DNA of 64,000 nucleotides from positions 1 through 64,000 of the forward strand of contig NZ_JNNO01000014.1 in assembly GCF_000735585.1 (NCBI RefSeq), in the 5' to 3' direction. Below the pieces are notes generated by a model. It was not told the DNA's origin and did no database searches. It saw nothing but the letters and a program-made list of their open reading frames with translations. This document shows positions 1 to 64,000 of the stretch, piece after piece (positions within the stretch are counted from its first letter, which is position 1; every line of letters starts with the position of its first letter). The stretch is from Devosia sp. LC5. GTDB taxonomy: Bacteria > Pseudomonadota > Alphaproteobacteria > Rhizobiales > Devosiaceae. A program made the position numbers and the translations under genes.

Positions 1-49
1 ATTAAGAGGAGGGCCGGGTGGGGGTTCTCACCCATCCGAAAGTCTCCCA

Positions 50-1951
50 TTGTCCCTGCCTGAAACCATTCTTGCTCCGCTCGCCCGCGCCCTTGCCGCC
101 AAGGGGTACGAGACGCTGACGCCCGTGCAAGCCGCCATCATCGAAGATGAAACCGCCGGCCGCGATCTGCTCGTCTCCGCCCAGACCGGCTCCGGCAAGA
201 CCGTCGCCTTCGGCATGGCCATTGCCCCAACCCTGCTGGGTGATGCCGAGCGCTTCACCGAAGTCGGCGCCCCCCTGGCGCTGGTGATTGCCCCCACCCG
301 CGAACTGGCCCTCCAGGTGCAGCGCGAACTCGATTGGCTCTATGCCGAAGCCGGCGCCCGCACTGCCTCCTGCGTTGGCGGCATGGATGCCCGCACCGAG
401 CGCCGCGCGCTCGAACGCGGCGCCCATATCGTCGTTGGCACTCCCGGCCGCCTGCGGGACCACATCACCCGCGGCGCCCTCGATATGTCCGCGCTCCGCG
501 CCGTCGTGCTCGACGAAGCCGATGAAATGCTCGATCTGGGCTTCCGCGAAGACCTCGAATTCATCCTCGACGCCGCCCCTGAAGATCGACGCACGCTGCT
601 GTTCTCCGCGACCGTGCCAAAGCCGATCGCCCAGCTGGCCAAGACCTTCCAGCGCGATGCCCTGCGCGTCGCCGCCACCAGCGCCACCGAGCAGCACGCC
701 GATATCGACTACAAGCTGATGCTGGTTCCCGCCGCCGAGCGCGAAAACGCCATCATCAACACGCTGCTCTACTTTGAATCGGTCAACACCATCGTCTTCG
801 CCTCCACCCGCGAAGGCGTCAAACACCTCTCCGCTCGCCTGCATAATCGCGGCTTCGACGTTGTGACCCTGTCCGGCGAACTCTCCCAGTCCGAGCGCAC
901 CAATGCGCTGCAGGCCATGCGCGATGGCCGCGCCCATATCTGCGTCGCCACCGACGTTGCCGCCCGTGGCATCGATCTGCCCAATCTCGACCTGGTGATC
1001 CACGCCGACCTGCCGACCAATCCCGACACGCTCCTGCACCGTTCGGGCCGCACCGGCCGCGCCGGCCGCAAGGGCACCTGCGTGATCATCGCCCCGATGC
1101 ATCGCCGCAACGTCGCCCAGCGCATCCTCAAGGGCGCCAAGCTCGACGTCACCATGATGGGCCCGCCCACCGCGAGCGAGATCGACGCCCGCTACCGCGA
1201 AGGCATCCTCTCCAATGCCTCCCTCAGCCTGCCGGTCGCCGAGGAAGAAGCCGATTTCGTCGGCCAGCTGCTCGCCCGCTACAGCCCCGAGGCCATCGCG
1301 GCCGCCTATCTGCGCCAGCAATTCGCCGCCCGTCCGGCGCCCGAAGATGTCACCGAAAATGCCATGCCGGACCGGCCGGGCGACAAGGACCCCCGCACCC
1401 GCGAAAAATTCGAGGGCGGCACCTGGTTCAAGGTCACCGTCGGCCGCAAGCACAAGGCCGACCCGCGCTGGGTCCTGCCCATGCTGTGCAAGGCCGGCAA
1501 TGTCACGAAAACCGCCATCGGCTCGATCCGCATTTTCGATACCGAATCCCATTTCGAAGTTGCTGCCGGCAAGGCCGATGCCTTCGCTGCCGCCATTGCG
1601 CGCAATGGCTCGGGCGAACGCGGCGTCACCATCTCGGCCATCGAAGCCCCGGGCGAACGTCAGTCCGGCCCCCGCCCATCCGGCAAGCGCCCGCCAGGCC
1701 CCGTCGAACGCTACGACCCCATGGCCGCCCGTCCCGAACGCAGTGACCGCAAGCAGCGCTACGGCTCGTCCACCCTTGGCGCCGAAGACTTCCAGCCCGC
1801 GCCCGCCGAGGCCCCCCGCCCGCCCCGCCAGGGCTTCGACAAACCCCGCGCCCCCAAGGCTCCCACCAAGGACAAGGGCAAGCCGAAATGGGCAGGCAAG
1901 GACAAGCCCGCCGGCAAAGACCATAAAGCCAAACGCAAGCCGCAGATCTGA
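50..1951 (+). CDS. DEAD-box ATP-dependent RNA helicase with DbpA-type RNA-binding C-terminus
   Basis: The 633-residue protein carries the full superfamily 2 helicase set: Q motif (TPVQAAI, about residues 24-30), motif I AQTGSGKT (44-51), PTRELALQ, TPGR, DEAD (about 155), SAT (about 185) and HRSGRTGRAGR (about 330). Residues about 457-520 (GTWFKVTVGRKHKADPRW...) match the DbpA RNA-binding fold, which in E. coli DbpA targets 23S rRNA, so a role in ribosome assembly or RNA remodelling is likely. A basic, Pro/Lys-rich tail of about 110 residues follows. The start is a TTG near the left edge of the window with no strong Shine-Dalgarno sequence, so the N-terminus is not certain. It is a monocistronic-looking gene followed by a hairpin. 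Confidence 0.93.
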   Translation: MSLPETILAPLARALAAKGYETLTPVQAAIIEDETAGRDLLVSAQTGSGKTVAFGMAIAPTLLGDAERFTEVGAPLALVIAPTRELALQVQRELDWLYAEAGARTASCVGGMDARTERRALERGAHIVVGTPGRLRDHITRGALDMSALRAVVLDEADEMLDLGFREDLEFILDAAPEDRRTLLFSATVPKPIAQLAKTFQRDALRVAATSATEQHADIDYKLMLVPAAERENAIINTLLYFESVNTIVFASTREGVKHLSARLHNRGFDVVTLSGELSQSERTNALQAMRDGRAHICVATDVAARGIDLPNLDLVIHADLPTNPDTLLHRSGRTGRAGRKGTCVIIAPMHRRNVAQRILKGAKLDVTMMGPPTASEIDARYREGILSNASLSLPVAEEEADFVGQLLARYSPEAIAAAYLRQQFAARPAPEDVTENAMPDRPGDKDPRTREKFEGGTWFKVTVGRKHKADPRWVLPMLCKAGNVTKTAIGSIRIFDTESHFEVAAGKADAFAAAIARNGSGERGVTISAIEAPGERQSGPRPSGKRPPGPVERYDPMAARPERSDRKQRYGSSTLGAEDFQPAPAEAPRPPRQGFDKPRAPKAPTKDKGKPKWAGKDKPAGKDHKAKRKPQI

Positions 1952-1957
1952 GACCTC

Positions 1958-1983
1958 GATCTCTCCGCAACGCCGGAGAGATC
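1958..1983 (+). terminator. hairpin downstream of the helicase gene
   Basis: A 9-bp perfect stem (gatctctcc / ggagagatc) with an 8-nt loop begins 7 nt after the helicase stop. It is followed by a C-rich rather than T-rich tract, so it may be a weak terminator or an mRNA-stabilising hairpin. Confidence 0.5.
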
Positions 1984-2090
1984 CCTCCCCCCGTCAGGGG
2001 GAGGCAGGGGCTTCACAACTGCGTTCCCGCCATCGGCCGGCCCTTTTATCTCCCTAGTACACCGCCACTCAGCCCGCTTCGGAACACATC

Positions 2091-2930
2091 TTGCCGACTT
2101 CCCCCATTGTCATCACCGGCGCCTCCTCGGGCATGGGCAAGGCCGCCGCGCTCCAACTGGCCCAACTGGGCCACCCGCTCATCCTGCTGCTCCGCGATGG
2201 GCAAAAGGGCAGGGACGCCCATGCCGAGATCGTGCAGCGCTCCGGCAATCGCGCCGTCGAGCTCGAACATGCCGACCTGGCCTCGCAAGCCGATATTCGC
2301 GCCGCCGCCGCCCGCATTCTGGAACGCCACCAGCGCCTCGCCGGCTTCATCGCCAATGCCGGCGCCCATTTCAGCAAGCGCACGCTTTCCCCCGATGGCG
2401 TGGAACTGACCCTCGCCATCAACCACCTCGCGCCGTTCCTGCTCACCCATCTCCTCCACGACGCCCTCAAGGCCCACGGTGCCGCCCGCATCGTGCTCAC
2501 CGCCTCGAGCCTGCAATTCCCGTTCGACTTTTCCGATTACAATCGCGACCGCGCCTATGACGGCTACCGCGCCTATGGCCAGACCAAGCTCGCCAATGTG
2601 CAATTCACCTTCGCCCTGGCCCGCCGGCTCGAAGGCACTGGCGTCAGCGTCAATTGCCTCGCCCCGGGCCTCGTCCGCACCGACATCTATCGTCGCACGC
2701 GCGGCGCCGCCCGCTTCCTCGCCCATACGCTGCTGGCCCCGCTCATGGCCTCGCCCGAAAAAGCCGGTCAAAAACTCGTCCGCCTCGCCACCGATCCGGC
2801 ACTGGCACAAACCTCCGGCGTCTATTTCAAGCATTACAAGCCCGGCCGCGCCATCCCCGCCGCCTATGACGAAGCCGCGCAGGAACAGCTTTGGACGCTA
2901 AGCGAGCAATTGACCGGCAATCCATATTAG
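2091..2930 (+). CDS. short-chain dehydrogenase/reductase (retinol-dehydrogenase-like)
   Basis: This is a classical SDR of 279 residues. It has the nucleotide-binding motif TGASSGMG (about residues 9-16), NAG (about 83), a catalytic serine in TASS and the active-site YGQTK (about 162). The first acidic position and the arrangement resemble NADP-linked 'retinol dehydrogenase-like' SDRs, which act on unknown carbonyl or alcohol substrates. The start is TTG; there is no better ATG upstream and the protein begins exactly at the first Rossmann strand. The gene ends about 50 nt before the guanidine-II riboswitch and is probably transcribed separately from the exporter gene. Confidence 0.88.
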
Positions 2931-2979
2931 GCACCAGCCCTTCACCTTCGTTCCCCAATGCCCTATATCCCTCTTCACG

Positions 2980-3027
2980 CGAGGACGACCTCGACACTTT
3001 CCAACTTTCCGGCCGGGACGACCCGCC
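2980..3027 (+). promoter_or_regulatory. guanidine-II (mini-ykkC) riboswitch
   Basis: Two consecutive hairpins each display an ACGA tetraloop. The first has stem cgagg/cctcg at 2980-2993 with loop 2985-2988. The second has stem ggccggg/cccgcc at 3011-3027, with one bulged C and loop 3018-3021. A 17-nt linker separates them. The second hairpin lies directly before the Shine-Dalgarno sequence (taggag, 3033-3038) of the SMR exporter. Paired ACGR-loop hairpins upstream of an SMR gene define the guanidine-II class, in which guanidinium binding brings the loops together and frees the ribosome-binding site. Confidence 0.9.
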
Positions 3028-3046
3028 ACAGCTAGGAGTAAATCCC

Positions 3047-3361
3047 ATGGCTTGGGTCTATCTCGCCATTGCCGGCATTTTTGAAATGGGTTGGGCCATC
3101 GGCCTCAAATATACCGAGGGTTTCACCCGCCCTCTGCCCACAATTCTCACTGTCGGCGCGATGATCATCAGCGTCGTCCTGCTGGGCATCGCCCTGCGCG
3201 ACCTGCCCGTAGGCACCGGCTACGCCGTCTGGACCGGCATCGGCACTGTCGGCACCGCCATTTTGGGCATGTATCTATTCGGCGACCCGGCCACTGCTGC
3301 GCGCCTCGCCAGCATTGGCCTGATCGTCGCCGGCATTGTCGGCCTCAAGATTTTGTCCTGA
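3047..3361 (+). CDS. sugE: SMR-family guanidinium exporter (SugE/Gdx)
   Basis: The 104-residue protein has four predicted membrane helices and the invariant membrane glutamate of small multidrug resistance transporters ([12 protein letters not shown], Glu13). The motif around Glu13 and the W-x-G-I-G-T-V-G segment in helix 3 fit the SugE/Gdx subtype, which exports guanidinium by proton exchange as a dual-topology homodimer, rather than the EmrE subtype. The guanidine-II riboswitch just upstream supports this independently. The ATG at 3047 is chosen because a Shine-Dalgarno sequence lies 9 nt before it; a longer open frame to 2891 runs through the riboswitch and is not expected to be translated. 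Confidence 0.93.
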
Positions 3362-3377
3362 TCTTTCAGACCTCTAC

Positions 3378-3419
3378 GGCGCTGGCATGACTCAAAATGC
3401 CAGCGCCTTGATTCATTTT
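3378..3419 (+). terminator. rho-independent terminator of the sugE transcript
   Basis: An 11-bp perfect stem (ggcgctggcat / atgccagcgcc, 3378-3388 and 3397-3407) with an 8-nt loop is followed by a T-rich tract (ttgattcatttt). It starts 17 nt after the sugE stop. Confidence 0.8.
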
Positions 3420-3578
3420 GTGAACCCGGCCCTCTGCACACTGTGTGACAAAAAGGCCGATGCACCGCCACGGCATTGCCGCTTCCCGAAATTGTTAATA
3501 GCCAAAGCTGCGATCCTTGCTAGATTCGGCTTCGTATCCGCCGATCGCGTCGCCGGCCCCCAGTTTTGGAGAGCAATA

Positions 3579-4205
3579 GTGCCCTTGCGTTGGCAGGAAG
3601 TGGCTATGCCACTTGCCGTGATTGTCGTCCTTCTTCTTCTCAAACATGTTCCCGCCACCGCCAGCCTGCCGCTTGCCCGCGCCGCCGGCGTGGTCGCCTT
3701 CGGCTATGCGGCCTTCCTCGCGCTGCGTCTCGTGCAGGGTGAAGAAGCCGTCAGCGTTGATGGCTGGACCGAACTGCGCCCCTCCATGGTCGAATATTTC
3801 GCCTGCTACGGCGCTGCTGCTCTTGCCGTGGTCCTTATGTCCGCCGTCATCTTTGTCGGCAGCACGCGTGTCGTCGAACCGGCGCAAATGCTCGCCGCCT
3901 TCGCCGCTGCAATTCTGCTCGGGGCAGGGGCCTTCGGCATCGGTATTGGTGGCCTGTTCACCCGTGTCCGCTGGAACAATACGCTGCTTGAACACCACAC
4001 CGCTTTCGGCAAGCAAACCCGCCTCGCCTGGACCGACGTGCGCAGCGTCCGCCCCAATTGGCGCGGCATCACCATCGCCACCCACGACGCGCGCAAGGTC
4101 ACCTTCTCCCAATTCCACTCCGGCGCCGCCCAACTGGCCAAACACGCCACCAACCGCGCTCGCCGCAACGCCGAAACCGCCACCAAGGCGTTTGCTACGC
4201 TGTAG
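3579..4205 (+). CDS. uncharacterised multi-pass membrane protein
   Basis: I do not recognise this protein. From the GTG at 3579 (Shine-Dalgarno ggagag 6 nt upstream) it has 208 residues. Four hydrophobic segments lie within residues about 8-125 (for example MPLAVIVVLLLLKHV and AAALAVVLMSAVIFVG). They are followed by a hydrophilic C-terminal domain of about 75 residues with alternating strands (FGKQTRLAWTDVRSVRPNWRGITIATHDARKV), which resembles the small PH-like domain found after membrane helices in some bacterial proteins. Longer in-frame starts exist back to 3336 but would overlap the sugE terminator. It is a single gene with no functional context. Confidence 0.7.
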   Translation: MPLRWQEVAMPLAVIVVLLLLKHVPATASLPLARAAGVVAFGYAAFLALRLVQGEEAVSVDGWTELRPSMVEYFACYGAAALAVVLMSAVIFVGSTRVVEPAQMLAAFAAAILLGAGAFGIGIGGLFTRVRWNNTLLEHHTAFGKQTRLAWTDVRSVRPNWRGITIATHDARKVTFSQFHSGAAQLAKHATNRARRNAETATKAFATL

Positions 4206-4696
4206 GCGTTTCCCGCTCCGGAAGGTAATTGACTGAGGACCCCCGGGGTTCATCTCCAATCCCTCCTCCCCACCGCTCTCCCTCGGGCTCGACCCGAGGG
4301 CCATTCGCCGCTTGCGCCAGATTGAGAAAGGCCCTCGGGTCAAGCCCGAGGGAGACGCGGTGATATTGGGTGCTGATGGGACAGCAAAGAGCTCACCTTA
4401 TCCCTCTTATCCCCCCACCCCAAAAGCTCCCGCTCCGGGTCGAGCGGACGAGGCAATCGGGCGGGAGCTACGGCAAACGTTGAGGCCTGCGATCGCGCCG
4501 TCCGACAAAGTCCTGGCACCCCGAGGCGGCGTCCGTCTCAATTTTAAACTCATCACGAGGCGAATGCCGTCTCTGGGCCCGTCTGTCCATTCGATAACCG
4601 CACCAGGCGGCGCTTCCGCACGTCCATCACCACCCTTGATCCCGCGATCAAAACAATCGCTTGGACGCCACTTCGCCACTGGGCTATTTTGACCCC
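4206..4696. other. intergenic region with a REP-like palindrome
   Basis: This is a 491-bp region with no convincing coding frame. Its only clear structure is the large inverted repeat at 4278-4355. The rest is GC-rich spacer before the molybdopterin oxidoreductase gene. Confidence 0.6.
4278..4355. repeat. REP/BIME-like double palindrome
   Basis: The two arms, 4278-4302 and 4330-4355, are inverted copies with one mismatch. Each arm is itself palindromic (ccctcggg-n5-cccgaggg). Paired, self-palindromic intergenic elements of this kind are typical of REP/BIME repeats; whether it is repeated in the genome cannot be seen here. It could also terminate transcription from both sides. Confidence 0.7.
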
Positions 4697-6790
4697 ATGA
4701 ACAAACCAGTCGCCCTCCGCACCGCGCGCTCCGTGTGTCCCCATGATTGCCCGTCTGCCTGCGCGCTGGATGTGGACGTCATCGACGACCACACCATCGG
4801 CCGCGTCCGCGGTGCCAAGGACGATCCTTACACCGCCGGCGTCATCTGCGAAAAAGTCGCCCGTTACGCCGAGCGCATCCACCACCCCGATCGCCTGACC
4901 CATCCCCTGCGCCGCATCGGCCCCAAGGGCAGCGGCCAATGGCAACAGATCAGCTGGGACGAAGCCCTCGACACCATCGCCGCCCGCTTCACCCAAGTCG
5001 AAGCCGAGCACGGCGCCGAGGCCATCTGGCCCTATTACTATGCCGGCACGATGGGCCATGTGCAGCGCGACGGCATCGATCGTCTCCGCGCCGCCAAGGG
5101 CTATTCCCGCCAATACGACACGATCTGCACCGGCACCGCCTGGCCCGGCTATATCGCCGGCACCGGCATGCTGGGCGGCGTCAATCCCGAGCAGATGGCC
5201 GAAAGCGATTGCGTCGTCATCTGGGGCACCAATGCGGTGCACACCCAGGTCAATGTCATGACCCACGCCATGCGCGCCAAAAAGGAACGCGGGGCAAGGA
5301 TCGTCGTCATCGACATCTACGAAACCGCCACCATGGCCCAGGCTGATCTGGGCCTTGTCCTGCGCCCCGGCACCGATGGCGCCCTGTCCGTCGCGGTCCT
5401 GCATATCCTGCTGCGCGATAATCTGGCCGACCGCGCCTATATGACAAAATTCACCGATTTCGGCCCCGATTTCGAAACCCATCTGGCCAGCAAAACGCCC
5501 GAATGGGCCTCCGAAATCACCGGCCTCACGGTCGAGCAGATCACCCAATTCGCCCACCTCGTCGGCACCACCCCGCGTTCCTATTTCCGCCTCGGCTATG
5601 GCTTCACCCGCCAGCGCAATGGCGCCACCGCCATGCATGCCGCCCTCTGCATTCCTGCGATGACCGGCGCCTGGCAGCATCGCGGCGGCGGCGCTTTCCA
5701 TTCCAATTCGGGCACCTGGCAGCTCGACAAATCCCGCATCACCGGCCCCCATCTGCAAAAGGGCGATCCGCGCTGGCTCGACATGTCCGAGATCGGCCCG
5801 ATCCTCACCGGCAATGCCAAGGCGCTCAAAAACGGCGGCCCGGTCATGGCCATGATCGTGCAGAACACCAACCCCGCCTCGGTCGCCCCCGACCAGACCC
5901 TGGCGCGTCAGGGCCTGGGCCGCGAAGACCTGTTCCTCGTCGTCCACGAGCAGTTCATGACCGAAACGGCCGAACTGGCCGATATCGTCCTGCCCGCCAC
6001 CATGTTCCTCGAACACAACGATTATTACACCCGCGGCGGCCACACTCGCGTGCTTTATGGACCAGCCGTCATCGAGCGCCCCGGCGAAACCCGCTCCAAC
6101 CACGAAGTCATCAACGCCCTGGCGCTCCGCCTCGGCCTCGACGACGTGAGCTTCAAAACCGGCGACCGCGATCTCGTCGCCGAAACCTTCCGCCGCTCGA
6201 ACTATGGCGATCTCGACGAGATCGAAAAAACCGGCTTCGTCGATCGCGAACGCCCCGATGCCGTCGCCCGCTATGCCGATGGCTTCGCCTGGCCCGACAA
6301 GCGCTTCCGCTTCGCTCCCAATTGGCAGGGCACAGCCGACAAGAAGGGCTATCTCTGGACCTGCGATCCCGCCGGCATGCCGCGCTTCGCCGACCATTGG
6401 GACGTTACCGAAAAGACCGATGCAGAACACCCGTTCCGCCTCGCCACCAGCCCCGCCCGCGCCTTCCTCAATTCATCCTTCAACGAAACCCCCGGTAGCC
6501 AGAAGCGCGAAGGCGTCCCTTCGGTCTTCATCCACCCCGACGACGCCACCCGCCTCGGCATCAAAGAAGGCCAGTTCGTCACCCTGGGCAATCGCCGCGG
6601 CAGCGTCCACCTCACCGCCCGCATCCGCACCGGCCCGCCCACTGGCGTGCTCATCGCCGAAGGCCTGCACCAAAACAAATCCCATCGCGGCGGCAAAGGC
6701 ATCAACACCCTGACCAATGCCACCCCCGCGCCACCCTTCGGCGGCGCCACCTTCCACGACGCCGCCGTCTGGATCAGACGGGCGGACTGA
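4697..6790 (+). CDS. molybdopterin-dependent oxidoreductase (DMSO reductase family, one [4Fe-4S])
   Basis: The 697-residue protein has an N-terminal [4Fe-4S] site formed by Cys14, Cys18, Cys22 (CPHDCPSAC) and Cys51. It then has the molybdopterin oxidoreductase domain and, from about residue 575, a C-terminal molybdopterin-dinucleotide-binding domain (PFRLATSPARAFLNSSF...). No TAT signal is visible, so it should be cytoplasmic. It belongs with the formate-dehydrogenase-like and thiosulfate/DMSO-reductase-like enzymes of unknown substrate that are common as single genes in Alphaproteobacteria. No electron-transfer subunit lies beside it. The ATG at 4697 is preferred over the frame start at 4661 because the family begins just before the cysteine motif. 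Confidence 0.88.
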   Translation: MNKPVALRTARSVCPHDCPSACALDVDVIDDHTIGRVRGAKDDPYTAGVICEKVARYAERIHHPDRLTHPLRRIGPKGSGQWQQISWDEALDTIAARFTQVEAEHGAEAIWPYYYAGTMGHVQRDGIDRLRAAKGYSRQYDTICTGTAWPGYIAGTGMLGGVNPEQMAESDCVVIWGTNAVHTQVNVMTHAMRAKKERGARIVVIDIYETATMAQADLGLVLRPGTDGALSVAVLHILLRDNLADRAYMTKFTDFGPDFETHLASKTPEWASEITGLTVEQITQFAHLVGTTPRSYFRLGYGFTRQRNGATAMHAALCIPAMTGAWQHRGGGAFHSNSGTWQLDKSRITGPHLQKGDPRWLDMSEIGPILTGNAKALKNGGPVMAMIVQNTNPASVAPDQTLARQGLGREDLFLVVHEQFMTETAELADIVLPATMFLEHNDYYTRGGHTRVLYGPAVIERPGETRSNHEVINALALRLGLDDVSFKTGDRDLVAETFRRSNYGDLDEIEKTGFVDRERPDAVARYADGFAWPDKRFRFAPNWQGTADKKGYLWTCDPAGMPRFADHWDVTEKTDAEHPFRLATSPARAFLNSSFNETPGSQKREGVPSVFIHPDDATRLGIKEGQFVTLGNRRGSVHLTARIRTGPPTGVLIAEGLHQNKSHRGGKGINTLTNATPAPPFGGATFHDAAVWIRRAD

Positions 6791-6817
6791 TCCGAGCCAT
6801 CAGTTCCCACAATGTCA

Positions 6818-6835
6818 TTCCCGCGAAGGCGGGAA
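6818..6835. repeat. short intergenic palindrome, REP-like
   Basis: The stem ttcccgc / gcgggaa has the tetraloop gaag, inside the common intergenic context 'gtcattcccgcgaaggcggg'. It lies between the convergent oxidoreductase and TauE genes and may act as a bidirectional terminator or a REP unit. Confidence 0.6.
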
Positions 6836-6881
6836 CCTCTGTTTGCTTCTCTGGCAACCCCAACAAGTTGGAGCTTAGCGC

Positions 6882-7649
6882 TTACGCCCCGTAAGCCCCC
6901 CAAAAGAAATACCCGGTCATAAACACCCCATATACAATCACTGCTGCCCGGATCACTCCGGTCGGCACGCGATGCGCATTGCGGGCCGCCAGATAGCCGC
7001 CCACTGTCACCCCCACCAGCGCGATGGAGCCATGATACCAGTCGATCGATCCGCTCAGCGCAAACCGCGCCACGGCCACCAGCGCCACCAGCGAGGAAAT
7101 CCACAGCTTGAGCCCGTTCATCGCATGAATGTCGCTCATTCCCGCGGTAGCGAGAAACGCCAGCAGCAAGATCCCCAGGCCGGCATTGAAGAACCCGCCA
7201 TAGACGCAAACCCCGGCGAGGAACGCCAGCAGCAGCACCGTTCCGGCCAGCTTCATCCCGCGCCGTCCGCCGCTATGAGCCGCCACAAAGGCATTGAGCC
7301 GATTGCCAAAGGCAAACAGCAACACCGCAAACAGCATCAGCCAAGGCACGACCAGCGAGAATTGCTCATCCGACACCACCAGCAGCAATTCGGCCCCCAC
7401 CCAGCCGAAGATCACCGAAATGATGGAATAGAGCGCCAGCCGGTCCTTGTGCTTGGCCATGGCATGCCAATAGCCCACCGCGCCGCTGACATAGCCGGGC
7501 AGGGCGGCATAGGTGTTGGACGCATTGGCGATCACCGGCGGCACACCCACAGCCAGCAGGGCCGGAAACACGATGAACGAGCCGCCCCCCGCCAGCGAGT
7601 TCAACGCGCCACCCACCAGCCCCGCAATCAGCAACAATATCTCAAACAC
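6882..7649 (-). CDS. TauE/SafE-family membrane permease (sulfite/sulfoacetate exporter type)
   Basis: The 255-residue protein has about eight hydrophobic segments and the family's internal repeat. The first half opens with GLVGGALNSLAGGGSFIVFPALLAVGVPP (split here for clarity: GGGSF then PALLAVGVPP), the signature of the TauE/SafE/YfcA group, and the second repeat includes FFNAGLGILLLAFLA. Characterised members export sulfur oxyanions or organosulfonates, but substrates vary. The start is GTG at 7649, supported by a GGAGG sequence 8 nt upstream. It is convergent with the molybdopterin enzyme, and no partner gene suggests the substrate. Confidence 0.88.
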   Translation of the reverse strand: MFEILLLIAGLVGGALNSLAGGGSFIVFPALLAVGVPPVIANASNTYAALPGYVSGAVGYWHAMAKHKDRLALYSIISVIFGWVGAELLLVVSDEQFSLVVPWLMLFAVLLFAFGNRLNAFVAAHSGGRRGMKLAGTVLLLAFLAGVCVYGGFFNAGLGILLLAFLATAGMSDIHAMNGLKLWISSLVALVAVARFALSGSIDWYHGSIALVGVTVGGYLAARNAHRVPTGVIRAAVIVYGVFMTGYFFWGAYGA

Positions 7650-7955
7650 GCAATCTTCCTCCGCCTCCAGACAGCCCTAGCCCGTGGAGGCGCCTTTGCC
7701 CAACGCATTTGTCTGATCCGCCCATCACCCCGCTTGATGACGCATCCCAGCCATGAAGTTGACAAACCGGGCCCGACCCCTCATCTAGCCAACAGGTTAC
7801 TGGCACCCGCCGCTCGCCGGAAAGCAATTTCCGATGGTGAAGTCCAGCTCGTTAAGCCAAGACATCCAGGAAACTGGTTCATCTTTGCGAGGCGCTTCAT
7901 GGCAATGCGAGCCCCCTTGATTTGAGCAGCCTCATGCAAATGAGAGGACCTTTTC
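7650..7955. other. intergenic region between divergent genes
   Basis: This 306-bp region lies between the leftward TauE gene and the rightward glyoxalase-related gene and must hold both promoters. I see no convincing coding frame, palindrome or repeat in it. The Shine-Dalgarno sequence gagagga (7942-7948) belongs to the downstream gene. Confidence 0.5.
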
Positions 7956-8396
7956 ATGTCTTTTTCGCTCGATACTCCCAGCATTCAAACGCTGAAATCC
8001 GAAGCCAAATCCTATCGCGAGGAACGCGCCCGCACCGGTGAAAACATCACCCATGGCGCCGCGCTGGAATCCATCGCCAGGGCCCATGGCTATCGCGATT
8101 GGAACACCGCCCGCGCCATGCTGCCCGAGCGGGTGGCCTCGCCCGTCCAGGTCGGCCATCGCGTCAAGGGCACTTACCTTGGCCAGAACTTCCGTGGCCT
8201 GGTTCTCGGCGTGCAGGTCCTCAGCGACATGCAGCACTATCAGGTGACCATCAAATTCGACACGCCCGTCGATGTAGTCACGTCTAAGCTGTTCTCCGCC
8301 TTCCGCCAGCGCGTCACCGCCACGGTCGGCCTGAATGGCGTTTCGCCTGCCCGCACCAGCAATGGCCAGGCCCAGTTGCGGCTGCTGCGGGAATAG
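7956..8396 (+). CDS. glyoxalase-superfamily-related small protein
   Basis: This 146-residue protein opens with the pattern LKSEAKSYREERARTGENITHGAALESIARAHGYRDWNT (positions about 12-50; key residues Lys, Glu-Ala-Lys, His-Gly, Ala-Leu-Glu and Tyr-x-Asp-Trp-Asn). That pattern is the conserved helical domain annotated as 'glyoxalase superfamily protein' in many proteobacteria, often fused to vicinal-oxygen-chelate domains. Here it stands with a C-terminal strand-rich half of unknown function and no obvious metal ligands, so no glyoxalase reaction should be assumed. The start is well supported by the Shine-Dalgarno sequence gagagga. Confidence 0.65.
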   Translation: MSFSLDTPSIQTLKSEAKSYREERARTGENITHGAALESIARAHGYRDWNTARAMLPERVASPVQVGHRVKGTYLGQNFRGLVLGVQVLSDMQHYQVTIKFDTPVDVVTSKLFSAFRQRVTATVGLNGVSPARTSNGQAQLRLLRE

Positions 8397-8409
8397 CATT
8401 GACACTTCC

Positions 8410-8444
8410 GGATGGCAGGGCTGCTCGCCGCAGCCTTGCCATCC
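8410..8444 (+). terminator. long two-part hairpin after the glyoxalase-related gene
   Basis: The outer stem ggatggca/tgccatcc encloses an inner stem ggctgc/gcagcc with a 5-nt loop and two single-nt symmetric bulges. It starts 14 nt past the stop codon and is probably a terminator, although only a short T-rich stretch follows. Confidence 0.6.
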
Positions 8445-8492
8445 ATCGTATTTCGCCGATATATCTGGCCATCTTTAGTAACGGGACGAGCC

Positions 8493-9128
8493 ATGACCAC
8501 CCAGACCAAGCCGATCGAAGCCTATTCGCTGCCCACTCCCAACGGGCAGAAACTCCACATCATGCTCGAAGAGCTGGGCGTCCCCTACAATTACCACCGC
8601 ATCGACATCGGCAAGGGCGAGCAGTTCGCTCCCGATTTCCTGGCCATCTCGCCCAATAATAAAATCCCCGCCATCATCGATCCGGAAGGCCCAGGGGGCG
8701 AACCGATCTCGATCTTCGAGTCTGGCGCGATTCTCAAATATCTCGCCCTCAAATTCGGCAAGTTCTACCCCACCGATCCGCGTGCCCAGGTCAAGGTCGA
8801 TGAATGGCTGTTCTGGCAGGTCGGCGGCTTCGGCCCCATGCTTGGCCAAAACCACCATTTCAACCTCTACGCGCCCGAAAAACTGCCTTATGCACAAAAG
8901 CGCTACATCGACGAAACCAAGCGCCTCTATGGCGTGCTGAACAAGCAACTTGAAGGCCGCGACTATATCGCCGGCGATTATTCCATCGCCGATATCGCCT
9001 CGATTGGCTGGGCTCAGGGCTGGAAGAACCAAAGCCAGGACATTGAGGGATTCCCCAATGTGAAAGCCTGGATGGAGCGCATGGCCGCCCGCCCCGCCGT
9101 CGCCAAGGGTCTACTCCTCGGCAAATAA
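8493..9128 (+). CDS. yfcG: YfcG/YghU-type glutathione transferase (disulfide-bond oxidoreductase)
   Basis: The 211-residue protein matches the Nu-class GST signature: PTPNGQKLHIMLEEL at the N-terminus with the catalytic Thr/Asn pair, LAISPNNKIPAI for glutathione binding, ESGAILKYLA, and the WQVGGFGPMLGQNHHF block in the C-terminal helical domain. E. coli YfcG and YghU bind two glutathiones and reduce disulfides and organic hydroperoxides with little classical transferase activity. The ATG at 8493 fits the family start; an in-frame extension to 8412 overlaps the preceding hairpin. It is a single-gene unit in the cytoplasm. Confidence 0.92.
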   Translation: MTTQTKPIEAYSLPTPNGQKLHIMLEELGVPYNYHRIDIGKGEQFAPDFLAISPNNKIPAIIDPEGPGGEPISIFESGAILKYLALKFGKFYPTDPRAQVKVDEWLFWQVGGFGPMLGQNHHFNLYAPEKLPYAQKRYIDETKRLYGVLNKQLEGRDYIAGDYSIADIASIGWAQGWKNQSQDIEGFPNVKAWMERMAARPAVAKGLLLGK

Positions 9129-9133
9129 TCGCC

Positions 9134-9158
9134 CGGCGCCGTCCCCGGGGCGGCGCCG
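9134..9158 (+). terminator. GC-rich hairpin after the GST gene
   Basis: The stem cggcgccg-t-cccc / gggg-cggcgccg pairs with a single bulged T and essentially no loop. It starts 5 nt after the GST stop. There is no T tract, so termination is inferred. Confidence 0.5.
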
Positions 9159-9229
9159 TCCGCCATCTTCCACACCATCGTCAGAAACCACTTGCCATCG
9201 AGGAACCTGCCCGCTATCCACCCCTTGTC

Positions 9230-9320
9230 GGAGAGGTGGCCGAGTGGCCGAAGGCACGCCCCTGCTAAGGGCGCAGATCTCAAAAGGGTCTCGTGGGTTC
9301 GAATCCCATCCTCTCCGCCA
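9230..9320 (+). tRNA. tRNA-Ser(GCU), CCA encoded
   Basis: The acceptor stem ggagagg/cctctcc (9230-9236 with 9310-9316), discriminator G at 9317 and encoded CCA (9318-9320) are all present. The anticodon arm is cgccc-ctgctaa-gggcg with anticodon GCT at 9264-9266. A long variable arm and the T-arm gggttcgaatccc complete a class II tRNA. It reads AGC/AGU serine codons. Its 3' half is a favoured integration target for tyrosine recombinases, and one lies immediately downstream. Confidence 0.96.
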
Positions 9321-9444
9321 TTTTCCTAAAATCCAGTGTTTTCAGCGACTTAGGCTCCCGGAGAATCTGCGGGACTTGTACACATGCATGATGCACGTGT
9401 CGTTCTGCTGCCTCCGGTTTCGCGAGCTCGAGTCGGAGAAGACC

Positions 9445-11250
9445 ATGGCAGCCAAATGCGCCTATGTGGAAAAGGTCGGTGCGGTCTATTATGTGCGCAA
9501 ACGAATCCCACGGGCCTGGAAAGGGCGGGTGGAAGGTGAAGTTGTGCGCCTCTCGCTGCGGACCAAGGACCGGGCGCTGGCACTCAAATGGGGTCTGGAG
9601 GCCTTGGCGGTGTTCGAAGAGCTGTTGGGCATGGAGCCGGAGGACGCCCTCAAGCACCTGACGCGTCGACTGGTGGATGAGCAATTGCTGCTGCCCGAGG
9701 CCATGACCGGGGCCGATCTGGCGCGCCGCCGGGCGCTTGGAAATGTGGGTGCCAAGATCATCCGGGAGGCGCGCAGGAGCCTTGGGCTGGGCGAGCATCT
9801 TGACGCGCTCTACCGGGAACTGGTGTTTTTCAATCACGCGACCGTGCAGGGCGAAGCCGATTACGAGAGCCGGCCGGCCGAAGAAAGGGACGCGCCCAAG
9901 CCAAAGCCGCGGCAGTTCGATCTTTCAGGGTTTGATGCGGTGCTGGAGGCCCTCGGTGCTCCGGCAGGGCAGCCGCGGGTAGCCTCGCAGCTTTCGTCTC
10001 CCTCAGAGAACCCGCTGGGTGCAACGCCGCCGGCCGCAAAGTCGGCTCAGCCGGTTGCTGGGATGAATGCGTCCGCGCATGGGGCATCGAAGGTTCACAC
10101 CCTGCGCAGTTTGATGCAGGACTATTTTGGCCGCACCGGCAAGCTGACGGGGTCGGACAACCGCGCCAATATCGAGCGCGCGGTCAAAATGTTCGAGGAT
10201 CTGTGTCCGCAGGTGAAGACCCTGGCGGTGATGGACATTCCCTTGGCGCTTTGGGATCAGCTCTATGAATTTGTCCAGGAAATCCCGCATATGCGCGGTC
10301 AGGCCAGCCCCGACAATCTGGTCGCCTTTACCCGCCGGAAGCAGGCGGAAGGCAATGACTATCCCAGGCTGTCGGTAACAACGCTCAATTCGAACTATCT
10401 GGGCGCCATTACGCGCCTAGTCCGGCATGGCAACACACGGCGATTCTTCACCTGGCAGGCTCCGCCGCTTGTGATCTCGAAGAGCAAGCGGGCCACCAGA
10501 GGCAAGAGCCGGGTGCCATTCTCGTCAGAAGAGATTACTGCCATCACGTCTTGTCCTGTCTACACCGGGAGTGCCTCGCGCCACCGCCGTTATTCGCCAG
10601 GCTCGGCGATCTTTGCCGACGACCACATCTATTGGGCCCCGTTGATCTCCATGCATTCGGGCATGCGGGTCACGGAAGTGGGGATGCTGCGCCCGCATCA
10701 ACTGCAGATGTGGTTTGGCCGCCCCACGCTTGTGTTGGAGCTTGAGGAGGGGAGCAGCAACGATGCAGGCGAAGAAGGGTACAAGACGGGCAACGCGGTG
10801 CGACGCGTGGCCATTCATTCCCAACTGATCGGGATCGGTTTGCTCGATTTCTGGAACCGCCAGGTCAGCCTGGGACATGAGCGCCTGTTCCCGTCCTGGC
10901 CCGAGCACATCAAGGGTGGCAGGGATGGGCGTCCCGAGGTGCATTTCGAGGCAGACTTCTTCAACGCTCACCGATTGCAATGGGGCGTGCCGGCCCATCG
11001 CAAAAGCAAGCTGACGTTCCATTCGTTTCGCGGGTTCTTCATCCAGGCCTGTCACGACGCCAGGATCAACCCCTACACCATCTTGAAGTGGGTGGGGCAC
11101 GATGACGATACGGAGGCCAGGACGTCCGATGTGCACCGCGGCTATCTCAATGAGGACCTCACAGCGGATGAGGTTGGCGAGATCGACAAGGTCAAGGTTC
11201 CGCTAGGGCCCGTAATATCCTTCGCGGACTGGCTCAAGTCCCGGTCCTGA
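9445..11250 (+). CDS. tyrosine recombinase/integrase (phage-type, DUF6538-like N-terminus)
   Basis: The 601-residue protein has an N-terminal YYVRKRIPRAW region typical of large alphaproteobacterial integrases. Its C-terminal catalytic domain shows the expected set: Arg in MHSGMRVTEVG (about 407), HSFR (about 525-528), the second His in WVGHDDD (about 550) and the nucleophile Tyr in RGYLN (about 566). Its start is 125 nt after the tRNA-Ser CCA, the standard position for an element integrated at the tRNA 3' end. The ATG at 9445 is chosen for its Shine-Dalgarno sequence (ggagaag); the open frame extends back into the tRNA gene, which cannot be coding. Confidence 0.9.
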   Translation: MAAKCAYVEKVGAVYYVRKRIPRAWKGRVEGEVVRLSLRTKDRALALKWGLEALAVFEELLGMEPEDALKHLTRRLVDEQLLLPEAMTGADLARRRALGNVGAKIIREARRSLGLGEHLDALYRELVFFNHATVQGEADYESRPAEERDAPKPKPRQFDLSGFDAVLEALGAPAGQPRVASQLSSPSENPLGATPPAAKSAQPVAGMNASAHGASKVHTLRSLMQDYFGRTGKLTGSDNRANIERAVKMFEDLCPQVKTLAVMDIPLALWDQLYEFVQEIPHMRGQASPDNLVAFTRRKQAEGNDYPRLSVTTLNSNYLGAITRLVRHGNTRRFFTWQAPPLVISKSKRATRGKSRVPFSSEEITAITSCPVYTGSASRHRRYSPGSAIFADDHIYWAPLISMHSGMRVTEVGMLRPHQLQMWFGRPTLVLELEEGSSNDAGEEGYKTGNAVRRVAIHSQLIGIGLLDFWNRQVSLGHERLFPSWPEHIKGGRDGRPEVHFEADFFNAHRLQWGVPAHRKSKLTFHSFRGFFIQACHDARINPYTILKWVGHDDDTEARTSDVHRGYLNEDLTADEVGEIDKVKVPLGPVISFADWLKSRS

Positions 11251-11323
11251 GATCGTGTTCGCATGGCTCGTTTTGGGCGCACCCGGTGACGCATTTTTCG
11301 CCAACACCCCCGTTACCTCCTCA

Positions 11324-11345
11324 CACCTGGTGCGCGCACCGGGTG
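11324..11345. terminator. palindrome between convergent genes
   Basis: A 22-bp near-perfect palindrome with core ggtgcgcgcacc (11329-11340) sits between the integrase stop and the stop of the leftward 153-residue gene. This position suits a bidirectional terminator, but no T tract is present. Confidence 0.4.
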
Positions 11346-11358
11346 CGCGAGACTTCTG

Positions 11359-11820
11359 TTACCGCTTCAGCGCGCGCAATTGTTCGATCACCTTGGCTGC
11401 CAGCCGCTGGCGGGTTCGGCGCTGCCAGGTGATCCGGCGCTCATCGACGCTGGCGAACAGACGTAGAAAGGCGGCTTTGCTTTCCTTCTCATCATAGCCG
11501 GCATCGATCAGTTCCTTGACTGACAGCCGGAACAGGCTATCGGCCCAGTGGGGCTGCCGGCTCATCACGCCGAAGACGGCGTTGGATGTCGCCTGCTGGA
11601 CTGCAGCACTGTCCGGCGCCATTTGCAGGGCCTTTTCCTGCTTGTAGCGCGCGGTGCGAGCAGAGTGCTTTTTCTGGCTTTCGGTGTGGACCTCACGCTC
11701 GGGAAGGTTCAGGTCGAGATATGCCAAGGCATCCTCGCCCATCAAATTGCGCAGCCTGTGCTTGAGAGCGTCCGCGCTATCCGGCTTCTTTCGGGAAGCA
11801 TCGTCTCCATTGGCACTCAT
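11359..11820 (-). CDS. hypothetical protein in the tRNA-Ser element
   Basis: I do not recognise this protein. It has 153 residues, is highly charged and is largely helical by composition, with a Lys/Arg-rich middle (SQKKHSARTARYKQEKA) and a basic C-terminus (WQRRTRQRLAAKVIEQLRALKR), which would suit nucleic-acid binding. Its start overlaps the stop of the upstream wHTH-like gene by 4 nt, so the two are co-transcribed away from parA. It has no membrane segment or signal peptide. Accessory regulation of the element is a guess only. Confidence 0.6.
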   Translation of the reverse strand: MSANGDDASRKKPDSADALKHRLRNLMGEDALAYLDLNLPEREVHTESQKKHSARTARYKQEKALQMAPDSAAVQQATSNAVFGVMSRQPHWADSLFRLSVKELIDAGYDEKESKAAFLRLFASVDERRITWQRRTRQRLAAKVIEQLRALKR

Positions 11821-12278
11821 GGCTTTGTCTGCGCCTCCGCTTTACCAGCCGGCGCGACGCGTTCGATGATATCGGGTGCCAAAATCAGGTCGAGCTCCTG
11901 AAGAAGCATTTTGCCGTGCTTCGAAATCGCCACGTAGCGGCCCCGCCGATCGTTAGGGTCGACCGCCTTGTCGATCAGCTGGAGACCGGAATTGTTGCCG
12001 GCGCCGGACCCCAGGAGGTCGATCTGTCGGGCAATGGTGGGATAGGGCTGGCCATGGGAGCGGGCCACAATGTCCGACACGGAGGCGAATTCGCCTTTCT
12101 CCTGCGGGGTCAGGCCAACCTTCAGCAAGGTGGCCAACTGCCCCAGGGTGATTGCAGGATAGCGTCGCTGAATGGTTTCCAGCGCCTGACCGAACCGCTC
12201 CAGTTCCGGGCTTTCGAAGACCTCGCGGGCGCCGAGAAACAGAAAGAACACGTCCTTGACTCCAGAATGTGTGAACAT
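11817..12278 (-). CDS. winged-helix (MarR-like) protein, divergent from parA
   Basis: The 153-residue reading from the ATG at 12278 has a helical region (RRYPAITLGQLATLLKVG, then SVSDIVARSHGQPYPTIARQIDLLG) followed by a wing-like DPNDRRGRYVAISKHGKMLLQELD. This is the pattern of MarR-type winged helices in which a strand-turn-strand carries Asp-x-x-Asp-Arg-Arg. It probably regulates the divergent parA operon or itself. The start is uncertain: a TATAAT sequence on the same strand lies only 3 nt before the ATG, so transcription may begin inside and a downstream GTG at 12251 could be used. Confidence 0.6.
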   Translation of the reverse strand: MFTHSGVKDVFFLFLGAREVFESPELERFGQALETIQRRYPAITLGQLATLLKVGLTPQEKGEFASVSDIVARSHGQPYPTIARQIDLLGSGAGNNSGLQLIDKAVDPNDRRGRYVAISKHGKMLLQELDLILAPDIIERVAPAGKAEAQTKP

Positions 12279-12315
12279 GATATTATAACATACGATAACA
12301 ATATCAACTGGTGCA

Positions 12316-13068
12316 GTGATGCGTCGACCACTTCTTTCCGGGAGTCTGTCAGACCCCTCTTTCAGTGCTGTGGGCGCCACACGCGCAACCGACACCATCA
12401 ATGTCGAGCGTAGGAGAGGCGCTATTATTGCCGTGGTGGCGAACGGCAAGGGCGGTTGTGGCAAATCCACTTTGGTTCTGAACATGGCCATTGGCTACGG
12501 CCAGAGAAAGCAGCGCGTGCTGATTATCGACGCCGATATCGAGCAGAAGACGGCGAGCAAGTGGCCTCGACCGGCAGGTCTTGCCGGTCCGGTTGTGGTC
12601 GCATCGCCGACGGTAGAGATTCTCGACAGACTGGCGGCGGTCATCGGCCACTACGATATTGTACTGATCGACCTGGCCGGCCGGGATGACCGGGCTGCCG
12701 CCCCGGTCCTGGCTGTCGCCGACATCCTTATCTCTCCAGCCAAACCGTCGCATCAGGACCTGTCGGAGCTGGACCGCTTTATCCGGGTCGCGAAGGCCAA
12801 GGCCACGCCGCACCTGGTGGTCTTCAATGAAGCCACCCGCGAAACCACCGGTGAGCTCTCCCAACTCGTGCAGGAATTCTCTCAGTTCAAACCCTTCCTG
12901 CCGACGGCGATGCAGCAGCTGGCGGGCTATCGTCGAGCCTATGCGTACGGGCGCAGCGTGCTTGAATATAAGCAAGCCCATCCGGCCAAGGAGAATTTTT
13001 GCCGGGTGTTCAGGCAGATTGAGGCTGCCATCAGCCAAGCTCGGGCGAATGCGGGGATGGCGCAGTGA
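12316..13068 (+). CDS. parA: ParA-family (type Ib-like) partition ATPase
   Basis: The protein has 250 residues. The deviant Walker A motif NGKGGCGKST (about residues 43-52) carries both signature lysines, and LIIDADIEQKTASKW and VLIDLAGRDD supply the switch regions. There is no N-terminal helix-turn-helix, so it resembles short type Ib ParA/ParF proteins, which form nucleotide-dependent gradients on the nucleoid to position DNA. The next gene, overlapping by 4 nt, encodes a ribbon-helix-helix protein, the usual partner of this class. The start is ambiguous (GTG at 12316, ATG at 12319), because the ATPase fold only begins near residue 36. Confidence 0.85.
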   Translation: MMRRPLLSGSLSDPSFSAVGATRATDTINVERRRGAIIAVVANGKGGCGKSTLVLNMAIGYGQRKQRVLIIDADIEQKTASKWPRPAGLAGPVVVASPTVEILDRLAAVIGHYDIVLIDLAGRDDRAAAPVLAVADILISPAKPSHQDLSELDRFIRVAKAKATPHLVVFNEATRETTGELSQLVQEFSQFKPFLPTAMQQLAGYRRAYAYGRSVLEYKQAHPAKENFCRVFRQIEAAISQARANAGMAQ

Positions 13069-13379
13069 TAACGCGGACCAAGCCAGACGAACAGAAGCCG
13101 CTCACCCTGTCTCAGATGCTCGAGGCGGCGACCGGCGCGGAAGCTGGGGATGCATCAATCCTCACTCATGACGATGACATCGCCCGGACCAGCCTGCGGA
13201 TCCCCCGTGCGGTCTTGCAGGAGGTGTCGGCGCTGGCCCAGGCCAACCGGGTAAGCACAAGCCTGCTCATTAATCTGTTGCTCGACAATTATCTGGCGGG
13301 GGAGGGGCGGCTGGGCTACGCGACACTGGCGCCATGGTACGCGGAGTATGTGCTGCGGAAAAAGCCGACGGCCGACTGA
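13065..13379 (+). CDS. ribbon-helix-helix protein, probable partition partner of ParA
   Basis: The 104-residue protein starts at a GTG that overlaps the parA stop by 4 nt. Its C-terminal half (TSLRIPRAVLQEVSALAQANRVSTSLLINLLLDNYL, from about residue 43) has the strand-helix-helix layout of MetJ/Arc/CopG-type DNA-binding proteins. An unstructured charged N-terminal arm of about 40 residues precedes it, as in ParG-like centromere-binding proteins, which use such arms to stimulate their ParA. Nine tandem 8-bp repeats lie about 50 bp downstream and are a plausible binding site. Confidence 0.75.
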   Translation: MITRTKPDEQKPLTLSQMLEAATGAEAGDASILTHDDDIARTSLRIPRAVLQEVSALAQANRVSTSLLINLLLDNYLAGEGRLGYATLAPWYAEYVLRKKPTAD

Positions 13380-13427
13380 ATATTCCTGCGAAGCCATTGA
13401 CGGTGCCAGCCGAAGCATCATCCCTTC

Positions 13428-13499
13428 GATGCCGCGATGCCGCGATGCCGCGATGCCGCGATGCCGCGATGCCGCGATGCCGCGATGCCGCGATGCCGC
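13428..13499. repeat. nine perfect tandem copies of the 8-bp unit GATGCCGC
   Basis: Positions 13428-13499 are nine uninterrupted copies of gatgccgc, located 48 bp after the stop of the ribbon-helix-helix gene. Because 8 is not a multiple of 3, all frames translate to a Met-Pro-Arg-Cys-Arg-Asp-Ala-Ala cycle, which is not expected to be protein. It could be a centromere-like array for the neighbouring RHH protein or a simple slippage-prone repeat. Confidence 0.95.
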
Positions 13500-13624
13500 C
13501 TGTCCAGACCTGGTACCTGGGGGCAGATTCGCGCCCTTATCAGACATTCGGTGCTCCCGCGGTGACGCTCAAAAGCTGCCGCTGCTTCCTATATGTGAGT
13601 GGGCAATGTAAATCGGCGATCATT

Positions 13625-14368
13625 TCAAGCGCGGCTAAACGTCTCCAATAGCGATACGAAACTGTGCCGCTCGCCCTGGCCTTCGGTCAGCTTCACGCGG
13701 CCCTCGATGTCGCCAAGGTGGGTGTCCATCAGGCCTTGCGCCTTTTGCAGGTCCTTGTCCCGCAGGGCCGCAGCAATCGCCCGGTGGTGCTCCGCACCGC
13801 AATCGTCAACCCGCTCGTCCTCGTAAAGAGCCATGACCAGCGAAAGCCGGGCAACCAGCTTTGCCAGCATTTCGGACAGCACGGCATTGCCGGCAATCCG
13901 CGATAATTCGACGTGGAACTGACCGACCGACGCGGATTTGGGTGCGTTGTGATCGGCGTGGTAGACGCGCAGTTCTTCCTCGGTGAGGGCGTCCAGCCGG
14001 TCGAGATCGGCTGGCGTGATGCGCTGCAACACCAGTTCAAGCGTTGTTCGCTCCAAGGCCCGCCGCGCTTCGAAGAGCTGCTTGGCCTCCTCGATCGAGG
14101 GCTCGGCGACGAACGTGCCGCGATTGCGCTTGCGCTCGAGCAGGCGGTCACGCTGCAGCACACCAAGGGCACCCCGGACCACGGTGCGGCTGACGCCGAA
14201 ATGCTCGGCGATGGCTTCTTCGATAATCTTGCTGCCGGGCTTGAGCGCGCCTTCGCCAATGGCGGTGGCGAGCGTCGCGCAGATGCGGTCCGTCACATCC
14301 TCGGCCTCTTCGATATCGCTGAGCGGCTCCGCGATTGGCGCGGTCTTTTTCCGTGTCGGCTTACGCAT
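13625..14368 (-). CDS. GntR-family transcriptional regulator (FadR/FCD subfamily)
   Basis: The 247-residue protein has an N-terminal winged helix (GALKPGSKIIEEAIAEHFGVSRTVVRGALGVLQRDRLLERKRNRGTFVAEPS, about residues 40-95) and a C-terminal FCD ligand domain with the expected metal-binding residues (Asp/His in FHVELSRIAGN and the ECGAEHHRAIAAAL region). It is divergent from the spermidine/putrescine-type ABC operon and most likely controls it in response to the imported compound or a breakdown product. The ATG at 14368 is chosen because the family starts about 25 residues before the winged helix; an in-frame extension to 14461 would run over the candidate operator. Confidence 0.88.
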   Translation of the reverse strand: MRKPTRKKTAPIAEPLSDIEEAEDVTDRICATLATAIGEGALKPGSKIIEEAIAEHFGVSRTVVRGALGVLQRDRLLERKRNRGTFVAEPSIEEAKQLFEARRALERTTLELVLQRITPADLDRLDALTEEELRVYHADHNAPKSASVGQFHVELSRIAGNAVLSEMLAKLVARLSLVMALYEDERVDDCGAEHHRAIAAALRDKDLQKAQGLMDTHLGDIEGRVKLTEGQGERHSFVSLLETFSRA

Positions 14369-14449
14369 GGTCACTCCGAATCCTTGCCTAACAATAGCGC
14401 AGCTGGCGAAATTTTGTGCATCATTTTTTGCGCGATAACATTCGAACAA

Positions 14450-14461
14450 TTGTACGAACAA
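14450..14461. promoter_or_regulatory. candidate GntR operator
   Basis: The 12-bp sequence ttgtacgaacaa (TTGT-n4-ACAA) lies in the divergent control region, inside a longer partly symmetric stretch (ttcgaacaattgtacgaa). TTGT...ACAA symmetry is typical of FadR-subfamily operators. It lies upstream of the sigma-54 promoter, so it could act on the GntR gene, the ABC operon or both. Confidence 0.4.
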
Positions 14462-14539
14462 ACTTTCGCAGATTTATGGGAATTTATTTTACACATTTAT
14501 ATCAATGGATTGAACGAATTTGCTCCGCCGAACTTCGAT

Positions 14540-14556
14540 CTGGCACGGCGCTTGCA
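14540..14556 (+). promoter_or_regulatory. sigma-54 (RpoN) -24/-12 promoter
   Basis: The sequence ctggcacg-n4-ttgca matches the RpoN consensus (YTGGCACG-N4-TTGCW) at every fixed position, with the GG at 14542-14543 and the GC at 14554-14555 spaced correctly. It lies 80 bp upstream of the first ABC gene and reads towards it. RpoN promoters need an enhancer-binding activator, and none is encoded in the window. Confidence 0.8.
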
Positions 14557-14635
14557 ATGAGGTCGGCAGTACCACCATCACCCATTGCAAGTCTCATGCC
14601 GTCTTGGACGGACAGGACGAACCGGGAGAGACCAA

Positions 14636-15739
14636 ATGAGCGGCCTCATCGCCAATACCCTGTCCGTCCGGGGGCTGACCCATAGCTATGGCGGCGCTGC
14701 GGCTGTCGATGACGTGTCCTTCACGGTGCCAGCCGGAGAGATCGCCGCATTGCTCGGCCCGAGCGGCTGCGGCAAGTCCACCGTGCTGCGCGCCATTGCG
14801 GGGCTCGTTAGCCCGCGTAACGGCAGCATCATGCTGGGCGATGCGGATCTGGGGCATTTGCCCGCTCGCGAGCGGGGCATCGGCATGGTGTTCCAGAATT
14901 ATGCGCTGTTCCCGCATCTCACGGTTGCCGAGAATATCGCCTATCCCCTGGCTTGCCAGCATGTGGGCCGGGCGGAGCGCCGCGAGCGCGTGGCCGAAAT
15001 GCTCGAGCTGGTGCGGCTGGCCGATTATGCCAAGCGCCTGCCGCGCGAACTCTCGGGTGGGCAGCAGCAGCGTGTCGCCGTTGCCCGCGCTCTGGCGCCT
15101 AGCCCATCCCTGCTGTTGCTCGATGAACCCTTTGGCGCGCTCGATCGTGCACTGCGTTTTGACCTGCAGGTCGAAATGCTGCGCCTGCAAAAGACGCTGG
15201 GCATTACTACCCTGATCGTCACCCATGATCAGGAGGAGGCGCAGAGTCTGGCCAGTTCGCTCGTGCTGATGAACAAGGGAAAAATCGAGCAGATCGATAC
15301 GCCGATGGCTGTCTATGACCGGCCGCAGACCCTGTTCGTCAATCGCTTCATCGGCCAGGCCAACCAGTTCGAAGCCATCGTTGAAACGCTGGAGGCGAAT
15401 GCGACAATTCTCCGCCTCCGCTCGGGCGAGGCTTTGTCGCTGCCCCACCGGCTGGATTTCGTCACCGGCGCTGCCGTCGTCGCCACCTGCCGGCCCGAGC
15501 ATGTGTCGCTAGTCGATACGCCCGCCGCCAACACGCTGGCCGCGACAGTCGGCGTCTCCGTGCCGCTGGGCCCCAGCCTGGTGCACGACCTTATCCTCGC
15601 CAATGGCGGCGAGCTGCGCGCCAGCCAGGCGCGCGGCCCGGAAACCGCTGTTCCGGCTGCCGGCTCCACCGTCTTTGCCAGCATCGACACCGCGCGATGC
15701 CACGTCTTTCCGGCCCAAGCCGGGACGCCTTCTGCCTGA
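14636..15739 (+). CDS. ABC transporter ATP-binding protein (spermidine/putrescine PotA type)
   Basis: The 367-residue protein has Walker A GPSGCGKST (about 41-49), the Q-loop in MVFQNYALFPHLT, the signature LSGGQQQR (about 139-146), Walker B LLLLDEP (about 160) and the His switch THDQ. A C-terminal TOBE-type region of about 120 residues follows, as in PotA/CysA-like ATPases. It energises the two permeases encoded downstream. It is the first gene of a six-gene operon behind the sigma-54 promoter, with Shine-Dalgarno gggagag before the ATG. The substrate is not readable from the ATPase. Confidence 0.92.
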   Translation: MSGLIANTLSVRGLTHSYGGAAAVDDVSFTVPAGEIAALLGPSGCGKSTVLRAIAGLVSPRNGSIMLGDADLGHLPARERGIGMVFQNYALFPHLTVAENIAYPLACQHVGRAERRERVAEMLELVRLADYAKRLPRELSGGQQQRVAVARALAPSPSLLLLDEPFGALDRALRFDLQVEMLRLQKTLGITTLIVTHDQEEAQSLASSLVLMNKGKIEQIDTPMAVYDRPQTLFVNRFIGQANQFEAIVETLEANATILRLRSGEALSLPHRLDFVTGAAVVATCRPEHVSLVDTPAANTLAATVGVSVPLGPSLVHDLILANGGELRASQARGPETAVPAAGSTVFASIDTARCHVFPAQAGTPSA

Positions 15740-15754
15740 TCCTCACTCGAACCC

Positions 15755-16807
15755 ATGGTGCATGACATGACTACAATGAAATTGACCCGCCGCCAGTTCG
15801 GATTCCTTGCCGCCGGCGCGGCAGCTGCCGGCCTGCTGCCCATTCCCGCCCGCGCCGCCAATGGCAGCATGGTCGCGGCGACCTTTCCCGGCAATTGGGA
15901 GGATGCCTATCGCCGCGTGCTGACCCCGCTGGTCTCGCAGGCCGGGTTCGATCTCACCATCGCACCGGCCCTGGCGCAGGATCAGTTGGCCAAGGTCATG
16001 GCCAGCCCCGGCAGCCCTGCCTATGACACGCTGCTGATGTCGCCTGGCCAGATGGCCATTGCCCTCGAAAACGACCTGATCCAGAAAATCGACACCAGCC
16101 GTCTGGCCAATTGGAGCAAGCTCGATCCGGCGTTCCAGGGCGAATACGGCCCCACCGTCACCGTCGAAGTCAACGGCATTGCCTATAATCCCAATCTGGT
16201 GCCGGCGCCGAAGGGCTATGCCGACCTGTTCGAAAACCCGGCTTTTGCCGGCAAGGTCTCCTGGACCGGCTTTGGCTCCAACACCGCCGTCATGGCCTAT
16301 ACCCAGCTCGCCAGTATCTATGGCAGCGGTCCCGATGACATGGAGGCCGTGTTCAAGCTGTTCGCCGACCATCCAGAAAACCTGGCCGGTGTCGTCGACA
16401 GCACCAATAGCCAGATGTCGCTCTACCAGCAGGGCGAGATCGCCGTGTTCATGTGCAGCACCGGCAATGTCGCCAAACTCAAGAGCCTGGGCCTCAATGC
16501 CGAATTCGTGCATCCCGAGACCGGCTCGCCCGCCGCGCCGGTCAATATCCACCTGACCAAGGGCTCGGCTAATCTCGACGCAGCCTATGCCTATATGGAT
16601 GCCGCCATCTCCATGGCCGCGCAGGAACAATTGACCCTGCCGCCCACCGAGATGTTCCCCACCAATATGGACGTCGCCCTGACGCCGGGCATCGAGGCCT
16701 TTGTTACCCGCGATACCATCCCCTCGCTGGTCTATCCCGATTGGGCAATGATCAACAAGAACCGGGCCGACTGGATCCGTGCTTTCGACGCTCTGGTTGC
16801 AGGCTAG
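15755..16807 (+). CDS. periplasmic substrate-binding protein with TAT signal
   Basis: The protein has about 350 residues and an N-terminal twin-arginine signal (LTRRQFGFLAAGAAAAG, then a probable cleavage after ARA). This is common for alphaproteobacterial type 2 binding proteins of the PotD/AfuA cluster. The mature part has the two-lobe layout of polyamine/iron/thiamine-type binding proteins, including TVTVEVNGIAYNPNLV and FVTRDTIPSLVYPDWAMINKNR. The start could be ATG 15755 or 15767. It feeds the permeases just downstream. The ligand is not determined; the creatinase-like enzyme in the operon hints at a small nitrogenous compound. Confidence 0.88.
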   Translation: MVHDMTTMKLTRRQFGFLAAGAAAAGLLPIPARAANGSMVAATFPGNWEDAYRRVLTPLVSQAGFDLTIAPALAQDQLAKVMASPGSPAYDTLLMSPGQMAIALENDLIQKIDTSRLANWSKLDPAFQGEYGPTVTVEVNGIAYNPNLVPAPKGYADLFENPAFAGKVSWTGFGSNTAVMAYTQLASIYGSGPDDMEAVFKLFADHPENLAGVVDSTNSQMSLYQQGEIAVFMCSTGNVAKLKSLGLNAEFVHPETGSPAAPVNIHLTKGSANLDAAYAYMDAAISMAAQEQLTLPPTEMFPTNMDVALTPGIEAFVTRDTIPSLVYPDWAMINKNRADWIRAFDALVAG

Positions 16808-16811
16808 TCCG

Positions 16812-17639
16812 ATGCGAGCGAGCGGCTTTCCATTCCTCGTGCCCATGCTGGCATTGTCGGTGGCGTTCTTCGCACTGCCGCTTGCTCTGCTCGTCGCCTA
16901 CAGCTTTGCCGGCGAGACCGGGCCATCACTGGAGAACTATGCCAAGTTCCTCGGCGATCCCTTTAACTTCCGCGTCCTGCTCAACACGGCCCGTCTCGGT
17001 TTGGAGACCGTGCTGGGCACCACCCTGCTTGGCATCCCGATTGCCCTGCTGTTCTGGCATAGCGGCCAGCGCGTGCGGCAGGCCATCATCTTCCTGACGC
17101 TGATCCCGATGCTGACCAGCAACGTGGTCAGAACCTTCGCCTGGATCGTCATCCTCGGGCGGCAGGGGCCGATCAGCGAGAGCTTGATGGCGTTGGGGCT
17201 AACCGGCGGCCCGATCAGCCTGATGTTCACCGAGTTGGGCCTCGTGCTGGCCATGACGCAGATCGATCTGCCGCTGATCATCCTGCCGCTGGTCGCCATC
17301 CTCTCCCGCCTGCCGCGCAATCTGACCGAGGCGGCTGAAGTCTCCGGGGCCGGGCCCTGGCGGGTGTTTGTCACGGTGCTCCTGCCGCTCATGCTGCCGG
17401 CGCTGCTGGCCGGCTGGATCCTGGTCTATGCCAGCACCAGCGCCTCCTTCGTCACCCAGGCGGTGATCGGCGGCGCCCGCAATGTCTATGTGCCGCAACT
17501 GATCTATCGCGAGGTCGGCACGCTGTTCGATTGGCCTTTGGCCTCGGCCATTGCCGTCGTCCTGCTCTTCACCACCGGCATTCTCCTGCTGGTCCTCAGC
17601 ATGCTGTCCCGTCACCGGAGGCTCGTCGGTCATGGCTAG
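16812..17639 (+). CDS. ABC permease 1 (PotB type)
   Basis: The 275-residue protein has about six membrane helices and the cytoplasmic EAA loop EAAEVSGAGPWRVFVTVLLPLMLPAL (about residues 185-210), which docks onto the ATPase. It follows the binding-protein gene by 4 nt and overlaps the next permease by 8 nt, so translation is probably coupled. The sequence fits the PotB half of spermidine/putrescine-type importers. Confidence 0.9.
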   Translation: MRASGFPFLVPMLALSVAFFALPLALLVAYSFAGETGPSLENYAKFLGDPFNFRVLLNTARLGLETVLGTTLLGIPIALLFWHSGQRVRQAIIFLTLIPMLTSNVVRTFAWIVILGRQGPISESLMALGLTGGPISLMFTELGLVLAMTQIDLPLIILPLVAILSRLPRNLTEAAEVSGAGPWRVFVTVLLPLMLPALLAGWILVYASTSASFVTQAVIGGARNVYVPQLIYREVGTLFDWPLASAIAVVLLFTTGILLLVLSMLSRHRRLVGHG

Positions 17640-18453
17640 ATATCAGACCAATCCGCTGCCCGAGTGGCTCTACAAGATGTTCGTATTCGGCTTCGGCACG
17701 CTGTGCCTGATGTTCCTCATCGCGCCAATCGTGCTGGCCCTCGTAATGTCCTTTACCGGCGGGCAGACGCTGAAGTTTCCGCCCGAAGGCTTCTCGCTGC
17801 GATGGTACCAAGCCCTGCTCGATCCGGTGCGCTCATCGACCGAGCATATCGCTGCTTTCAATTCGCTCAAGATCGCGGCGCTGGCTGTGCTCGGCGCCCT
17901 GCTGTTTGCCGTGCCCGCCGCCATCGGCGCCAGCCGGGTGCGCCGCAACACCGCCAATGCGATCGAACCGCTGCTGCTGTCCCCGCTGGTGTTGCCTAGT
18001 CTGGTCTATGGCCTTGCTGCCCTGATCGTCGCCAATCTTATCGGCATCCGGCCGTCACTCTGGCTCACCATAGCGGGCCATATCGTGGTGTTCGGCCCCT
18101 TGATGTACCGCTCCGTCGCGGTCGTTGCGCAGGGGCTCGATCCATCGCTCGAAGAAGCATCGACCCTGATGGGCGCGAGCTGGCTCACCACCCTGCGCCG
18201 CGTCACCCTGCCGCTGCTGCTGCCGGGCATTCTGGCCGGGGCATTCCTGGTCTTCATCCAGTCGCTCGACAATGTCTCGATCTCGCTCTTCCTCGCCGAT
18301 CCATCGACCACCGTGCTGCCGCTGCGCATGTTCGCACTGATCGAGGAAGGGCTCGACGTCCGCGTCGCCGCCATGTCCGGCATTCTCATCACCGTGGTGC
18401 TGATCGGCCTGCTCATTGGCCGCCGCGCCCTCGGCAAGTCCCAAACCTCATAG
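17632..18453 (+). CDS. ABC permease 2 (PotC type)
   Basis: The 273-residue inner-membrane protein has about six helices and the docking loop EEASTLMGASWLTTLRRVTLPLLLPGILAG (about residues 175-205). It pairs with permease 1 to form the channel. The ATG at 17632 sits inside the end of permease 1 (8-nt overlap), which argues for co-translation; the in-frame upstream extension lies wholly inside the neighbouring gene and is rejected. Confidence 0.9.
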   Translation: MARYQTNPLPEWLYKMFVFGFGTLCLMFLIAPIVLALVMSFTGGQTLKFPPEGFSLRWYQALLDPVRSSTEHIAAFNSLKIAALAVLGALLFAVPAAIGASRVRRNTANAIEPLLLSPLVLPSLVYGLAALIVANLIGIRPSLWLTIAGHIVVFGPLMYRSVAVVAQGLDPSLEEASTLMGASWLTTLRRVTLPLLLPGILAGAFLVFIQSLDNVSISLFLADPSTTVLPLRMFALIEEGLDVRVAAMSGILITVVLIGLLIGRRALGKSQTS

Positions 18454-18487
18454 TCAACGCGCTGCGGCGCTCCAAAAAGGAACCAAA

Positions 18488-19903
18488 ATGAACGTCCACG
18501 CTCCCACCGGCACCCGCCGGATCGAAGAACTTTTGTCCGATTTCCAGCCGAACTTCGATTTCAAGGCCCCGCTGCCACTGCCCTTGGAGGAATACGAAGA
18601 GCGCCTGCGCTGCATTCGTCGCGAAGCCGTGCTCGCGGGGCACGACGCCCTGGTCATCCACACCGACATGGTGGGCTGGTTCCACACCTCGAACGCCTAT
18701 CTGCGCTATGTCTGCGACTGGATGCGCGAGGGCGTGCTGATCATCCCGACCGACAGCGACAAACCGATCACGCTGCTCTCTTTCTTCACGCAAGCGGTGA
18801 TCCTGCCGCCGGGCGGCGAGCCCATGCTGGTGGAGGACATCTGGCAGATCGGCGCCATCGGCCGCGAATATGCCGACCGGCCGGGCTCGTCAGTGGCCCT
18901 CACCGCCGAGCACTGCGCCAATCTCCTCGCCAAACTGGGCCTCTCCAAGGGCCAGATCGGGCGCCTGGGCGATCGTACCTCGCTCGAATTCTGGCGCTAT
19001 CTCGAAGAGGCTATGCCGTCGGCCAAATTTGTCGGCGACAATGCCATCGTCGACCGCATGCAGAAGCTGCGCAGCCCCCGGGAAGTGGACATGTTCCGCG
19101 CCGCCGCCCAGCTTATCAGCATCGGCACCCAGGCTGCCTATCACGTCACCCGTCCCGGCGTCACCGATGCCGAAATCTACGCCGCGTTCAGCCTGGCCCA
19201 GCTCGCCCGAGGCGGGGAAACCGGCGATGGCTACCAGATCGGCATCAACGAATATGGTACCCATTGCGGCAAGCCCTATGGCCATGTCGTCCGCCCCGGC
19301 GACCTGATCAATCTCTATATCTCCAACGTCACCTATCGCGGCTACACGGCCCAGACGGCCCGCATGATTGCGGTCGGCGACATCACCACCCGCCAGGAAA
19401 AAGTGCTCACCGCCTGCACCGAAGGCGTCAAGCGCGCCGAACAGCTGATCCGCCCCGGCACGCTGATCAGCGAGGTCAACAATGCCGCCTTCTCGTCCTA
19501 TATCGATCATGGCCTGCTGACCGCGCCCGACGCCCGCACCATGCCCTACAATTGGAGCCCGGCCGACGATGGCGGCCCGCGTCTACTGCCTCGCCAATAT
19601 GTGCCGGATGCCGATTGGGAAGCGCAGGGCCGCAAGCTCATGCATGTCTATCCGGCCACCCACGGCCCGCATAACCCCAATCTGGGCCACTCGGTCGGCA
19701 TGGCCGGCGCACAGAACAGCTTCAACGTCTCCTCGCACAATTTCGACCGGCTGGAGGAAGGCATGGTCTTCGTGCTGCACACCCAATGGCTCGAAGCCCA
19801 GTCGGCCGGCTGCAATATCGGCGATTGCTATCTCGTCACCAAGGATGGCTTCGAGAACCTCAGCCATCACACCCCGCTCGAAACCCACCGGGTCGCCGCC
19901 TGA
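18488..19903 (+). CDS. M24-family creatinase-like hydrolase, metal ligands not conserved
   Basis: The 471-residue protein has an N-terminal creatinase/prolidase domain (residues about 40-200) and a C-terminal pita-bread fold. In metal-dependent M24 peptidases the fold shows Asp-x-Gly...Asp...His...Glu...Glu. Here the first block reads LINLYISNVTYRGYTAQTARM, with no aspartates, the His is kept in LGHSVGMAG, and the glutamate sites read VFVLHTQW and NIGDCYLV. This is the pattern of creatinase, which works without metal and hydrolyses a C-N bond. It is encoded in an ABC-importer operon, so it probably acts on the imported compound in the cytoplasm. The substrate is unknown. Confidence 0.82.
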   Translation: MNVHAPTGTRRIEELLSDFQPNFDFKAPLPLPLEEYEERLRCIRREAVLAGHDALVIHTDMVGWFHTSNAYLRYVCDWMREGVLIIPTDSDKPITLLSFFTQAVILPPGGEPMLVEDIWQIGAIGREYADRPGSSVALTAEHCANLLAKLGLSKGQIGRLGDRTSLEFWRYLEEAMPSAKFVGDNAIVDRMQKLRSPREVDMFRAAAQLISIGTQAAYHVTRPGVTDAEIYAAFSLAQLARGGETGDGYQIGINEYGTHCGKPYGHVVRPGDLINLYISNVTYRGYTAQTARMIAVGDITTRQEKVLTACTEGVKRAEQLIRPGTLISEVNNAAFSSYIDHGLLTAPDARTMPYNWSPADDGGPRLLPRQYVPDADWEAQGRKLMHVYPATHGPHNPNLGHSVGMAGAQNSFNVSSHNFDRLEEGMVFVLHTQWLEAQSAGCNIGDCYLVTKDGFENLSHHTPLETHRVAA

Positions 19904-20546
19904 TGGATCACTTGGCCGAAACGCACACCCATTTCGATTTTGCCGCGCTCGATGCGCGGCAAAAATACAAGCTGCTGATCGGCACGGTCATCCCGCGCCC
20001 GATCGCTCTCATCACCACGCTCGGCCTCGACGGCAAGGCCAATGCCGGTCCCTTCAGCTTCTTCAACGTGCTCACGCATGATCCGGCCATCGTCGCCATC
20101 GGCGTCGAGAATTATTCGGACATGAGCTTCAAGGACACGGCCCGCAACATCCGCGAGACGGGCGAATTCACCGTGCATATCGTCGACCAGGCCCTGGCGG
20201 CACAGATGGAAATTTGCGCCATCAAGTTCGGCCCAGACGTAGACGAACTCGCCGAAGCTGGCCTAGCGACCGCCCCCGGTCAAATGGTGCGCAGCCCACG
20301 CATCCTCGCGGCACCAGCCGCCCTCGAATGCCGCCGCTACATGACCCTGGAAGTCGGCAAAGCCCGCGAGATCATCCTGGGCGAAGCTCCGACGCCGTAG
20401 ATTCAACAAACCTGCATATCGACCAGCACGCCATGGACGCCATCGGCCGCCTCGGCGGCCACAGCTATACCCGCACGCAGGACCAGTTCGAGGTGAAAAC
20501 GCCAAGTGTGGCGGAGTGGGAGAATGGCAAACCCGTCGCCGGCTAA
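19903..20546 (+). pseudogene. flavin reductase-domain protein, frameshifted
   Basis: Reading starts at the ATG overlapping the previous stop (tgatg) and runs through a normal flavin-reductase-like FMN-binding domain (IGTVIPRPIALITT, GPFSFFNVLTHDP, TGEFTVHIV). It stops at 20398-20400 after ...REIILGEAPTP. The expected family C-terminus continues in another frame from about 20388: DAVDSTNLHIDQHAMDAIGR, then GGHSYTRTQDQFEV, ending at 20546. Homologues have about 15-20 residues between these two parts, so a small deletion plus frame change best explains it. As written it yields a 165-residue protein lacking its C-terminus. A sequencing error is possible but would need missing bases. Confidence 0.75.
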
Positions 20547-20870
20547 AGCGCCCTGAGCCACCCGCGAATAACCCTGCATTTGTAGAGCAAAGAAAAGCTC
20601 AATGAATGCAGCGAAGCGCCCCATTCCGGTCGTTCAGAACGACGTCTGGTTTGCCCGAAAGCGGACAAGCTGCAGGCTCAGATGCCTTTGGCAGCGACAA
20701 GCCGGAAACTGGGGGCTTCAGCACGTCCGGTCGAATTCCACAAAAGGTGTCGTTGAACGGGGCGTCCGAGGCAACGGGGACTCGCCGTGCGCGCAACCTG
20801 GCTTGAGGCCAGTAGCGGCGCTTCCTATCAATTCGCTTGGCTCACAACGTCCTGTCACTGGGCATTGAAG
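20547..20870. other. gene-poor region after the ABC/M24 operon
   Basis: This 324-bp region has several short open frames on both strands but none with a ribosome-binding site, recognisable family or sustained codon pattern. I see no repeat or strong hairpin. It separates the decayed flavin reductase from the convergent ROK regulator. Confidence 0.5.
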
Positions 20871-22031
20871 TCACGGCAGGACGTGCGCGCCATCCAGGCC
20901 AGTCACTCCGTCGAGTGCGAGGGCAACGCCACCCAAATAGCCCTTTGATGCCGACATTTTGGAGAAGGCTATACGCGTCTGGTCGAACATAGACTGATGG
21001 GACAGCCGCCGAGCTTCGCTCTCCAGGGAAGTGCGGAAGTACGTTTCGCCCCTGGCCAGATCGCCACCAAGCATCACAAGTGGCGGGTTGAAGATGTTAA
21101 TGTAGTTGGCAACAGCTGCGCCTAGGATAGTGGCTGCTCGGTCCAGCACTCCCAGGACCTGCATGTCCCCTTCCGCTGCCAGCTTCAGAATGTCGGAAAA
21201 TTCCACCACATCCTTGAATCCGAGTTGCTGGATTTCAAGCGCCAGCGCCTGACGTGAGAGATAAGCCGACAGGCAACCGTATGATCCGCATGAGCACATC
21301 CGTCCCTGCGGGACGACTTTTACATGACCGAGTTCGCCAGCTAGACCTTTGGCCCCTCCGTACAATTCGCCCTTGAGGAAAAGGGCCCCGCCGACACCCG
21401 AGCCTGAGAATAGGTAGATGAAGTCTTTTTCGTCGACGCAATCGCCGAACATATGTTCGGCCATTGCGGCCGCCTTGACGTCATTCCCGACGAACAGGGG
21501 ATAGGGCACCTTGTCGCCTAGCACCTGCAGGATTGGGATTTCGTGCCAGTTGAGCGCGGGGGCATGCACCAGCGTCCCGTCGTCGGCCACGAGGCCCGGC
21601 AAAGAGACGCCTACCGCGAGGATATCCCCCAGGTTATCTACCGCGGCCTTAATCTGCTCTATGCCCTTGGCGACCAGCCGGGCCAGCTTGTCGATCTGGC
21701 CGTCGAAAGACTGCTGCTGTGTCAGAACCGGCTGACCATCAAGACCCGAGATCGCGAAGGACAGTGTCGCCCTTTCGACTTGAATGCCGACTAGAACGCC
21801 TTTGTTCGGCGAAATGGAGAGACCCTCGGCGGGACGCCCTGGCTTGGTCCCAGCCGCATTGGTCGACCGCTTAATGAGCCCCAGTTCGTCGAAACGGTTC
21901 ACAATCGACGAGACTGTGGACTTATCAAACCCCGTCTTTGTCACGATGTCCTTCTGGGAAATCTGTGGTTCGATCCGGATTCGGTGGAAAATCTCGTTCG
22001 CGTGAAACCGTCGGATATACGACTTGTGCAT
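20871..22031 (-). CDS. ROK-family transcriptional regulator (NagC/XylR type)
   Basis: The 386-residue protein has an N-terminal winged helix (ISQKDIVTKTGFDKSTVSSIVNRFDELGLIKRS, about residues 24-56) fused to a ROK sugar-kinase-like domain. The domain contains the zinc-binding cluster MCSCGSYGCLSAYLS (about 240-255) that ROK regulators use to set the domain orientation, and a GHVKV/GG segment. It is probably a sugar-responsive repressor of the rightward sugar-type ABC operon at 23.4 kb, from which it is separated by one hydrolase gene on its own strand. Confidence 0.9.
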   Translation of the reverse strand: MHKSYIRRFHANEIFHRIRIEPQISQKDIVTKTGFDKSTVSSIVNRFDELGLIKRSTNAAGTKPGRPAEGLSISPNKGVLVGIQVERATLSFAISGLDGQPVLTQQQSFDGQIDKLARLVAKGIEQIKAAVDNLGDILAVGVSLPGLVADDGTLVHAPALNWHEIPILQVLGDKVPYPLFVGNDVKAAAMAEHMFGDCVDEKDFIYLFSGSGVGGALFLKGELYGGAKGLAGELGHVKVVPQGRMCSCGSYGCLSAYLSRQALALEIQQLGFKDVVEFSDILKLAAEGDMQVLGVLDRAATILGAAVANYINIFNPPLVMLGGDLARGETYFRTSLESEARRLSHQSMFDQTRIAFSKMSASKGYLGGVALALDGVTGLDGAHVLP

Positions 22032-22201
22032 CGTTACTCAGTCTCTCTTGCAGAACTCCCCGTGGGTCGGCGGCGCCAGACCACGGGAGCGATTCCTTGG
22101 GGAAACATACCTTCCTCCAGCCATATAGGGTGTTACAGGGGAATTCTTTGCCGGATCACCAGCATACAGCTCTAGATGTCCATGGCGTCCCGGCTCGTGA
22201 C

Positions 22202-23107
22202 TCACGGCACGCGCGGCGCGGCGCCAATCTCATCCGCAGTGAATGCGAATGCGTTTCGGTGGCGCACTACTCTACCGAAAGGAGGTTGCCGCAGGTGCAT
22301 GCCGGCGACTTTCAGTCTTGCTTCACAGGCCATTGTCAGCGCCTTGCGCCGGCTCTCCTCGGCGCGGACCACATCCAAGTCGTAGACAGTGGTTATGTCC
22401 GGTCGCGCGAACTGAACTTCTGGCAAATGGATAACGTCGCCCCAAATGAACACCGCATCGGGACCTTCCCCGATGAAGAAACCTGAGTGTCCAGGGGTAT
22501 GCCCGGGCAGGTGGATTGCCTTCACGCCAGGCAAGATTTCCCGGCCGTCTTCAAATGTGGCGGCGCCATCACTGTAGGCCCGAAGCGCCATGCCGGTAAG
22601 ATCCGCCGGATGGTGTTCTCCGGCGACGCCCGAAGGCGCGTTACGCCAGTACTCGGCCTCCTCGGTGTGGAGATGCATCACGGCGCGCGGGAAAATGCGG
22701 CTGCCGTCAGGGTTTATGAGGCCTCCCACGTGGTCGCCGTGCAAGTGCGTCATGATCACATAGTCGATGTCTCCAGGGGCAATGCCCATGTCCGTTAGAT
22801 GATTGCTCAGCGCACCGGCGGTATGGTCCAGGTGAACGCCCGAGCCGGCGTCGATAAGGCCAAGGCTGCCCGCGGACTCCACCACGAAGCAGTTGCTGTC
22901 CGTCCAGGGAGCATCCTCGTTGGCCATCGGTCCCAATGCCTGCCGTAACTGGGCCGCGCCAACGTGGCGATAGGCGTCAAAGGCACTCTTGAGCAGCCCA
23001 TCAAAGACTGCTGTGAGACGCAGCCCGCCAGCCAGAACGGTCAGGGGCGTCCGTCGGACGTAGGTAGGGGGAACACCCATGCCAGCAGGGTCTTTTGTTC
23101 CGGACAT
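22202..23107 (-). CDS. MBL-fold metallo-hydrolase
   Basis: The 301-residue protein has the metallo-beta-lactamase signature THLHGDHVGG (about residues 117-126), later ligands in LPGHTPGHSGFF and WGDVIH, and a C-terminal His. This layout suits a dinuclear-zinc hydrolase of the lactonase / AHL-hydrolase-like group. The ATG at 23107 is preferred because of a Shine-Dalgarno agagagg; an in-frame extension to 23242 lacks one. No signal peptide is evident from this start. It probably belongs to the same catabolic unit as the ABC importer it diverges from, perhaps opening a sugar lactone, which is inference. Confidence 0.85.
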   Translation of the reverse strand: MSGTKDPAGMGVPPTYVRRTPLTVLAGGLRLTAVFDGLLKSAFDAYRHVGAAQLRQALGPMANEDAPWTDSNCFVVESAGSLGLIDAGSGVHLDHTAGALSNHLTDMGIAPGDIDYVIMTHLHGDHVGGLINPDGSRIFPRAVMHLHTEEAEYWRNAPSGVAGEHHPADLTGMALRAYSDGAATFEDGREILPGVKAIHLPGHTPGHSGFFIGEGPDAVFIWGDVIHLPEVQFARPDITTVYDLDVVRAEESRRKALTMACEARLKVAGMHLRQPPFGRVVRHRNAFAFTADEIGAAPRVP

Positions 23108-23421
23108 CGGAATATGCCTCTCTAAAGTAGCGCAAACTGGATAGCCGTTAAAGTTTTCTGAACCGCATTTGATCTTGATTGCAGAAAAACAGGCCAACCG
23201 CAAGCGTGGTTTTTCCCTACCTTGGTGCGAGAGTGTGTTCACGTCACAGCTAAAACATGGACCTGTCGAGAACCTAATTCATAAGGTTTTATAATAGTTT
23301 AGGCAAGATTCATGTGGCTCGCTCCCCAAAATTGCCAGCGCCAGCTGGAAACCGTATTGACTCTTTGCAATGCGCCAATGCATATTTTTTCTTGTAATCG
23401 GACAAACACGGGGAGGGTTCT
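23108..23421. other. divergent control region, MBL gene / sugar ABC operon
   Basis: This 314-bp region is noticeably more AT-rich than its surroundings and lies between the two start codons. It includes a TATAAT (23290-23295) and a second promoter-like pair (23357-23386). A ROK operator is expected here, but I cannot point to one with confidence. Confidence 0.5.
23357..23386 (+). promoter_or_regulatory. candidate sigma-70 promoter of the sugar ABC operon
   Basis: ttgact (23357-23362) and catatt (23381-23386) are separated by 18 bp and lie 36 bp upstream of the binding-protein ATG, with Shine-Dalgarno ggggaggg between. The match is moderate. Confidence 0.4.
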
Positions 23422-24696
23422 ATGAAGATGCTCAAAATTGAACTTTTGACTGCCTGCGCCATCGGTGCCATGACCGTCGCGACTCCCGCCTTCGCTCAAG
23501 ACAAAAGCGTTTCCGTTGTCCACTACTGGACATCCGGCGGCGAAGCGGCTGCGATCGCTGCGGTAAAGGAAGCATTCGAGGCCCAAGGCGGTACCTGGAT
23601 CGACCAGGGCGTCGCCGGCGGCGGAGGGGACGGGCACGATCAGGTGCTGCGGTCTCGCACCCTTGCAGGAGACGCCCCCGGCGCTGCCATTCCGAAGGCC
23701 TCTGATGCCGTCGAATGGGCAAATGCGGGCTATATCGCTGACCTTGAAGCTGTGGCCGCGGAAAACAAGTGGGACCAAAATCTTCCCGCTGCCTTCCTGC
23801 CGAGCCTGAAGGTTGACGGCAAGTACATCGCCATTCCGCTTTTCGTTCACCGCTTCGATACGATGTACGCCAATGCGAGATTGCTGGCCGAGAACGGCAT
23901 CGAGATGCCGGCAACGTGGGATGAGTTCAATACCGCGGCCGATCGCTTGCTGGCCGCTGGTATTACGCCGCTTGCCCACGGTGGTCAGTCTTGGCAGGAT
24001 GAAATCCTGTTTGAGGCGGTCGTCATGGGTGTTGGTGGCGCTGACTTTTTCCGCAAAGCGCTTGTGGAGCTCGATCAGGAAGCCCTGCGTAGCGACGCGA
24101 TGCTCAAGTCTTTTGACCAATTCCGCCGCCTTCGGGGGTATGTCGACGCCAACTTCTCGGGCCGCGACTGGAACCTGGCCTCAGGTATGGTCGCGAACGG
24201 CGAGGCGGCTTTCCAGATCATGGGTGACTGGGCGAAGGGCGAGTTTAGCGCGGCTGGCCTCGACCTGGGCCGCGAAATCCTGTGCTCGGGCTCGCCACGG
24301 AACACCCCCGAAGGTTTCTCCTACGTGGTCAATTCCCTGAGCTTCTTCACCAAGCAACCCAACCAGCACCAGGCGACGCCGGGACAGGAACTGCTCGCCA
24401 AGGTGCTACTCGAGCCCGAAGTTCAACTTGCCGCTAACCTCGCCAAGGGTTCGGTGCCCGCGCTCACTGGGCTGGATCTCTCAACCTACGACCAGTGCTC
24501 CATCGACACTGCTGGCTTCCTCGCGGCGGCGGACGCCGATGGCAAGCTTGTTCCGTCGGTGCAGGGCGGGACTGTCAACGTAGCATCCGTGCGCGGCGCA
24601 GTTATCGATGCAGCAACCGCATTTTTCAACTCGGACATGTCGTCTGAAGAGGGCGTGACCATGCTCGCCGACGCCCTTCAGAACGCTACGGAATAG
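23422..24696 (+). CDS. sugar ABC transporter substrate-binding protein (family 1)
   Basis: The 424-residue protein has a Sec signal peptide (MKMLKIELLTACAIGAMTVA, cleavage likely after AFA). The mature N-terminus KSVSVVHYWTSGGEAAAIAAVKEAFEAQGG is typical of extracellular solute-binding family 1 proteins of the glucose/mannose type. Further family features are YVDANFSGRDWNLASGMVANGEAAFQIMGDWAKGEF and the two cysteines near the C-terminal half. Strong Shine-Dalgarno ggggaggg. It is the first gene of a five-gene operon with two permeases, an ATPase and a creatinase-fold enzyme. Confidence 0.92.
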   Translation: MKMLKIELLTACAIGAMTVATPAFAQDKSVSVVHYWTSGGEAAAIAAVKEAFEAQGGTWIDQGVAGGGGDGHDQVLRSRTLAGDAPGAAIPKASDAVEWANAGYIADLEAVAAENKWDQNLPAAFLPSLKVDGKYIAIPLFVHRFDTMYANARLLAENGIEMPATWDEFNTAADRLLAAGITPLAHGGQSWQDEILFEAVVMGVGGADFFRKALVELDQEALRSDAMLKSFDQFRRLRGYVDANFSGRDWNLASGMVANGEAAFQIMGDWAKGEFSAAGLDLGREILCSGSPRNTPEGFSYVVNSLSFFTKQPNQHQATPGQELLAKVLLEPEVQLAANLAKGSVPALTGLDLSTYDQCSIDTAGFLAAADADGKLVPSVQGGTVNVASVRGAVIDAATAFFNSDMSSEEGVTMLADALQNATE

Positions 24697-24706
24697 GCTA
24701 AGATCG

Positions 24707-25633
24707 ATGACCAAAAAAGAAGGTATCGCCCCGTCCGGCTTGGCCAGGAGCTTCGATTGGGCAGGACTAAGGCGGTACCTCCCGGCTTGGTTCGCAGTAG
24801 CGCCGTCACTGGCGGCGCTACTGGTGTTCGTCTACGGATTTGCCTTGTGGACGGCCTATATCTCGCTGTCCGCCTCCAAGATGATACCCGACTTCACGTT
24901 TGTCGGGCTGCGCAACTACCAGCGTCTGTGGGGGGAGGACCGCTGGACCGTCGCGGCCACCAATCTAGTGACCTTTACCGTTCTGTACGTCGGCGTCACG
25001 CTGGCTGTGGGCTTGCTGATCGCGATCCTGCTCGATCAGAAGGTCCGGCTCGAGACACCGCTGCGGACGATCTTTCTCTACCCGGCCGCTGTTTCCCTCG
25101 TTGTCACCGGCATCTCGTGGAAATGGCTCCTGAACCCGGGCACAGGCATAGAGGCGTTCGTTCGTTCCCTTGGCTGGGACAACTTCGTGTTCGATTGGAT
25201 CATCCAGCAGCACACGGTGATCTTTGCGGTTGTTATCGCCGCCGTTTGGCAGCAGGCCGGTTTCGTGGCCGTGCTCCTGCTGGCGGCCCTGCGCGGCGTC
25301 GATGGCGAGATGGTCAAGGCGGCACGACTTGATGGCGCCGGGCCAGTCCGGACCTACTGGTCGGTCATCATCCCCGCAATCCGCCCGGCTTTCATCAGCG
25401 CCTTCGTTTTGCTTGTAGCCTTTGCCCTAAAGACGTTCGACCTGGTGGTCGCAATGACGGCGCAGGGCCCAGGCTACGCCTCGGCGCTGCCGTCGACCTT
25501 TGTTTACGACATGGCTTTCCAGCGAAACCAGCTCGGCATCGCGTCGGCCGGCGCCGTGTCCATTCTGCTGTTCGCAGCCGTAATTGTGCTGCCCTACGTG
25601 ATCTGGGAGTTCCGTAAGACCGATGGCCACTGA
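24707..25633 (+). CDS. sugar ABC permease 1 (MalF/UgpA type)
   Basis: The 308-residue inner-membrane protein has about six helices and a cytoplasmic docking loop MVKAARLDGAGPVRTYWSVIIPAIRPAF (about residues 203-230). It follows the binding-protein gene by 10 nt and overlaps the next permease by 11 nt, so the pair are translationally coupled. It has the usual N-terminal cytoplasmic tail of this class (first helix about residues 28-50). Confidence 0.91.
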   Translation: MTKKEGIAPSGLARSFDWAGLRRYLPAWFAVAPSLAALLVFVYGFALWTAYISLSASKMIPDFTFVGLRNYQRLWGEDRWTVAATNLVTFTVLYVGVTLAVGLLIAILLDQKVRLETPLRTIFLYPAAVSLVVTGISWKWLLNPGTGIEAFVRSLGWDNFVFDWIIQQHTVIFAVVIAAVWQQAGFVAVLLLAALRGVDGEMVKAARLDGAGPVRTYWSVIIPAIRPAFISAFVLLVAFALKTFDLVVAMTAQGPGYASALPSTFVYDMAFQRNQLGIASAGAVSILLFAAVIVLPYVIWEFRKTDGH

Positions 25634-26510
25634 CACCATAACCGGGCACGCGCGGGCGCCCAAATTCCCGTGGGTCCCGGTGCTGCTCTACCTGACGCTG
25701 GGCGTCCTCGCATTCATCTTCATCATGCCACTCGCGGTGATGGTGCTCACCTCCGTACGGCCGCTCGAGGAGATCCGAACCGCCGGAATCATCGGCATTC
25801 CCCAGCACGTAACATTTGATGCTTGGGGCACGGCATGGAATGAGGCTTGCATTGCCTCGGTTTGCGAGGGGCTGCAGCCTTATTTCCGCAACTCCCTCGC
25901 CATTGCCGTTCCCGCGACCCTGCTGTCCACAATCCTGGGTGCGGTGAACGGTTATGCCCTCACCAAATTCCGGTTCCGCGGTGCCGACACGCTCATGGTG
26001 CTCATCATCCTTGGGTGCTTCCTCCCGCTACAGGCCGTCCTTATACCCGCGGCACAGACGCTGAGCTCGCTGGGATTGGCCAATTCGGTATTTGGCCTAA
26101 TCCTGATCTACGCCGTCTATGGCCTCCCGTTTACCACCCTGTTCTTCCGCAACTACTATGTCGCGGTGCCGGATGAAATCGTCCGAGCGGCGACCATGGA
26201 CGGGGCTGGTTTCTGGCGCATCTTCACGCAGATCATGCTGCCGATTTCGTGGCCTATCTTCATGGTTTCGGTGGTGTTTCAATTCACCGGCATATGGAAC
26301 GAATTTCTCTTCGGCGTCTCGTTCTCCACCGGCGCTTCGCAGACCGTTACCGTCGCGCTGAACAATCTTGTCAACACCACCTTCGGCGTTAAGCAATACA
26401 ACGTGGACATGGCGGCCTCGCTCATCGCCGCTCTGCCCGTCCTCATCCTCTATCTGTTTGTCGGCCGCTTCTTTGTACGCGGTCTGACTGCCGGCTCCGT
26501 AAAGGGATAG
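25623..26510 (+). CDS. sugar ABC permease 2 (MalG/UgpE type)
   Basis: The 295-residue protein has six predicted helices and the docking loop DEIVRAATMDGAGFWRIFTQIMLPISWPIF (about residues 184-213). A periplasmic insert near residues 70-85 contains two cysteines (EACIASVCEG), which may form a disulfide and is not universal in the family. It pairs with the upstream permease and is followed after 3 nt by the ATPase gene. Confidence 0.91.
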   Translation: MATDTITGHARAPKFPWVPVLLYLTLGVLAFIFIMPLAVMVLTSVRPLEEIRTAGIIGIPQHVTFDAWGTAWNEACIASVCEGLQPYFRNSLAIAVPATLLSTILGAVNGYALTKFRFRGADTLMVLIILGCFLPLQAVLIPAAQTLSSLGLANSVFGLILIYAVYGLPFTTLFFRNYYVAVPDEIVRAATMDGAGFWRIFTQIMLPISWPIFMVSVVFQFTGIWNEFLFGVSFSTGASQTVTVALNNLVNTTFGVKQYNVDMAASLIAALPVLILYLFVGRFFVRGLTAGSVKG

Positions 26511-26513
26511 CCC

Positions 26514-27617
26514 ATGACCACGCTCAATATCTCAGGCCTCAAGAAGTCCTTCGGCACGACTGACGTTCTCAAGGACATCAACATCGCCGTGGGCGATCGG
26601 GGGTTCCTCGTGCTTCTCGGCCCTTCCGGCTGTGGCAAGTCCACGCTGCTGAATGTGATTGCCGGCCTGGAGCAGGTATCTGGCGGGGGCATCACCATGG
26701 ACGGCCAGGAAATCACCCGGGTCGAGTCCAAGGATCGGGACATCGCAATGGTTTTCCAATCCTACGCGCTCTATCCGAGCATGACCGTCGAGCGGAACAT
26801 TACCTTTTCTCTCGAGGTTCGGGGGGTACCACGCGAACAACGGCGGCAGGCAGCCGCCGAGGTCGCTGAGTCCCTGCAGATCGCCCACCTTCTCGGGAGA
26901 AAGCCTTCCCAGCTCAGCGGCGGGCAACGGCAACGTGTTGCCATCGGGCGCGCACTTGTCCGGAGCCCCAAGGTGTTCCTGTTTGACGAACCGTTGTCGA
27001 ATTTGGACACACAATTGCGCCTGGAAACGCGCGCACTGATCAAACGTCTTCATCAACGCCTTGGCAGCACGTCGGTTTATGTTACCCATGACCAGTCCGA
27101 GGCTATGACGCTGGCGACACATATCGCCGTAATGTCGAAGGGGGAGGTTGCCCAGTTCGGCACGCCCGCCGAGATCTATTCCAAACCGGCCAACCTGTTC
27201 GTCGCCCGCTTCGTGGGCACCCCACCCATGAATTTCTTTCCTGCCTCCGTAACCGAGCGACAAGGGCAGCTCCTAGTCCATCTGGAGAATTGCGGCGCAA
27301 TTCCGCCTATGGACCTTAGCTCGCACGGCGCACTTCTGCATTCGGTGGGGCGAAAGCTGACCATCGGCGTTCGCCCCGACCAACTGGTTCTCGCAGAATC
27401 CGCTGAGGATGGCGACCCGGTGCTTGAAGCGATCGTTGACATAGTCGAGGACACTGGCACGGACATGTTTGTGTACCTCCGCTCCGGCAATCAGGAATTC
27501 ATCCTTCGCCAGCCTCCAGGCCTCCCCCCGAAATCGGGCGCAACCCTCCGCGTCGCCCTGCCGGTCACCAACATGCATTTCTTTGATACCGAACTGGGTG
27601 ACCGGCTCAGCGACTAA
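26514..27617 (+). CDS. sugar ABC transporter ATPase (UgpC/MsmK family)
   Basis: The 367-residue protein has Walker A GPSGCGKST (about 38-46), MVFQSYALYPSMTV (Q-loop), LSGGQRQR (about 135-142), Walker B VFLFDEPLSNLD and the His switch THDQ. The C-terminal MalK-type regulatory region includes FVGTPPMNFFPA and TIGVRPDQL. ATPases of this group often serve several sugar importers. It is the fourth gene of the operon; a 70-bp gap separates it from the creatinase-fold gene. Confidence 0.92.
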   Translation: MTTLNISGLKKSFGTTDVLKDINIAVGDRGFLVLLGPSGCGKSTLLNVIAGLEQVSGGGITMDGQEITRVESKDRDIAMVFQSYALYPSMTVERNITFSLEVRGVPREQRRQAAAEVAESLQIAHLLGRKPSQLSGGQRQRVAIGRALVRSPKVFLFDEPLSNLDTQLRLETRALIKRLHQRLGSTSVYVTHDQSEAMTLATHIAVMSKGEVAQFGTPAEIYSKPANLFVARFVGTPPMNFFPASVTERQGQLLVHLENCGAIPPMDLSSHGALLHSVGRKLTIGVRPDQLVLAESAEDGDPVLEAIVDIVEDTGTDMFVYLRSGNQEFILRQPPGLPPKSGATLRVALPVTNMHFFDTELGDRLSD

Positions 27618-27687
27618 AGCCGGGCGCGGCGATCGCGCGCTCCACCTTGACCCCGCCGGCGCCCCGGCCAAACTTGCGAGACCACCT

Positions 27688-29049
27688 ATGAGCCATCTGC
27701 AAAGTGTTACCATACCCGACTTCGGCGCCCCGTTGATAAGGCCCGAAATTCCCGCTGAAACGCTCGTTGATCGCTGCGACCGGCTCTATGAAAAGGCCGG
27801 CCTAACTTGGGTCTTTGTCTATGCCGACCGGGAGCACAATGCCAATATCCTGTTTCTTACCGGCTTTGACCCCCGCTTTGAGGAGGCGGTGCTGCTGCTC
27901 GGCCCCCAAGGTCGCCGCATAGTCATCACGGGGAATGAATCGGAGAGTTTCACCGCAATTTCGCCGCTGCCTGGTCTGGAGGTAATGCTCAGCCAGTCAA
28001 TGAGCCTGATGGCCCAGGACCGGTCGAAGAAACCTAACTTGGAAGCGGTCCTACGGGATGCCGGCATCAAGGCGGGCGATACGCTAGGCATTGTCGGCTG
28101 GAAGTATCTGGAGGCAGCAGAATGGGACGAGGTAGCGCCCGGCTATCTGGTGCCTCACTATATGGTTGTCGTACTCGCCCGCATTCTCGGTGGAGCCGAA
28201 GGGCTGAGCGACGAGACCGCATTGCTCATGCATCCCGCCCATGGATTGCGCTCGGTCGTTGATGCTGACCAGATTGCTGCCTTTGAATGGGCATCGACCC
28301 GTGCTTCAGCGTCGGTCTGGAGTGTTCTGTCAAAGGCCCGGCCTGGCCAGCGGGAAATCGAAGCAGCCGCCAACTTCCTCTACGCCGGCGAGCCTTTGAG
28401 CGCCCATTCCATGTTCGCGTCCGGCGATGCTACGCATGCCATTCATGGACTTAATAGCGCCGGCGCACGCGTGCTCGCCAAAGGCGACGGGGTCACGACG
28501 GCCGTTGGCTACTGGGGCGGCCTGAGCTCTCGCGCCGGGCTGCTCGACGATGCGGACGATGTGTTCGTAGGGATAACCGCGAGCTATTTCGATAGCCTCG
28601 TCACCTGGTACGAGACGGCCAAAATCGGGACAACCGGTGGCGAACTGCACGAAGCCGTCGTCGAAAAGCTCGCCGCTTCGGGGCTAAAATCGGCGCTCAA
28701 TCCTGGACACCTCGTCAGCTACGATGAATGGAGCCATTCTCCGGTCCGTCCAGGTTCGATCGAGACTCTGGTTTCCGGCATGGTGTTTCAGGTAGACGTC
28801 ATCCCAACACCTATGGCTGCGGGTAAGGCGCTGAATTGCGAGGACGCAGTCGCCATCGCTGACGTGGCACTTCGTGCTGAGCTCGCCGTGCGCCACCCTC
28901 AGACCTGGTCTCGGATCGAGGCGCGGCGTGCGTTCCTAAGAGACACCATAGGGGTAGCTCTAGGCGATCACCTGCTGCCGCTATCCAACATCCAGTTGTG
29001 CCTGCCGCCATTGTGGCTCAAGAGCGACCATCTCATCGTCCGCAGCTGA
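27688..29049 (+). CDS. creatinase/prolidase-fold (M24-like) protein with degenerate active site
   Basis: The 453-residue protein has a prolidase-like N-terminal domain (YEKAGLTWVFVYADREHNANILFLTGFDPRFEEAVLLLG) and a C-terminal pita-bread-like half (RASASVWSVLSKARPGQREIEAAANF...GMVFQVDVIPTP). None of the usual M24 metal ligands can be placed: the expected His block reads LNPGHLVSYDEWSH and the Glu block reads VFQVDVIP. So it is either a metal-free hydrolase like creatinase or a binding protein. The ATG at 27688 is chosen because the upstream extension lies within the ATPase gene. It is the last gene of the operon, followed by a terminator. Confidence 0.75.
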   Translation: MSHLQSVTIPDFGAPLIRPEIPAETLVDRCDRLYEKAGLTWVFVYADREHNANILFLTGFDPRFEEAVLLLGPQGRRIVITGNESESFTAISPLPGLEVMLSQSMSLMAQDRSKKPNLEAVLRDAGIKAGDTLGIVGWKYLEAAEWDEVAPGYLVPHYMVVVLARILGGAEGLSDETALLMHPAHGLRSVVDADQIAAFEWASTRASASVWSVLSKARPGQREIEAAANFLYAGEPLSAHSMFASGDATHAIHGLNSAGARVLAKGDGVTTAVGYWGGLSSRAGLLDDADDVFVGITASYFDSLVTWYETAKIGTTGGELHEAVVEKLAASGLKSALNPGHLVSYDEWSHSPVRPGSIETLVSGMVFQVDVIPTPMAAGKALNCEDAVAIADVALRAELAVRHPQTWSRIEARRAFLRDTIGVALGDHLLPLSNIQLCLPPLWLKSDHLIVRS

Positions 29050-29066
29050 CCCGCGCGAAGATATCT

Positions 29067-29100
29067 GGGCCGCCCCCGTGTGGGCGGTCCATCCTCTTTT
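29067..29100 (+). terminator. rho-independent terminator of the sugar ABC/M24 operon
   Basis: A 9-bp GC-rich stem (gggccgccc / gggcggtcc, one G-T pair) with a short loop is followed by atcctctttt. It starts 18 nt after the last stop of the operon. Confidence 0.75.
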
Positions 29101-29716
29101 CGCGAGTGCGTCGAGGAAAGGAAAGACTCCTACTCGGCAAGGGATGCCCCAGCCAGAAAGGTGACCAAGCCTGATCTGGCGAAATTTGCTGATCCTTCGG
29201 GCCGCTCGGGCATGCACCGGCTATTCGACGGCAGGTTTTCGGGCCTTCACCAAAGGAACAGTATTGCTAGTGAGTTGGCGCCACTGGAGAGTGTGGCCCG
29301 CTGCGACATGGTCGTGCTGGCCGTACCCCGGCAGACACAATGCCGGCCATGGCCGGCTTGCGTGATATGGCTGCTCAAAATCTTCAGAATGCCCACGGCG
29401 CCGCATCCAAGCATGGCAAGCGGCTCGTCAGAGTCGGAATTGCCATGGGGTTTCGGGCGAGCAATATTCGCCCCGGCACATGAAGGACGTCACCATCTGC
29501 GTCTGCGCAACGGGCCAACGGCTTCCTGCCGAGCTTCTGGTGGGAGGCAATAGTTGACACAACCCTAACACGTTGCTGCCGCAGAGCTCGTAACGGCGTT
29601 GCGTGACTGATCGGCAGCTATCCGACGGTCGGCGCCAAAAAGCGGCCTGTCTGGAATCGGCCCCATTTCTGCCGTTCATAAAGGGCCTAGACGGTCAATA
29701 TCGATCATTCATCGTC
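29101..29716. other. gene-poor junction region
   Basis: About 600 bp lie here with only weak short open frames (for example one at 29080-29553 and one on the other strand at 29428-29679). Neither shows a family, a ribosome-binding site or coding-like composition. It separates a catabolic operon from the AAA-protease module and looks like decayed DNA. Confidence 0.5.
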
Positions 29717-29971
29717 CTATGCCTTCAACCTCTTCTTGTAATCCTCGTCACTTCGTCGGGGTGGTGGTGATGGTGATGGTGTATCTGTCCGGCTTCGAAC
29801 GGGTGCCGGTCCCAACGGCCCGCCCAAGGCGCAATAGCCCTCGACGACCGCTTCAGTTCGTTCGATCAGTCGGCGGTACTCGCCGGGGTGATCGACCAGC
29901 CAGCCGGCGGTCGACCGGTCGAAGGGAACCCCGGTTTCGTCGATAATGACGATCTCTAGCGTGCTGATCAT
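29717..29971 (-). CDS. small hypothetical protein, last gene of the AAA-protease module
   Basis: I do not recognise this 84-residue protein. The sequence begins with a strand-rich segment (STLEIVIIDETGVPFDRSTAGWLVDHPGEYRRLIERTEAVVEGYCALGG) followed by a Pro/Ser-rich, then basic tail (SDEDYKKRLKA). The ATG at 29971 has a Shine-Dalgarno ggggag 9 nt upstream. It lies on the same strand as, and downstream of, six other genes of the module. Confidence 0.5.
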   Translation of the reverse strand: MISTLEIVIIDETGVPFDRSTAGWLVDHPGEYRRLIERTEAVVEGYCALGGPLGPAPVRSRTDTPSPSPPPRRSDEDYKKRLKA

Positions 29972-30054
29972 GGTGATCAACTCCCCTTGATGTTGAAGAT
30001 CTCAAGCCAGCCACCGAGGTCGGCGGCTGGCACGGTCGGCAAGATCGAGGTGGC

Positions 30055-30180
30055 CTACCTCCGGTGCTGGAACACATCGCACAGGCCGATATTCGGGTCG
30101 TGCCGGTGCGTACTCTCGATCTCCTCGCCGCCGCGCAGAAAATGCGTTGAAGTGCGCACAATGATCACTGCCTGCTGCAT
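30055..30180 (-). CDS. very small protein (41 residues) in the AAA-protease module
   Basis: A short frame starts with an ATG that overlaps the stop of the DUF6634-type gene by 16 nt. It encodes MQQAVIIVRTSTHFLRGGEE followed by IESTHRHDPNIGLCDVFQHRR. The clear strand-turn pattern and tight overlap with its neighbour favour a real gene, but it is too short to classify. Confidence 0.4.
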   Translation of the reverse strand: MQQAVIIVRTSTHFLRGGEEIESTHRHDPNIGLCDVFQHRR

Positions 30181-30506
30181 TGCTGAACCTCCCCGAGCCT
30201 GGGGCCGAGTCGATAGTAGCGGCTGACGGTTCGCACCCACCCGGCCTGCTCGTCGGCAGCGAGGATTGCCGAGGTGGTGATGCAGCCGTCCTGCAGCAGG
30301 GGATGGCCGCTGGCGAACCCGACCAGGCGCACCAGCCCGCCGGGCATGGGCTGGACGGCCCAGCCGGTCAGGAGCGGCGCATTGGCCAGTTCTGCCGCGC
30401 CCGGCACAGCCCCCGCCCTGATGCGGGCCGCCTCGCGCAACCCGGCGGCGACGGTTTCCCTGGGCAAGATACTTATGAGGACCTCCGGCGCTTGTGGTCG
30501 GGGCAT
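30165..30506 (-). CDS. DUF6634-type small protein
   Basis: This 113-residue protein resembles the DUF6634 family of alphaproteobacterial plasmids and islands. The centre GWAVQPMPGGLVRLVGFASGHPLLQDGCITTSAILA and the following DEQAGWVRTVSRYYRLG (about residues 45-100) are the recognisable part; function unknown. The ATG at 30506 has GGAG 8 nt upstream; a TTG five codons earlier is possible. It overlaps the 3' end of the zinc-finger-like gene upstream by 34 nt, so the module is tightly packed. Confidence 0.65.
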   Translation of the reverse strand: MPRPQAPEVLISILPRETVAAGLREAARIRAGAVPGAAELANAPLLTGWAVQPMPGGLVRLVGFASGHPLLQDGCITTSAILAADEQAGWVRTVSRYYRLGPRLGEVQQCSRQ

Positions 30507-31078
30507 TGGGTGCTCCACCAACCGTTTTGGCTCTGTTGTGATCCGGGGGCGCCGCAGGCTTCGCAGACATGCCCGGACAGATGCTCGGCGGCAGAGATGA
30601 CTGCATCACCAAGTTCGGGCAGGTCGCCATGCCAGTAGAAGCGAAGGGTGCCGTATTTTTCCTTGATCTGGTCCGGCGCCCAATTCCGGTCAGGCGCGAT
30701 TTCGTCGAGCCAGGTGAAGGTGGCATCGAGCAGATCGGTCCAACCTGGCAGGCATTCAAACCCGACAGTGGCTCGCTTGTGCGTCCGGTGCAGCGCCTGC
30801 AGGTCCACCTCAATCGGTGGCATGGCCAGTGGTATGAGCGGGGTGGCCCGCTGCCAGCGCAAACGCTGCATGCGCACCACCAGTTCGATGATGGTCTCGC
30901 GGCGGAATGGCGGCTTGCGGTGATAGGTGCTGCCGCCAATGGTGCTGGCCGGAATGCCAGGGATGATATGCACGTTCAGCGTTGTGGGCGAGGCGCCGGT
31001 AACGGCCAGTGTTGTCAGTGCCGGATCGCCATCGAGCGCAGCTTCGATCAGGTTTTGGGTTTCAGTCGCGATGGTCAC
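30473..31078 (-). CDS. hypothetical protein with C-terminal CxxCG zinc-finger-like motif
   Basis: The 201-residue protein belongs to a family seen in phage and plasmid genomes. Its core reads VGFECLPGWTDLLDATFTWL, then QIKEKYGTLRFYWHGD, then AEHLSGHVCEACGAPG and CPDHKRRR, so a KEKxGTLRFY block is followed by Cys-x2-Cys and Cys-x2-His ligands. The function of the family is not known to me. The start is taken as the GTG at 31078, which has a gagg sequence 6 nt upstream and overlaps the previous gene by 17 nt; ATG 31099 is the alternative. Confidence 0.6.
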   Translation of the reverse strand: MTIATETQNLIEAALDGDPALTTLAVTGASPTTLNVHIIPGIPASTIGGSTYHRKPPFRRETIIELVVRMQRLRWQRATPLIPLAMPPIEVDLQALHRTHKRATVGFECLPGWTDLLDATFTWLDEIAPDRNWAPDQIKEKYGTLRFYWHGDLPELGDAVISAAEHLSGHVCEACGAPGSQQSQNGWWSTQCPDHKRRRSS

Positions 31079-31325
31079 GGTCGGCCTCGTGGAGAACATC
31101 ATCGATGGCGGCGAGTGCAATCTCGATCAATGCGGCTTCGATCAGCGCCAGCCAGGGGCGGCCCCGGCCAATGGCCAGGGCCGCGCGGATATTGGAGATG
31201 GTCGGGCGCTGGTCGCAGGCGATGAGCGCCTCGCATTCGGGACCCTGTGGCAGGGTGCGGATACACAGGGTGATCGCATAGTCCCAGGCATGGGCAGCGA
31301 TACGGATCTGATCGGCCTTTTCCAT
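31062..31325 (-). CDS. small helical protein following the AAA+ protease
   Basis: This 87-residue, helix-rich protein (MEKADQIRIAAHAWDYAITL, later IGRGRPWLALIEAALIEIALAAIDDVLHEADRDHRD) has no recognised domain. Its ATG overlaps the stop of the AAA+ protease gene as ATGA, so the two are translationally coupled, which suggests a direct partner, adaptor or inhibitor of the protease. Confidence 0.65.
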   Translation of the reverse strand: MEKADQIRIAAHAWDYAITLCIRTLPQGPECEALIACDQRPTISNIRAALAIGRGRPWLALIEAALIEIALAAIDDVLHEADRDHRD

Positions 31326-33283
31326 CAGATCCTCCCTGCCACCGGAATATGGTCTTCGATGGCGTCGTCGGTCTTGTCAGGCTTTTCGGCCGTGGGACCG
31401 GCCTCGAGGATTTCGGCCAGCCTGTCGCCGATGATGACGCGCTCGACCTGCAGGATCTCGACCAGCCGGAAGATATCGGCCCGGCGCCGGCTGACGATTC
31501 TGACCGCCCGGTCGTGGAGGCGATCGAGTTCGGCCGCGATTGCCGTCCACAACGAGCCGTTGTTCCAGTGGCGCGGATCGATGTTCTGGACCGTCGTCAG
31601 GGGGCCATAAAGTCCCAGGTCGAGCATGGCGCTGCGCAGCACGGTGTTGGCGATCTCGAGGTCGGACTCCGCCCCGCTATTGGCGCCATCGCCCAGGGTA
31701 ACGTCAGCGGCGCGGCCGGCCAGCACCATGGTCACCAGATTCTCGACATCGCCCCGGGTGAGCACCCCGTCCTTGAGCTTTGGCTTGACCCAACCGCCCA
31801 TGGTGCCAGCACCCAGGATAGAAACCTCGAGGATCGGCAGGTTCAGCGTATGCGCCACCACGGCATGACCAGCTTCATGGATGGCGATGCCGCGATCGGT
31901 CTCCGGCGACCGTCCATTGGACGGTGCGATCAGATTCATGAGGTCGGCCAGCTCGAGCGGCCGATCCTCGGTTTTGGTCCTGGCATTGGCCGACCGGCAC
32001 CAGCTCTCGATCTGCGCGGGCGTCGCTTCCACGGCCAGCCGCGCCAGTGCTGCGATACCGCCGGCGTCAATCCTGTCGCCGATATAGGCCGCGAACATGC
32101 GGCGGCGATCATCGAAATCCGGGAGCAGGACAGACACCTTGTGCTCCAACCGCCCGGGGCGGATGAGCGCCTTATCCAGCTTGTCAAAATGGTTGGTGGC
32201 GCCGATCAGCAGGATGGGCTTGCCAAGCTTGCGCAGCCGGTCGATCTCGGTCAGCAGGAAAGTCACCACCGGCGTCCACCAGGAGGCATCGTCAGCGTCC
32301 ATGCTCGCCCGGTCGGGGATGGCGTCGATCTCGTCCAGCAGCCCAACCACGGGGTCATTCGACAGGGCGATGTCATCGAAGAACTTGCGGGCCGCGCGGA
32401 TGACATCACCCAGATGGCCGCCGGAATCGGCGAACCAGCTCCCCACCGACGTCGAGACGAGACGGTAGCCGGCCGAACGGGCCAGTGCTGCGGCAATGGT
32501 CGTTTTGCCGGTGCCGGGTGGTCCTTCAAGGCAGGCGAAGCGCAGCGCGGACGCATCGACCTTGCCATCGGTCACATGGCGCATGAGCGCCAGCGTTTCG
32601 AAAGCCCAGTCGGATGCCGCCCGGGTCATGGCCAGCTGTTCAAGCGGGACGGGGGCATCGCCCTCGTCCTGCTTCTGGCGTGCATTGGCGATGCGGCGCA
32701 GATTGAAGATGCAGTCCCGCGAGGACAGGCCCGGCCGGATGGCGACGGTCAGGTCGTGAATCGAGAGCCCCTCGACGTCGATCGGCAGCAGACCGCGGAC
32801 AGGCCGGCCGGTGACCATGCGGATGGTTTTGCGGATAATGGCAAGGTCCGGGTCCGGCACCGTGATGATGGCATCGGCGCCCGCGAGAGCCTCGGGGACA
32901 AGCACGCGCTCGGGATCCTGCGAGATCAGGATGACGCTGCGGCCCTTTTCGAGCAGGTCGAGTTCGGTGCGGCCCTGCGGTTCGTACCGGCCGCCGATTT
33001 TCTGCCGTTCGGTATAGGCCGCGACCATCGTCGACCGGTCTTGGCCGGACAGATAGCGCTCAAGCATGCCGGCGGAACTCTCCTCGGCAGTCCGGATCAC
33101 GACAAGACGGGGCCGGGCCTTGAGCAGGCGCTTGAGCGCAGGCGTGAGGGCGGCCTCGAGCATGCACTGGGCAAGGGCGTCGCTGGTCCGCTCGGCCAGC
33201 GGGGGAGGCGCGTTGTCCTCGATATGGGGTTCGTCGTCAGTTTCGGTATCAGGGGATGGGCTACGCAGGGAAGCAATGGACAT
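31325..33283 (-). CDS. soluble FtsH-like AAA+ ATPase / M41 zinc protease
   Basis: This 652-residue protein has an AAA+ module with Walker A GPPGTGKT (about 254-261), Walker B VVGLLDEID (about 307-315) and a second-region-of-homology ATNHFDKLDKALIRPGRLEH with arginine fingers. A C-terminal M41 peptidase domain follows, with HEAGH (about 466-470) and the third zinc ligand Asp in GAESDLEIAN (about 536). Unlike FtsH it has no membrane helices: the N-terminal ~230 residues are a soluble domain (RLVVIRTAEESSAG..., GRSVILISQDPE, ADAIITVPDPD) that looks like a degenerate nucleotide-binding or ssDNA/protein-recognition fold. The ATG at 33283 has Shine-Dalgarno ggagagg. It is likely an ATP-driven protease with a dedicated substrate or adaptor encoded next door. 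Confidence 0.88.
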   Translation of the reverse strand: MSIASLRSPSPDTETDDEPHIEDNAPPPLAERTSDALAQCMLEAALTPALKRLLKARPRLVVIRTAEESSAGMLERYLSGQDRSTMVAAYTERQKIGGRYEPQGRTELDLLEKGRSVILISQDPERVLVPEALAGADAIITVPDPDLAIIRKTIRMVTGRPVRGLLPIDVEGLSIHDLTVAIRPGLSSRDCIFNLRRIANARQKQDEGDAPVPLEQLAMTRAASDWAFETLALMRHVTDGKVDASALRFACLEGPPGTGKTTIAAALARSAGYRLVSTSVGSWFADSGGHLGDVIRAARKFFDDIALSNDPVVGLLDEIDAIPDRASMDADDASWWTPVVTFLLTEIDRLRKLGKPILLIGATNHFDKLDKALIRPGRLEHKVSVLLPDFDDRRRMFAAYIGDRIDAGGIAALARLAVEATPAQIESWCRSANARTKTEDRPLELADLMNLIAPSNGRSPETDRGIAIHEAGHAVVAHTLNLPILEVSILGAGTMGGWVKPKLKDGVLTRGDVENLVTMVLAGRAADVTLGDGANSGAESDLEIANTVLRSAMLDLGLYGPLTTVQNIDPRHWNNGSLWTAIAAELDRLHDRAVRIVSRRRADIFRLVEILQVERVIIGDRLAEILEAGPTAEKPDKTDDAIEDHIPVAGRI

Positions 33284-33363
33284 GTGACCTCTCCAGGCGG
33301 CGGCCAGGGGCCGCGCCACGTGTGAGATGAAGGAAGGGGATGAGGCGCGAGAAACAGACCGCG

Positions 33364-34578
33364 TTAGCGCGCCGGTGCGCTAAGGCCGGTATCGATCGGC
33401 TGCCAGCCGCCGCGGCCCTGGCCCTTGCTGCCCACGGTAAAATGCATGGCGGCAGAGGCCGAGGAAAAGACCATGTCGCGGCTCAGCACGTAAGAGGTCC
33501 CGTCATGGGCCAGCTCAAGAATGCCGGCATTATGCCAGGCGGCCCGCAAATAGCTCACCGAGGCATTGGCGCTGGCGACGCAATCAAGGCGGATGTCGGA
33601 GCCGCGCAACAAGACCCATTCGTCATCGGCGCGGCGGCAGGCCAGGGCCATGTGATCCTTGCCGAAAGACAGTTCCATCACCTCGCCTTCAGGAGCCTCA
33701 TCGAAGGCGCGCAGGGGCGCCAGGCGACCCGCTTCCGCGCGCGGACCGGCCAGCACCAAGCGCGGGCTGAGATTGACGAAAAGGTATCCTTCGCGTGCGA
33801 GGGCATGACAGGCCATGGCCGCGAAGAGGTTGAGCTCTTCATAGCGTTCCGGCGAAACCGCTGCACCATCCGGCGTGCCATTGACCAAGGCCACTTCCCG
33901 TGCTGCCGCGACGCGGCCATGGATGATGCGCTCGAGCACCAGGGCATCGGCCTCGCTCAACCCGTCATGGATATCGGTGATGGTGATAATCGCATCGACA
34001 TCGGCGATCGGCTGCGCGCCATTGGCCACACGGCGGCCCACTTCCGATCCCATGCCGACATAGGCCTGCGCACCGGACAGCAGGATATAGACACCGGGGC
34101 GGCGCAAGGACCCGGCACGACCCAATGCACGACGCGCGCTGCCCGAACTAACCAGGACGTTCGGCTGCAGGCTGGTGACAGAAAGGGCCACAATACCGTC
34201 TGGAAGGCCGCCCGGCGCTGGCAGGATACCACCTGGAGCAGCAGGCGTCGGGTCATCATCGGGATCGGTCAGCACCGTACGGGTAAGCATTGTGTGCTGG
34301 TCAAGCACGCCCGAGCGGAGATCGGCCTTGACGATCCCCGCAGAGATGAGCACCTGGATGGCACCGGCCGGATCAACATGGCCGTCCAGCGCGGCCATCA
34401 CGTCGCCGACACTGGCCGAGCCGGTCTCCTCGATCAGGCTCAGGATCATCACCTGATCGGTGGGGCTGACCAGGTCGTGCTGCACCAGTCCCGACGCGAT
34501 CGCGATCGGGCTGGTCGTGGCGGAAAGAAAATGGGGCTTGTTCGACGCCGCAGCGCCGCTAGAAGAAGGATAGGTCAT
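33364..34578 (-). CDS. GIY-YIG nuclease-domain protein with C-terminal DUF4357
   Basis: The 404-residue protein has a GIY-YIG-type core at about residues 160-220: GVYILLSG...AYVGMG, arginine in EVGRRVA, and the metal-binding Glu in LVLERIIHGRV. Residues about 310-395 match DUF4357, with LLRGSDIRL, LAHDGTSYVLSRDMVFSSASAAMHFTVG and a closing GRGGWQ. An N-terminal domain of about 80 residues (VSPTDQVMILSLIEETGSASVGDVMAALDG) looks like a winged helix. GIY-YIG-DUF4357 proteins occur in mobile-element and defence contexts. The first gene of the leftward module; the ATG at 34578 has Shine-Dalgarno agagg. The protease gene follows after 80 nt. Confidence 0.82.
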   Translation of the reverse strand: MTYPSSSGAAASNKPHFLSATTSPIAIASGLVQHDLVSPTDQVMILSLIEETGSASVGDVMAALDGHVDPAGAIQVLISAGIVKADLRSGVLDQHTMLTRTVLTDPDDDPTPAAPGGILPAPGGLPDGIVALSVTSLQPNVLVSSGSARRALGRAGSLRRPGVYILLSGAQAYVGMGSEVGRRVANGAQPIADVDAIITITDIHDGLSEADALVLERIIHGRVAAAREVALVNGTPDGAAVSPERYEELNLFAAMACHALAREGYLFVNLSPRLVLAGPRAEAGRLAPLRAFDEAPEGEVMELSFGKDHMALACRRADDEWVLLRGSDIRLDCVASANASVSYLRAAWHNAGILELAHDGTSYVLSRDMVFSSASAAMHFTVGSKGQGRGGWQPIDTGLSAPAR

Positions 34579-35045
34579 GTATGCCTCTGCTCGTACAGGG
34601 GTTATGTGGCTTAGGCTGACGACGGGTTTGCACACCTGTCGTCGGCCGCCCTTGCACAGGCGGCCCGCCGGCCAGTCAAGCCGGGAATCGACCTGACGCA
34701 ACCAAGATGCGGATTCCTCAGTCCGAAGACAAGGATCCGGGCCGACGTCCTCGATCGCATGGTTAATGGCTGATGGAACTGCTCGGCGTCGGACCGACGC
34801 GTGGAAGCAAAGTTGCCTCATCGGCATAAGATATTGCTGTTGATTGCCACTGAGAAGTGATGGAGTGGATGCCGTCGGGAGGGGGCATCCACTCCATCAA
34901 TTCTCGGCGAAAATCAACAATGTGGGCCCTTACTCGGCCTTTCGACCCCAATCCGCGTGCGAGTAGCGGAGCATCGCGTGTCGTCGGCGTGTCACAGTTA
35001 TAAGTAAAATGGTGGGGACGTTCGGTCCGTTTCAACCTTGAACTC
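34579..35045. other. gene-free region with a long hairpin, upstream of the AAA-protease module
   Basis: No credible coding frame is present; the frames at 34763-35047 (minus) and elsewhere lack support. The region holds the 82-nt hairpin described separately and ends at a palindrome. It would form the leader or promoter region of the leftward module. Confidence 0.55.
34838..34919. repeat. 82-nt long imperfect hairpin
   Basis: Three stacked stems are in register: tgttgatt (34838-34845) with aatcaaca (34912-34919); gagaa (34852-34856) with ttctc (34901-34905); and a 16-bp perfect stem 34858-34873 with 34884-34899, closed by a 10-nt loop. One G/A mismatch and one 6-nt partly paired internal loop interrupt it. 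This is far longer than a terminator and suggests a structured RNA, a MITE-like element or a cruciform-forming site. Confidence 0.9.
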
Positions 35046-35075
35046 AAGCCTGCACTAGTGCAGGCTTTTCTTTAT
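35046..35075. terminator. 22-bp perfect palindrome with T tract
   Basis: 35046-35067 is a perfect palindrome (stem aagcctgca, loop ctag) followed on the plus strand by tttctttatt, a classical terminator for rightward transcription. No rightward gene precedes it, which raises the possibility of a rightward non-coding transcript through the hairpin at 34838-34919. It also lies 5 nt past the stop of the leftward 75-residue gene and may serve both directions. Confidence 0.65.
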
Positions 35076-35299
35076 TTGTCGGCTGAAGATCGCTCGGCGA
35101 TGGCGAAGTCCTGCAGTGGTCTACTCGAGTCGAGGTCTTCTTCGGCGCGCTCGATCATCTGAGCGAAAGCCGCCCGGATGATTTGCTTTTTGGATGCCCT
35201 GGGGTAAAGCTTTCGGACCTCTTTCATAATCGCTTTGTGGGAGCCTCGCTCTTTTGCGAGCTTGGCCAGGGTCGCCTCCAAGGTTTCTTGTTTTGACAT
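35072..35299 (-). CDS. small basic helical protein
   Basis: This 75-residue protein is mostly helical and basic in its first 50 residues (LAKLAKERGSHKAIMKEVRKLYPRASKKQIIRAAFAQMIERAEED), a composition compatible with DNA binding or an antitoxin-like role. I do not recognise a family. The ATG at 35299 has a ggaag Shine-Dalgarno 6 nt upstream, and the gene ends at a terminator-like palindrome, so it is likely real and separately transcribed. Confidence 0.6.
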   Translation of the reverse strand: MSKQETLEATLAKLAKERGSHKAIMKEVRKLYPRASKKQIIRAAFAQMIERAEEDLDSSRPLQDFAIAERSSADK

Positions 35300-35852
35300 C
35301 CGGCACTTCCAATTTTGCTATTCTGCCTTTGAAGCACCCTTGGTTGTCACAAACTAGTCATATGCGGTGTTGCTGGTTGGAGCGGAACTATGAACAGTAA
35401 ACATAGCCCCGCTCACGCATCCATGCCTCAAGTTCACCCTTGATCGCCTCGATCCGGTCTTTTTCAAGGGTCGCATCTGCGCCGTGTGCTTCCAAGTGTC
35501 AATGGCACCCAAAGAGCATTGTCGAGACTGTATAGGATTGATCGAACGCGGAAAGCCCGCCTGACTGGCTGTCGAGGTGATCCCGCCAACGGATTATCGC
35601 TGACGCAAAATTTTGGGGCATATATCACCTCGAACGCACGGCCAGACCTGACAATCTTGAATCAAGCGCGCCGGTGATCTCCGCAAGGTGATTGTGACGA
35701 ACACTGACCGAAACTCTTCCTCTGTTTTCGCGAACTGGAAGATCGGCTCGCCGCCGGGAGCATGGACACAGCGATAACGCGAGCAGGACTTTCCCGCGCT
35801 ATTTGGCTGCAGTCGAAACTGACGGTGGGAGCGCCTTGCGGTCGAGCGCAAT
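35300..35852. other. gene-poor region with a possible gene remnant
   Basis: This 553-bp region lies between the 75-residue gene and the ROK regulator gene, both on the minus strand. It holds no full gene. The only coding-like stretch is the short minus-strand fragment at 35388-35495; the rest has scattered short frames with no support. Confidence 0.5.
35388..35495 (-). pseudogene. short coding-like fragment, possible C-terminal gene remnant
   Basis: The minus-strand frame reads LEAHGADATLEKDRIEAIKG followed by ELEAWMRERGYVYCS and a stop. This is a clean amphipathic helical sequence with protein-like composition, but the frame is closed by a stop just upstream. It may be a tiny gene (TTG start) or the tail of a deleted one. 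I cannot name the family. Confidence 0.3.
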
Positions 35853-37007
35853 CTAGTAGAACGCGGCCCTAAATGGGGTAACGGCGGCACCCATGGCTGA
35901 GGCATCCGTGGCGATCTCCGAGACGATCAACTTGGGGCCCGGGCGATTTACGCCATAGCGCGGGCGATCGAAGATATGCGTCTTGTCGATCAACATTTGT
36001 GCCAGGTCCGAGGGCGCCTGACCTCCGAAGACGATGGCTTGGGGGTCGATGACAGCGCGGATGGCGTTGATCATCCGATTATAGGCCGGCGTCACCTCCT
36101 CGACCCATTCGGTGACGCCGGGCCAGTTCGGATCAAAGTACTTTCGCATGTAGCTGATCGAGGGGACTTCGACTCCGTTGTGGTTGAGCCGTTCGATCAG
36201 ATATTGCAGTGCCGGGCGGCGCTTGGATTCTTCCGCATCGTAAATGCCGGAAAATTCGCCGGCATTGCCATTGCCCCCGAGCAGCAGTTCGCCATCGCTG
36301 ATCAGCCCGCCGCCAAAGCCGTAGTTGAAGCTGAGATAGGCGAAATGCTTGATATAGCGGCCGACGCCGAACATGGATTCGGCAATGGTGCCGGTATTGG
36401 CGCCATTGTGCACCCAGACCGGACGGCCAAAAAATTCGGCCATCAGGGGCCCGAGTTCGATCAGCGACCATTCGTGGAGCGGCAGGGGCGCATTATAGCG
36501 CGTGCCCCCGACATGATAGCCGGCAATGGCAAAGCCGATGCCGAAGAAACTGTCCGGTGAAAGCCCATTGCTCCGCTGCAGGCCCGCCAATTCCTCGGTC
36601 ACGAGGTCGAGGGCCTCGGCCATGCTGGATTCGCGCAGGGGAACGCTGGCTTCGCCGAGAATGCGTCCGGCGAGGTCCATCAGGCAGATGCCGATCACGT
36701 CGGTATTGACCGAGATGCCGCAACTATAGGCGTGCTTGCCGACAAGCCGCAGGGTCGGGCTCGGCTGGCCGCGGCCGAGGCCCGGTTTTGGAGCGCCCAG
36801 TTCGACAATGCCCCGTTCGGCCAATTGATCGATGATGCGATAGACCGACTGCTGGGTCAGATCGATATGGGGCGTGATCTCGGATCGCGACATGCCCGGA
36901 TTGCGCCAGATCAGCCGCAACAGCGCCCGCTCATTGGGCGAGACGACGCCGCCCTCGGCGGCACGGGAAAAACGCGGCGATATCAGCGCTTCGGGCGAAT
37001 AGGTCAT
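35853..37007 (-). CDS. ROK-family transcriptional regulator of the glycerophosphodiester operon
   Basis: The 384-residue protein has an N-terminal winged helix (RNPGMSRSEITPHIDLTQQSVYRIIDQLAERGIVELG, about residues 35-70) and a ROK domain (FGIGFAIAGYHVGG, WVHNGANTGTIAESMFGVGRY, FNYGFGGGLISDGELLLGGNGNAGEFSG). The usual zinc-binding CxCGxxGCxE cluster is absent, and the corresponding segment reads GIYDAEESKRRPALQYL, so ligand sensing may differ. It is divergent from the ugp-like operon, and inverted GTGTAA half-sites lie between the two. Confidence 0.88.
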   Translation of the reverse strand: MTYSPEALISPRFSRAAEGGVVSPNERALLRLIWRNPGMSRSEITPHIDLTQQSVYRIIDQLAERGIVELGAPKPGLGRGQPSPTLRLVGKHAYSCGISVNTDVIGICLMDLAGRILGEASVPLRESSMAEALDLVTEELAGLQRSNGLSPDSFFGIGFAIAGYHVGGTRYNAPLPLHEWSLIELGPLMAEFFGRPVWVHNGANTGTIAESMFGVGRYIKHFAYLSFNYGFGGGLISDGELLLGGNGNAGEFSGIYDAEESKRRPALQYLIERLNHNGVEVPSISYMRKYFDPNWPGVTEWVEEVTPAYNRMINAIRAVIDPQAIVFGGQAPSDLAQMLIDKTHIFDRPRYGVNRPGPKLIVSEIATDASAMGAAVTPFRAAFY

Positions 37008-37136
37008 CGATCGTCTCCATCCGTCTTCATTACCAAAAGAGTGTAATATTTCAACGACGAAAGCCCGATTTTGTCGCTCGAACTGCGGCGCGGCGAGCGC
37101 GTTGCCGCAGGCCCCATTGCCACTGTCATGGATTTG

Positions 37137-37156
37137 TTACACCTAAAGTGTAGTAA
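37137..37156. promoter_or_regulatory. candidate ROK operator
   Basis: An inverted repeat ttacac-ctaaa-gtgta(g)taa lies in the intergenic region between the ROK gene and ugpB. A further gtgtaa half-site occurs at 37041-37046, near the regulator's own start. The placement suits autoregulated divergent control. Confidence 0.4.
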
Positions 37157-37211
37157 TCCCGTCGTCGGTCGATCGGGGCTCACCGCGACCGCTTTCATGA
37201 CAGGCGAGGCA

Positions 37212-38525
37212 ATGATGAAGATATTCACTCTGGCAGCCACGACGGCTGCCCTGATGGCTGGCGCCGGTGCGGCGCAGGCCACCGATTTCGAATTCTGGTA
37301 CGGCAATACCGGCAGCGTCGAGACTGCCATTCTCGCCCAGTGCGATGCCTTCAATGCCGCCCAATCGCAGGACAAGGTCACTTGCGTCGGCCAGGGCAGC
37401 TACGAAGTCTCGATGCAAAAGGCGATCGCTGCCTATCGCTCGGGCAATGCTCCTGTGCTGATCCAGTTCTTCGACGCCGGCACGCTCGATCTGATGCTGT
37501 CGGACGCCGTGGTGCCGGTGCAGGACATTCTGCCGGACGTCGATTGGGCTAATTATATCGACGGCGCTCGCGCCTATTACGAAACCTCGGACGGCCGCCT
37601 TTATTCGCAGCCCTACAATGCGTCCACGCTGCTGTTTTACACCAACAAGACCCAGCTCGAAGAAGCCGGCATCACCGAGACCCCTAAGAGCTGGGAAGAG
37701 ATCAAGGCTGCCGCCGAAAAGCTCAAGGCCGCCGGCCATGCATGTCCCTTCGTCACCGATGGCGACACCTGGCGCGTGCTGGAACAGTTCTCGGCTCGCC
37801 ACGGCTTGCCGATCGCGTCCAACCACAATGGCTATGATGGCCTAAACGCCGAATACGTCCTCAACACCACCTTCGTTGTCCAGCACCTGACAAATCTCGT
37901 CGAATGGCGCAACGAAGGCCTCGTGCGTCTCGGCGTCGATACCAGGGCCGGCAAATATGCCGACGCCTTCAATGCCGGCGAATGCGCCATGATGGAAGGC
38001 TCCTCGGGCTCCTACGCCGCTTCGGCCAAGGCCTTCGAGGGCAAGTACGAAGTCACCGTCGACATGGCGCCGATGTATGAAGACTATGAGCGCCACAATA
38101 CCCTGGTCGGCGGCGCTTCGATCTATGTGATGAAGGGCCATTCCGACGCCGAAGTTGCCGCCGCAAAGGCCTTCCTCGACTTCCTGCGTCAGCCCGAACA
38201 ACAAATGGCCTTCACCGCTGCCACCGGCTATGTCCCAGTGACCAAGGATGTTCTCGGTGCGATCGAAGCCAGCGGCGAAGCTGACGCTGCCAAATACGCG
38301 ACCGCCGCCATCGGCATCGAATCCATGAACCAGCCGCGCACCGAGGACAGCCGCGGTGTTCGTCTCGGCTTCTACGTCCAGTTCCGCGAAGTCTTTATGG
38401 AAGAAACCCAAAAAGCCTGGAACGGCGAGCAGACCATGCAGGTCGCCCTCGACAATGCCAAGACGCGCGGTGACGAACTGCTGCGCCGCTTTGAGCAGAC
38501 CTACCAGGGCGTCAAGCTCCCCTGA
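37212..38525 (+). CDS. ugpB: UgpB-like periplasmic glycerol-3-phosphate/glycerophosphodiester-binding protein
   Basis: The 437-residue protein has a Sec signal peptide (MMKIFTLAATTAALMAGAGA, cut after AQA). The mature sequence DFEFWYGNTGSVETAILAQCDAFNAAQ and the motifs QFFDAGTLDLMLSDAVVPVQDI and GGASIYVMKGHSDAEVAAAKAFLDFLRQPEQQMAFTAATGYVPVT are characteristic of UgpB. Length matches E. coli UgpB (about 438). ATG 37212 or 37215 are both possible; upstream in-frame codons run through the operator region and are rejected. It supplies substrate to UgpAEC encoded downstream. Confidence 0.88.
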   Translation: MMKIFTLAATTAALMAGAGAAQATDFEFWYGNTGSVETAILAQCDAFNAAQSQDKVTCVGQGSYEVSMQKAIAAYRSGNAPVLIQFFDAGTLDLMLSDAVVPVQDILPDVDWANYIDGARAYYETSDGRLYSQPYNASTLLFYTNKTQLEEAGITETPKSWEEIKAAAEKLKAAGHACPFVTDGDTWRVLEQFSARHGLPIASNHNGYDGLNAEYVLNTTFVVQHLTNLVEWRNEGLVRLGVDTRAGKYADAFNAGECAMMEGSSGSYAASAKAFEGKYEVTVDMAPMYEDYERHNTLVGGASIYVMKGHSDAEVAAAKAFLDFLRQPEQQMAFTAATGYVPVTKDVLGAIEASGEADAAKYATAAIGIESMNQPRTEDSRGVRLGFYVQFREVFMEETQKAWNGEQTMQVALDNAKTRGDELLRRFEQTYQGVKLP

Positions 38526-38593
38526 TCCCGACTCAATGCCCGGCACGGAGCGCCCTCGCTCCGTGCCGAACCCTTTCATGTCGGGCCCGAACC

Positions 38594-39487
38594 ATGTCCT
38601 CGCCAACCCAAGCACTGTTTGCCAATCGCTGGCTGCCGGTTCTGCTGGTTACGCCGCTGGCGCTGCTGATCGTCATCTTCTTTTACGTGCCGATCTTCCA
38701 GGCCTTCTATTGGTCGTTCTTTCTGGAACGCCCGTTTGGCGGTGGCTCGATCTTCGTAGGTTGGGCCAATTTCGCCCGCGTCTTGTCTGATCCGCAATTC
38801 TGGGAAGCAGGCAAGCGTACCGTCATCTTCATGGTGATCGGCTCAAGCCTTGCCGTGCTGGTGCCGCTGATCCTGGCCGTGGCAGCCGATCGTCAATTGC
38901 GCCTGTCGCAGCCCGCGCGAAACGTGCTGGTCTGGCCCAAGGGCGTTGCCGGGGCGTCGATCGGCGTGATCTTCGCCTTCATCTTCAATCCCTTTGCCGG
39001 CATTCTCTCGCCGCTCAACCAATGGTTTCCCGGCATCTGGGCGCCGGGGATCGACGGCACCGACGCCTTCATCATGCTGATCGCCGCCCATGTATGGAGC
39101 GGCATTCCGTTCAACTTTGTTATTCTGCTGGCCGGCCTGCAATCGCTGCCGCGCACCATGCATCAGGCCGCTGCAATGGACGGGGCAGGGGCGTGGCGGC
39201 GCATCTTCGATGTGCAACTGCCACTGATCATGCCGCAGGTCTTTCTCACCCTGGTTCTCGAATTTACCGAAAGTGTAACCTCGGCCTTTGCTTTGGTCGA
39301 CACCATGACCAAGGGCGGGCCGGGCGGCTCGACCAATCTCCTTGTCTACAAAATCTATGTCGACGGTTTTAACGGCTACGACCTTTCGGGTGCCGCCACC
39401 CAGACCGCCATTCTCATGGTCTTTGTCGTCCTTCTTACAGGTGCGCAATTCGCCTTTCTGGGCCGACGCATCAATTACGAGCGCTGA
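38594..39487 (+). CDS. ugpA: UgpA-like permease
   Basis: The 297-residue inner-membrane protein has six helices and the docking loop TMHQAAAMDGAGAWRRIFDVQLPLIMPQVF (about residues 190-220). The sequence around ARNVLVWPKGVAGASIGVIFAFIFNP is typical of UgpA. It pairs with UgpE. The 68-bp gap from ugpB contains a GC-rich region but no clear terminator. Confidence 0.9.
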   Translation: MSSPTQALFANRWLPVLLVTPLALLIVIFFYVPIFQAFYWSFFLERPFGGGSIFVGWANFARVLSDPQFWEAGKRTVIFMVIGSSLAVLVPLILAVAADRQLRLSQPARNVLVWPKGVAGASIGVIFAFIFNPFAGILSPLNQWFPGIWAPGIDGTDAFIMLIAAHVWSGIPFNFVILLAGLQSLPRTMHQAAAMDGAGAWRRIFDVQLPLIMPQVFLTLVLEFTESVTSAFALVDTMTKGGPGGSTNLLVYKIYVDGFNGYDLSGAATQTAILMVFVVLLTGAQFAFLGRRINYER

Positions 39488-39489
39488 AA

Positions 39490-40407
39490 ATGGTCGAAAA
39501 CGCCCGCTCCCTCAATTTCGTCGCCGGCACCGTGCTGTTCCTGGGCATGCTCTACATCCTGGGGCCGCTCTACCTGACGTTAACCACTGCAACTCAATCC
39601 TACGAGTTTATGTTGCGCAATGGGCTCGTCTGGTATCCCGGCGATCAGTTCTTCTCCAATGTAATCCGCATCTTCTCCGAGACCCGCATCCCCCAGCAGA
39701 TGGCCAATTCGCTGGTCGTCGCCGTGAGCGACGCAATCGTCACCTGCGTACTGTCGTTCCTCTCGGCCTATGCGTTGGTGTTCTTTCCGGTCCGTTGGGG
39801 CAGCGTTGTCTTCGCGCTGATCCTTGCCACCATCATGCTGCCGCTCGATATCAGGGTAATCACCACGTATCAGGTCGCGTCAAACATTCTGTCGCCGATC
39901 AATGCACTGCTCGACATCACCGGCCTCAATTCTCTCATTGCGAACGTCTTCGGCGCGCCGGTTATGCTCGAATGGAGCGTGCTCAACACCCATTTCGGGC
40001 TGATCGCGCCGCTCGTTGCGCATGGCACCGGCACGTTCCTCTTCCGCCAGTTCTTCCTGGTCTTGCCCAGGGATCTGGTCAAGGCGGCGCGGATGGATGG
40101 GGCGGGGCCGATCCGCTTCCTTTTCGATATCCTGCTGCCGCTGTCGCGACCGAGTTTTGCAGCGCTCTTCGTGCTGACCTTTCTCGGCGGCTGGACCCAA
40201 TATCTCTGGCCGCTCGTCGCCAGCTCTACGCCCAATATGCAGACCGCCGTCGTTGGCCTGGCGCGCCTTGCGCCCGACATGGAAGGTGTAATGCCCGACT
40301 TTCCACTGATTATGGCCGGCGCTGTCGTCGTCTCGATAATCCCCCTCGTCATGATCGCCGTGCTGCAACGCTATCTCGTGCGCGGGCTCGTGCTTTCGGA
40401 GAAATAA
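39490..40407 (+). CDS. ugpE: UgpE-like permease
   Basis: The 305-residue membrane protein has six helices and the docking loop DLVKAARMDGAGPIRFLFDILLPLSRPSF (about residues 197-225). Features shared with UgpE include ATIMLPLDIRVITTYQVASNI and FLGGWTQYLWPLVAS. It starts 3 nt after ugpA and is followed by the ATPase after 1 nt. Confidence 0.9.
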   Translation: MVENARSLNFVAGTVLFLGMLYILGPLYLTLTTATQSYEFMLRNGLVWYPGDQFFSNVIRIFSETRIPQQMANSLVVAVSDAIVTCVLSFLSAYALVFFPVRWGSVVFALILATIMLPLDIRVITTYQVASNILSPINALLDITGLNSLIANVFGAPVMLEWSVLNTHFGLIAPLVAHGTGTFLFRQFFLVLPRDLVKAARMDGAGPIRFLFDILLPLSRPSFAALFVLTFLGGWTQYLWPLVASSTPNMQTAVVGLARLAPDMEGVMPDFPLIMAGAVVVSIIPLVMIAVLQRYLVRGLVLSEK

Positions 40408-40408
40408 G

Positions 40409-41500
40409 ATGAACGCAATCGACACAGCCATTCGCGCAGCGGCTTCGGCCATCATGCTCGACAAAGTCAGCAAATCCTACGATGGGACGACCGAGGTCAT
40501 TCCCCCGCTCGACGCAGAATTGCGCGCCGGCGAATTCACCGTTGTCCTCGGTCCCTCGGGCTGCGGCAAGTCCACCCTGATGCAGATGATCGCCGGCCTG
40601 GAGCGCGTGTCCGGCGGCACTATCAGTTTTGGTACCCGGCAGGTGCAGGATCTTGAACCCAAACAGCGCGGTTGCGCGATGGTGTTCCAGAATTATGCGC
40701 TCTATCCACATATGAGCGTTTTTGACAACATCGCCTATAGCCTCAAGGTTGCCGGTATGCCGAAACCCGAACGCGTCGAGCGGGTCGAGGCGGTGGCAAA
40801 AATGCTCGGGCTCTTCGATCTCCTCGCCCGAAAGCCGGGGCAATTGTCCGGCGGTCAGCGCCAGCGCGTTGCCATCGGCCGGGCTATCGTACGCGAGCCC
40901 GGCGTGCTGCTCTTTGATGAGCCGCTATCCAATCTCGACGCGCAATTGCGGCACGACATGCGCATGGAATTGGCCGAGCTCCATCGCCGTATCGGGGCAA
41001 CCACGGTTTTTGTCACCCACGACCAGGTTGAGGCGATGACCCTCGCCGATCGCATTCTCATACTCAATAAGGGCCGGATCGAGCAGTTCGATACTCCTAA
41101 GACCATCTATCACCAGCCCGCCTCGGTCTTTGTCGCCAAATTCATCGGCGCCCCACCCATGAACATCGTACCCGTCACCGGCAACGGCAAAGTGCTGCGC
41201 CTGGCCGACGGGCAGGTGATGGCCGAGTGCCCGGTTTTCGGCGCGTACCAACTCGGAATTCGCCCCGAAGACATTCTCCTCGGCGGAGGCCCGATCAAGG
41301 CCAACCTTCGCTATCGCGAAGACTTGGGCTCTCACACCATCCTGGCCGCAGACCTCGGTGGCAATGTTCTCCGCATCGCCACCCCGTTCGGCGCCGATAT
41401 CGGCACGGAGGCCCATCTCTCGCTCACTTTCCCGCCCGCGCGCCTCCACCTTTTCGACGCCGAGACTGGTCGTGTCGTCCCCGGCGCCTTTAGCCAATGA
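40409..41500 (+). CDS. ugpC: UgpC-like ABC ATPase
   Basis: The 363-residue protein has Walker A GPSGCGKST (about 48-56), MVFQNYALYPHMSV, LSGGQRQR (about 145-152), Walker B VLLFDEPLSNLD and the His switch THDQVE. The TOBE-like C-terminus includes FIGAPPMNIVPV and LGIRPEDILL. It couples ATP hydrolysis to UgpAE. In E. coli UgpC is inhibited by phosphate; that has not been shown for this protein. Confidence 0.91.
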   Translation: MNAIDTAIRAAASAIMLDKVSKSYDGTTEVIPPLDAELRAGEFTVVLGPSGCGKSTLMQMIAGLERVSGGTISFGTRQVQDLEPKQRGCAMVFQNYALYPHMSVFDNIAYSLKVAGMPKPERVERVEAVAKMLGLFDLLARKPGQLSGGQRQRVAIGRAIVREPGVLLFDEPLSNLDAQLRHDMRMELAELHRRIGATTVFVTHDQVEAMTLADRILILNKGRIEQFDTPKTIYHQPASVFVAKFIGAPPMNIVPVTGNGKVLRLADGQVMAECPVFGAYQLGIRPEDILLGGGPIKANLRYREDLGSHTILAADLGGNVLRIATPFGADIGTEAHLSLTFPPARLHLFDAETGRVVPGAFSQ

Positions 41501-41510
41501 AAGCTCGTCC

Positions 41511-42341
41511 ATGAACTACAGGGATTTTATGTCCGCTCCCGGACGGGACTGCGCCGTCATTGCTCATCGCGGCATTTGGCGGGACGCGCCGGAAAACAGC
41601 CTTCTCGCCATCGAGGCAGCCATTGCCGGCGGCTATGACGTCGTCGAAATCGACGTTCGCCGCAGCGCCGATGGTGAGCTTTTTCTTTGCCACAACGACA
41701 CTCTCGTGCGCATGACAGGATGCAACGCGGCGGTAGAAAGCCTTCAGGCAAGCGAACTCACCGCGCTACCTTTGCGCAATCGCGATGGTGGAGCGGAACA
41801 TTCGCTGACAGACCAAAAACTTTCGCGGTTGAGCGACGTTTTTGATCTCACCCGCGATCGCATCTTCATCCATCTCGACGTCAAGGACCGAGCCCTGATC
41901 CCAGAAGTCATTGCCGCGGCCCAGGCTGCGAGCGTCGATCAACAGGTCGATTTCTGGAGCGCCCTGCGCGACGGGGATGACTTTGCTTGGATCAGCAGCA
42001 ATGTCATGGCCCATGGCGTGCCCTTCATCGCCAAGACCCGGCTCAACGTGCCGGGCGCCGAACTCCAGACCGAGCTGGCGTTCCACCTCAAGCCTCTGAT
42101 CTGTGAAATCTATTTCGACTCCATCGAACAGCTTGCCTCACACAAGCACCGTTTCGCCGAAGCGGGCATCCACCTCTGGGTCAACACGCTCAATGATGTC
42201 TCGTGTGCCGGTCTAACCGACAGTGCCGCGCTCAAAGACCCCGACGCTGTCTGGGGACGACTGCTCGATGCTGGCGTCTCCGCCATCCAAACCGACGAAG
42301 CGGCGGCCCTAAAAACTTATCTCGCCGCTCGCCGCCGCTAA
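41511..42341 (+). CDS. glycerophosphodiester phosphodiesterase, copy 1
   Basis: The 276-residue protein has the GDPD family core: HRGIWRDAPENS (catalytic His and Glu), VEIDVRRSADGELFLCHNDTL (metal Glu/Asp and second His), then KLSRLSDVFDL, FIHLDVKD and IQTDEAAAL at the end of the barrel. No signal peptide is seen, so it acts in the cytoplasm on imported glycerophosphodiesters, releasing glycerol-3-phosphate plus an alcohol (UgpQ-like role). The ATG at 41511 is chosen because the upstream extension lies inside ugpC. It is a paralogue of the next gene. Confidence 0.9.
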   Translation: MNYRDFMSAPGRDCAVIAHRGIWRDAPENSLLAIEAAIAGGYDVVEIDVRRSADGELFLCHNDTLVRMTGCNAAVESLQASELTALPLRNRDGGAEHSLTDQKLSRLSDVFDLTRDRIFIHLDVKDRALIPEVIAAAQAASVDQQVDFWSALRDGDDFAWISSNVMAHGVPFIAKTRLNVPGAELQTELAFHLKPLICEIYFDSIEQLASHKHRFAEAGIHLWVNTLNDVSCAGLTDSAALKDPDAVWGRLLDAGVSAIQTDEAAALKTYLAARRR

Positions 42342-42362
42342 TTCTCAACGAAAGCAAGAACA

Positions 42363-43187
42363 ATGACCTACAAAGACTACATCGCCGATCCCGCACGCCG
42401 TTGCGCCGTCGTGGCTCACCGTGGGGCCTGGCATGGCGCTCCGGAGAACAGTCTTGCCGCGATTGAGAAGGCCATAGCCATCGGCGTCGACATCGTCGAA
42501 CTCGACGTCCGCAAAAGCCTCGATGGCGAACTTTTCCTGTTGCATGACGACACCTTGCTGCGCATGGCCGGCATCGACCGCGACGCCGAGACTTTCACCA
42601 TGGCCGAACTGCAGGCCATCGCCTTGCGCGCAGATGATGGGGGGCAAGGCCGCGAACTCACCGATCAGCACGTCCCGACCCTGAAGCAGGCGCTCGAAAT
42701 CATCCGCGGCCGCATCTTCGCCGACCTCGACCTCAAGGATCGCGATCTCTTCTCCGAAGTTGCCGCCTGCGCTCGCGAAATGAATGCGGCGCCCTATGTG
42801 GACCTTAAGACCACGGTAATGACGCCGGAACACGTAGCTTGGGTGAAGGCGCAGGATATCGGCGGCGTACCCTTCATGGCCATGGCGAGCTTTACAGAAG
42901 GCGGGATCGGCGAGACCCTTTCCGTTCTCTCCGAACTAAAGCCGTTCATGAGCGAAATCCGTTTCGACCATATCGACACCATCGCGGCCAATCGCTCCGC
43001 CTTCGAGGCTGCTGGAATGGCGCTCTGGAAGAACACGCTCGACATGGCTAATAGCGGTGAATGGACCGACACGGTGGCCCTGAGGGACCCCGACAAGATC
43101 TGGGGTCGCCTTATCGACGCCGGCATCAGCGCCATCCAGACCGACCAGCCGGCCGCTCTCAAGGCCTATCTTGAGAAACGTGCATGA
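42363..43187 (+). CDS. glycerophosphodiester phosphodiesterase, copy 2
   Basis: The 274-residue paralogue of the preceding gene has HRGAWHGAPENS, VELDVRKSLDGELFLLHDDTLLRMAG, KQALEIIRGRIFADLDLKDRD and IQTDQPAALKAYL. The two copies share the same layout throughout and the same start context (MxYxDxxxxPxRxCAVxAHRG), which indicates tandem duplication followed by divergence, perhaps to different head groups. It overlaps the next gene by 4 nt (ATGA). Confidence 0.9.
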   Translation: MTYKDYIADPARRCAVVAHRGAWHGAPENSLAAIEKAIAIGVDIVELDVRKSLDGELFLLHDDTLLRMAGIDRDAETFTMAELQAIALRADDGGQGRELTDQHVPTLKQALEIIRGRIFADLDLKDRDLFSEVAACAREMNAAPYVDLKTTVMTPEHVAWVKAQDIGGVPFMAMASFTEGGIGETLSVLSELKPFMSEIRFDHIDTIAANRSAFEAAGMALWKNTLDMANSGEWTDTVALRDPDKIWGRLIDAGISAIQTDQPAALKAYLEKRA

Positions 43188-44014
43188 ACGAAATCAGCGA
43201 CGACCTGCTCAAGGCCCTGGTGGTCGATATGCGAGCGGTGGCAAAGCAGGAAATTCTGCCCCGCTTTCAGGCGATCACCTCCGACACCATGCGCGCCAAG
43301 ACCGCCCCCGATGATGTGGTGACCGATGCCGATATCGGCGCCGAGCACGCGCTGAGCCGGCTCTTGGCCCAGCGACTACCGGGGATCGTGGTGGTCGGCG
43401 AAGAGGCGGTGTCCGATGACGGGTCCATCCTCGACCGTATTGGTGCGGCCGAGTTGGTGGCTATCATCGACCCCGTCGACGGCACCTGGAACTTCGCCCA
43501 TGGCGTACCGACCTTCGGCTCGATCCTCGCTATTGTCGCCAATGGTAAAACCATAGCTGGCATCATTCACTATCCAGTCACGGGGGATTTTCTCGTCGCC
43601 CGGCCGGGGAAGGGCGCTTGGCACGTCTCGCCCGACGGCGCGATGAGCCGCCTTTCGGTAGGCGAACCCGGGCCGATTTCGGAAATGCACGGCTTCGTTC
43701 CGCTCCATATGTTCGCGCGCGAATTGCAGGCCGAACTGGCCCTACGCGTTTTGCGCTTTTCGCGGACGACGACGTGGCGGTGTTCCGCCTGGGAATATCG
43801 GATGCTGGTGACCGGCGCGATGAGCTTCTGCCTCAATGCTGGTATCATGCCCTGGGATCACGCGGCCGGTGTGCTGATCCATGCCGAAGCCGGCGGCCAT
43901 GCGGCGCTGGTGAGCGGCGAGCCTTATCGCCCGACGATAACCGAAGGCTTTCTACTGACAGCCCCCGATCGGCAGAGCTGGGAGGAGGTCAAGAAAGCCC
44001 TCTTCGAGAACTAG
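43184..44014 (+). CDS. inositol monophosphatase family protein
   Basis: The 276-residue protein has the family's metal-binding motifs: VVVGEEAVSDD (Glu), IIDPVDGTWNFAHGVPTFGS (Asp-Pro-x-Asp-Gly-Thr) and the C-terminal MPWDHAAGVLIHAEAGG. These enzymes hydrolyse sugar or inositol phosphates in a Mg2+-dependent reaction. As the last gene of the glycerophosphodiester operon, it could remove phosphate from an inositol phosphate or glycerol phosphate made by the phosphodiesterases. Starts at an ATGA overlap. Confidence 0.88.
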   Translation: MNEISDDLLKALVVDMRAVAKQEILPRFQAITSDTMRAKTAPDDVVTDADIGAEHALSRLLAQRLPGIVVVGEEAVSDDGSILDRIGAAELVAIIDPVDGTWNFAHGVPTFGSILAIVANGKTIAGIIHYPVTGDFLVARPGKGAWHVSPDGAMSRLSVGEPGPISEMHGFVPLHMFARELQAELALRVLRFSRTTTWRCSAWEYRMLVTGAMSFCLNAGIMPWDHAAGVLIHAEAGGHAALVSGEPYRPTITEGFLLTAPDRQSWEEVKKALFEN

Positions 44015-44050
44015 TCGCCGGAAGGCACTCAAGACTTCCCTGCAGTTTTC

Positions 44051-44071
44051 ACAGGGTCGCTTTGACCCTGT
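44051..44071 (+). terminator. hairpin after the ugp/GDPD/IMPase operon
   Basis: A perfect 8-bp stem acagggtc/gaccctgt with a 5-nt loop lies 36 nt after the operon's last stop. Only a short pyrimidine run follows. Confidence 0.5.
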
Positions 44072-44497
44072 CTTGGGACGTCGATTGAATCAGCCGCGCC
44101 ATTGGCTAATCCCGGGGGAGGGGAGACGTTCTCCGATAAAATTGGCTTCGATTTCAGCCGCACCCGCTGCCGAGCTATTTTCAACTCCCGCTTCGTTGCG
44201 TCGAGCACTGTGTGCGGCCCATTAAGATGGTGGATGACTGCCAACTGGACGATGCGGCTGTCACGGCCTCAGTGCGGAACTGGATTTCGAGGGCCAGGCG
44301 TGCAGCACGGTATGGTCAAAAAGCGGCGAGCGGCGAACTTGGTGGCGGTCAGCGTCTCGATGGTGGAGCCGCGCGTTAACATAGGTTCAGCTCCGACGTG
44401 GGCGTCGTTCAAAGCCCGCCTTCACTGCTCGGGAGCTTAGCGTCAGGAGGTCCAGTGAGACCATCCGCGCTATGCCGCGAATGGGAAGTCGCAACTG

Positions 44498-44524
44498 GAT
44501 TCGCATAATATGCGCTCGAGAATG
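44498..44524. repeat. 27-bp flanking repeat, left copy
   Basis: It matches 51259-51285 at 24 of 27 positions in the same orientation. The first 11 bases (gattcgcataa) resemble the XerC-binding half of dif sites; the other half does not fit the XerD half. Confidence 0.6.
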
Positions 44525-44544
44525 CCTCCTTCGCACAAAGCGGT

Positions 44545-45435
44545 TTACAGCGCCTCGGTCGGGGCGGGGTTGGCGGTGGTCGAAAGGCTTGTGGCGATGA
44601 ATTCCCTCACCGCACCCAATTCGCTCACTTCAGGATGGGCAACGAGATACTCCGCGGCCGCCAGGTCGGCGCCTGTCAATTTCACTCCAGCCAGGCGGCT
44701 GTCGTGTCCTAATTCCTTGTCTAGCACGACGCCAAGACCCAACCCGACAGCTACGGCCTCCTTGACGGCCTCCCGGCTCGACAGCTCCAGCTCGCGCTGG
44801 ATGCTTACGTCGCGGCTCGTGAGCGCGGTGTCGAAAATACGCTGGGTCATCGACCCATGCTCACGAAGCACAAAGGGCAAGGCTTCAAGCTCGGCGATGT
44901 CGATGGCGTCCCGCAGGGCCCATTCGTGTTCGGCCGGCACCAGCAGCAGCACTTCCTGGTCAGCCAGTTTGTGGCAGACGAGATTGTTGGCCGGGGCAGG
45001 GAGGGTCACAACTGCCAGGTCGACGCGCAACTGGGTGACCAGTTCCAGCAGCTGACTGCTGTTGTTCATGCGCGTTTCGATCTGTACCCCAGGATGGCTG
45101 GCGCGGAACTGCCGGATCAGCGGCATGGCCACATGCGGTCCGCATAAGCCGATGGCAAGGTGCCCGATGCGGAGCTGCTTGCCGTCTTCGAGGCGCGCGG
45201 AAACGTCCTCGAAGCCCTTGATGATCTGGTGCACGTGCGGCAGCAGGTCATTGCCGTCGGCGGTCAGCTCGACGCCGGTGCCGCGCCGGTGGAACAGCCG
45301 GCCCCCGATGGCTTCCTCCAGCGCTCGGACGTGCTGCGTTATCGCCGGCTGGCTGACGCTCAGCGCATGCGCTGCGGCCGAAAAAGTCCCGTGCTGGGCA
45401 ACGGCATGGAAGGCACGCAACTGGGCGAAGTTCAT
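44545..45435 (-). CDS. LysR-family regulator, divergent from the phosphonate importer
   Basis: The 296-residue protein has an N-terminal LysR helix-turn-helix (MNFAQLRAFHAVAQHGTFSAAAHALSVSQPAITQHVRALE, residues 1-40) and a periplasmic-binding-like effector domain (LRIGHLAIGLCGPHVAMPLI...). This is the typical regulator beside 2-aminoethylphosphonate transport and PhnW/PbfA genes. A 13-bp perfect palindrome lies 19 bp upstream of its start, suitable for autorepression and activation of the importer. Confidence 0.9.
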   Translation of the reverse strand: MNFAQLRAFHAVAQHGTFSAAAHALSVSQPAITQHVRALEEAIGGRLFHRRGTGVELTADGNDLLPHVHQIIKGFEDVSARLEDGKQLRIGHLAIGLCGPHVAMPLIRQFRASHPGVQIETRMNNSSQLLELVTQLRVDLAVVTLPAPANNLVCHKLADQEVLLLVPAEHEWALRDAIDIAELEALPFVLREHGSMTQRIFDTALTSRDVSIQRELELSSREAVKEAVAVGLGLGVVLDKELGHDSRLAGVKLTGADLAAAEYLVAHPEVSELGAVREFIATSLSTTANPAPTEAL

Positions 45436-45453
45436 TTTGGTCTCATCGTCAAA

Positions 45454-45466
45454 TAAGTGTCACTTA
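45454..45466. promoter_or_regulatory. LysR-type operator (perfect 13-bp palindrome)
   Basis: taagtg-t-cactta fits the T-N11-A LysR box exactly. It lies between lysR (19 bp) and the binding-protein gene (78 bp) and so is well placed for divergent control. Confidence 0.65.
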
Positions 45467-45543
45467 AATTGCACATGCTATCCATACAGCAAACTTATAA
45501 CGGTTGCGCAACTGCCGAGGCAGGAAAATCCAAGGAGACAGTG

Positions 45544-46494
45544 ATGCGTCCAGTTCTTTTCACCACAGCAGCGGCCATTGGCCTGCTGCTCGCCGCCAGT
45601 GCCCAGGCCCAGGATCTGGTGATCTATGATGCGTCCGAAGATGTCGGCGCAGCGCTGACGGCGGCTTTCAGTGCCGCTCATCCCGAAATCAAGCTTCAGG
45701 TCGTGTCAGGCTCGACCGGCCCGATCACCGAGCGCGCCATTGCCGAAATGGGCAATCCGCAGGCCGACGTGGTCTATCTGGTCAACAATGTCGCGCTCGA
45801 GCAGCTTAAGAATGCCGGCGTGTTCGAGCCCTATGCGCCTGCTGGTACCGAGATTCGCGACGAATTCCGCGACCCCGACGATTTCTATACCCGCTACTTC
45901 GCCACCACGATGTGCATGGTGGTCAATCGTGACCGCCTGGCCGACAAGGGCCTGCCCATGCCCGCCACTTGGGAAGACCTGATCAAGCCGGCCTACAAGA
46001 ACGAGATCGCCATGCCCTCGCCTATGCAGTCGGGCACCGGCACCACCATTCTTGCCACTTTCGTCGACGCCTTTGGCTGGCCCTTCGTCGAAAATCTGCA
46101 TGAAAACGTCTATCAATATTCCGATGGCGGTTCGGGCGGTGCACAGCTTGCCGGTACGGGCGAAGTCACCATCGGCCTGTCCTACGACACCACCTGCTTT
46201 GCCACCCAATCCTCGGGCCGTCCGGTCGACGTGGTCTTTGGCCGAATTACCCCCAACACCAGCGAAGGCGGCGGTCTGGTTGCCGGCGCGCAGCATCCGG
46301 AAGAGGCCAAGATTTTCCTCGACTGGCTCGCCAGCAAGGGTGCCGCTGAAATCCTCGGCGGCCTGGTCGGTGCGACTGCGGTGCCAGGATATGGCCTCGT
46401 CGATCTGGACACCGTCACCACCTGGAACATGCGCCGCCCAGTCGATATCGAGGCGTTCCGCCGCGAATGGGCCGAAAAGTTCGTCAACAACTGA
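45544..46494 (+). CDS. 2-aminoethylphosphonate-type ABC substrate-binding protein
   Basis: The 316-residue protein has a signal peptide (MRPVLFTTAAAIGLLLAASA, cut after AQA) and a type 2 binding fold: DLVIYDASEDVGAALTAAFSAAHPEIKLQVVSGSTGPITERAIAEMGNPQADVVYLVNN. This pattern (no lipobox; xSGSTGPxxERxxAE) fits the putative 2-aminoethylphosphonate-binding proteins related to iron-type binding proteins. It is encoded with a fused double permease and a PbfA-like enzyme, which supports an aminophosphonate ligand. Ends overlapping the ATPase start by 1 nt. Confidence 0.82.
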   Translation: MRPVLFTTAAAIGLLLAASAQAQDLVIYDASEDVGAALTAAFSAAHPEIKLQVVSGSTGPITERAIAEMGNPQADVVYLVNNVALEQLKNAGVFEPYAPAGTEIRDEFRDPDDFYTRYFATTMCMVVNRDRLADKGLPMPATWEDLIKPAYKNEIAMPSPMQSGTGTTILATFVDAFGWPFVENLHENVYQYSDGGSGGAQLAGTGEVTIGLSYDTTCFATQSSGRPVDVVFGRITPNTSEGGGLVAGAQHPEEAKIFLDWLASKGAAEILGGLVGATAVPGYGLVDLDTVTTWNMRRPVDIEAFRREWAEKFVNN

Positions 46495-47603
46495 TGCTCG
46501 ACCAGGTCGAACACAAGCTCGAAGCGCGGCCCGCCCAAAAGGGTGGGCCGCACCTTCGCATCGATGCGCTGAGCAAGAGCTTCGGCGACACTCGCGCGGT
46601 CGATTCCGTCGGGCTCAGCATCGCCAAGGGCGAATTTGTCACCCTGCTGGGCGATTCCGGCTGCGGCAAGACCACGCTGCTGCGCATGATTGCGGGTTTT
46701 ACCGCGCCCGATACCGGCCGCATCTGGCGGCAGGATATCGATGTGACCTACATGCCGCCGGCGGCACGACGGATGGGATTTGTCTTTCAGTCCTATGCGC
46801 TTTTTCCCACCAAGACCGCCGCACAGAATATTGCCTTCGCCCCGCGGATGGCGGGCAAGCGCCGCGCCGAGGTCGATCAAAGGGTCCGGCAACTGGCAAC
46901 CCTGGTCGAGATCGACCAACTCCTTGATCGATACCCGCACGAACTGAGCGGCGGCCAGCAGCAACGCGTGGCGCTGGCGCGGGCCCTCGCCGCCGAACCC
47001 GAAATCCTGTTGCTCGATGAGCCCATGTCAGCACTCGACGCGCGCATCCGGGCCAAGCTGCGCACCGAACTGCGCGGACTGGTGGACCGGTTGGGCATGA
47101 CGGCGCTTTATGTGACCCATGACCAGGAGGAGGCCCTGGCGTTGTCCGACCGGGTGGCTGTGATGCGCGCCGGCCGCATCGAGCAGGTCGGCACCCCCGG
47201 GGAAATCTACCACCGACCACGCTCGCGCTTCGTCGCCGAGTTCATCGGCACGTCCAACCTCCTGGCCGGTACGGTCGAGGCCGGCGGGCTGCGCATCAAT
47301 GATGCCTTGTGGTCGGTGAACACCCATGGCGCCAGGATGGGCGATCTGATCACCGTATTGGTTCGCCCCGAACATCTTTCCATCGCGGCTGTCGCCGGGG
47401 CCGATACCATGACCGGCACGGTCATTTCCGCGACCTTTCTGGGCGCCACCCGCCGGTTGACGGTGCGCTGTGATAATGGGCTTCACCTGCTGGTTGAGGA
47501 ACCATCGACAGCGGCGACCGGCAATCGCATTGGCGAGGGCCGCATTCACCTCCGCCCAGACCATGCCCATGTCGTGCCGCTCGATCGCGAGGCATCCTGG
47601 TGA
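46494..47603 (+). CDS. aminophosphonate-type ABC ATPase
   Basis: The 369-residue protein has Walker A GDSGCGKTT (with Asp in place of the usual Pro), VFQSYALFPTKTA, LSGGQQQR, Walker B LLLDEPMSALD and the His switch THDQEE, then a TOBE-like C-terminal region (LVRPEHLSIAAV). The start ATG overlaps the binding-protein stop and the permease GTG overlaps its own stop by 4 nt, so the three genes are translationally coupled. Confidence 0.9.
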   Translation: MLDQVEHKLEARPAQKGGPHLRIDALSKSFGDTRAVDSVGLSIAKGEFVTLLGDSGCGKTTLLRMIAGFTAPDTGRIWRQDIDVTYMPPAARRMGFVFQSYALFPTKTAAQNIAFAPRMAGKRRAEVDQRVRQLATLVEIDQLLDRYPHELSGGQQQRVALARALAAEPEILLLDEPMSALDARIRAKLRTELRGLVDRLGMTALYVTHDQEEALALSDRVAVMRAGRIEQVGTPGEIYHRPRSRFVAEFIGTSNLLAGTVEAGGLRINDALWSVNTHGARMGDLITVLVRPEHLSIAAVAGADTMTGTVISATFLGATRRLTVRCDNGLHLLVEEPSTAATGNRIGEGRIHLRPDHAHVVPLDREASW

Positions 47604-49729
47604 GCCCGATTGTGCGCCGGCTGCCCGGCATTGTCGCAGCATCGCTGGTATCGCTACTGCTGCTTGTCTTCATCGTCGTGCCGGTGGGGTTGGTCCTGAT
47701 CAAGAGCTTCGACAATAGCGGGCCGCTGCCCCATTGGCGGCTCGCCGCGATTACGCAGGAGGCTCTGGATCTGCTGCCCGCAAGTGAGCGCGCGACATCG
47801 ATCGAGGGCTGGGTCGCCGCTTCCACCTTGCCCGAGCGCGTCGAGGCGACGGCGGTGGCTTATGAACTGGCGGGCTACGAGCCGAACTGGAACACCGCAC
47901 ACCCGTTTGAACACCAGCAAACTGCCATCGAAACAGCGCTGGCTGCTCTGCCTGTGGCCGATCGACAGGCAGTGGACGATGCCTTTCCCGTGGCCCATAT
48001 CATGCTGCACAAGCGCATCGCACTGGCCTTTGCCGTGCGGGACCAGCTTTCTGTTGATGGTTTCAACCGGCTGCGCGCTGCGACCGATGAGCGCTACGGC
48101 CTCGCCAATTATGTGGCTGTCATCGCCGATTCCTATCTGCGCAAGGCCGCCGCCAACAGCGTCACGTTGGCGTTGATTTCAGTGCTGACGACGGTGAGCA
48201 TCGCCTATGCCATCGTCTACGGTCTCAATCGCGGCGGCATCGCCAATCCCACGCTGACCCGCAATATCCTGCTGCTTCCCCTGGTGGCGCCGCCCATTCT
48301 GGTGGCGACGGCGACCACCATGCTGTTTGGCCGCCGCGGGCTCATTACATACACCCTGTTTGAACAGACGCTGGGCATCAGCGATGCCGATACGTTCAAT
48401 GTCTATGGGCCACTCGGCATCATCATTGCGCAGACCCTGTCATTCCTGCCTACGACGCTGATCGTGCTCGACAACGCCATGCGGCGGCAGGATGGACGGC
48501 TGGAAGAGGCGGCGTTGATGCTGGGGGCAGGGCGCCTGGCGCTGTTTCGCAATGTCACCCTGCCACTGAGCTGGCCGGGCCTGAAGCGTGCCGTCGTGCT
48601 GGTTTTTATCCAGAGCCTCACCGACTTCGGCAATCCGATGATCCTTGGCCGCGACACGCCGGTGCTGGCCGGCGTGATCTACAATGAGATCACCGGCTTC
48701 CAGAACACGCCGCTCGCCTCGGCCATCTGCCTGTGGCTGATCGTGCCATCATTGCTGCTTTATTTGGCGCTCGAGCAATTCGGCCGCCGCAAGCGCTATG
48801 TCAGCAACGATGCCGGTACCCCCGCCGAGCAGAAGCAGCCCCTTGCCGTGCGCGTTGGACTGACCGGGCTTGCCGGATTCTTCTGTATACTGATCGCCGC
48901 CATCTATCTGGTGATGATCCTGGGATCGGTAACCCGCATCTGGGGTGTCGACTGGACCTTCACCCTGGCCTACTTCACGCCCGAAGGCCTGAGTGCAGGC
49001 ATGGACGGGACGGGGTATGGCTCTCGCGACGGTGGGCTTTCCGAGGTCTGGAATAGCGTCCGCGTTGCGGCCATCGCGGCGCCGATCGGTGGCCTTCTGG
49101 CCCTGGCAATTGGCTATGTCGCCGAGCGGCTCCGGCCACCATTGGGCGATGCCATCGCCTTCCAGGCGCTGATCCCGGCGATCCTGCCAGGCATCATCTT
49201 CGGCGTCGGCTACATCATCGCCTTCAATGCACCCTTCGGTATCAAGCAATTGTCGCTGACCGGCACCGAGGCAATCATCGTCATCAACATCATGTTCGGC
49301 AATCTCTATGTCGGCGTGCTAGCAGCGCGGGCCGCGTTGCAGCGGATCGACCAGTCGGTGGACGAGGCGGCCGAAAGCCTGGGGGCGGGCATGATCCGCC
49401 GGTTTTGGGAAGTCACCCTTCCCATGCTCCGCATCGCGGCGCTGCTGGGCGTGCTCTATGTGTTTATTGACGGTTTGACCACGCTCTCTTCGATCATCTT
49501 CCTCGTCAGCGGCAGCACCGACCTGGCATCGGTCGCCATCTTCAATGCCGCCAGCTCATCCAACTACGGCTACGCCGCTGCCAAAAGCGTTGGACTGCTG
49601 GTGGTTTCGGCCCTGGCCATGGCCATCGTCGTCTGGGTCGAGCGCGGCACGCGGCGGGCGCAGGGGCTGGGCAGCGGATCAAAGCAACAGCAGCAACTGA
49701 GCGTCGTCGGCGCAGGAGCCACTTTCTGA
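47600..49729 (+). CDS. fused double-length ABC permease (2-aminoethylphosphonate type)
   Basis: This 709-residue protein contains two complete permease halves in one chain. The first docking loop is EEAALMLGAGRLALFRNVTLPLSWPG (about residues 300-325) and the second is DEAAESLGAGMIRRFWEVTLPMLRIA (about 585-612). Between the first helix and the first permease half lies a periplasmic insert of about 130 residues (residues about 45-180), a feature of the putative 2-aminoethylphosphonate importers. It therefore forms the whole channel alone. GTG start with 4-nt overlap. Confidence 0.88.
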   Translation: MSPIVRRLPGIVAASLVSLLLLVFIVVPVGLVLIKSFDNSGPLPHWRLAAITQEALDLLPASERATSIEGWVAASTLPERVEATAVAYELAGYEPNWNTAHPFEHQQTAIETALAALPVADRQAVDDAFPVAHIMLHKRIALAFAVRDQLSVDGFNRLRAATDERYGLANYVAVIADSYLRKAAANSVTLALISVLTTVSIAYAIVYGLNRGGIANPTLTRNILLLPLVAPPILVATATTMLFGRRGLITYTLFEQTLGISDADTFNVYGPLGIIIAQTLSFLPTTLIVLDNAMRRQDGRLEEAALMLGAGRLALFRNVTLPLSWPGLKRAVVLVFIQSLTDFGNPMILGRDTPVLAGVIYNEITGFQNTPLASAICLWLIVPSLLLYLALEQFGRRKRYVSNDAGTPAEQKQPLAVRVGLTGLAGFFCILIAAIYLVMILGSVTRIWGVDWTFTLAYFTPEGLSAGMDGTGYGSRDGGLSEVWNSVRVAAIAAPIGGLLALAIGYVAERLRPPLGDAIAFQALIPAILPGIIFGVGYIIAFNAPFGIKQLSLTGTEAIIVINIMFGNLYVGVLAARAALQRIDQSVDEAAESLGAGMIRRFWEVTLPMLRIAALLGVLYVFIDGLTTLSSIIFLVSGSTDLASVAIFNAASSSNYGYAAAKSVGLLVVSALAMAIVVWVERGTRRAQGLGSGSKQQQQLSVVGAGATF

Positions 49730-50979
49730 TGATCGAACGTGATGTGCTCGGTACCGCCAGTGCCGCCCTCGTTGGCCGCGACGCCGCCGTGTTTTTTCAT
49801 CAAGACGGGTCGAGCCCCTGCCTGGCTGCGCTCCGACATGTGTCGGGCAGCTGGATCGAGGATATGGATGGCCGGCGCTATCTCGACCTCCACGGCAATA
49901 CCGCCCACCATATCGGCCACGCGCATCCGGAACTGGTTGCCGTGCTCAAGGCGCAACTTGACGAACTGACCTTCTCGCCGCGCCGTTATGCCAACGAGCC
50001 GGCGACCGAACTCGCGGAGCTGTTGACGGCGCAATGGCCCGACGGACCGGCCAAGGTTCTGTTCACCACCGGCGGATCTGACGCCATCGAATTGGCGATG
50101 AAATTGGCGCGGGTGGTGACGGGGCGCAGCGCGACAGTCTCGCTCGAGGGCTGCTATCACGGCCATGGGCTAGGCGCCTTTGGATTATCGCGTGCTGAAC
50201 CGGACAGGCGTCTGGGGAGTTTCCTGCCAGACCGTGTGCATGTCCGCCCCTATTGGAAGTACGGCGCGGCGGCGATGATTGAGGATATTGAGCGGGCGCT
50301 GCGCGAGACGCCGGGCGGTGTCGCCGCGATAATCGCCGAACCGATACGGTCCAATTGCCACGTCCCTTCCCTCGAGCTATGGCCCGAGGTTCGACGGCTC
50401 TGCGACGCCGCCGGCACGCTGCTGATCTTTGACGAGATTCCGTCGGGTCTGGGCAAGACCGGCCGCTTCTTCGCCTTCGAGCACTTTGACGCGCGACCCG
50501 ATATGGTCGTGCTGGGCAAGGCGCTGGGCGGCGGCATGCTGCCGATCGCAGCTGTGCTCGCCGATGCCCGTTTCGACATCGCCCCTGAGCTGGATCTGGG
50601 TCATTATACGCACGAGAAGAATCCGCTCACCACCAGGGCAGCACTGACCTGCCTACGTATCATCTTGCGCGACCGGTTGCCGGCACGTACGGCACGACTG
50701 GAGCAGGCGGTCCGCGAAGGGGTCGCGGAACTGGCCCGGAGTATGCCGGCGATCCGTTCTGTGCGTGGGAAGGGTCTGCTCCTTGCCATCGAACTCGACC
50801 AGCAGGCTTTGGCCGGCGTTTCCGAAGCTAGGCTGCTGCAGGCGTTGCTCGACCACGGCGTCTCCACCACCACCAAGGGTAGAGATGCGCTGGGCTTTTC
50901 ACCGCCGATGACGATAAGCGACGATGAGCTTGTCACAGCCCTTAACGGTATCGCGATCGCAGTGAGGTCGGTGATCTGA
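49729..50979 (+). CDS. pbfA: PLP-dependent class III enzyme, PbfA-like (hydroxy-aminoethylphosphonate ammonia-lyase)
   Basis: This 416-residue class III aminotransferase-fold protein has VLFTTGGSDAIELAMKLAR, the PLP aspartate in LLIFDEIPSGLGKTG and the Schiff-base lysine in VLGKALGGGMLPI (about residue 264). FFHQDGSSPCLAALR, GNTAHHIGHAHPELV and GHYTHEKNPLTTRAAL are segments I associate with PbfA, which removes ammonia from (R)-1-hydroxy-2-aminoethylphosphonate to give phosphonoacetaldehyde. It is co-transcribed with a phosphonate-type importer (1-nt overlap). PhnX and PhnW, needed to finish the pathway, are not in the window. A related transaminase remains possible. Confidence 0.72.
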   Translation: MIERDVLGTASAALVGRDAAVFFHQDGSSPCLAALRHVSGSWIEDMDGRRYLDLHGNTAHHIGHAHPELVAVLKAQLDELTFSPRRYANEPATELAELLTAQWPDGPAKVLFTTGGSDAIELAMKLARVVTGRSATVSLEGCYHGHGLGAFGLSRAEPDRRLGSFLPDRVHVRPYWKYGAAAMIEDIERALRETPGGVAAIIAEPIRSNCHVPSLELWPEVRRLCDAAGTLLIFDEIPSGLGKTGRFFAFEHFDARPDMVVLGKALGGGMLPIAAVLADARFDIAPELDLGHYTHEKNPLTTRAALTCLRIILRDRLPARTARLEQAVREGVAELARSMPAIRSVRGKGLLLAIELDQQALAGVSEARLLQALLDHGVSTTTKGRDALGFSPPMTISDDELVTALNGIAIAVRSVI

Positions 50980-51289
50980 GTAAACGACAGCATCTGGCTA
51001 TATCGGCGTGCTCGCGACCGCATGACCAAGGTGCAAACTGGGCGTCGCTGGACCGCTATTGTGAACAACTAACGTCCGAGCCGTGGCCCAAGCATTGACG
51101 AGGTCTCACAAGCTGGTTTTTAGCAGCAGTTGCTGTAGGCAGTGGAGGAACAAACCGCCAGCCACTGCAAGGGGGACTTGTGATTGCTGCCCAGCAGGCG
51201 GGGATTCTGCGGTCTGTCCGCCGCTCGCGAGTGCTCGACGCTAACCGGCGTCTCGTGAGATTCGCATAACATGCGGTCTAGAATGGCAG
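50980..51289. other. gene-free junction to the right of the phosphonate cassette
   Basis: This 310-bp region has no supported gene; a minus-strand frame at 51120-51311 has no family. It holds the right copy of the 27-bp repeat at 51259-51285, directly next to a truncated dehydrogenase remnant. Confidence 0.5.
51259..51285. repeat. 27-bp flanking repeat, right copy
   Basis: It matches 44498-44524 at 24 of 27 positions in the same orientation and begins the decayed zone. Its end is only 4 bp from the stop of the dehydrogenase remnant, which suggests a recombination junction. Confidence 0.6.
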
Positions 51290-51553
51290 TTACCAACCCC
51301 GTTTCTGCCATTCCGCGTTGATTTGGAAAATCCCGAAAGCGGTGGCCAGTTCGCTGGCCAGGACCGTGCCACCCGCCGTCAGGGCGACGAACTGGTCACC
51401 GCTTTCGGCACCGATATTGGACATCGGAGTGGCGGTGGCGCCGGTTGGCAGGTCCACGCGCGAGAGTTCCTCGCCCGTCTCTGTGGAAAGGGCGCGGAAA
51501 TAGCCGTCCTGGGAACCGGCGGCCTGTTCGACCTCACTCGTGGCAATCTGTAG
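51290..51553 (-). pseudogene. remnant of a PQQ-dependent (quinoprotein) dehydrogenase C-terminus
   Basis: The minus strand reads SQDGYFRALSTETGEELSRV, then DLPTGATATPMSNIGAESGD and QFVALTAGGTV. This matches the last propeller blade of membrane or soluble PQQ glucose-dehydrogenase-like enzymes (D-x-Y-x-R-A, TG-x-EL, LP-x-G-x-x-ATPM, QxVxxxAGG). About 700 N-terminal residues are missing, and after TAGGTV the reading diverges from the family. It continues without a stop from the TonB receptor's end, so a deletion must have joined them. Confidence 0.65.
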
Positions 51554-51565
51554 CCACAGACGACT

Positions 51566-52900
51566 CTAGAAGCTGAACGAAGCAGACACCTTGAATGTAC
51601 GGGGTGCACCCGCGGCGAGAAAACCACGGGCTGACGAGGCCCAGTAGTTCTGGTCGAAGACATTCTCGATAGCCGCTTTCAGTTCCACCGGTTGTCCGGA
51701 TGGTCCTTCGACCTCGTAACGCATGCCGACGTCGAAGCGCGTCCAATCTGATACTTCTTGGGTGTTGGCCTGATCATAGAACGCGCTACCGCTATAGATC
51801 ACTCGGCCGGTTAGGGTAAGGCCGGGCGTAATCCAGGGCACGTCATACTCGCCGTAAAGACTGAGGGCTACCTGAGGCACACCCGTCACTTGGTTGCCAT
51901 CGTAAAGTCCTCCCTGGGTCCGTGCCAGTTGGGCGTCCATGAACGTTACGCCGCCGAGCACGCGAAGCCCCTCGAAGGGTTCGCCATAGGCAGACAATTC
52001 AATGCCGCGATTAACCTGCAAGCCATCAAGGCCAAAGGCTCCGCCCGGAGCCGTGAAGCCATTGGGTTGTTCGATCTCGAACAGCGAAGCCGTTAGCAGA
52101 ACGGATCCGGTATCGTATTTGACGCCGATTTCCCGTTGCGTGTTAACGACAGGGGGGGAACATTTCACCGCTATTGGTTGCCGCAGCCGGTGCAATCAGG
52201 CCCTCGGTCAAACCCTCGACATAGTTCCCATAGACGGAGAAGTTGTCGGTGATGCCCACCGAAGCCGCGATGCCGGGGCTGAAACGCCCGCCCTCGTAAA
52301 GATAGGTGCTTGTTCCAATCGGACCACGATCCGGTCGCGTATTGAAGCTCTCCGAACGCATTTCCTGATAGCGTCCGCCAAGCGTGAGCTGGAACCGATC
52401 GTCAGCAAAAGAAAGAGTGTCGCTGACTGCTACACTGGTGGCCAACAGGTTTGCAAATAATGGCAAATTGTCCGAACGCGGAAAGCCACTTGTGTCCACC
52501 GAACCGTCGGGAAGATAGACCGGCGCATAAATATTGGTGGGGTATGTTCCGGGAAGGATGATGGAGGCCGGAGCAAAGCCGCCACGATAGTTTTCGTTGA
52601 GCGCCCGCGCTACCGAGACGTTGAACTGGTGGCCGACAGGACCGGTGTCGAATTCCGAACGCAGGCCGATCTCACCCGAAAAGCCTTGGATCTGCTGCGG
52701 CTGAATGGCAAGTGTGGCCTGTGCGGCGCCACTTGCGTCGATGATCCGGTGGGACGAGGATACGAAGTCCTCGCGGTAGCGGCTGACGCCGCCGGCAGCA
52801 TAGATCGTGGTATTTGGCAGCACGTCGAATTCGACCCGGCCGGCCAACCGCGTCGATCTCTGGACGATCGCAAAGACATTGTGGACTTGCCAGCATGGAC
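51566..52900 (-). pseudogene. TonB-dependent outer-membrane receptor, truncated and frameshifted
   Basis: Two overlapping minus-strand frames make one receptor barrel. The first (52847 to 52143) carries FDVLPNTTIYAAGGVSRYRE, DDRFQLTLGGRYQEMRSES and NFSVYGNYVEGL. The second (52195 to 51566) carries VNTQREIGVKYDTGSVLLTASLFEIEQPN and ends with the canonical C-terminal aromatic FKVSASFSF. They join across a run of seven G (52152-52158 region), where one base has been lost or gained. The signal peptide, plug and first half of the barrel are absent upstream. The family is the siderophore-receptor type. Confidence 0.82.
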
Positions 52901-53100
52901 AGCTTTCCGCTGCCGTCTATCCTTTGGCGGCTGCAGCACTGATATGGCTGCAGATCGGCGTCGGGCTGTTGGCTCCGCCATGTCACGCGGCGCGGATGGA
53001 TGGGTTCAATCCGTAGGCACCGAAGCGGGACTTCCGGCCGTCCTAGAGATGCGATTGCCGCGAAGCGCCGACTGAACAAGTAACCGCAACGGAGAACGGC

Positions 53101-53700
53101 ATGTCTGACCATCCTGGAAAAATCTCTCGTCGAACATTTATGCGCGGCACTGCCACGGTCGCGGCCGGTGTCGCGGTCATAGGAGCGCCCACCGAAGCCG
53201 GCGCACAGGATCTGGCGCCGAGCCGATTCAGTTCCTCCGTCACCGTGCGTTTCGAGATCAATGGGGTCGACCATGTTCTCGATGTTGAGCCGCGCACCAC
53301 TCTGCTCGATGCGGTGCGCGAGCGGCTGCAACTGACCGGGACGAAGAAGGGCTGCAACCGCGGCGAATGCGGGGCCTGCACAGTGCTGATGGATGACCGA
53401 AGGGTAAATTCCTGCCTCATCCTTGCCGCGTCGACCGACGGTCGGAAGATTACGACGATCGAAGGCCTGGCGGACGGACCGGTATTGCATCCCGTCCAGC
53501 AGGCCTTCATCGATCATGACGCTTTCCAGTGCGGCTTCTGCACCTCCGGCCAAATCATGTCGGCGGTCGGCTGCATCGCGGAAGGGCATGCGGGGTCCAA
53601 TGCCGAAATTCGCGAGTGGATGAGCGGCAACCTCTGTCGCTGCTCGGCCTATCCACAGATCGCTGCCGCGGTCGAAGCGGCTGCCGGGGAGATCGTCTGA
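53101..53700 (+). CDS. paoA: periplasmic aldehyde oxidoreductase, [2Fe-2S] subunit (PaoA type)
   Basis: The 199-residue protein has a twin-arginine signal (SRRTFMRGTATVAAG, residues about 9-23), which carries the folded complex to the periplasm. It has the two [2Fe-2S] clusters of the xanthine oxidase family: GCNRGECGACTVL...NSC (about 84-105) and QCGFCTSGQ...NLCRCSAYP (about 142-183). The TAT signal on the small subunit is diagnostic of PaoABC/YagTSR rather than cytoplasmic xanthine dehydrogenases. Its stop overlaps the next start by 1 nt. Confidence 0.9.
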   Translation: MSDHPGKISRRTFMRGTATVAAGVAVIGAPTEAGAQDLAPSRFSSSVTVRFEINGVDHVLDVEPRTTLLDAVRERLQLTGTKKGCNRGECGACTVLMDDRRVNSCLILAASTDGRKITTIEGLADGPVLHPVQQAFIDHDAFQCGFCTSGQIMSAVGCIAEGHAGSNAEIREWMSGNLCRCSAYPQIAAAVEAAAGEIV

Positions 53701-54683
53701 TGCGCAATTTCAGTTATGCCCAAGCAACGTCGCGCGCTGACGCGATCGCGCTACTGCAGCAACCCGAAACCATGTCCATCGCCGGCGGCACTGAACTGTT
53801 GAACTGGAAGCGGATCGGCATCGTTGAGCCGGCGCGGGTCGTCGACATCACAGGCATCCCAGACATGGAAGGCGTGGAAGCTCTGCCCAATGGCGGGGTG
53901 CGCATCGGCGCGCTGACCAAGCTCAACGACGTCGCGCAACATGCGCTTATCCGCGACGCCTACCCGGTCTTCTCCCAGGCGATACTCAAGGCTGCCTCGG
54001 CCCAGATCCGCAATCTGGCCACGATCGGCGGCAATCCGCTGCAGCGCGTGCGTTGCGCCTATTTTCGGGCGGAGGAACCCACACCCTGCAACAAGCGCGT
54101 CGCAGGGTCGGGCTGTTCGGCCGTTGCCGGGATCCATGACAAACACGCCATTTTTGGCTGGACCGAAGATTGCGTTGCGGTCCATCCAGCCGATCCTCCG
54201 GTGGCGCTTGCAGCGCTCGATGCCGCATACGTTATCGAGAATGCCAAGGGCGTCCGTCGTGTGCCGGTGCAGGACATCCATGTGATGCCGTCCGAGAATC
54301 CGGCGTGGCACAACATACTTGGCAACGGAGACCTCATCACCGCCATCGAGATCGGCGCGGCCGCAACGACCTCGGCCTATCTCAAAATCCGCGAACGCGA
54401 GAGCTTTGAATACGCCACGGTGTCGGCGGCCGTGGCCCTCGACCTCGACGGCGACGTCATCCGCCGCGCCCGGATCGCGCTGGGCTCGGTCGCCATGCGG
54501 CCGTGGCGGCTCAACGCCACGGAACAGCAATTGGTAGGACAGAGAATAGGCTCCTCCGAAGCAGTGGCTGCTGTGGACGCAGGATTCGTGGACGCACGGC
54601 CGCTTTCGTCAAATGCCTACAAAATTACCATCGCGCGCAATGCAACGCTGCGCGCCATTGAACTCGCAGCGAGGGCAGCATGA
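53700..54683 (+). CDS. paoB: periplasmic aldehyde oxidoreductase, FAD subunit (PaoB type)
   Basis: The 327-residue protein has the CO-dehydrogenase-flavoprotein fold with FAD-binding blocks SIAGGTELLNWKR (about 26-38) and TIGGNPLQRVRC (about 107-118). A cysteine group RVRCAYFR...PCNKR...GSGC (about 117-140) corresponds to the extra [4Fe-4S] cluster of PaoB. The C-terminal FAD-binding domain follows (YLKIRERESFEYATVSAAVAL). No signal of its own; it would be exported with PaoA. Overlaps paoA by 1 nt and paoC by 4 nt. Confidence 0.9.
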   Translation: MRNFSYAQATSRADAIALLQQPETMSIAGGTELLNWKRIGIVEPARVVDITGIPDMEGVEALPNGGVRIGALTKLNDVAQHALIRDAYPVFSQAILKAASAQIRNLATIGGNPLQRVRCAYFRAEEPTPCNKRVAGSGCSAVAGIHDKHAIFGWTEDCVAVHPADPPVALAALDAAYVIENAKGVRRVPVQDIHVMPSENPAWHNILGNGDLITAIEIGAAATTSAYLKIRERESFEYATVSAAVALDLDGDVIRRARIALGSVAMRPWRLNATEQQLVGQRIGSSEAVAAVDAGFVDARPLSSNAYKITIARNATLRAIELAARAA

Positions 54684-56872
54684 GCAATCTCGGAGAACCT
54701 GTCCCGCGCTCGGACGGGAAGATCAAGGTCAATGGCAGTGCACGGTTCGCCGCAGATCAGAGCCTGCCTGGGCAACTTCACGCCGTATTCGTGTCATCGA
54801 CGATACCTGCCGGCCGCGTCGCCAATATCGATACCGGACTGGCGCTCGGTCTTCCGGGTGTAGTCAGGGTGCTGGTGGCAGGCGACCTGCCACCGCTGCA
54901 CGCGGACTTCAACGAGACGATGGTCCCCCCGCTTGCGACGAAATCGATCCCGATGCAATCAGACGAGATTCTGCACGAGGGGCAACCAATCGCAATCGTG
55001 CTTGCTGAAACGCTGGAAGCCGCCGAGGCCGGTGCTCGTGCCGTGCGGGCAACCTATGCGCCAGCTCCGTACATCAATCCGGAGGCGGCGGCTCCGGACG
55101 CGGTCGATCCTGAGCGCGGGGGATATTCATATCTCGACGCGAGCGAATTTCTGAAAGGCGATCCCGAAGCAGCAATGACGTCGGCGGCCCATGTGGTTCA
55201 AGCTGAGTATGCCCAGCCGACTCGGCACGCCAATCCGATGGAGCCGTCGGCCATCCTCGCCAGTTGGTCGGGTGACAACCTGACGGTGTACGACTCGGTG
55301 CAACACCTCCCCGCTGTCCAGGCTAACCTGGCCGCAACCTTCGGACTCGAGCGGGCGGCGGTTCGCGTCATATCGCCCCATACGGGGGGCGGTTTCGGGG
55401 TCAAGGGTTACGTGTGGCCGCACGAGCTCCTTGCGGCCATGGCCGCAAGGGTGATGCGCCGTCCGGTCAAACTGGTGCTTACCCGCCGGGACATGTACGG
55501 AATGGTAGGAACCCAGCCGCGGGTGACCCAGGAAATCAGGCTAGGCGCCGATTCCACAGGCAAGCTGGTGAGCATGACCCATGTGGTCAGCAACGTCACC
55601 GGCCTGACCGAGGACTATATCGAGTTCGCCACGGTGCCCAGCCGCAGCTTCTACGCCTGCGACAATATCTCCAATCTTCAGCTTGTCCGACGCGGCAACA
55701 TGACCCTGCCGACCTATATGCGGTCTCCGGCTGAAGGTCCGGGATCCTGGGCGCTCGGGTCCGCCATGGATGAACTCGCCCGCGCGGTAGGCATGGACCC
55801 CATCGACCTGCGACTTGCCAGCTACGCGGAAGTCGATCCAGTGAGCGGTGATCCGTGGTCCTCAAAAAAGCTTCGCGAAGCTTATGCGCTGGGATCGGAG
55901 CGCTTTGGATGGCGATCTCGCCCAGCGGGCGGGACGCTAGACGGTCATTGGCGAATCGGCTGCGGCATGGCGGATTGCAGCCAGGGCGTCACCCGGTTCG
56001 GCTCAACGGTTCGCGTATTGCTGAAGGCCGATGGCACCGCCAGGTTCGAATCCAGCCTGTGCGATGTCGGTCAAGGACCGGCAACCATCTTCGCGCAGGT
56101 GGTCGGAGAAATCCTGGGCCTTTCGCCGGATCGCGTGCATGCGGTGACTGGCGACACCAATCTGCCTCCCGCAGGGCCAACCTATGGTTCCGCCACGACG
56201 ATCAGTACGGGGACGGCGCTGCACCAGGCTGCCACCGCGGTCAGGGACAGGCTCGCCCGCCTGTGCGGTTGGCCAGTGGCGGAGATCGCCATGCGCGGCG
56301 GCTCCATTGTTCGCGGCACGGAGTCGCGTACCATCGAAGCGGTGCTCAGCGAAGCAGGGGTGTCCGAACTTTCCGGGGACGGGGCGCTGGAAATCGAAAA
56401 CTATGCCGATGCGGGACTACCCGGTTTTCCGGCTCGGTCCTTTGGCGCCATTTTCGTTGAGGTAGGTGTCGACCCGGAACTGGGTCTGCTACGGCTGCGG
56501 CGTGCAACGGGCGCCTATAGCGTCGGACGCATCCTCAATGCAAGGACGGCGCGCTCGCAAATGATTGGCGGTATCGTCTGGGGCTGGGGCCAGGCGGCGA
56601 TGGAAGCCAGCCACTTCGAGCCCAGTCTTGGGCGGTGGCATGCCAAGGACCTGGCCAATGTGGTCCTGCCGGTCAATGCGGACATCCCACCTGAAATCGA
56701 TATCGCCTTCGTGGATGAGTTTGATCCCAATGCGGGCCCGCTGGGTGTGCGCAGTGTTGGAACCATGGCTGCTACCGGCGTAGCCGCAGCCGTCGCCAAC
56801 GCCGTTTATGATGCCATCGGCATTCGAGTGCGTGAGCTGCCGATTACCCCAGACAAGCTAGTTCAAGGGTAG
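54680..56872 (+). CDS. paoC: periplasmic aldehyde oxidoreductase, molybdenum subunit (PaoC type), catalytic Glu replaced
   Basis: The 730-residue large subunit has the expected blocks: HANPMEPSA, PHTGGGFGVKGYVWPHE (molybdopterin contact), MRSPAEGPGSWALGSAMDELA, VGQGPATIFAQVVGEILG and a C-terminal TGVAAAVANAVYDAIGIRVRELPITPDKL. In this family the segment just before that reads GVGE, the Glu being the catalytic base (Glu692 in E. coli PaoC). Here it reads SVGT, with Thr at about residue 695. The rest of the frame is intact. The enzyme may have lost hydroxylase activity or use another base. Confidence 0.88.
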   Translation: MSNLGEPVPRSDGKIKVNGSARFAADQSLPGQLHAVFVSSTIPAGRVANIDTGLALGLPGVVRVLVAGDLPPLHADFNETMVPPLATKSIPMQSDEILHEGQPIAIVLAETLEAAEAGARAVRATYAPAPYINPEAAAPDAVDPERGGYSYLDASEFLKGDPEAAMTSAAHVVQAEYAQPTRHANPMEPSAILASWSGDNLTVYDSVQHLPAVQANLAATFGLERAAVRVISPHTGGGFGVKGYVWPHELLAAMAARVMRRPVKLVLTRRDMYGMVGTQPRVTQEIRLGADSTGKLVSMTHVVSNVTGLTEDYIEFATVPSRSFYACDNISNLQLVRRGNMTLPTYMRSPAEGPGSWALGSAMDELARAVGMDPIDLRLASYAEVDPVSGDPWSSKKLREAYALGSERFGWRSRPAGGTLDGHWRIGCGMADCSQGVTRFGSTVRVLLKADGTARFESSLCDVGQGPATIFAQVVGEILGLSPDRVHAVTGDTNLPPAGPTYGSATTISTGTALHQAATAVRDRLARLCGWPVAEIAMRGGSIVRGTESRTIEAVLSEAGVSELSGDGALEIENYADAGLPGFPARSFGAIFVEVGVDPELGLLRLRRATGAYSVGRILNARTARSQMIGGIVWGWGQAAMEASHFEPSLGRWHAKDLANVVLPVNADIPPEIDIAFVDEFDPNAGPLGVRSVGTMAATGVAAAVANAVYDAIGIRVRELPITPDKLVQG

Positions 56873-56962
56873 ATTGGGCGCTGACTGAAAGGAAAAGCAG
56901 GTTGCGCGAGGCCGGCGCCAGGTAGCCTCGGCCAACAGCGCAAAGCACGAATGAATGATTGT

Positions 56963-57943
56963 TCAGTGGGTAGTTGCCTCGCCCACGGCTTCCTTCACCT
57001 TGCCCGACAAGAGCTGGTTATTTACGAAGGGAATCTCCTCGGCACGGCCATACTGCCGGGGCGTGCATCCCATCATGCGCTTAAACGCCGTGCTGAAGGC
57101 GCTTTCCGATTCATAGCCGAGCGAGAGCGCGATGGTGGAAATTGGCTCGCTCGAGTTGAGCAAGCGATCACCGGCCAGCAGCATGCGCCAACGCGCGAGA
57201 TACTCCATTGGTGTCTCTGCGGTCACCTCCTTAAAGCGAAGCGCGAAATTCGAACGCGACATGCCGGAATGGGATGCCAGGTCTTGCAATGTCCAGCGCC
57301 GCGAGGGGTTGGCGTGAATGGCATTGATGGCAAGTCGCAACTGTTCGTCGGCAAGGGCGTTGAACCAACCCACGCCAGGTCCGGGACCATCAGCCAGATG
57401 CAGCCGCAGCGCCTGCACCAACATCATGTGCGCCAGGTGCTGTGCGACTAGGAAGCCACCGGGTTGGCCGTCGCTCAACTCCTGCATCATCCGTTCAACG
57501 CAGAAGCGGAGCGCGGCTTGTTCGGTCTTGTTCTGCAGATGAATGATTGGCGGCAGCATGCCGAGGAGCATGGAAGAGTTGCGTCCACTCACGGCGAACC
57601 GACTTCCTGCCAGGAATAGGCTGCCCCCACCGTTGTGAGTCACGACGCCACCATTAGCGGGAGGCGGAAAAATGCTTCCGGCGTCGATCGGCGATAGCTT
57701 CATATTGCTAGCCAGGAGGAAAGGCCGGCCGGTGGGCAGGACGAAACAGTCACCTGCATTCAGCCGTACCGGATTCGCAACGTCCTCCACTGAAAGCCAG
57801 CAGGTCCCCGAGATCACTGCGTAACACTTGATGCGGTCCTTCTGGTTGGAGAACTGGATCGCCCAGTCCCCGCCGGCATTGAAGCCCGCCGATACATAGC
57901 TCTTGGGTTTTAGCAAAGCGAGGAGATCTGAGAGCGGATCCAT
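56963..57943 (-). CDS. AraC-family transcriptional regulator with cupin-type sensor domain
   Basis: The 326-residue protein has an N-terminal cupin_6-like domain (WAIQFSNQKDRIKCYAVISGTCWLSVEDVANPVRLNAGDCFVLPTGRPFLL) and a C-terminal AraC DNA-binding domain with two helix-turn-helices (WTLQDLASHSGMSRSNFALRF and PISTIALSLGYESESAFSTAFKRMMGCTPRQY). The ATG at 57943 has ggaag 5 nt upstream; a longer frame to 58045 is not supported. It is convergent with paoC and divergent from the small envelope genes, and probably controls one of the two oxidoreductase clusters. Confidence 0.88.
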   Translation of the reverse strand: MDPLSDLLALLKPKSYVSAGFNAGGDWAIQFSNQKDRIKCYAVISGTCWLSVEDVANPVRLNAGDCFVLPTGRPFLLASNMKLSPIDAGSIFPPPANGGVVTHNGGGSLFLAGSRFAVSGRNSSMLLGMLPPIIHLQNKTEQAALRFCVERMMQELSDGQPGGFLVAQHLAHMMLVQALRLHLADGPGPGVGWFNALADEQLRLAINAIHANPSRRWTLQDLASHSGMSRSNFALRFKEVTAETPMEYLARWRMLLAGDRLLNSSEPISTIALSLGYESESAFSTAFKRMMGCTPRQYGRAEEIPFVNNQLLSGKVKEAVGEATTH

Positions 57944-58286
57944 TGGTCTTCCAGTCGATGGTAAGCATGCAGGTGTTGCAGTGAAACTGTGGCCATTTTC
58001 CATTGATCTTCGAGCACGTCCAAGTCCTGGTTCGTCGCCGGGCATTCACCTGTTCGCGAGCACCGCGGGATCGTGACTCAGGCTCCGCTCCTTGCCGTCC
58101 GCAAACTCAGTATTTCGGGACGATAGAAAAGGAACTTCGGACGTCAAAGCATAGCTCCGGTATCGGGAGCGCCCTATCATCCATGCACGACAGAAGCAGA
58201 CTGGCGTGGGAAACACCCGACGACAATCGGTGTCAGCGGCCACGCTCGGTCTCGCCGGAAGCAATAGAGAGCATGGAGATTGCGAG

Positions 58287-58754
58287 ATGAAATTTGGTCC
58301 AAAGCGAATTTTTCTGGCACTAAGTTTGATAGGACTGACAGGGAGTGCGGTCCTCGCCCACCACGGCATTTCGGGAAGCTATGATACGAGCGCGCCCATC
58401 GTGCTCATAGGAACAGTGACACAGGCGACATTCTCTCCCCCCCATCCAGTCATCTCCTTGCGGGTCGAGGGAACGGAGGTTTCTGATCTGGCGGTGGATC
58501 GCCCCGATGAATTCAACGGCCCTTTCACAGTGCGCGCAGAGGATGTCGGTACGGTGCAGGAGGTCGAGTTTTCGCCGGTCTCAATGTTTTATGACTTGCG
58601 CGATGACATCGAGGTCGGCGACAGCGTGGTCATCCTCGCGTTGCGAAACTGTCTGGCCCCCAATGAGCTGCGCAGTTCCTGGATTCAGCTTCCGGACGGA
58701 CAGGTCCATTCCTATACCGGGGGCCTGCATGAAAAAGTCGACGGATGCAGCTAG
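58287..58754 (+). CDS. DUF6152-type small secreted protein
   Basis: The 155-residue protein has a signal peptide (RIFLALSLIGLTGSAVLAHHG, cleavage likely after VLA). The mature N-terminus has the HHG...Y motif and VLIGTVTQATFSPPHPVISLRV, which fits the DUF6152 family of periplasmic proteins often found beside molybdenum hydroxylase and cytochrome genes. The function of the family is unknown. The ATG at 58287 is chosen because it begins a typical signal peptide. It overlaps the next gene by 10 nt. Confidence 0.7.
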   Translation: MKFGPKRIFLALSLIGLTGSAVLAHHGISGSYDTSAPIVLIGTVTQATFSPPHPVISLRVEGTEVSDLAVDRPDEFNGPFTVRAEDVGTVQEVEFSPVSMFYDLRDDIEVGDSVVILALRNCLAPNELRSSWIQLPDGQVHSYTGGLHEKVDGCS

Positions 58755-59218
58755 TGGAAATCCTCAGCTGGATCGAGGGCTCCGCCCTTGCCCGGTTCAT
58801 TGCGATGGCGCCGCTAGTTTATCCGACTGTGTCGGCGCTTCATATCCTGGGTATAGCCTTGGCCTTTGGATCGATCGTCCCGGTGGATCTGCGGCTCCTC
58901 AAGGTGTTCGGCCCGCAATTCGACGCCGTGCTGCCGTTTCTGGTCCGGTCGGCCTTGTTCGGTTTCGCACTTGCCGCATCTACTGGGGTGTTGCTCGCGT
59001 CCATCCGCATCGCCGACTATCTCGGCAATCCGGCCTTCCTCGCCAAGATGGCGCTGCTGATTGCTGCAGGAACCAATGCCGCGCTCCTGCGCCGTCTGTC
59101 TGATCACCGGGATGTGGTTCGCATGGTCGGCTCGCTGGTCGGGCGATTTGCCGCGATGACATCGTTGTCGCTTTGGATTTGTGCGGTGCTTGCAGGCCGA
59201 TGGATTGCCTTCGTCTGA
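58745..59218 (+). CDS. DUF6644-type integral membrane protein
   Basis: The 157-residue protein has four hydrophobic helices: SALHILGIALAFGSIVPVDLRLL, LFGFALAASTGVLLASI, AFLAKMALLIAAGTNAALL and FAAMTSLSLWICAVLAG. The ALHILGIALxxGS...DLRLL signature is typical of a family (DUF6644-like) of small membrane proteins that go with DUF6152 proteins; histidine in the first helix may bind a haem. It is translationally coupled to the secreted protein before it. Confidence 0.7.
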   Translation: MQLVEILSWIEGSALARFIAMAPLVYPTVSALHILGIALAFGSIVPVDLRLLKVFGPQFDAVLPFLVRSALFGFALAASTGVLLASIRIADYLGNPAFLAKMALLIAAGTNAALLRRLSDHRDVVRMVGSLVGRFAAMTSLSLWICAVLAGRWIAFV

Positions 59219-59479
59219 AGGCAGACTGGCCCGGTTTTCCGCAGCGATGGGCAATAGCGGCTGCTTCTCGGTCGACAAACACGCGCGCTGAGATGTCGGG
59301 CCGCCCCGCCGTCACTCGGCGCGCGGCGACTGGCGCCATCATCGCTTGGATGACCGCCAGGGCGTTATCGAGCTCACGGCGGCGCTGCTACGAGGCCATG
59401 GTGCTGGTGCTTAATTATCAGCGGGTGACGGCCGGCAAGGGGGGCTGAGACCTATGGACGAACCGGCCATCGTCGTCTG

Positions 59480-60289
59480 TCACATCAGCCCTTCTTGCTG
59501 GGCTTGATAAACGGTTCTCACGCTGGACCGAAAGCCGAGGCTGCGAGCAAGCGAAGCGTCGACGTGCAGATACCAGGGATTTGCGAGAGGCTCGGAACTC
59601 GGCTCGATTCTCGCATCCAGCAAGCCCGTAAGCTCGTAGACGGACGTCGGTGCCTCGTCCGCAACATTGACAACATGCCCATCGAACACTCCGTCCAGCG
59701 CCAGTTTCAGCGCGGTAGCGATGTCGCGGTGATGTATCGTGCTCATTCGTTGAGCCGGATGCCAGTTGCCGACATATTGGGGAAGCGAATCCAGATGTCC
59801 GTCGCCATCGCCGTACACAAACGGGAACCGGATGATGGACCAGTTCAGGCCGCTTTCGCGCAGTTCTTTTTCTGCCGCCACCTTGCTCGCCGGATAGGCT
59901 TGCTTCGGATCGACCGGATCCTCCTCCCGTCCGGGATGCGGATTGTCGATGTTATAGACATGGCTGGTACTCGACATGATGAAGCGCGCATCAGGGGCAT
60001 TCGCTTTGACGGCAGCGATCAAATTGCGCGTGCCCTCCAGGTTGCTCTTCCAGATGAGGTCCGTATCCTGAGTGCGAAAGACGGCCGCCAGGTGCACGAC
60101 CGTTGAAACACCGCGGACGGCATTCGGAAGCGTTAAAGGATCGAGAATGTCGCCGGTCACGGCCGCTGCCCCCAGCGGAGAAGGTTTCCCGGCCCGCAGC
60201 AGCACCCGGCAGGAAAGACCCGCTTCAACCAGCCGTGGCACAAGGCGCTCGCCTACTAGGCCAGTTGCTCCGGTTATCAGGATCGTCAT
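59480..60289 (-). CDS. NAD(P)-dependent epimerase/dehydratase family protein
   Basis: The 269-residue extended SDR has the dinucleotide motif GATGLVG (residues 7-13), the STSHV active-site serine region and YPASK (about residues 132-136). Substrate pocket residues suggest a sugar-nucleotide or quinone/carbonyl reductase role, not determined. The gene is 3 nt downstream of the MarR gene on the same strand, so the two form an operon, with Shine-Dalgarno aaagga before its start. Confidence 0.88.
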   Translation of the reverse strand: MTILITGATGLVGERLVPRLVEAGLSCRVLLRAGKPSPLGAAAVTGDILDPLTLPNAVRGVSTVVHLAAVFRTQDTDLIWKSNLEGTRNLIAAVKANAPDARFIMSSTSHVYNIDNPHPGREEDPVDPKQAYPASKVAAEKELRESGLNWSIIRFPFVYGDGDGHLDSLPQYVGNWHPAQRMSTIHHRDIATALKLALDGVFDGHVVNVADEAPTSVYELTGLLDARIEPSSEPLANPWYLHVDASLARSLGFRSSVRTVYQAQQEGLM

Positions 60290-60292
60290 GAC

Positions 60293-60742
60293 TTATTCCT
60301 TTCGCAAAAAATTTTGCAGTCGTTCGGTGGCGGATTGCAGGACACGGATTGTCGTAGCCAGGTCGACCTCGTCGACGCCGCCAAAAGCAGTTTCGTGAAT
60401 GAAGGAAAGATCGGGGAGTTCGCGCCACAGGGTTTCCCCGGCGGTTGTCAACGTCAGAAGACGCTGGCGCTGATCTTCTCCGCTTGAGCTCTGATCGATC
60501 AGGTTCTTGCGAACTAGAGTGGTCACAATCCCGCTCAACGTCGCCCGTTCGAGTTCAAGGGCTCGCCCCAGGTCGCGTTGAACGGTCGGACCGAAGTTCG
60601 TCAGATGCCAGAGAACATACCATTGCGTCGAACCCAAATCGTAGGGTCGCAGGGTCGCGTCCATCAGGGCACGGCCTGCGAAATAACATCGTTTCGCCCA
60701 CGCCCCCACGGTTAGATGCGCGGCGTCACTCTGTTCATCCAA
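60293..60742 (-). CDS. MarR-family transcriptional regulator
   Basis: The 149-residue protein has the winged helix TVQRDLGRALELERATLSGIVTTLVRKNLIDQSSSGEDQRQRLLTLT, with the DxRxR-like wing (EDQRQR), and dimerisation helices at each end. The start is TTG at 60742, supported by gagga 7 nt upstream; no in-frame ATG is near. It likely represses its own operon with the SDR gene by way of the palindrome at 60764-60781, responding to a phenolic or oxidant ligand. Confidence 0.88.
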   Translation of the reverse strand: MDEQSDAAHLTVGAWAKRCYFAGRALMDATLRPYDLGSTQWYVLWHLTNFGPTVQRDLGRALELERATLSGIVTTLVRKNLIDQSSSGEDQRQRLLTLTTAGETLWRELPDLSFIHETAFGGVDEVDLATTIRVLQSATERLQNFLRKE

Positions 60743-61062
60743 AGGTCAGTCCTCCATCAATTTGTTTGCTAGCTTGCAAACATTGAAAGGTAGCGAACGA
60801 ATTGTCAAGCCTGCGTCGCGACGACGCCCGGCGGCACTTCGCGAACAGGTTTGTCCTTTGTTCAGGGGCGGCCGCTTCATGTTCCCCATTGATGATCTGT
60901 GCGGGCTCTCCCCTTCGATGGCAGCACCGAGAGGTGACCGCAGTTGCAAAGCCGTAAGGCGGTGCGGTCCGGAGGATCGGGCAAGTTTTTTGTAGGATTG
61001 GCCGTTTCGGTTCAAACCGAGGGCACCTAACCTCGAGGCTTAGCCATGTCGCCGGGGCCCTG
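60743..61062. other. divergent control region, MarR gene / molybdenum hydroxylase 2
   Basis: This 320-bp region lies between the leftward MarR gene and the rightward [2Fe-2S] subunit gene. It holds the MarR operator near its left end. Other short frames in it have no support. Confidence 0.55.
60764..60781. promoter_or_regulatory. MarR operator
   Basis: gtttgc-tagctt-gcaaac is a perfect 6-bp inverted repeat with a 6-bp, itself partly palindromic, spacer. It lies 22 bp upstream of the MarR start, the standard place for MarR autoregulation; its effect on the rightward oxidoreductase genes about 280 bp away is unclear. Confidence 0.7.
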
Positions 61063-61530
61063 ATGTATACGATCTCAGTCAATAACCAGACTTACGACGT
61101 CGATGAGGATGGCCAGACACCGTTGCTCTGGGTATTGCGCGACATCTTGAAGATGACCGGGACCAAATATGGTTGTGGCATCGCCCAATGCGGCGCGTGC
61201 ACCATCCATGTCGATGATCAGCCCATGCGCTCTTGCACGCTTCCGTTGGAAGTTGCGTCGTCCTACCGGATCACCACAATTGAGGCGGTGGAAGGAACCG
61301 AGGTCGAAGCAGTCCGGGCCGCCTGGGTCGCGCGCGATGTGCCGCAATGCGGGTTCTGCCAGTCCGGTCAGATCATGAGTGCGGTCGCACTGCTTCGCAC
61401 TATCCCCTCCCCGAGCGACAGTGACATCGATACCGCCATGAGCGGCAACATCTGCCGCTGCGCGACCTATAATCGCATCCGCGCCGCCATCCATGATGCC
61501 GCCGGAACGCTGAAAGGAGCGGCGGAATGA
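61063..61530 (+). CDS. [2Fe-2S] subunit of an isoquinoline-1-oxidoreductase-type molybdenum hydroxylase (IorA-like)
   Basis: The 155-residue protein has two [2Fe-2S] clusters: GCGIAQCGACTIH...MRSC (about residues 42-64) and QCGFCQSGQ...NICRCATYN (about 100-138). No signal peptide is present, so export of the complex would depend on the large subunit's twin-arginine region. The sequence fits the IorA/'(2Fe-2S)-binding protein' small subunit that pairs with a large IorB-type subunit and no FAD subunit. It overlaps the cytochrome gene by 4 nt. Confidence 0.9.
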   Translation: MYTISVNNQTYDVDEDGQTPLLWVLRDILKMTGTKYGCGIAQCGACTIHVDDQPMRSCTLPLEVASSYRITTIEAVEGTEVEAVRAAWVARDVPQCGFCQSGQIMSAVALLRTIPSPSDSDIDTAMSGNICRCATYNRIRAAIHDAAGTLKGAAE

Positions 61531-62222
61531 GCCCGTCGGGACCCGCCGAGCCACGGCGGCGACGCTTCGGCATCGGGTTTTTCTTCCGGACGCTCGGCTT
61601 GATATTTGTAGTGGTCGTCATTCTTGGCCTGGTCTATCTGCTCTATCCGCGCCCGATGTTGCAGTCTGAGCCCATTGAGGCGCCCCAGGCAGCCGCGCAG
61701 GTCGACCACCTTCGACCGGTCTCCGACTTCGACAACATTGCCGATCTGCGAGCGCGATCGGTGGCCCTGTTCGAGGAGGCCGGTCGCGTGATCCAGAATC
61801 CGCGCTGCATGAACTGCCATCCGCGTTCAGATCGCCCCACGCAGACCGATGCCGTGCGTGCGCATACGCCATGGGTGTCCCGCGGCTTCGATGGTGGTGG
61901 CGAGCCGACCATGCGCTGCTCGACATGCCACCAAAACGAAAACATCGAGGCATCCGGCGTGCCGGGCAACCCATTGTGGCATCTGGCGCCGATCGAGATG
62001 GCCTGGCAGGGCAAAACGCTCGGCGAAATTTGCGAGCAACTCCTTGATCCAGCACGTTCCGGCATGAGCCGCGAAGAGCTGCTTCACCATATGGCCGAGG
62101 ACGAGCTCGTCGGTTGGGCCTGGAACCCTGGTGGGGATCGAACGCCCGCGCCAGGTACCCAGCAAGAGTTCGGCGCGATTATCGCGGCGTGGCTCGACAC
62201 AGGTGGAGCATGCCCCCAATGA
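61527..62222 (+). CDS. membrane-anchored c-type cytochrome, electron partner of the IorAB-type enzyme
   Basis: The 231-residue protein has an N-terminal membrane anchor (RTLGLIFVVVVILGLVYLLYP, residues about 21-41) and two haem-c sites, CMNCH (about residue 94) and CSTCH (about 131), with further candidate axial histidines and methionines. It would accept electrons from the molybdenum enzyme in the periplasm and pass them to the respiratory chain, replacing an FAD subunit. Overlaps both neighbours by 4 nt, consistent with one operon. Confidence 0.85.
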   Translation: MSPSGPAEPRRRRFGIGFFFRTLGLIFVVVVILGLVYLLYPRPMLQSEPIEAPQAAAQVDHLRPVSDFDNIADLRARSVALFEEAGRVIQNPRCMNCHPRSDRPTQTDAVRAHTPWVSRGFDGGGEPTMRCSTCHQNENIEASGVPGNPLWHLAPIEMAWQGKTLGEICEQLLDPARSGMSREELLHHMAEDELVGWAWNPGGDRTPAPGTQQEFGAIIAAWLDTGGACPQ

Positions 62223-64000
62223 AACGGTCCGTTACCGAACCCCAGACGGCAAAAGGACGCTTCGGCATGACGCGCCGGCGGATGATCCTGGGTGGATCGC
62301 TTCTCGGCGGTGCTCTATTGGTCGGCTATGTAGCCACCCATCCCATGCAGGTCGTCGGCGCCATATTGAGTGGCGGTGGTACCGACCCCGAGCCCAGCGC
62401 CTTCGGCTCCTTCATTCGCATCGATGCCGATGGATGGGTGACGATCGTGAACAAGCAGCAGGAACTGGGGCAGGGCATCCACGCCGGACTGGCCGCGATC
62501 ATTACCGAAGAACTTGATGCCGACTGGGACCGCGTTCGCGTTATCGATGCGCGCAGCAATTTCGGCGCCTATGGCACGCAAGTAACCGGCGCGTCCAATT
62601 CCATCGCGACCCATTGGGACTCCATGCGCAATGCCGGTGCGGCGGCGCGCGCCATGTTTGTGAACGCAGCCGCCCAGCGCTGGAACGTTCCGCCCGGGTC
62701 CATCGATGTGCGCGACGGCGTCGTCACGCATGCAGGCTCCGGCCAGTCTGCGGCATTTGCCGATCTGCTCGAGGCAGCCTCCCGCCAGGCCCCCCCGCAG
62801 GTGCCGATGCTCAAGGATCCGTCCGCCTATCGGCTGATCGGCTCCGAAAGGGTGCGCCGCAAGGACAGCCTAGCCAAGAGCACAGGCGCTCAGGTCTATA
62901 CTCAAGATGTCCAGCGCCCGAACATGCTCGTTGCCATGGTGGCGCATAGCCCACGTTTCGGCGGACGGCTGGCCCGGTTCGACGCCTCCGACGCCCTCAA
63001 CGTCCGGGGCGTCGTGGATGTCTTCGCCATCGACACTGGTGTTGCGGTACTGGCCGAGACAACTTATGCGGCGCGCCTCGGGCGCGAGGCCCTACGCATT
63101 GAATGGGACGATACGGACGCTGAAATGCGCTCGTCGTCCGACCTCTTTCAGTACTATCACGACATCGCGGAAGGGCGAGGCGATGTCCAGCCAGCGGACT
63201 TTGAGACCATCGGCGAGAATGCCGATGCTCCCTTCGAGGGTGACGTGGTCGACTTCGCCTTCGACTTCCCCTATCTCGCCCACGCGCCCATGGAGACGCT
63301 TGACTGCGTTGCCGAGATCAATGGCTGGGACGTCTCCATTACCTCGGGCGCCCATATGGCTACGATAGACCAGGTGGTCGCCGCTCTGACGGCACGCACC
63401 CTGCCGGGAAAGGTGGACCTCGAAGTCATCCCGGCTGGCGGCTCCTTTGGCCGGCGCGGCTTGCCCCAGTCCGATTACGTGGCCGAATGCGTCCGCATTG
63501 CCCAACGCGTACAGGGCCGAGCGATCAAACTCATCTGGACTCGCGAGGACGAGATGGCAGGTGGGTATTACCGACCCATGTCGCATCACCGCGTCTGGGT
63601 GCAGACGAGGTCCGACGGTCTCCCGGAGCGCTGGCGCATCCACAGCGTCTGCCAATCGGTGGTGCCGATCCCGCTGATGCCAAACCGGCTGGCCACCGAA
63701 GGCATCAGCCACTCGCCCTATTTCTCCACTGCCACTACGGTGAAAGGGAAGATATTCACCCCCAGTTTCCCGGTGGTCTGTAGCCTCTGGCGCTCGGTAG
63801 GTCATTCCCACACCGCCATGGTGATGGAACATATCATCGACCAGCTGGCCCGCCGGGCTGATCGCGATCCGGCCGAGTATCGTCGCACGCTTTATCAGGC
63901 CGCAGGCGACACGCGCCGCATCGCCGTGCTCGACGAGCTGCTGCTGCGCTCCGAATGGGATCGTCCGCTCGAACAGGGGTGGGCCCGCGGGCTCGCCGTT
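62219..64000 (+). CDS. molybdenum-binding large subunit, isoquinoline-1-oxidoreductase type (IorB-like), partial
   Basis: The frame from the ATG at 62219 (overlapping the cytochrome stop) stays open for 594 codons to the right edge, so the C-terminus is missing. It starts with a twin-arginine signal (MTRRRMILGGSLLGGALLVG) and continues with the IorB-type pattern: FIRIDADGWVTIVNKQQELGQGIHAGLA, YGTQVTGASNSIATHWDSMRNAGAAARAM, IPAGGSFGRRGLP and SLWRSVGHSHTAMVMEHIIDQLA. This places the complex in the periplasm. The catalytic glutamate of the family lies in the missing part, so activity cannot be judged. Confidence 0.88.
   Translation, partial: MKRSVTEPQTAKGRFGMTRRRMILGGSLLGGALLVGYVATHPMQVVGAILSGGGTDPEPSAFGSFIRIDADGWVTIVNKQQELGQGIHAGLAAIITEELDADWDRVRVIDARSNFGAYGTQVTGASNSIATHWDSMRNAGAAARAMFVNAAAQRWNVPPGSIDVRDGVVTHAGSGQSAAFADLLEAASRQAPPQVPMLKDPSAYRLIGSERVRRKDSLAKSTGAQVYTQDVQRPNMLVAMVAHSPRFGGRLARFDASDALNVRGVVDVFAIDTGVAVLAETTYAARLGREALRIEWDDTDAEMRSSSDLFQYYHDIAEGRGDVQPADFETIGENADAPFEGDVVDFAFDFPYLAHAPMETLDCVAEINGWDVSITSGAHMATIDQVVAALTARTLPGKVDLEVIPAGGSFGRRGLPQSDYVAECVRIAQRVQGRAIKLIWTREDEMAGGYYRPMSHHRVWVQTRSDGLPERWRIHSVCQSVVPIPLMPNRLATEGISHSPYFSTATTVKGKIFTPSFPVVCSLWRSVGHSHTAMVMEHIIDQLARRADRDPAEYRRTLYQAAGDTRRIAVLDELLLRSEWDRPLEQGWARGLAV

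What the first reader, a model, noticed from the sequence alone, without database searches (positions are those of the whole stretch)
29717..34578. Candidate undescribed module: soluble FtsH-like protease with a GIY-YIG/DUF4357 protein and five small proteins
Seen in the sequence: seven minus-strand genes, several with overlaps, join a GIY-YIG/DUF4357 protein, an AAA+ protease with a complete M41 zinc site but no membrane helices, a small protein coupled to it by an ATGA overlap, a CxxCG zinc-finger-like protein, a DUF6634-type protein and two very small proteins. Established: FtsH is normally membrane-anchored, and GIY-YIG domains occur in mobile and defence loci. Inference: the protease may process or release the nuclease-like protein, or the module may be a maintenance or defence system. 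Gene-poor DNA on both sides suggests it moves as a unit.
Basis: partly seen in the sequence, partly recalled or inferred. Interest (0 to 1): 0.8.

Follow-up and report, generated by a model that had tools for sequence, protein, structure and literature searches.

The report
Transposon-linked nuclease–protease gene cassette
A bacterial genome carries a small set of genes, found as the same block in unrelated places in related bacteria, that pairs a probable DNA-cutting protein sharing a part with a jumping-gene enzyme with a soluble protein-degrading machine that is predicted to control it; our literature searches found no description of this pairing.

Summary
The genes are there, and the two main ones are not a chance neighbourhood. 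The core is a nuclease-like protein (404 aa) directly upstream of a soluble FtsH-type AAA+/M41 protease (652 aa). In 75 genomes of the genus, 33 of 38 nuclease genes sit just upstream of the protease on the same strand; the other five lie at contig ends (3) or are broken (2). The two proteins diverge in step (r 0.85, 28 pairs). GIY-YIG and zinc-protease sites are conserved. Main new result: the nuclease's N-terminal winged helix matches the C-terminal winged helix of TnsA from Tn7-like transposons by profile comparison. In the sister branch, 20 of 46 protease rows have tnsA, tnsB or tnsC downstream on the same strand, often with a TnsA-like protein without catalytic residues in front. Other copies form a 4.7-kb nuclease-protease-tyrosine-recombinase block shared by two genomes with unrelated flanks. 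The small genes are variable accessories; two of five have little or no support. Best reading: an undescribed mobile nuclease-protease cassette related to transposon machinery, in which the protease probably limits or times the nuclease. Function is untested; phage defence is the main rival.

The parts
34750..34766 (-). Conserved upstream DNA element TTAACCATGCGATCGAG, about 170 bp before the nuclease start; the block shared with relatives begins at it or within some tens of bases
   Evidence: Exact upstream of the protease in 8 fetched loci and the window of 81 examined, none of them outside nuclease-linked loci; in 41 genomes 5 exact matches, all at such cassettes, and 3 one-mismatch matches elsewhere; block ends
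33364..34578 (-). 404-aa protein: TnsA-type winged helix (residues 26-102), GIY-YIG nuclease domain, C-terminal DUF4357-like part
   Evidence: Y164, Y173, G175, R183, E216 invariant in 33 sequences; model and fold matches; wHTH match to c9 and TnsA; PADLOC PDC-S14 9e-22
31325..33283 (-). 652-aa soluble AAA+/M41 zinc protease with a non-FtsH N-terminal domain (about residues 27-205)
31062..31325 (-). 87-aa small protein, one-base overlap with the protease gene
   Evidence: Homologues in 4 of 5 closest loci; no family match
30473..31078 (-). 201-aa protein with C-terminal CxxCG...CxxH zinc-finger-like motif, GTG start
   Evidence: Homologues in all 5 closest loci; translation; no family match
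30165..30521 (-). DUF6634 protein
   Evidence: Pfam PF20339 1.4e-16, above its cut-off; near 27 of 84 protease genes
30055..30180 (-). 41-aa ORF, probably not part of the module
   Evidence: No homologue in the 40 loci or the 15; outside the shared block
29717..29980 (-). 87-aa ORF, doubtful accessory
   Evidence: One weak homologue, L027, E 0.008; 65.6% DNA match with L027 at 29714-29851

Best explanation
The window carries a nuclease-protease cassette that recurs as one block in unrelated places: a protein with a winged helix that matches that of the Tn7-type transposon subunit TnsA and a likely active GIY-YIG nuclease domain is encoded directly upstream of a soluble FtsH-type AAA+ zinc protease that is predicted to control it. 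Shown: the linkage, the co-divergence, the conserved active sites, the winged-helix match, the transposon genes beside sister proteases, and the shared blocks with unrelated flanks. Inferred: the winged helix places the nuclease on DNA and is the part that the AAA+ protein recognises; after or between cutting events the protease unfolds or degrades the nuclease (or the complex it sits in), so that DNA cleavage is short-lived. This would serve the life cycle of a mobile element, much as ClpX takes apart MuA complexes (recalled). In the window's own branch no recombination gene was seen nearby, so the cassette either is moved in trans or has been kept for another use. DUF6634, the 87-aa and the CxxCG proteins would be adaptors or regulators.
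For: 33 of 38 nuclease genes in 75 genomes lie immediately upstream, same strand, of the protease; the 5 exceptions are 3 at contig ends and 2 broken copies. 13 of 15 named loci likewise, the 2 others at contig ends. Nuclease label needs 7 changes on the protease tree, shuffled mean 26.3, 0 of 500 as low. Distances correlate, r 0.85, 0 of 2000 permutations as high. hhalign: nuclease wHTH against TnsA-like c9 97.4%, E 1e-11; against TnsA 95.2%, E 2.6e-8; against 38 other gene families of the same loci at most 2.5%. 58 of 58 tns genes within 8 kb downstream are on the protease's strand; 0 of 20 housekeeping ftsH loci have tns, recombinase, GIY or DUF6634 matches. c9 is upstream, same strand, in 10 of 10 genes at 8 loci. 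FtsH-rooted tree: the GIY clade (31 of 38 rows) joins a 15-row group with 12 transposon-type rows, support 93. Nuclease-protease-recombinase block 4.7 kb, 91.6% identical, unrelated flanks.
Against: No recombinase or tns gene was recognised within 7.5 kb of the window's protease. A winged-helix match is not specific by itself: ArsR and MarR families in the same run match at 92.5%, E 5e-7, and a plain HMM of the nuclease and c9 winged helices does not find most TnsA proteins. 7 tns genes lie upstream of a protease, 6 on the other strand, and many sister proteases have no recognised partner. The deepest split of the rooted tree is weak (74). No direct repeats were found at the block ends of three copies at the lengths tested (10 bases or more, 12 for L215; single inverted matches of 10-12 bases at non-matching places), and no empty site for one copy in 75 genomes. 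In one pair of Tn7-type loci the protease gene alone is the shared block, so it may be a passenger there. No interaction was tested.
Confidence: 0.45

Rival explanations
1. An anti-phage or anti-plasmid defence pair: the nuclease cuts incoming DNA and the AAA+ protease senses infection and releases or degrades a restraint.
For: The nuclease matches PADLOC candidate PDC-S14, E 9e-22, as do the ORFs upstream of two diverged sister proteases (L118, L124). One copy (L026) lies directly beside MzaC, MzaD and MzaE, and L130 near a GajB-like helicase. A scan of 140 neighbouring ORFs matched 100 PADLOC families, among them methyltransferase, restriction and Mads models. Patchy presence, 28 of 75 genomes. 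The GIY-YIG protein SNIPE is a phage-defence nuclease whose soluble form is toxic (PMC13190303, passages seen).
Against: Of 40 neighbouring ORFs scanned one by one, 34 have no match at E 1e-8; the other 6 are three Mza proteins, one helicase and two PDC-S14 partners. No control scan was run. The protease's relatives keep company with transposition genes.
Confidence: 0.3
2. An addiction or maintenance unit: the nuclease is toxic and the protease keeps it low, so cells that lose the cassette are harmed.
For: In the genus, intact nuclease genes were seen without the protease only at contig ends; ParA-type genes are near 8 of 84 protease genes, in L026 with a weak ribbon-helix-helix match.
Against: No toxicity data; one order-level nuclease relative (G135) has no protease match beside it.
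Confidence: 0.15
3. A chance neighbourhood of unrelated accessory genes.
For: Small genes vary between copies.
Against: Linkage and co-divergence of the two core genes.
Confidence: 0.02

Closest known systems
FtsH (M41 AAA+ protease)
   Same: AAA+ domain and zinc protease, fold match over residues 206-630
   Different: No membrane anchor seen, different N-terminal domain, far below the FtsH equivalog cut-off (113.5 against 600 bits)
Tn7-like transposons (TnsA, TnsB, TnsC, TniQ)
   Same: The nuclease carries a winged helix that matches TnsA's; sister proteases sit beside tnsABC
   Different: GIY-YIG instead of TnsA's nuclease fold; no tns gene recognised within 7.5 kb in the window
Tsy, tyrosine-recombinase transposon with a GIY-YIG nuclease (PMC10293859, passages and outline seen)
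   Same: Some copies here join a GIY-YIG protein and a tyrosine recombinase; in Tsy the nuclease helps but is not essential
   Different: Tsy has two recombinase-type proteins and an HTH protein; the term FtsH does not occur in the paper's main text, and protease only in reagents in the passages shown. Here an M41 protease stands between, and the window lacks the recombinase
PDC-S14 (PADLOC defence candidate)
   Same: Profile match over residues 124-394 of the nuclease
   Different: PDC-S14 is filed as a single-gene candidate (recalled from its name); here the gene is tied to a protease
SNIPE (GIY-YIG phage-defence nuclease, PMC13190303, passages seen)
   Same: GIY-YIG nuclease domain with a DNA-binding part
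   Different: SNIPE has DUF4041 and a membrane anchor; no protease partner in the passages seen

Membership tests
FtsH equivalog (TIGR01241) | Score above curated cut-off | tested here: not met
   113.5 bits against 600
FtsH equivalog (TIGR01241) | N-terminal membrane helices | tested here: not met
   Hydropathy maximum 1.50 against 2.26-2.29 in four FtsH; a hydropathy scan, not a dedicated predictor
Peptidase family M41 | HExxH and third zinc ligand, AAA+ domain | tested here: met
   Pfam M41 43.7 bits against 29.9; conserved motifs
GIY-YIG nuclease superfamily | GIY and YIG tyrosines, helix Arg, metal-binding Glu | tested here: met
   Y164, Y173, R183, E216 invariant in 33 rows (the roles of the residues are recalled); UvrC GIY-YIG domain among weak fold matches, best E 0.28
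DUF4357 (PF14267) | Score above gathering | tested here: not met
   22.6 against 38.4 bits for the window protein; many homologues carry the precomputed label
Tn7-like transposon | tnsA-tnsB-tnsC next to the genes | tested here: not met
   None recognised within 7.5 kb of the window's protease; tns genes are downstream of 21 of 84 protease genes
TnsA | PD-(D/E)XK catalytic E, D, K | tested here: not met
   Only the winged helix matches; GIY catalytic part against TnsA 0.1%
Tsy transposon | Tyrosine recombinases with HTH and GIY-YIG | tested here: not met
   No recombinase recognised within 7.5 kb in the window
IetAS defence | IetA AAA protein with a separate subtilisin IetS | tested here: not met
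   IetA hit (2.8e-21) is the AAA domain only; no such protease among the 8 ORFs scanned
PDC-S14 defence candidate | Profile match and defence activity | tested here: inconclusive
   Profile E 9e-22; activity not testable here

The most novel reading that the evidence does not exclude
A transposon-derived class of mobile nuclease-protease system: the TnsA-type winged helix is a reusable handle by which an AAA+ machine grips a DNA-cutting enzyme. In Tn7 relatives the AAA+ partner is a regulator; here it is a protease that destroys or extracts the nuclease, so proteolysis times DNA cutting. The nuclease domain was swapped from the TnsA type to GIY-YIG and the pair left the transposon to spread as its own cassette.
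Probability: 0.3. Interest if true: 0.85.

Novelty: new variant of a known kind. Interest (0 to 1): 0.68.

Why it matters
Proteolysis is a known way to end transposition (recalled), but a dedicated, element-borne zinc AAA+ protease tied to a nuclease did not turn up in ten searches of the open-licence paper library. The pair allows a direct test of whether a domain shared with TnsA is what an AAA+ partner recognises, and it gives DUF6634, the soluble M41 branch and PDC-S14-type proteins a function to test.

Tried and rejected
N-terminal protease domain as a degenerate AAA domain: the register looks right by eye and two Rix7 chains align from residue 32-34, at 16 A rmsd, but profile comparison with its own AAA domain gives 0.2%; left open. 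The same domain, and the 87-aa and CxxCG proteins, against the other families of these loci: nothing.

Empty site of the window's cassette: G331 shares the right flank up to 34941 and has no nuclease or protease match, but its other side does not match the window's left flank; in 8 genomes the listed matches of the left flank (26514-29717) cover only its ABC-ATPase part. Empty site of the 4.7-kb block: none in 75 genomes, its own included. Motif as a transposon end: its core TTAACCA recurs upstream of most of 15 nuclease genes aligned, so it may be a promoter element instead (TTAACCAT as a CtrA half-site is recalled, not tested).

Defence neighbourhood: 140 neighbouring ORFs scanned (of 141 selected; one of 2140 aa was left out), 100 PADLOC families matched, only the first 25 listed, so proteins could not be counted; 40 neighbours, 37 of them from that set, were scanned one by one. 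A control set beside ftsH was listed but not run, because those loci are orthologous copies. Phages: matches of at most 30% identity, none over 80% of the query; viral contigs with the nuclease: none. Rfam: none. PDB with the nuclease profile: none; with c9: three weak chains.

Tree labels: L040, L116 and L130 were set to GIY by hand. L127 and L147, labelled GIY on the transposon side, are short ORFs and uncertain. L118 and L124, unlabelled in the tree, proved to have PDC-S14-type ORFs upstream; the tree was not recounted. Two of ten c9 members (truncated or diverged) were left out of alignment A5.
Full report
What is in the sequence. Five minus-strand genes between about 30165 and 34578 have homologues in the same order: a 404-aa nuclease-like protein, a 652-aa AAA+/M41 protease, an 87-aa protein, a 201-aa CxxCG protein and a DUF6634 protein. 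The protease overlaps the 87-aa gene by one base (TGATG), not four. ORFs 30055-30180 and 29717-29980 have no or one weak homologue and lie outside the block that the closest relatives share.

The nuclease. Y164, Y173, G175, R183 and E216, the places of the GIY-YIG active site, are invariant in 33 sequences down to 26% identity. The model shows a winged helix (26-105), a GIY-YIG-like domain and a C-terminal part; the fold matches are weak (none with E under 0.001), so the GIY-YIG assignment rests mainly on the motif. PADLOC calls it a PDC-S14 relative, E 9e-22.

Linkage. Genus-wide, 46 match rows make 38 nuclease genes in 28 of 75 genomes; 33 are immediately upstream of a protease on the same strand. 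The five others: three at contig ends (G003, G005, G035), one fragment (G016), one copy with stops (G644). In 297 genomes of the order, of 14 nuclease places with E up to 4e-17, 12 are adjacent to a protease, one is at a contig end and one (G135) has none; of 7 weaker ones none is adjacent, and five of them match only the C-terminal part. In named genomes 13 of 15 loci are adjacent, the other two at contig ends; 13 are Devosia, one Pelagibacterium, one an unplaced alphaproteobacterial bin. The protease is wider than the nuclease: 93 match rows in 45 of 75 genomes.

Phylogeny. On a tree of 84 protease genes the nuclease label needs 7 changes, shuffled mean 26.3, 0 of 500 as low; one starred side of 38 rows holds 31 of the 33 nuclease-linked rows, and the other side of 46 rows holds 20 tns-linked ones. 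Two unlabelled rows of the 38-row side, L118 and L124, later proved to have PDC-S14-type ORFs upstream. With four FtsH as outgroup the soluble proteases are one group (100), the nuclease clade has support 99 and joins a 15-row group in which 12 are transposon-type (93); the deepest split is weak (74). Pairwise distances of nuclease and protease correlate at 0.85 in 28 pairs, none of 2000 permutations as high.

Transposon link. Among the 84 genes, 21 have tnsA, tnsB or tnsC within 8 kb downstream, and all 58 such genes are on the protease's strand; 7 tns genes lie upstream, 6 of them on the other strand. Identity of the genes: TnsA-like N domain above cut-off in L133 and L136, TniQ in L054, TniB in L063 and an rve integrase core just under its cut-off there; the TnsA profile finds the PseTnsAB fusion at E 1.4e-7 and a chain named Integrase at 1.9e-11, Tn7 TnsA itself only at 0.23. 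Twelve TnsA members keep invariant E148, E153, Q172, D192 and K236. A further family, called c9 here, matches TnsA along its length (97.5%, E 5.9e-12) but shows no conserved acidic or lysine set in eight members. It lies upstream of the protease on the same strand in 10 of 10 genes at 8 loci. A search with the nuclease and c9 winged helix, looked at for the 44 protease rows without a labelled nuclease or c9, adds similar ORFs in seven loci (L053, L063, L064, L133, L136, L144, L149) and finds the known nuclease of L040; most of the rest have no such hit, TnsA-bearing loci included. Twenty housekeeping ftsH loci have none of these neighbours. The window's own genome holds such a transposon-type locus as well (L065).

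The bridge. The winged helix of the nuclease matches the C-terminal winged helix of c9 (97.4%, E 1e-11) and of TnsA (95.2%, E 2.6e-8). Against 38 other families of the same loci it gives at most 2.5%, c9 at most 7.2% and TnsA at most 3.3%. A caution: two ordinary winged-helix families, taken by eye as ArsR and MarR (four rows each), match each other at 92.5%, E 5e-7, so a high score between winged helices need not mean close kinship; the same place upstream of the protease, c9 as an intermediate and the low scores to ArsR and MarR speak for it. That TnsA's C-terminal domain contacts the AAA+ protein TnsC is recalled, not tested.

Movement. Window against L026, L027 and L028: one 4.6-kb block at about 82% identity, flanks unrelated. 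L036 and L045, two copies in one genome: 3.7 kb at 91%; L058 and L059: 2.7 kb at 95% with protease and DUF6634 alone. L214 and L215: 4.7 kb at 91.6% with nuclease, protease and tyrosine recombinase, ending inside the recombinase stop codon. L055 and L128: the protease alone, 2.5 kb at 90%, ending at tnsA. How the blocks move is not known.

What it probably does. Shown: linkage, conserved sites, the winged-helix match and shared blocks with unrelated flanks. Inferred: that the nuclease cuts DNA of the element or its target, that the protease recognises the nuclease through the winged helix, and that it ends cutting by extraction or degradation. Defence is the strongest rival (PDC-S14 profile, Mza genes beside L026, the SNIPE precedent); an addiction unit is possible. 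Literature: passages of PMC10293859 (Tsy), PMC13190303 (SNIPE) and PMC4619093 (DUF4357) were seen, the outline of PMC10293859, and a term search of PMC8649781 (Tn7 cargo) that found no FtsH, M41, protease or GIY-YIG in its main text.

Noticed in passing
L065 (G000:C23:67000-82000), same genome as the window: A second soluble M41 gene with a TnsA-like c9 protein and DUF6634 upstream and tnsA-tnsB-tnsC downstream.
   Followed up: partly
L026:10433-15952: MzaE, MzaD and MzaC defence genes directly upstream of a close copy of the window's module.
   Followed up: partly
L214:5665-10373 and L215:5666-10369: A 4.7-kb nuclease-protease-tyrosine-recombinase block that looks like a small mobile element of its own.
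   Followed up: partly
L118:1138-2160 and L124:3363-4319: Diverged PDC-S14-type ORFs upstream of soluble M41 genes, missed by the BLAST clustering.
   Followed up: no
window 34767-34941: About 175 bp between the TTAACC element and the point where genome G331 becomes collinear; it holds a 16-base inverted repeat (TGATGGAGTGGATGCC / GGCATCCACTCCATCA).
   Followed up: no
window 35072-35299: 75-aa ORF kept in genome G331's flank, with a weak PADLOC PDC-S32 match (E 0.002).
   Followed up: no
plasmid collection: Distant FtsH-like matches (about 29% identity) on large Pseudomonas plasmids: 106 of 181 matching records.
   Followed up: no
L034: Two diverged nuclease-protease pairs stand head to head, one with DUF6634 and ParA, the other with a tyrosine recombinase.
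   Followed up: partly
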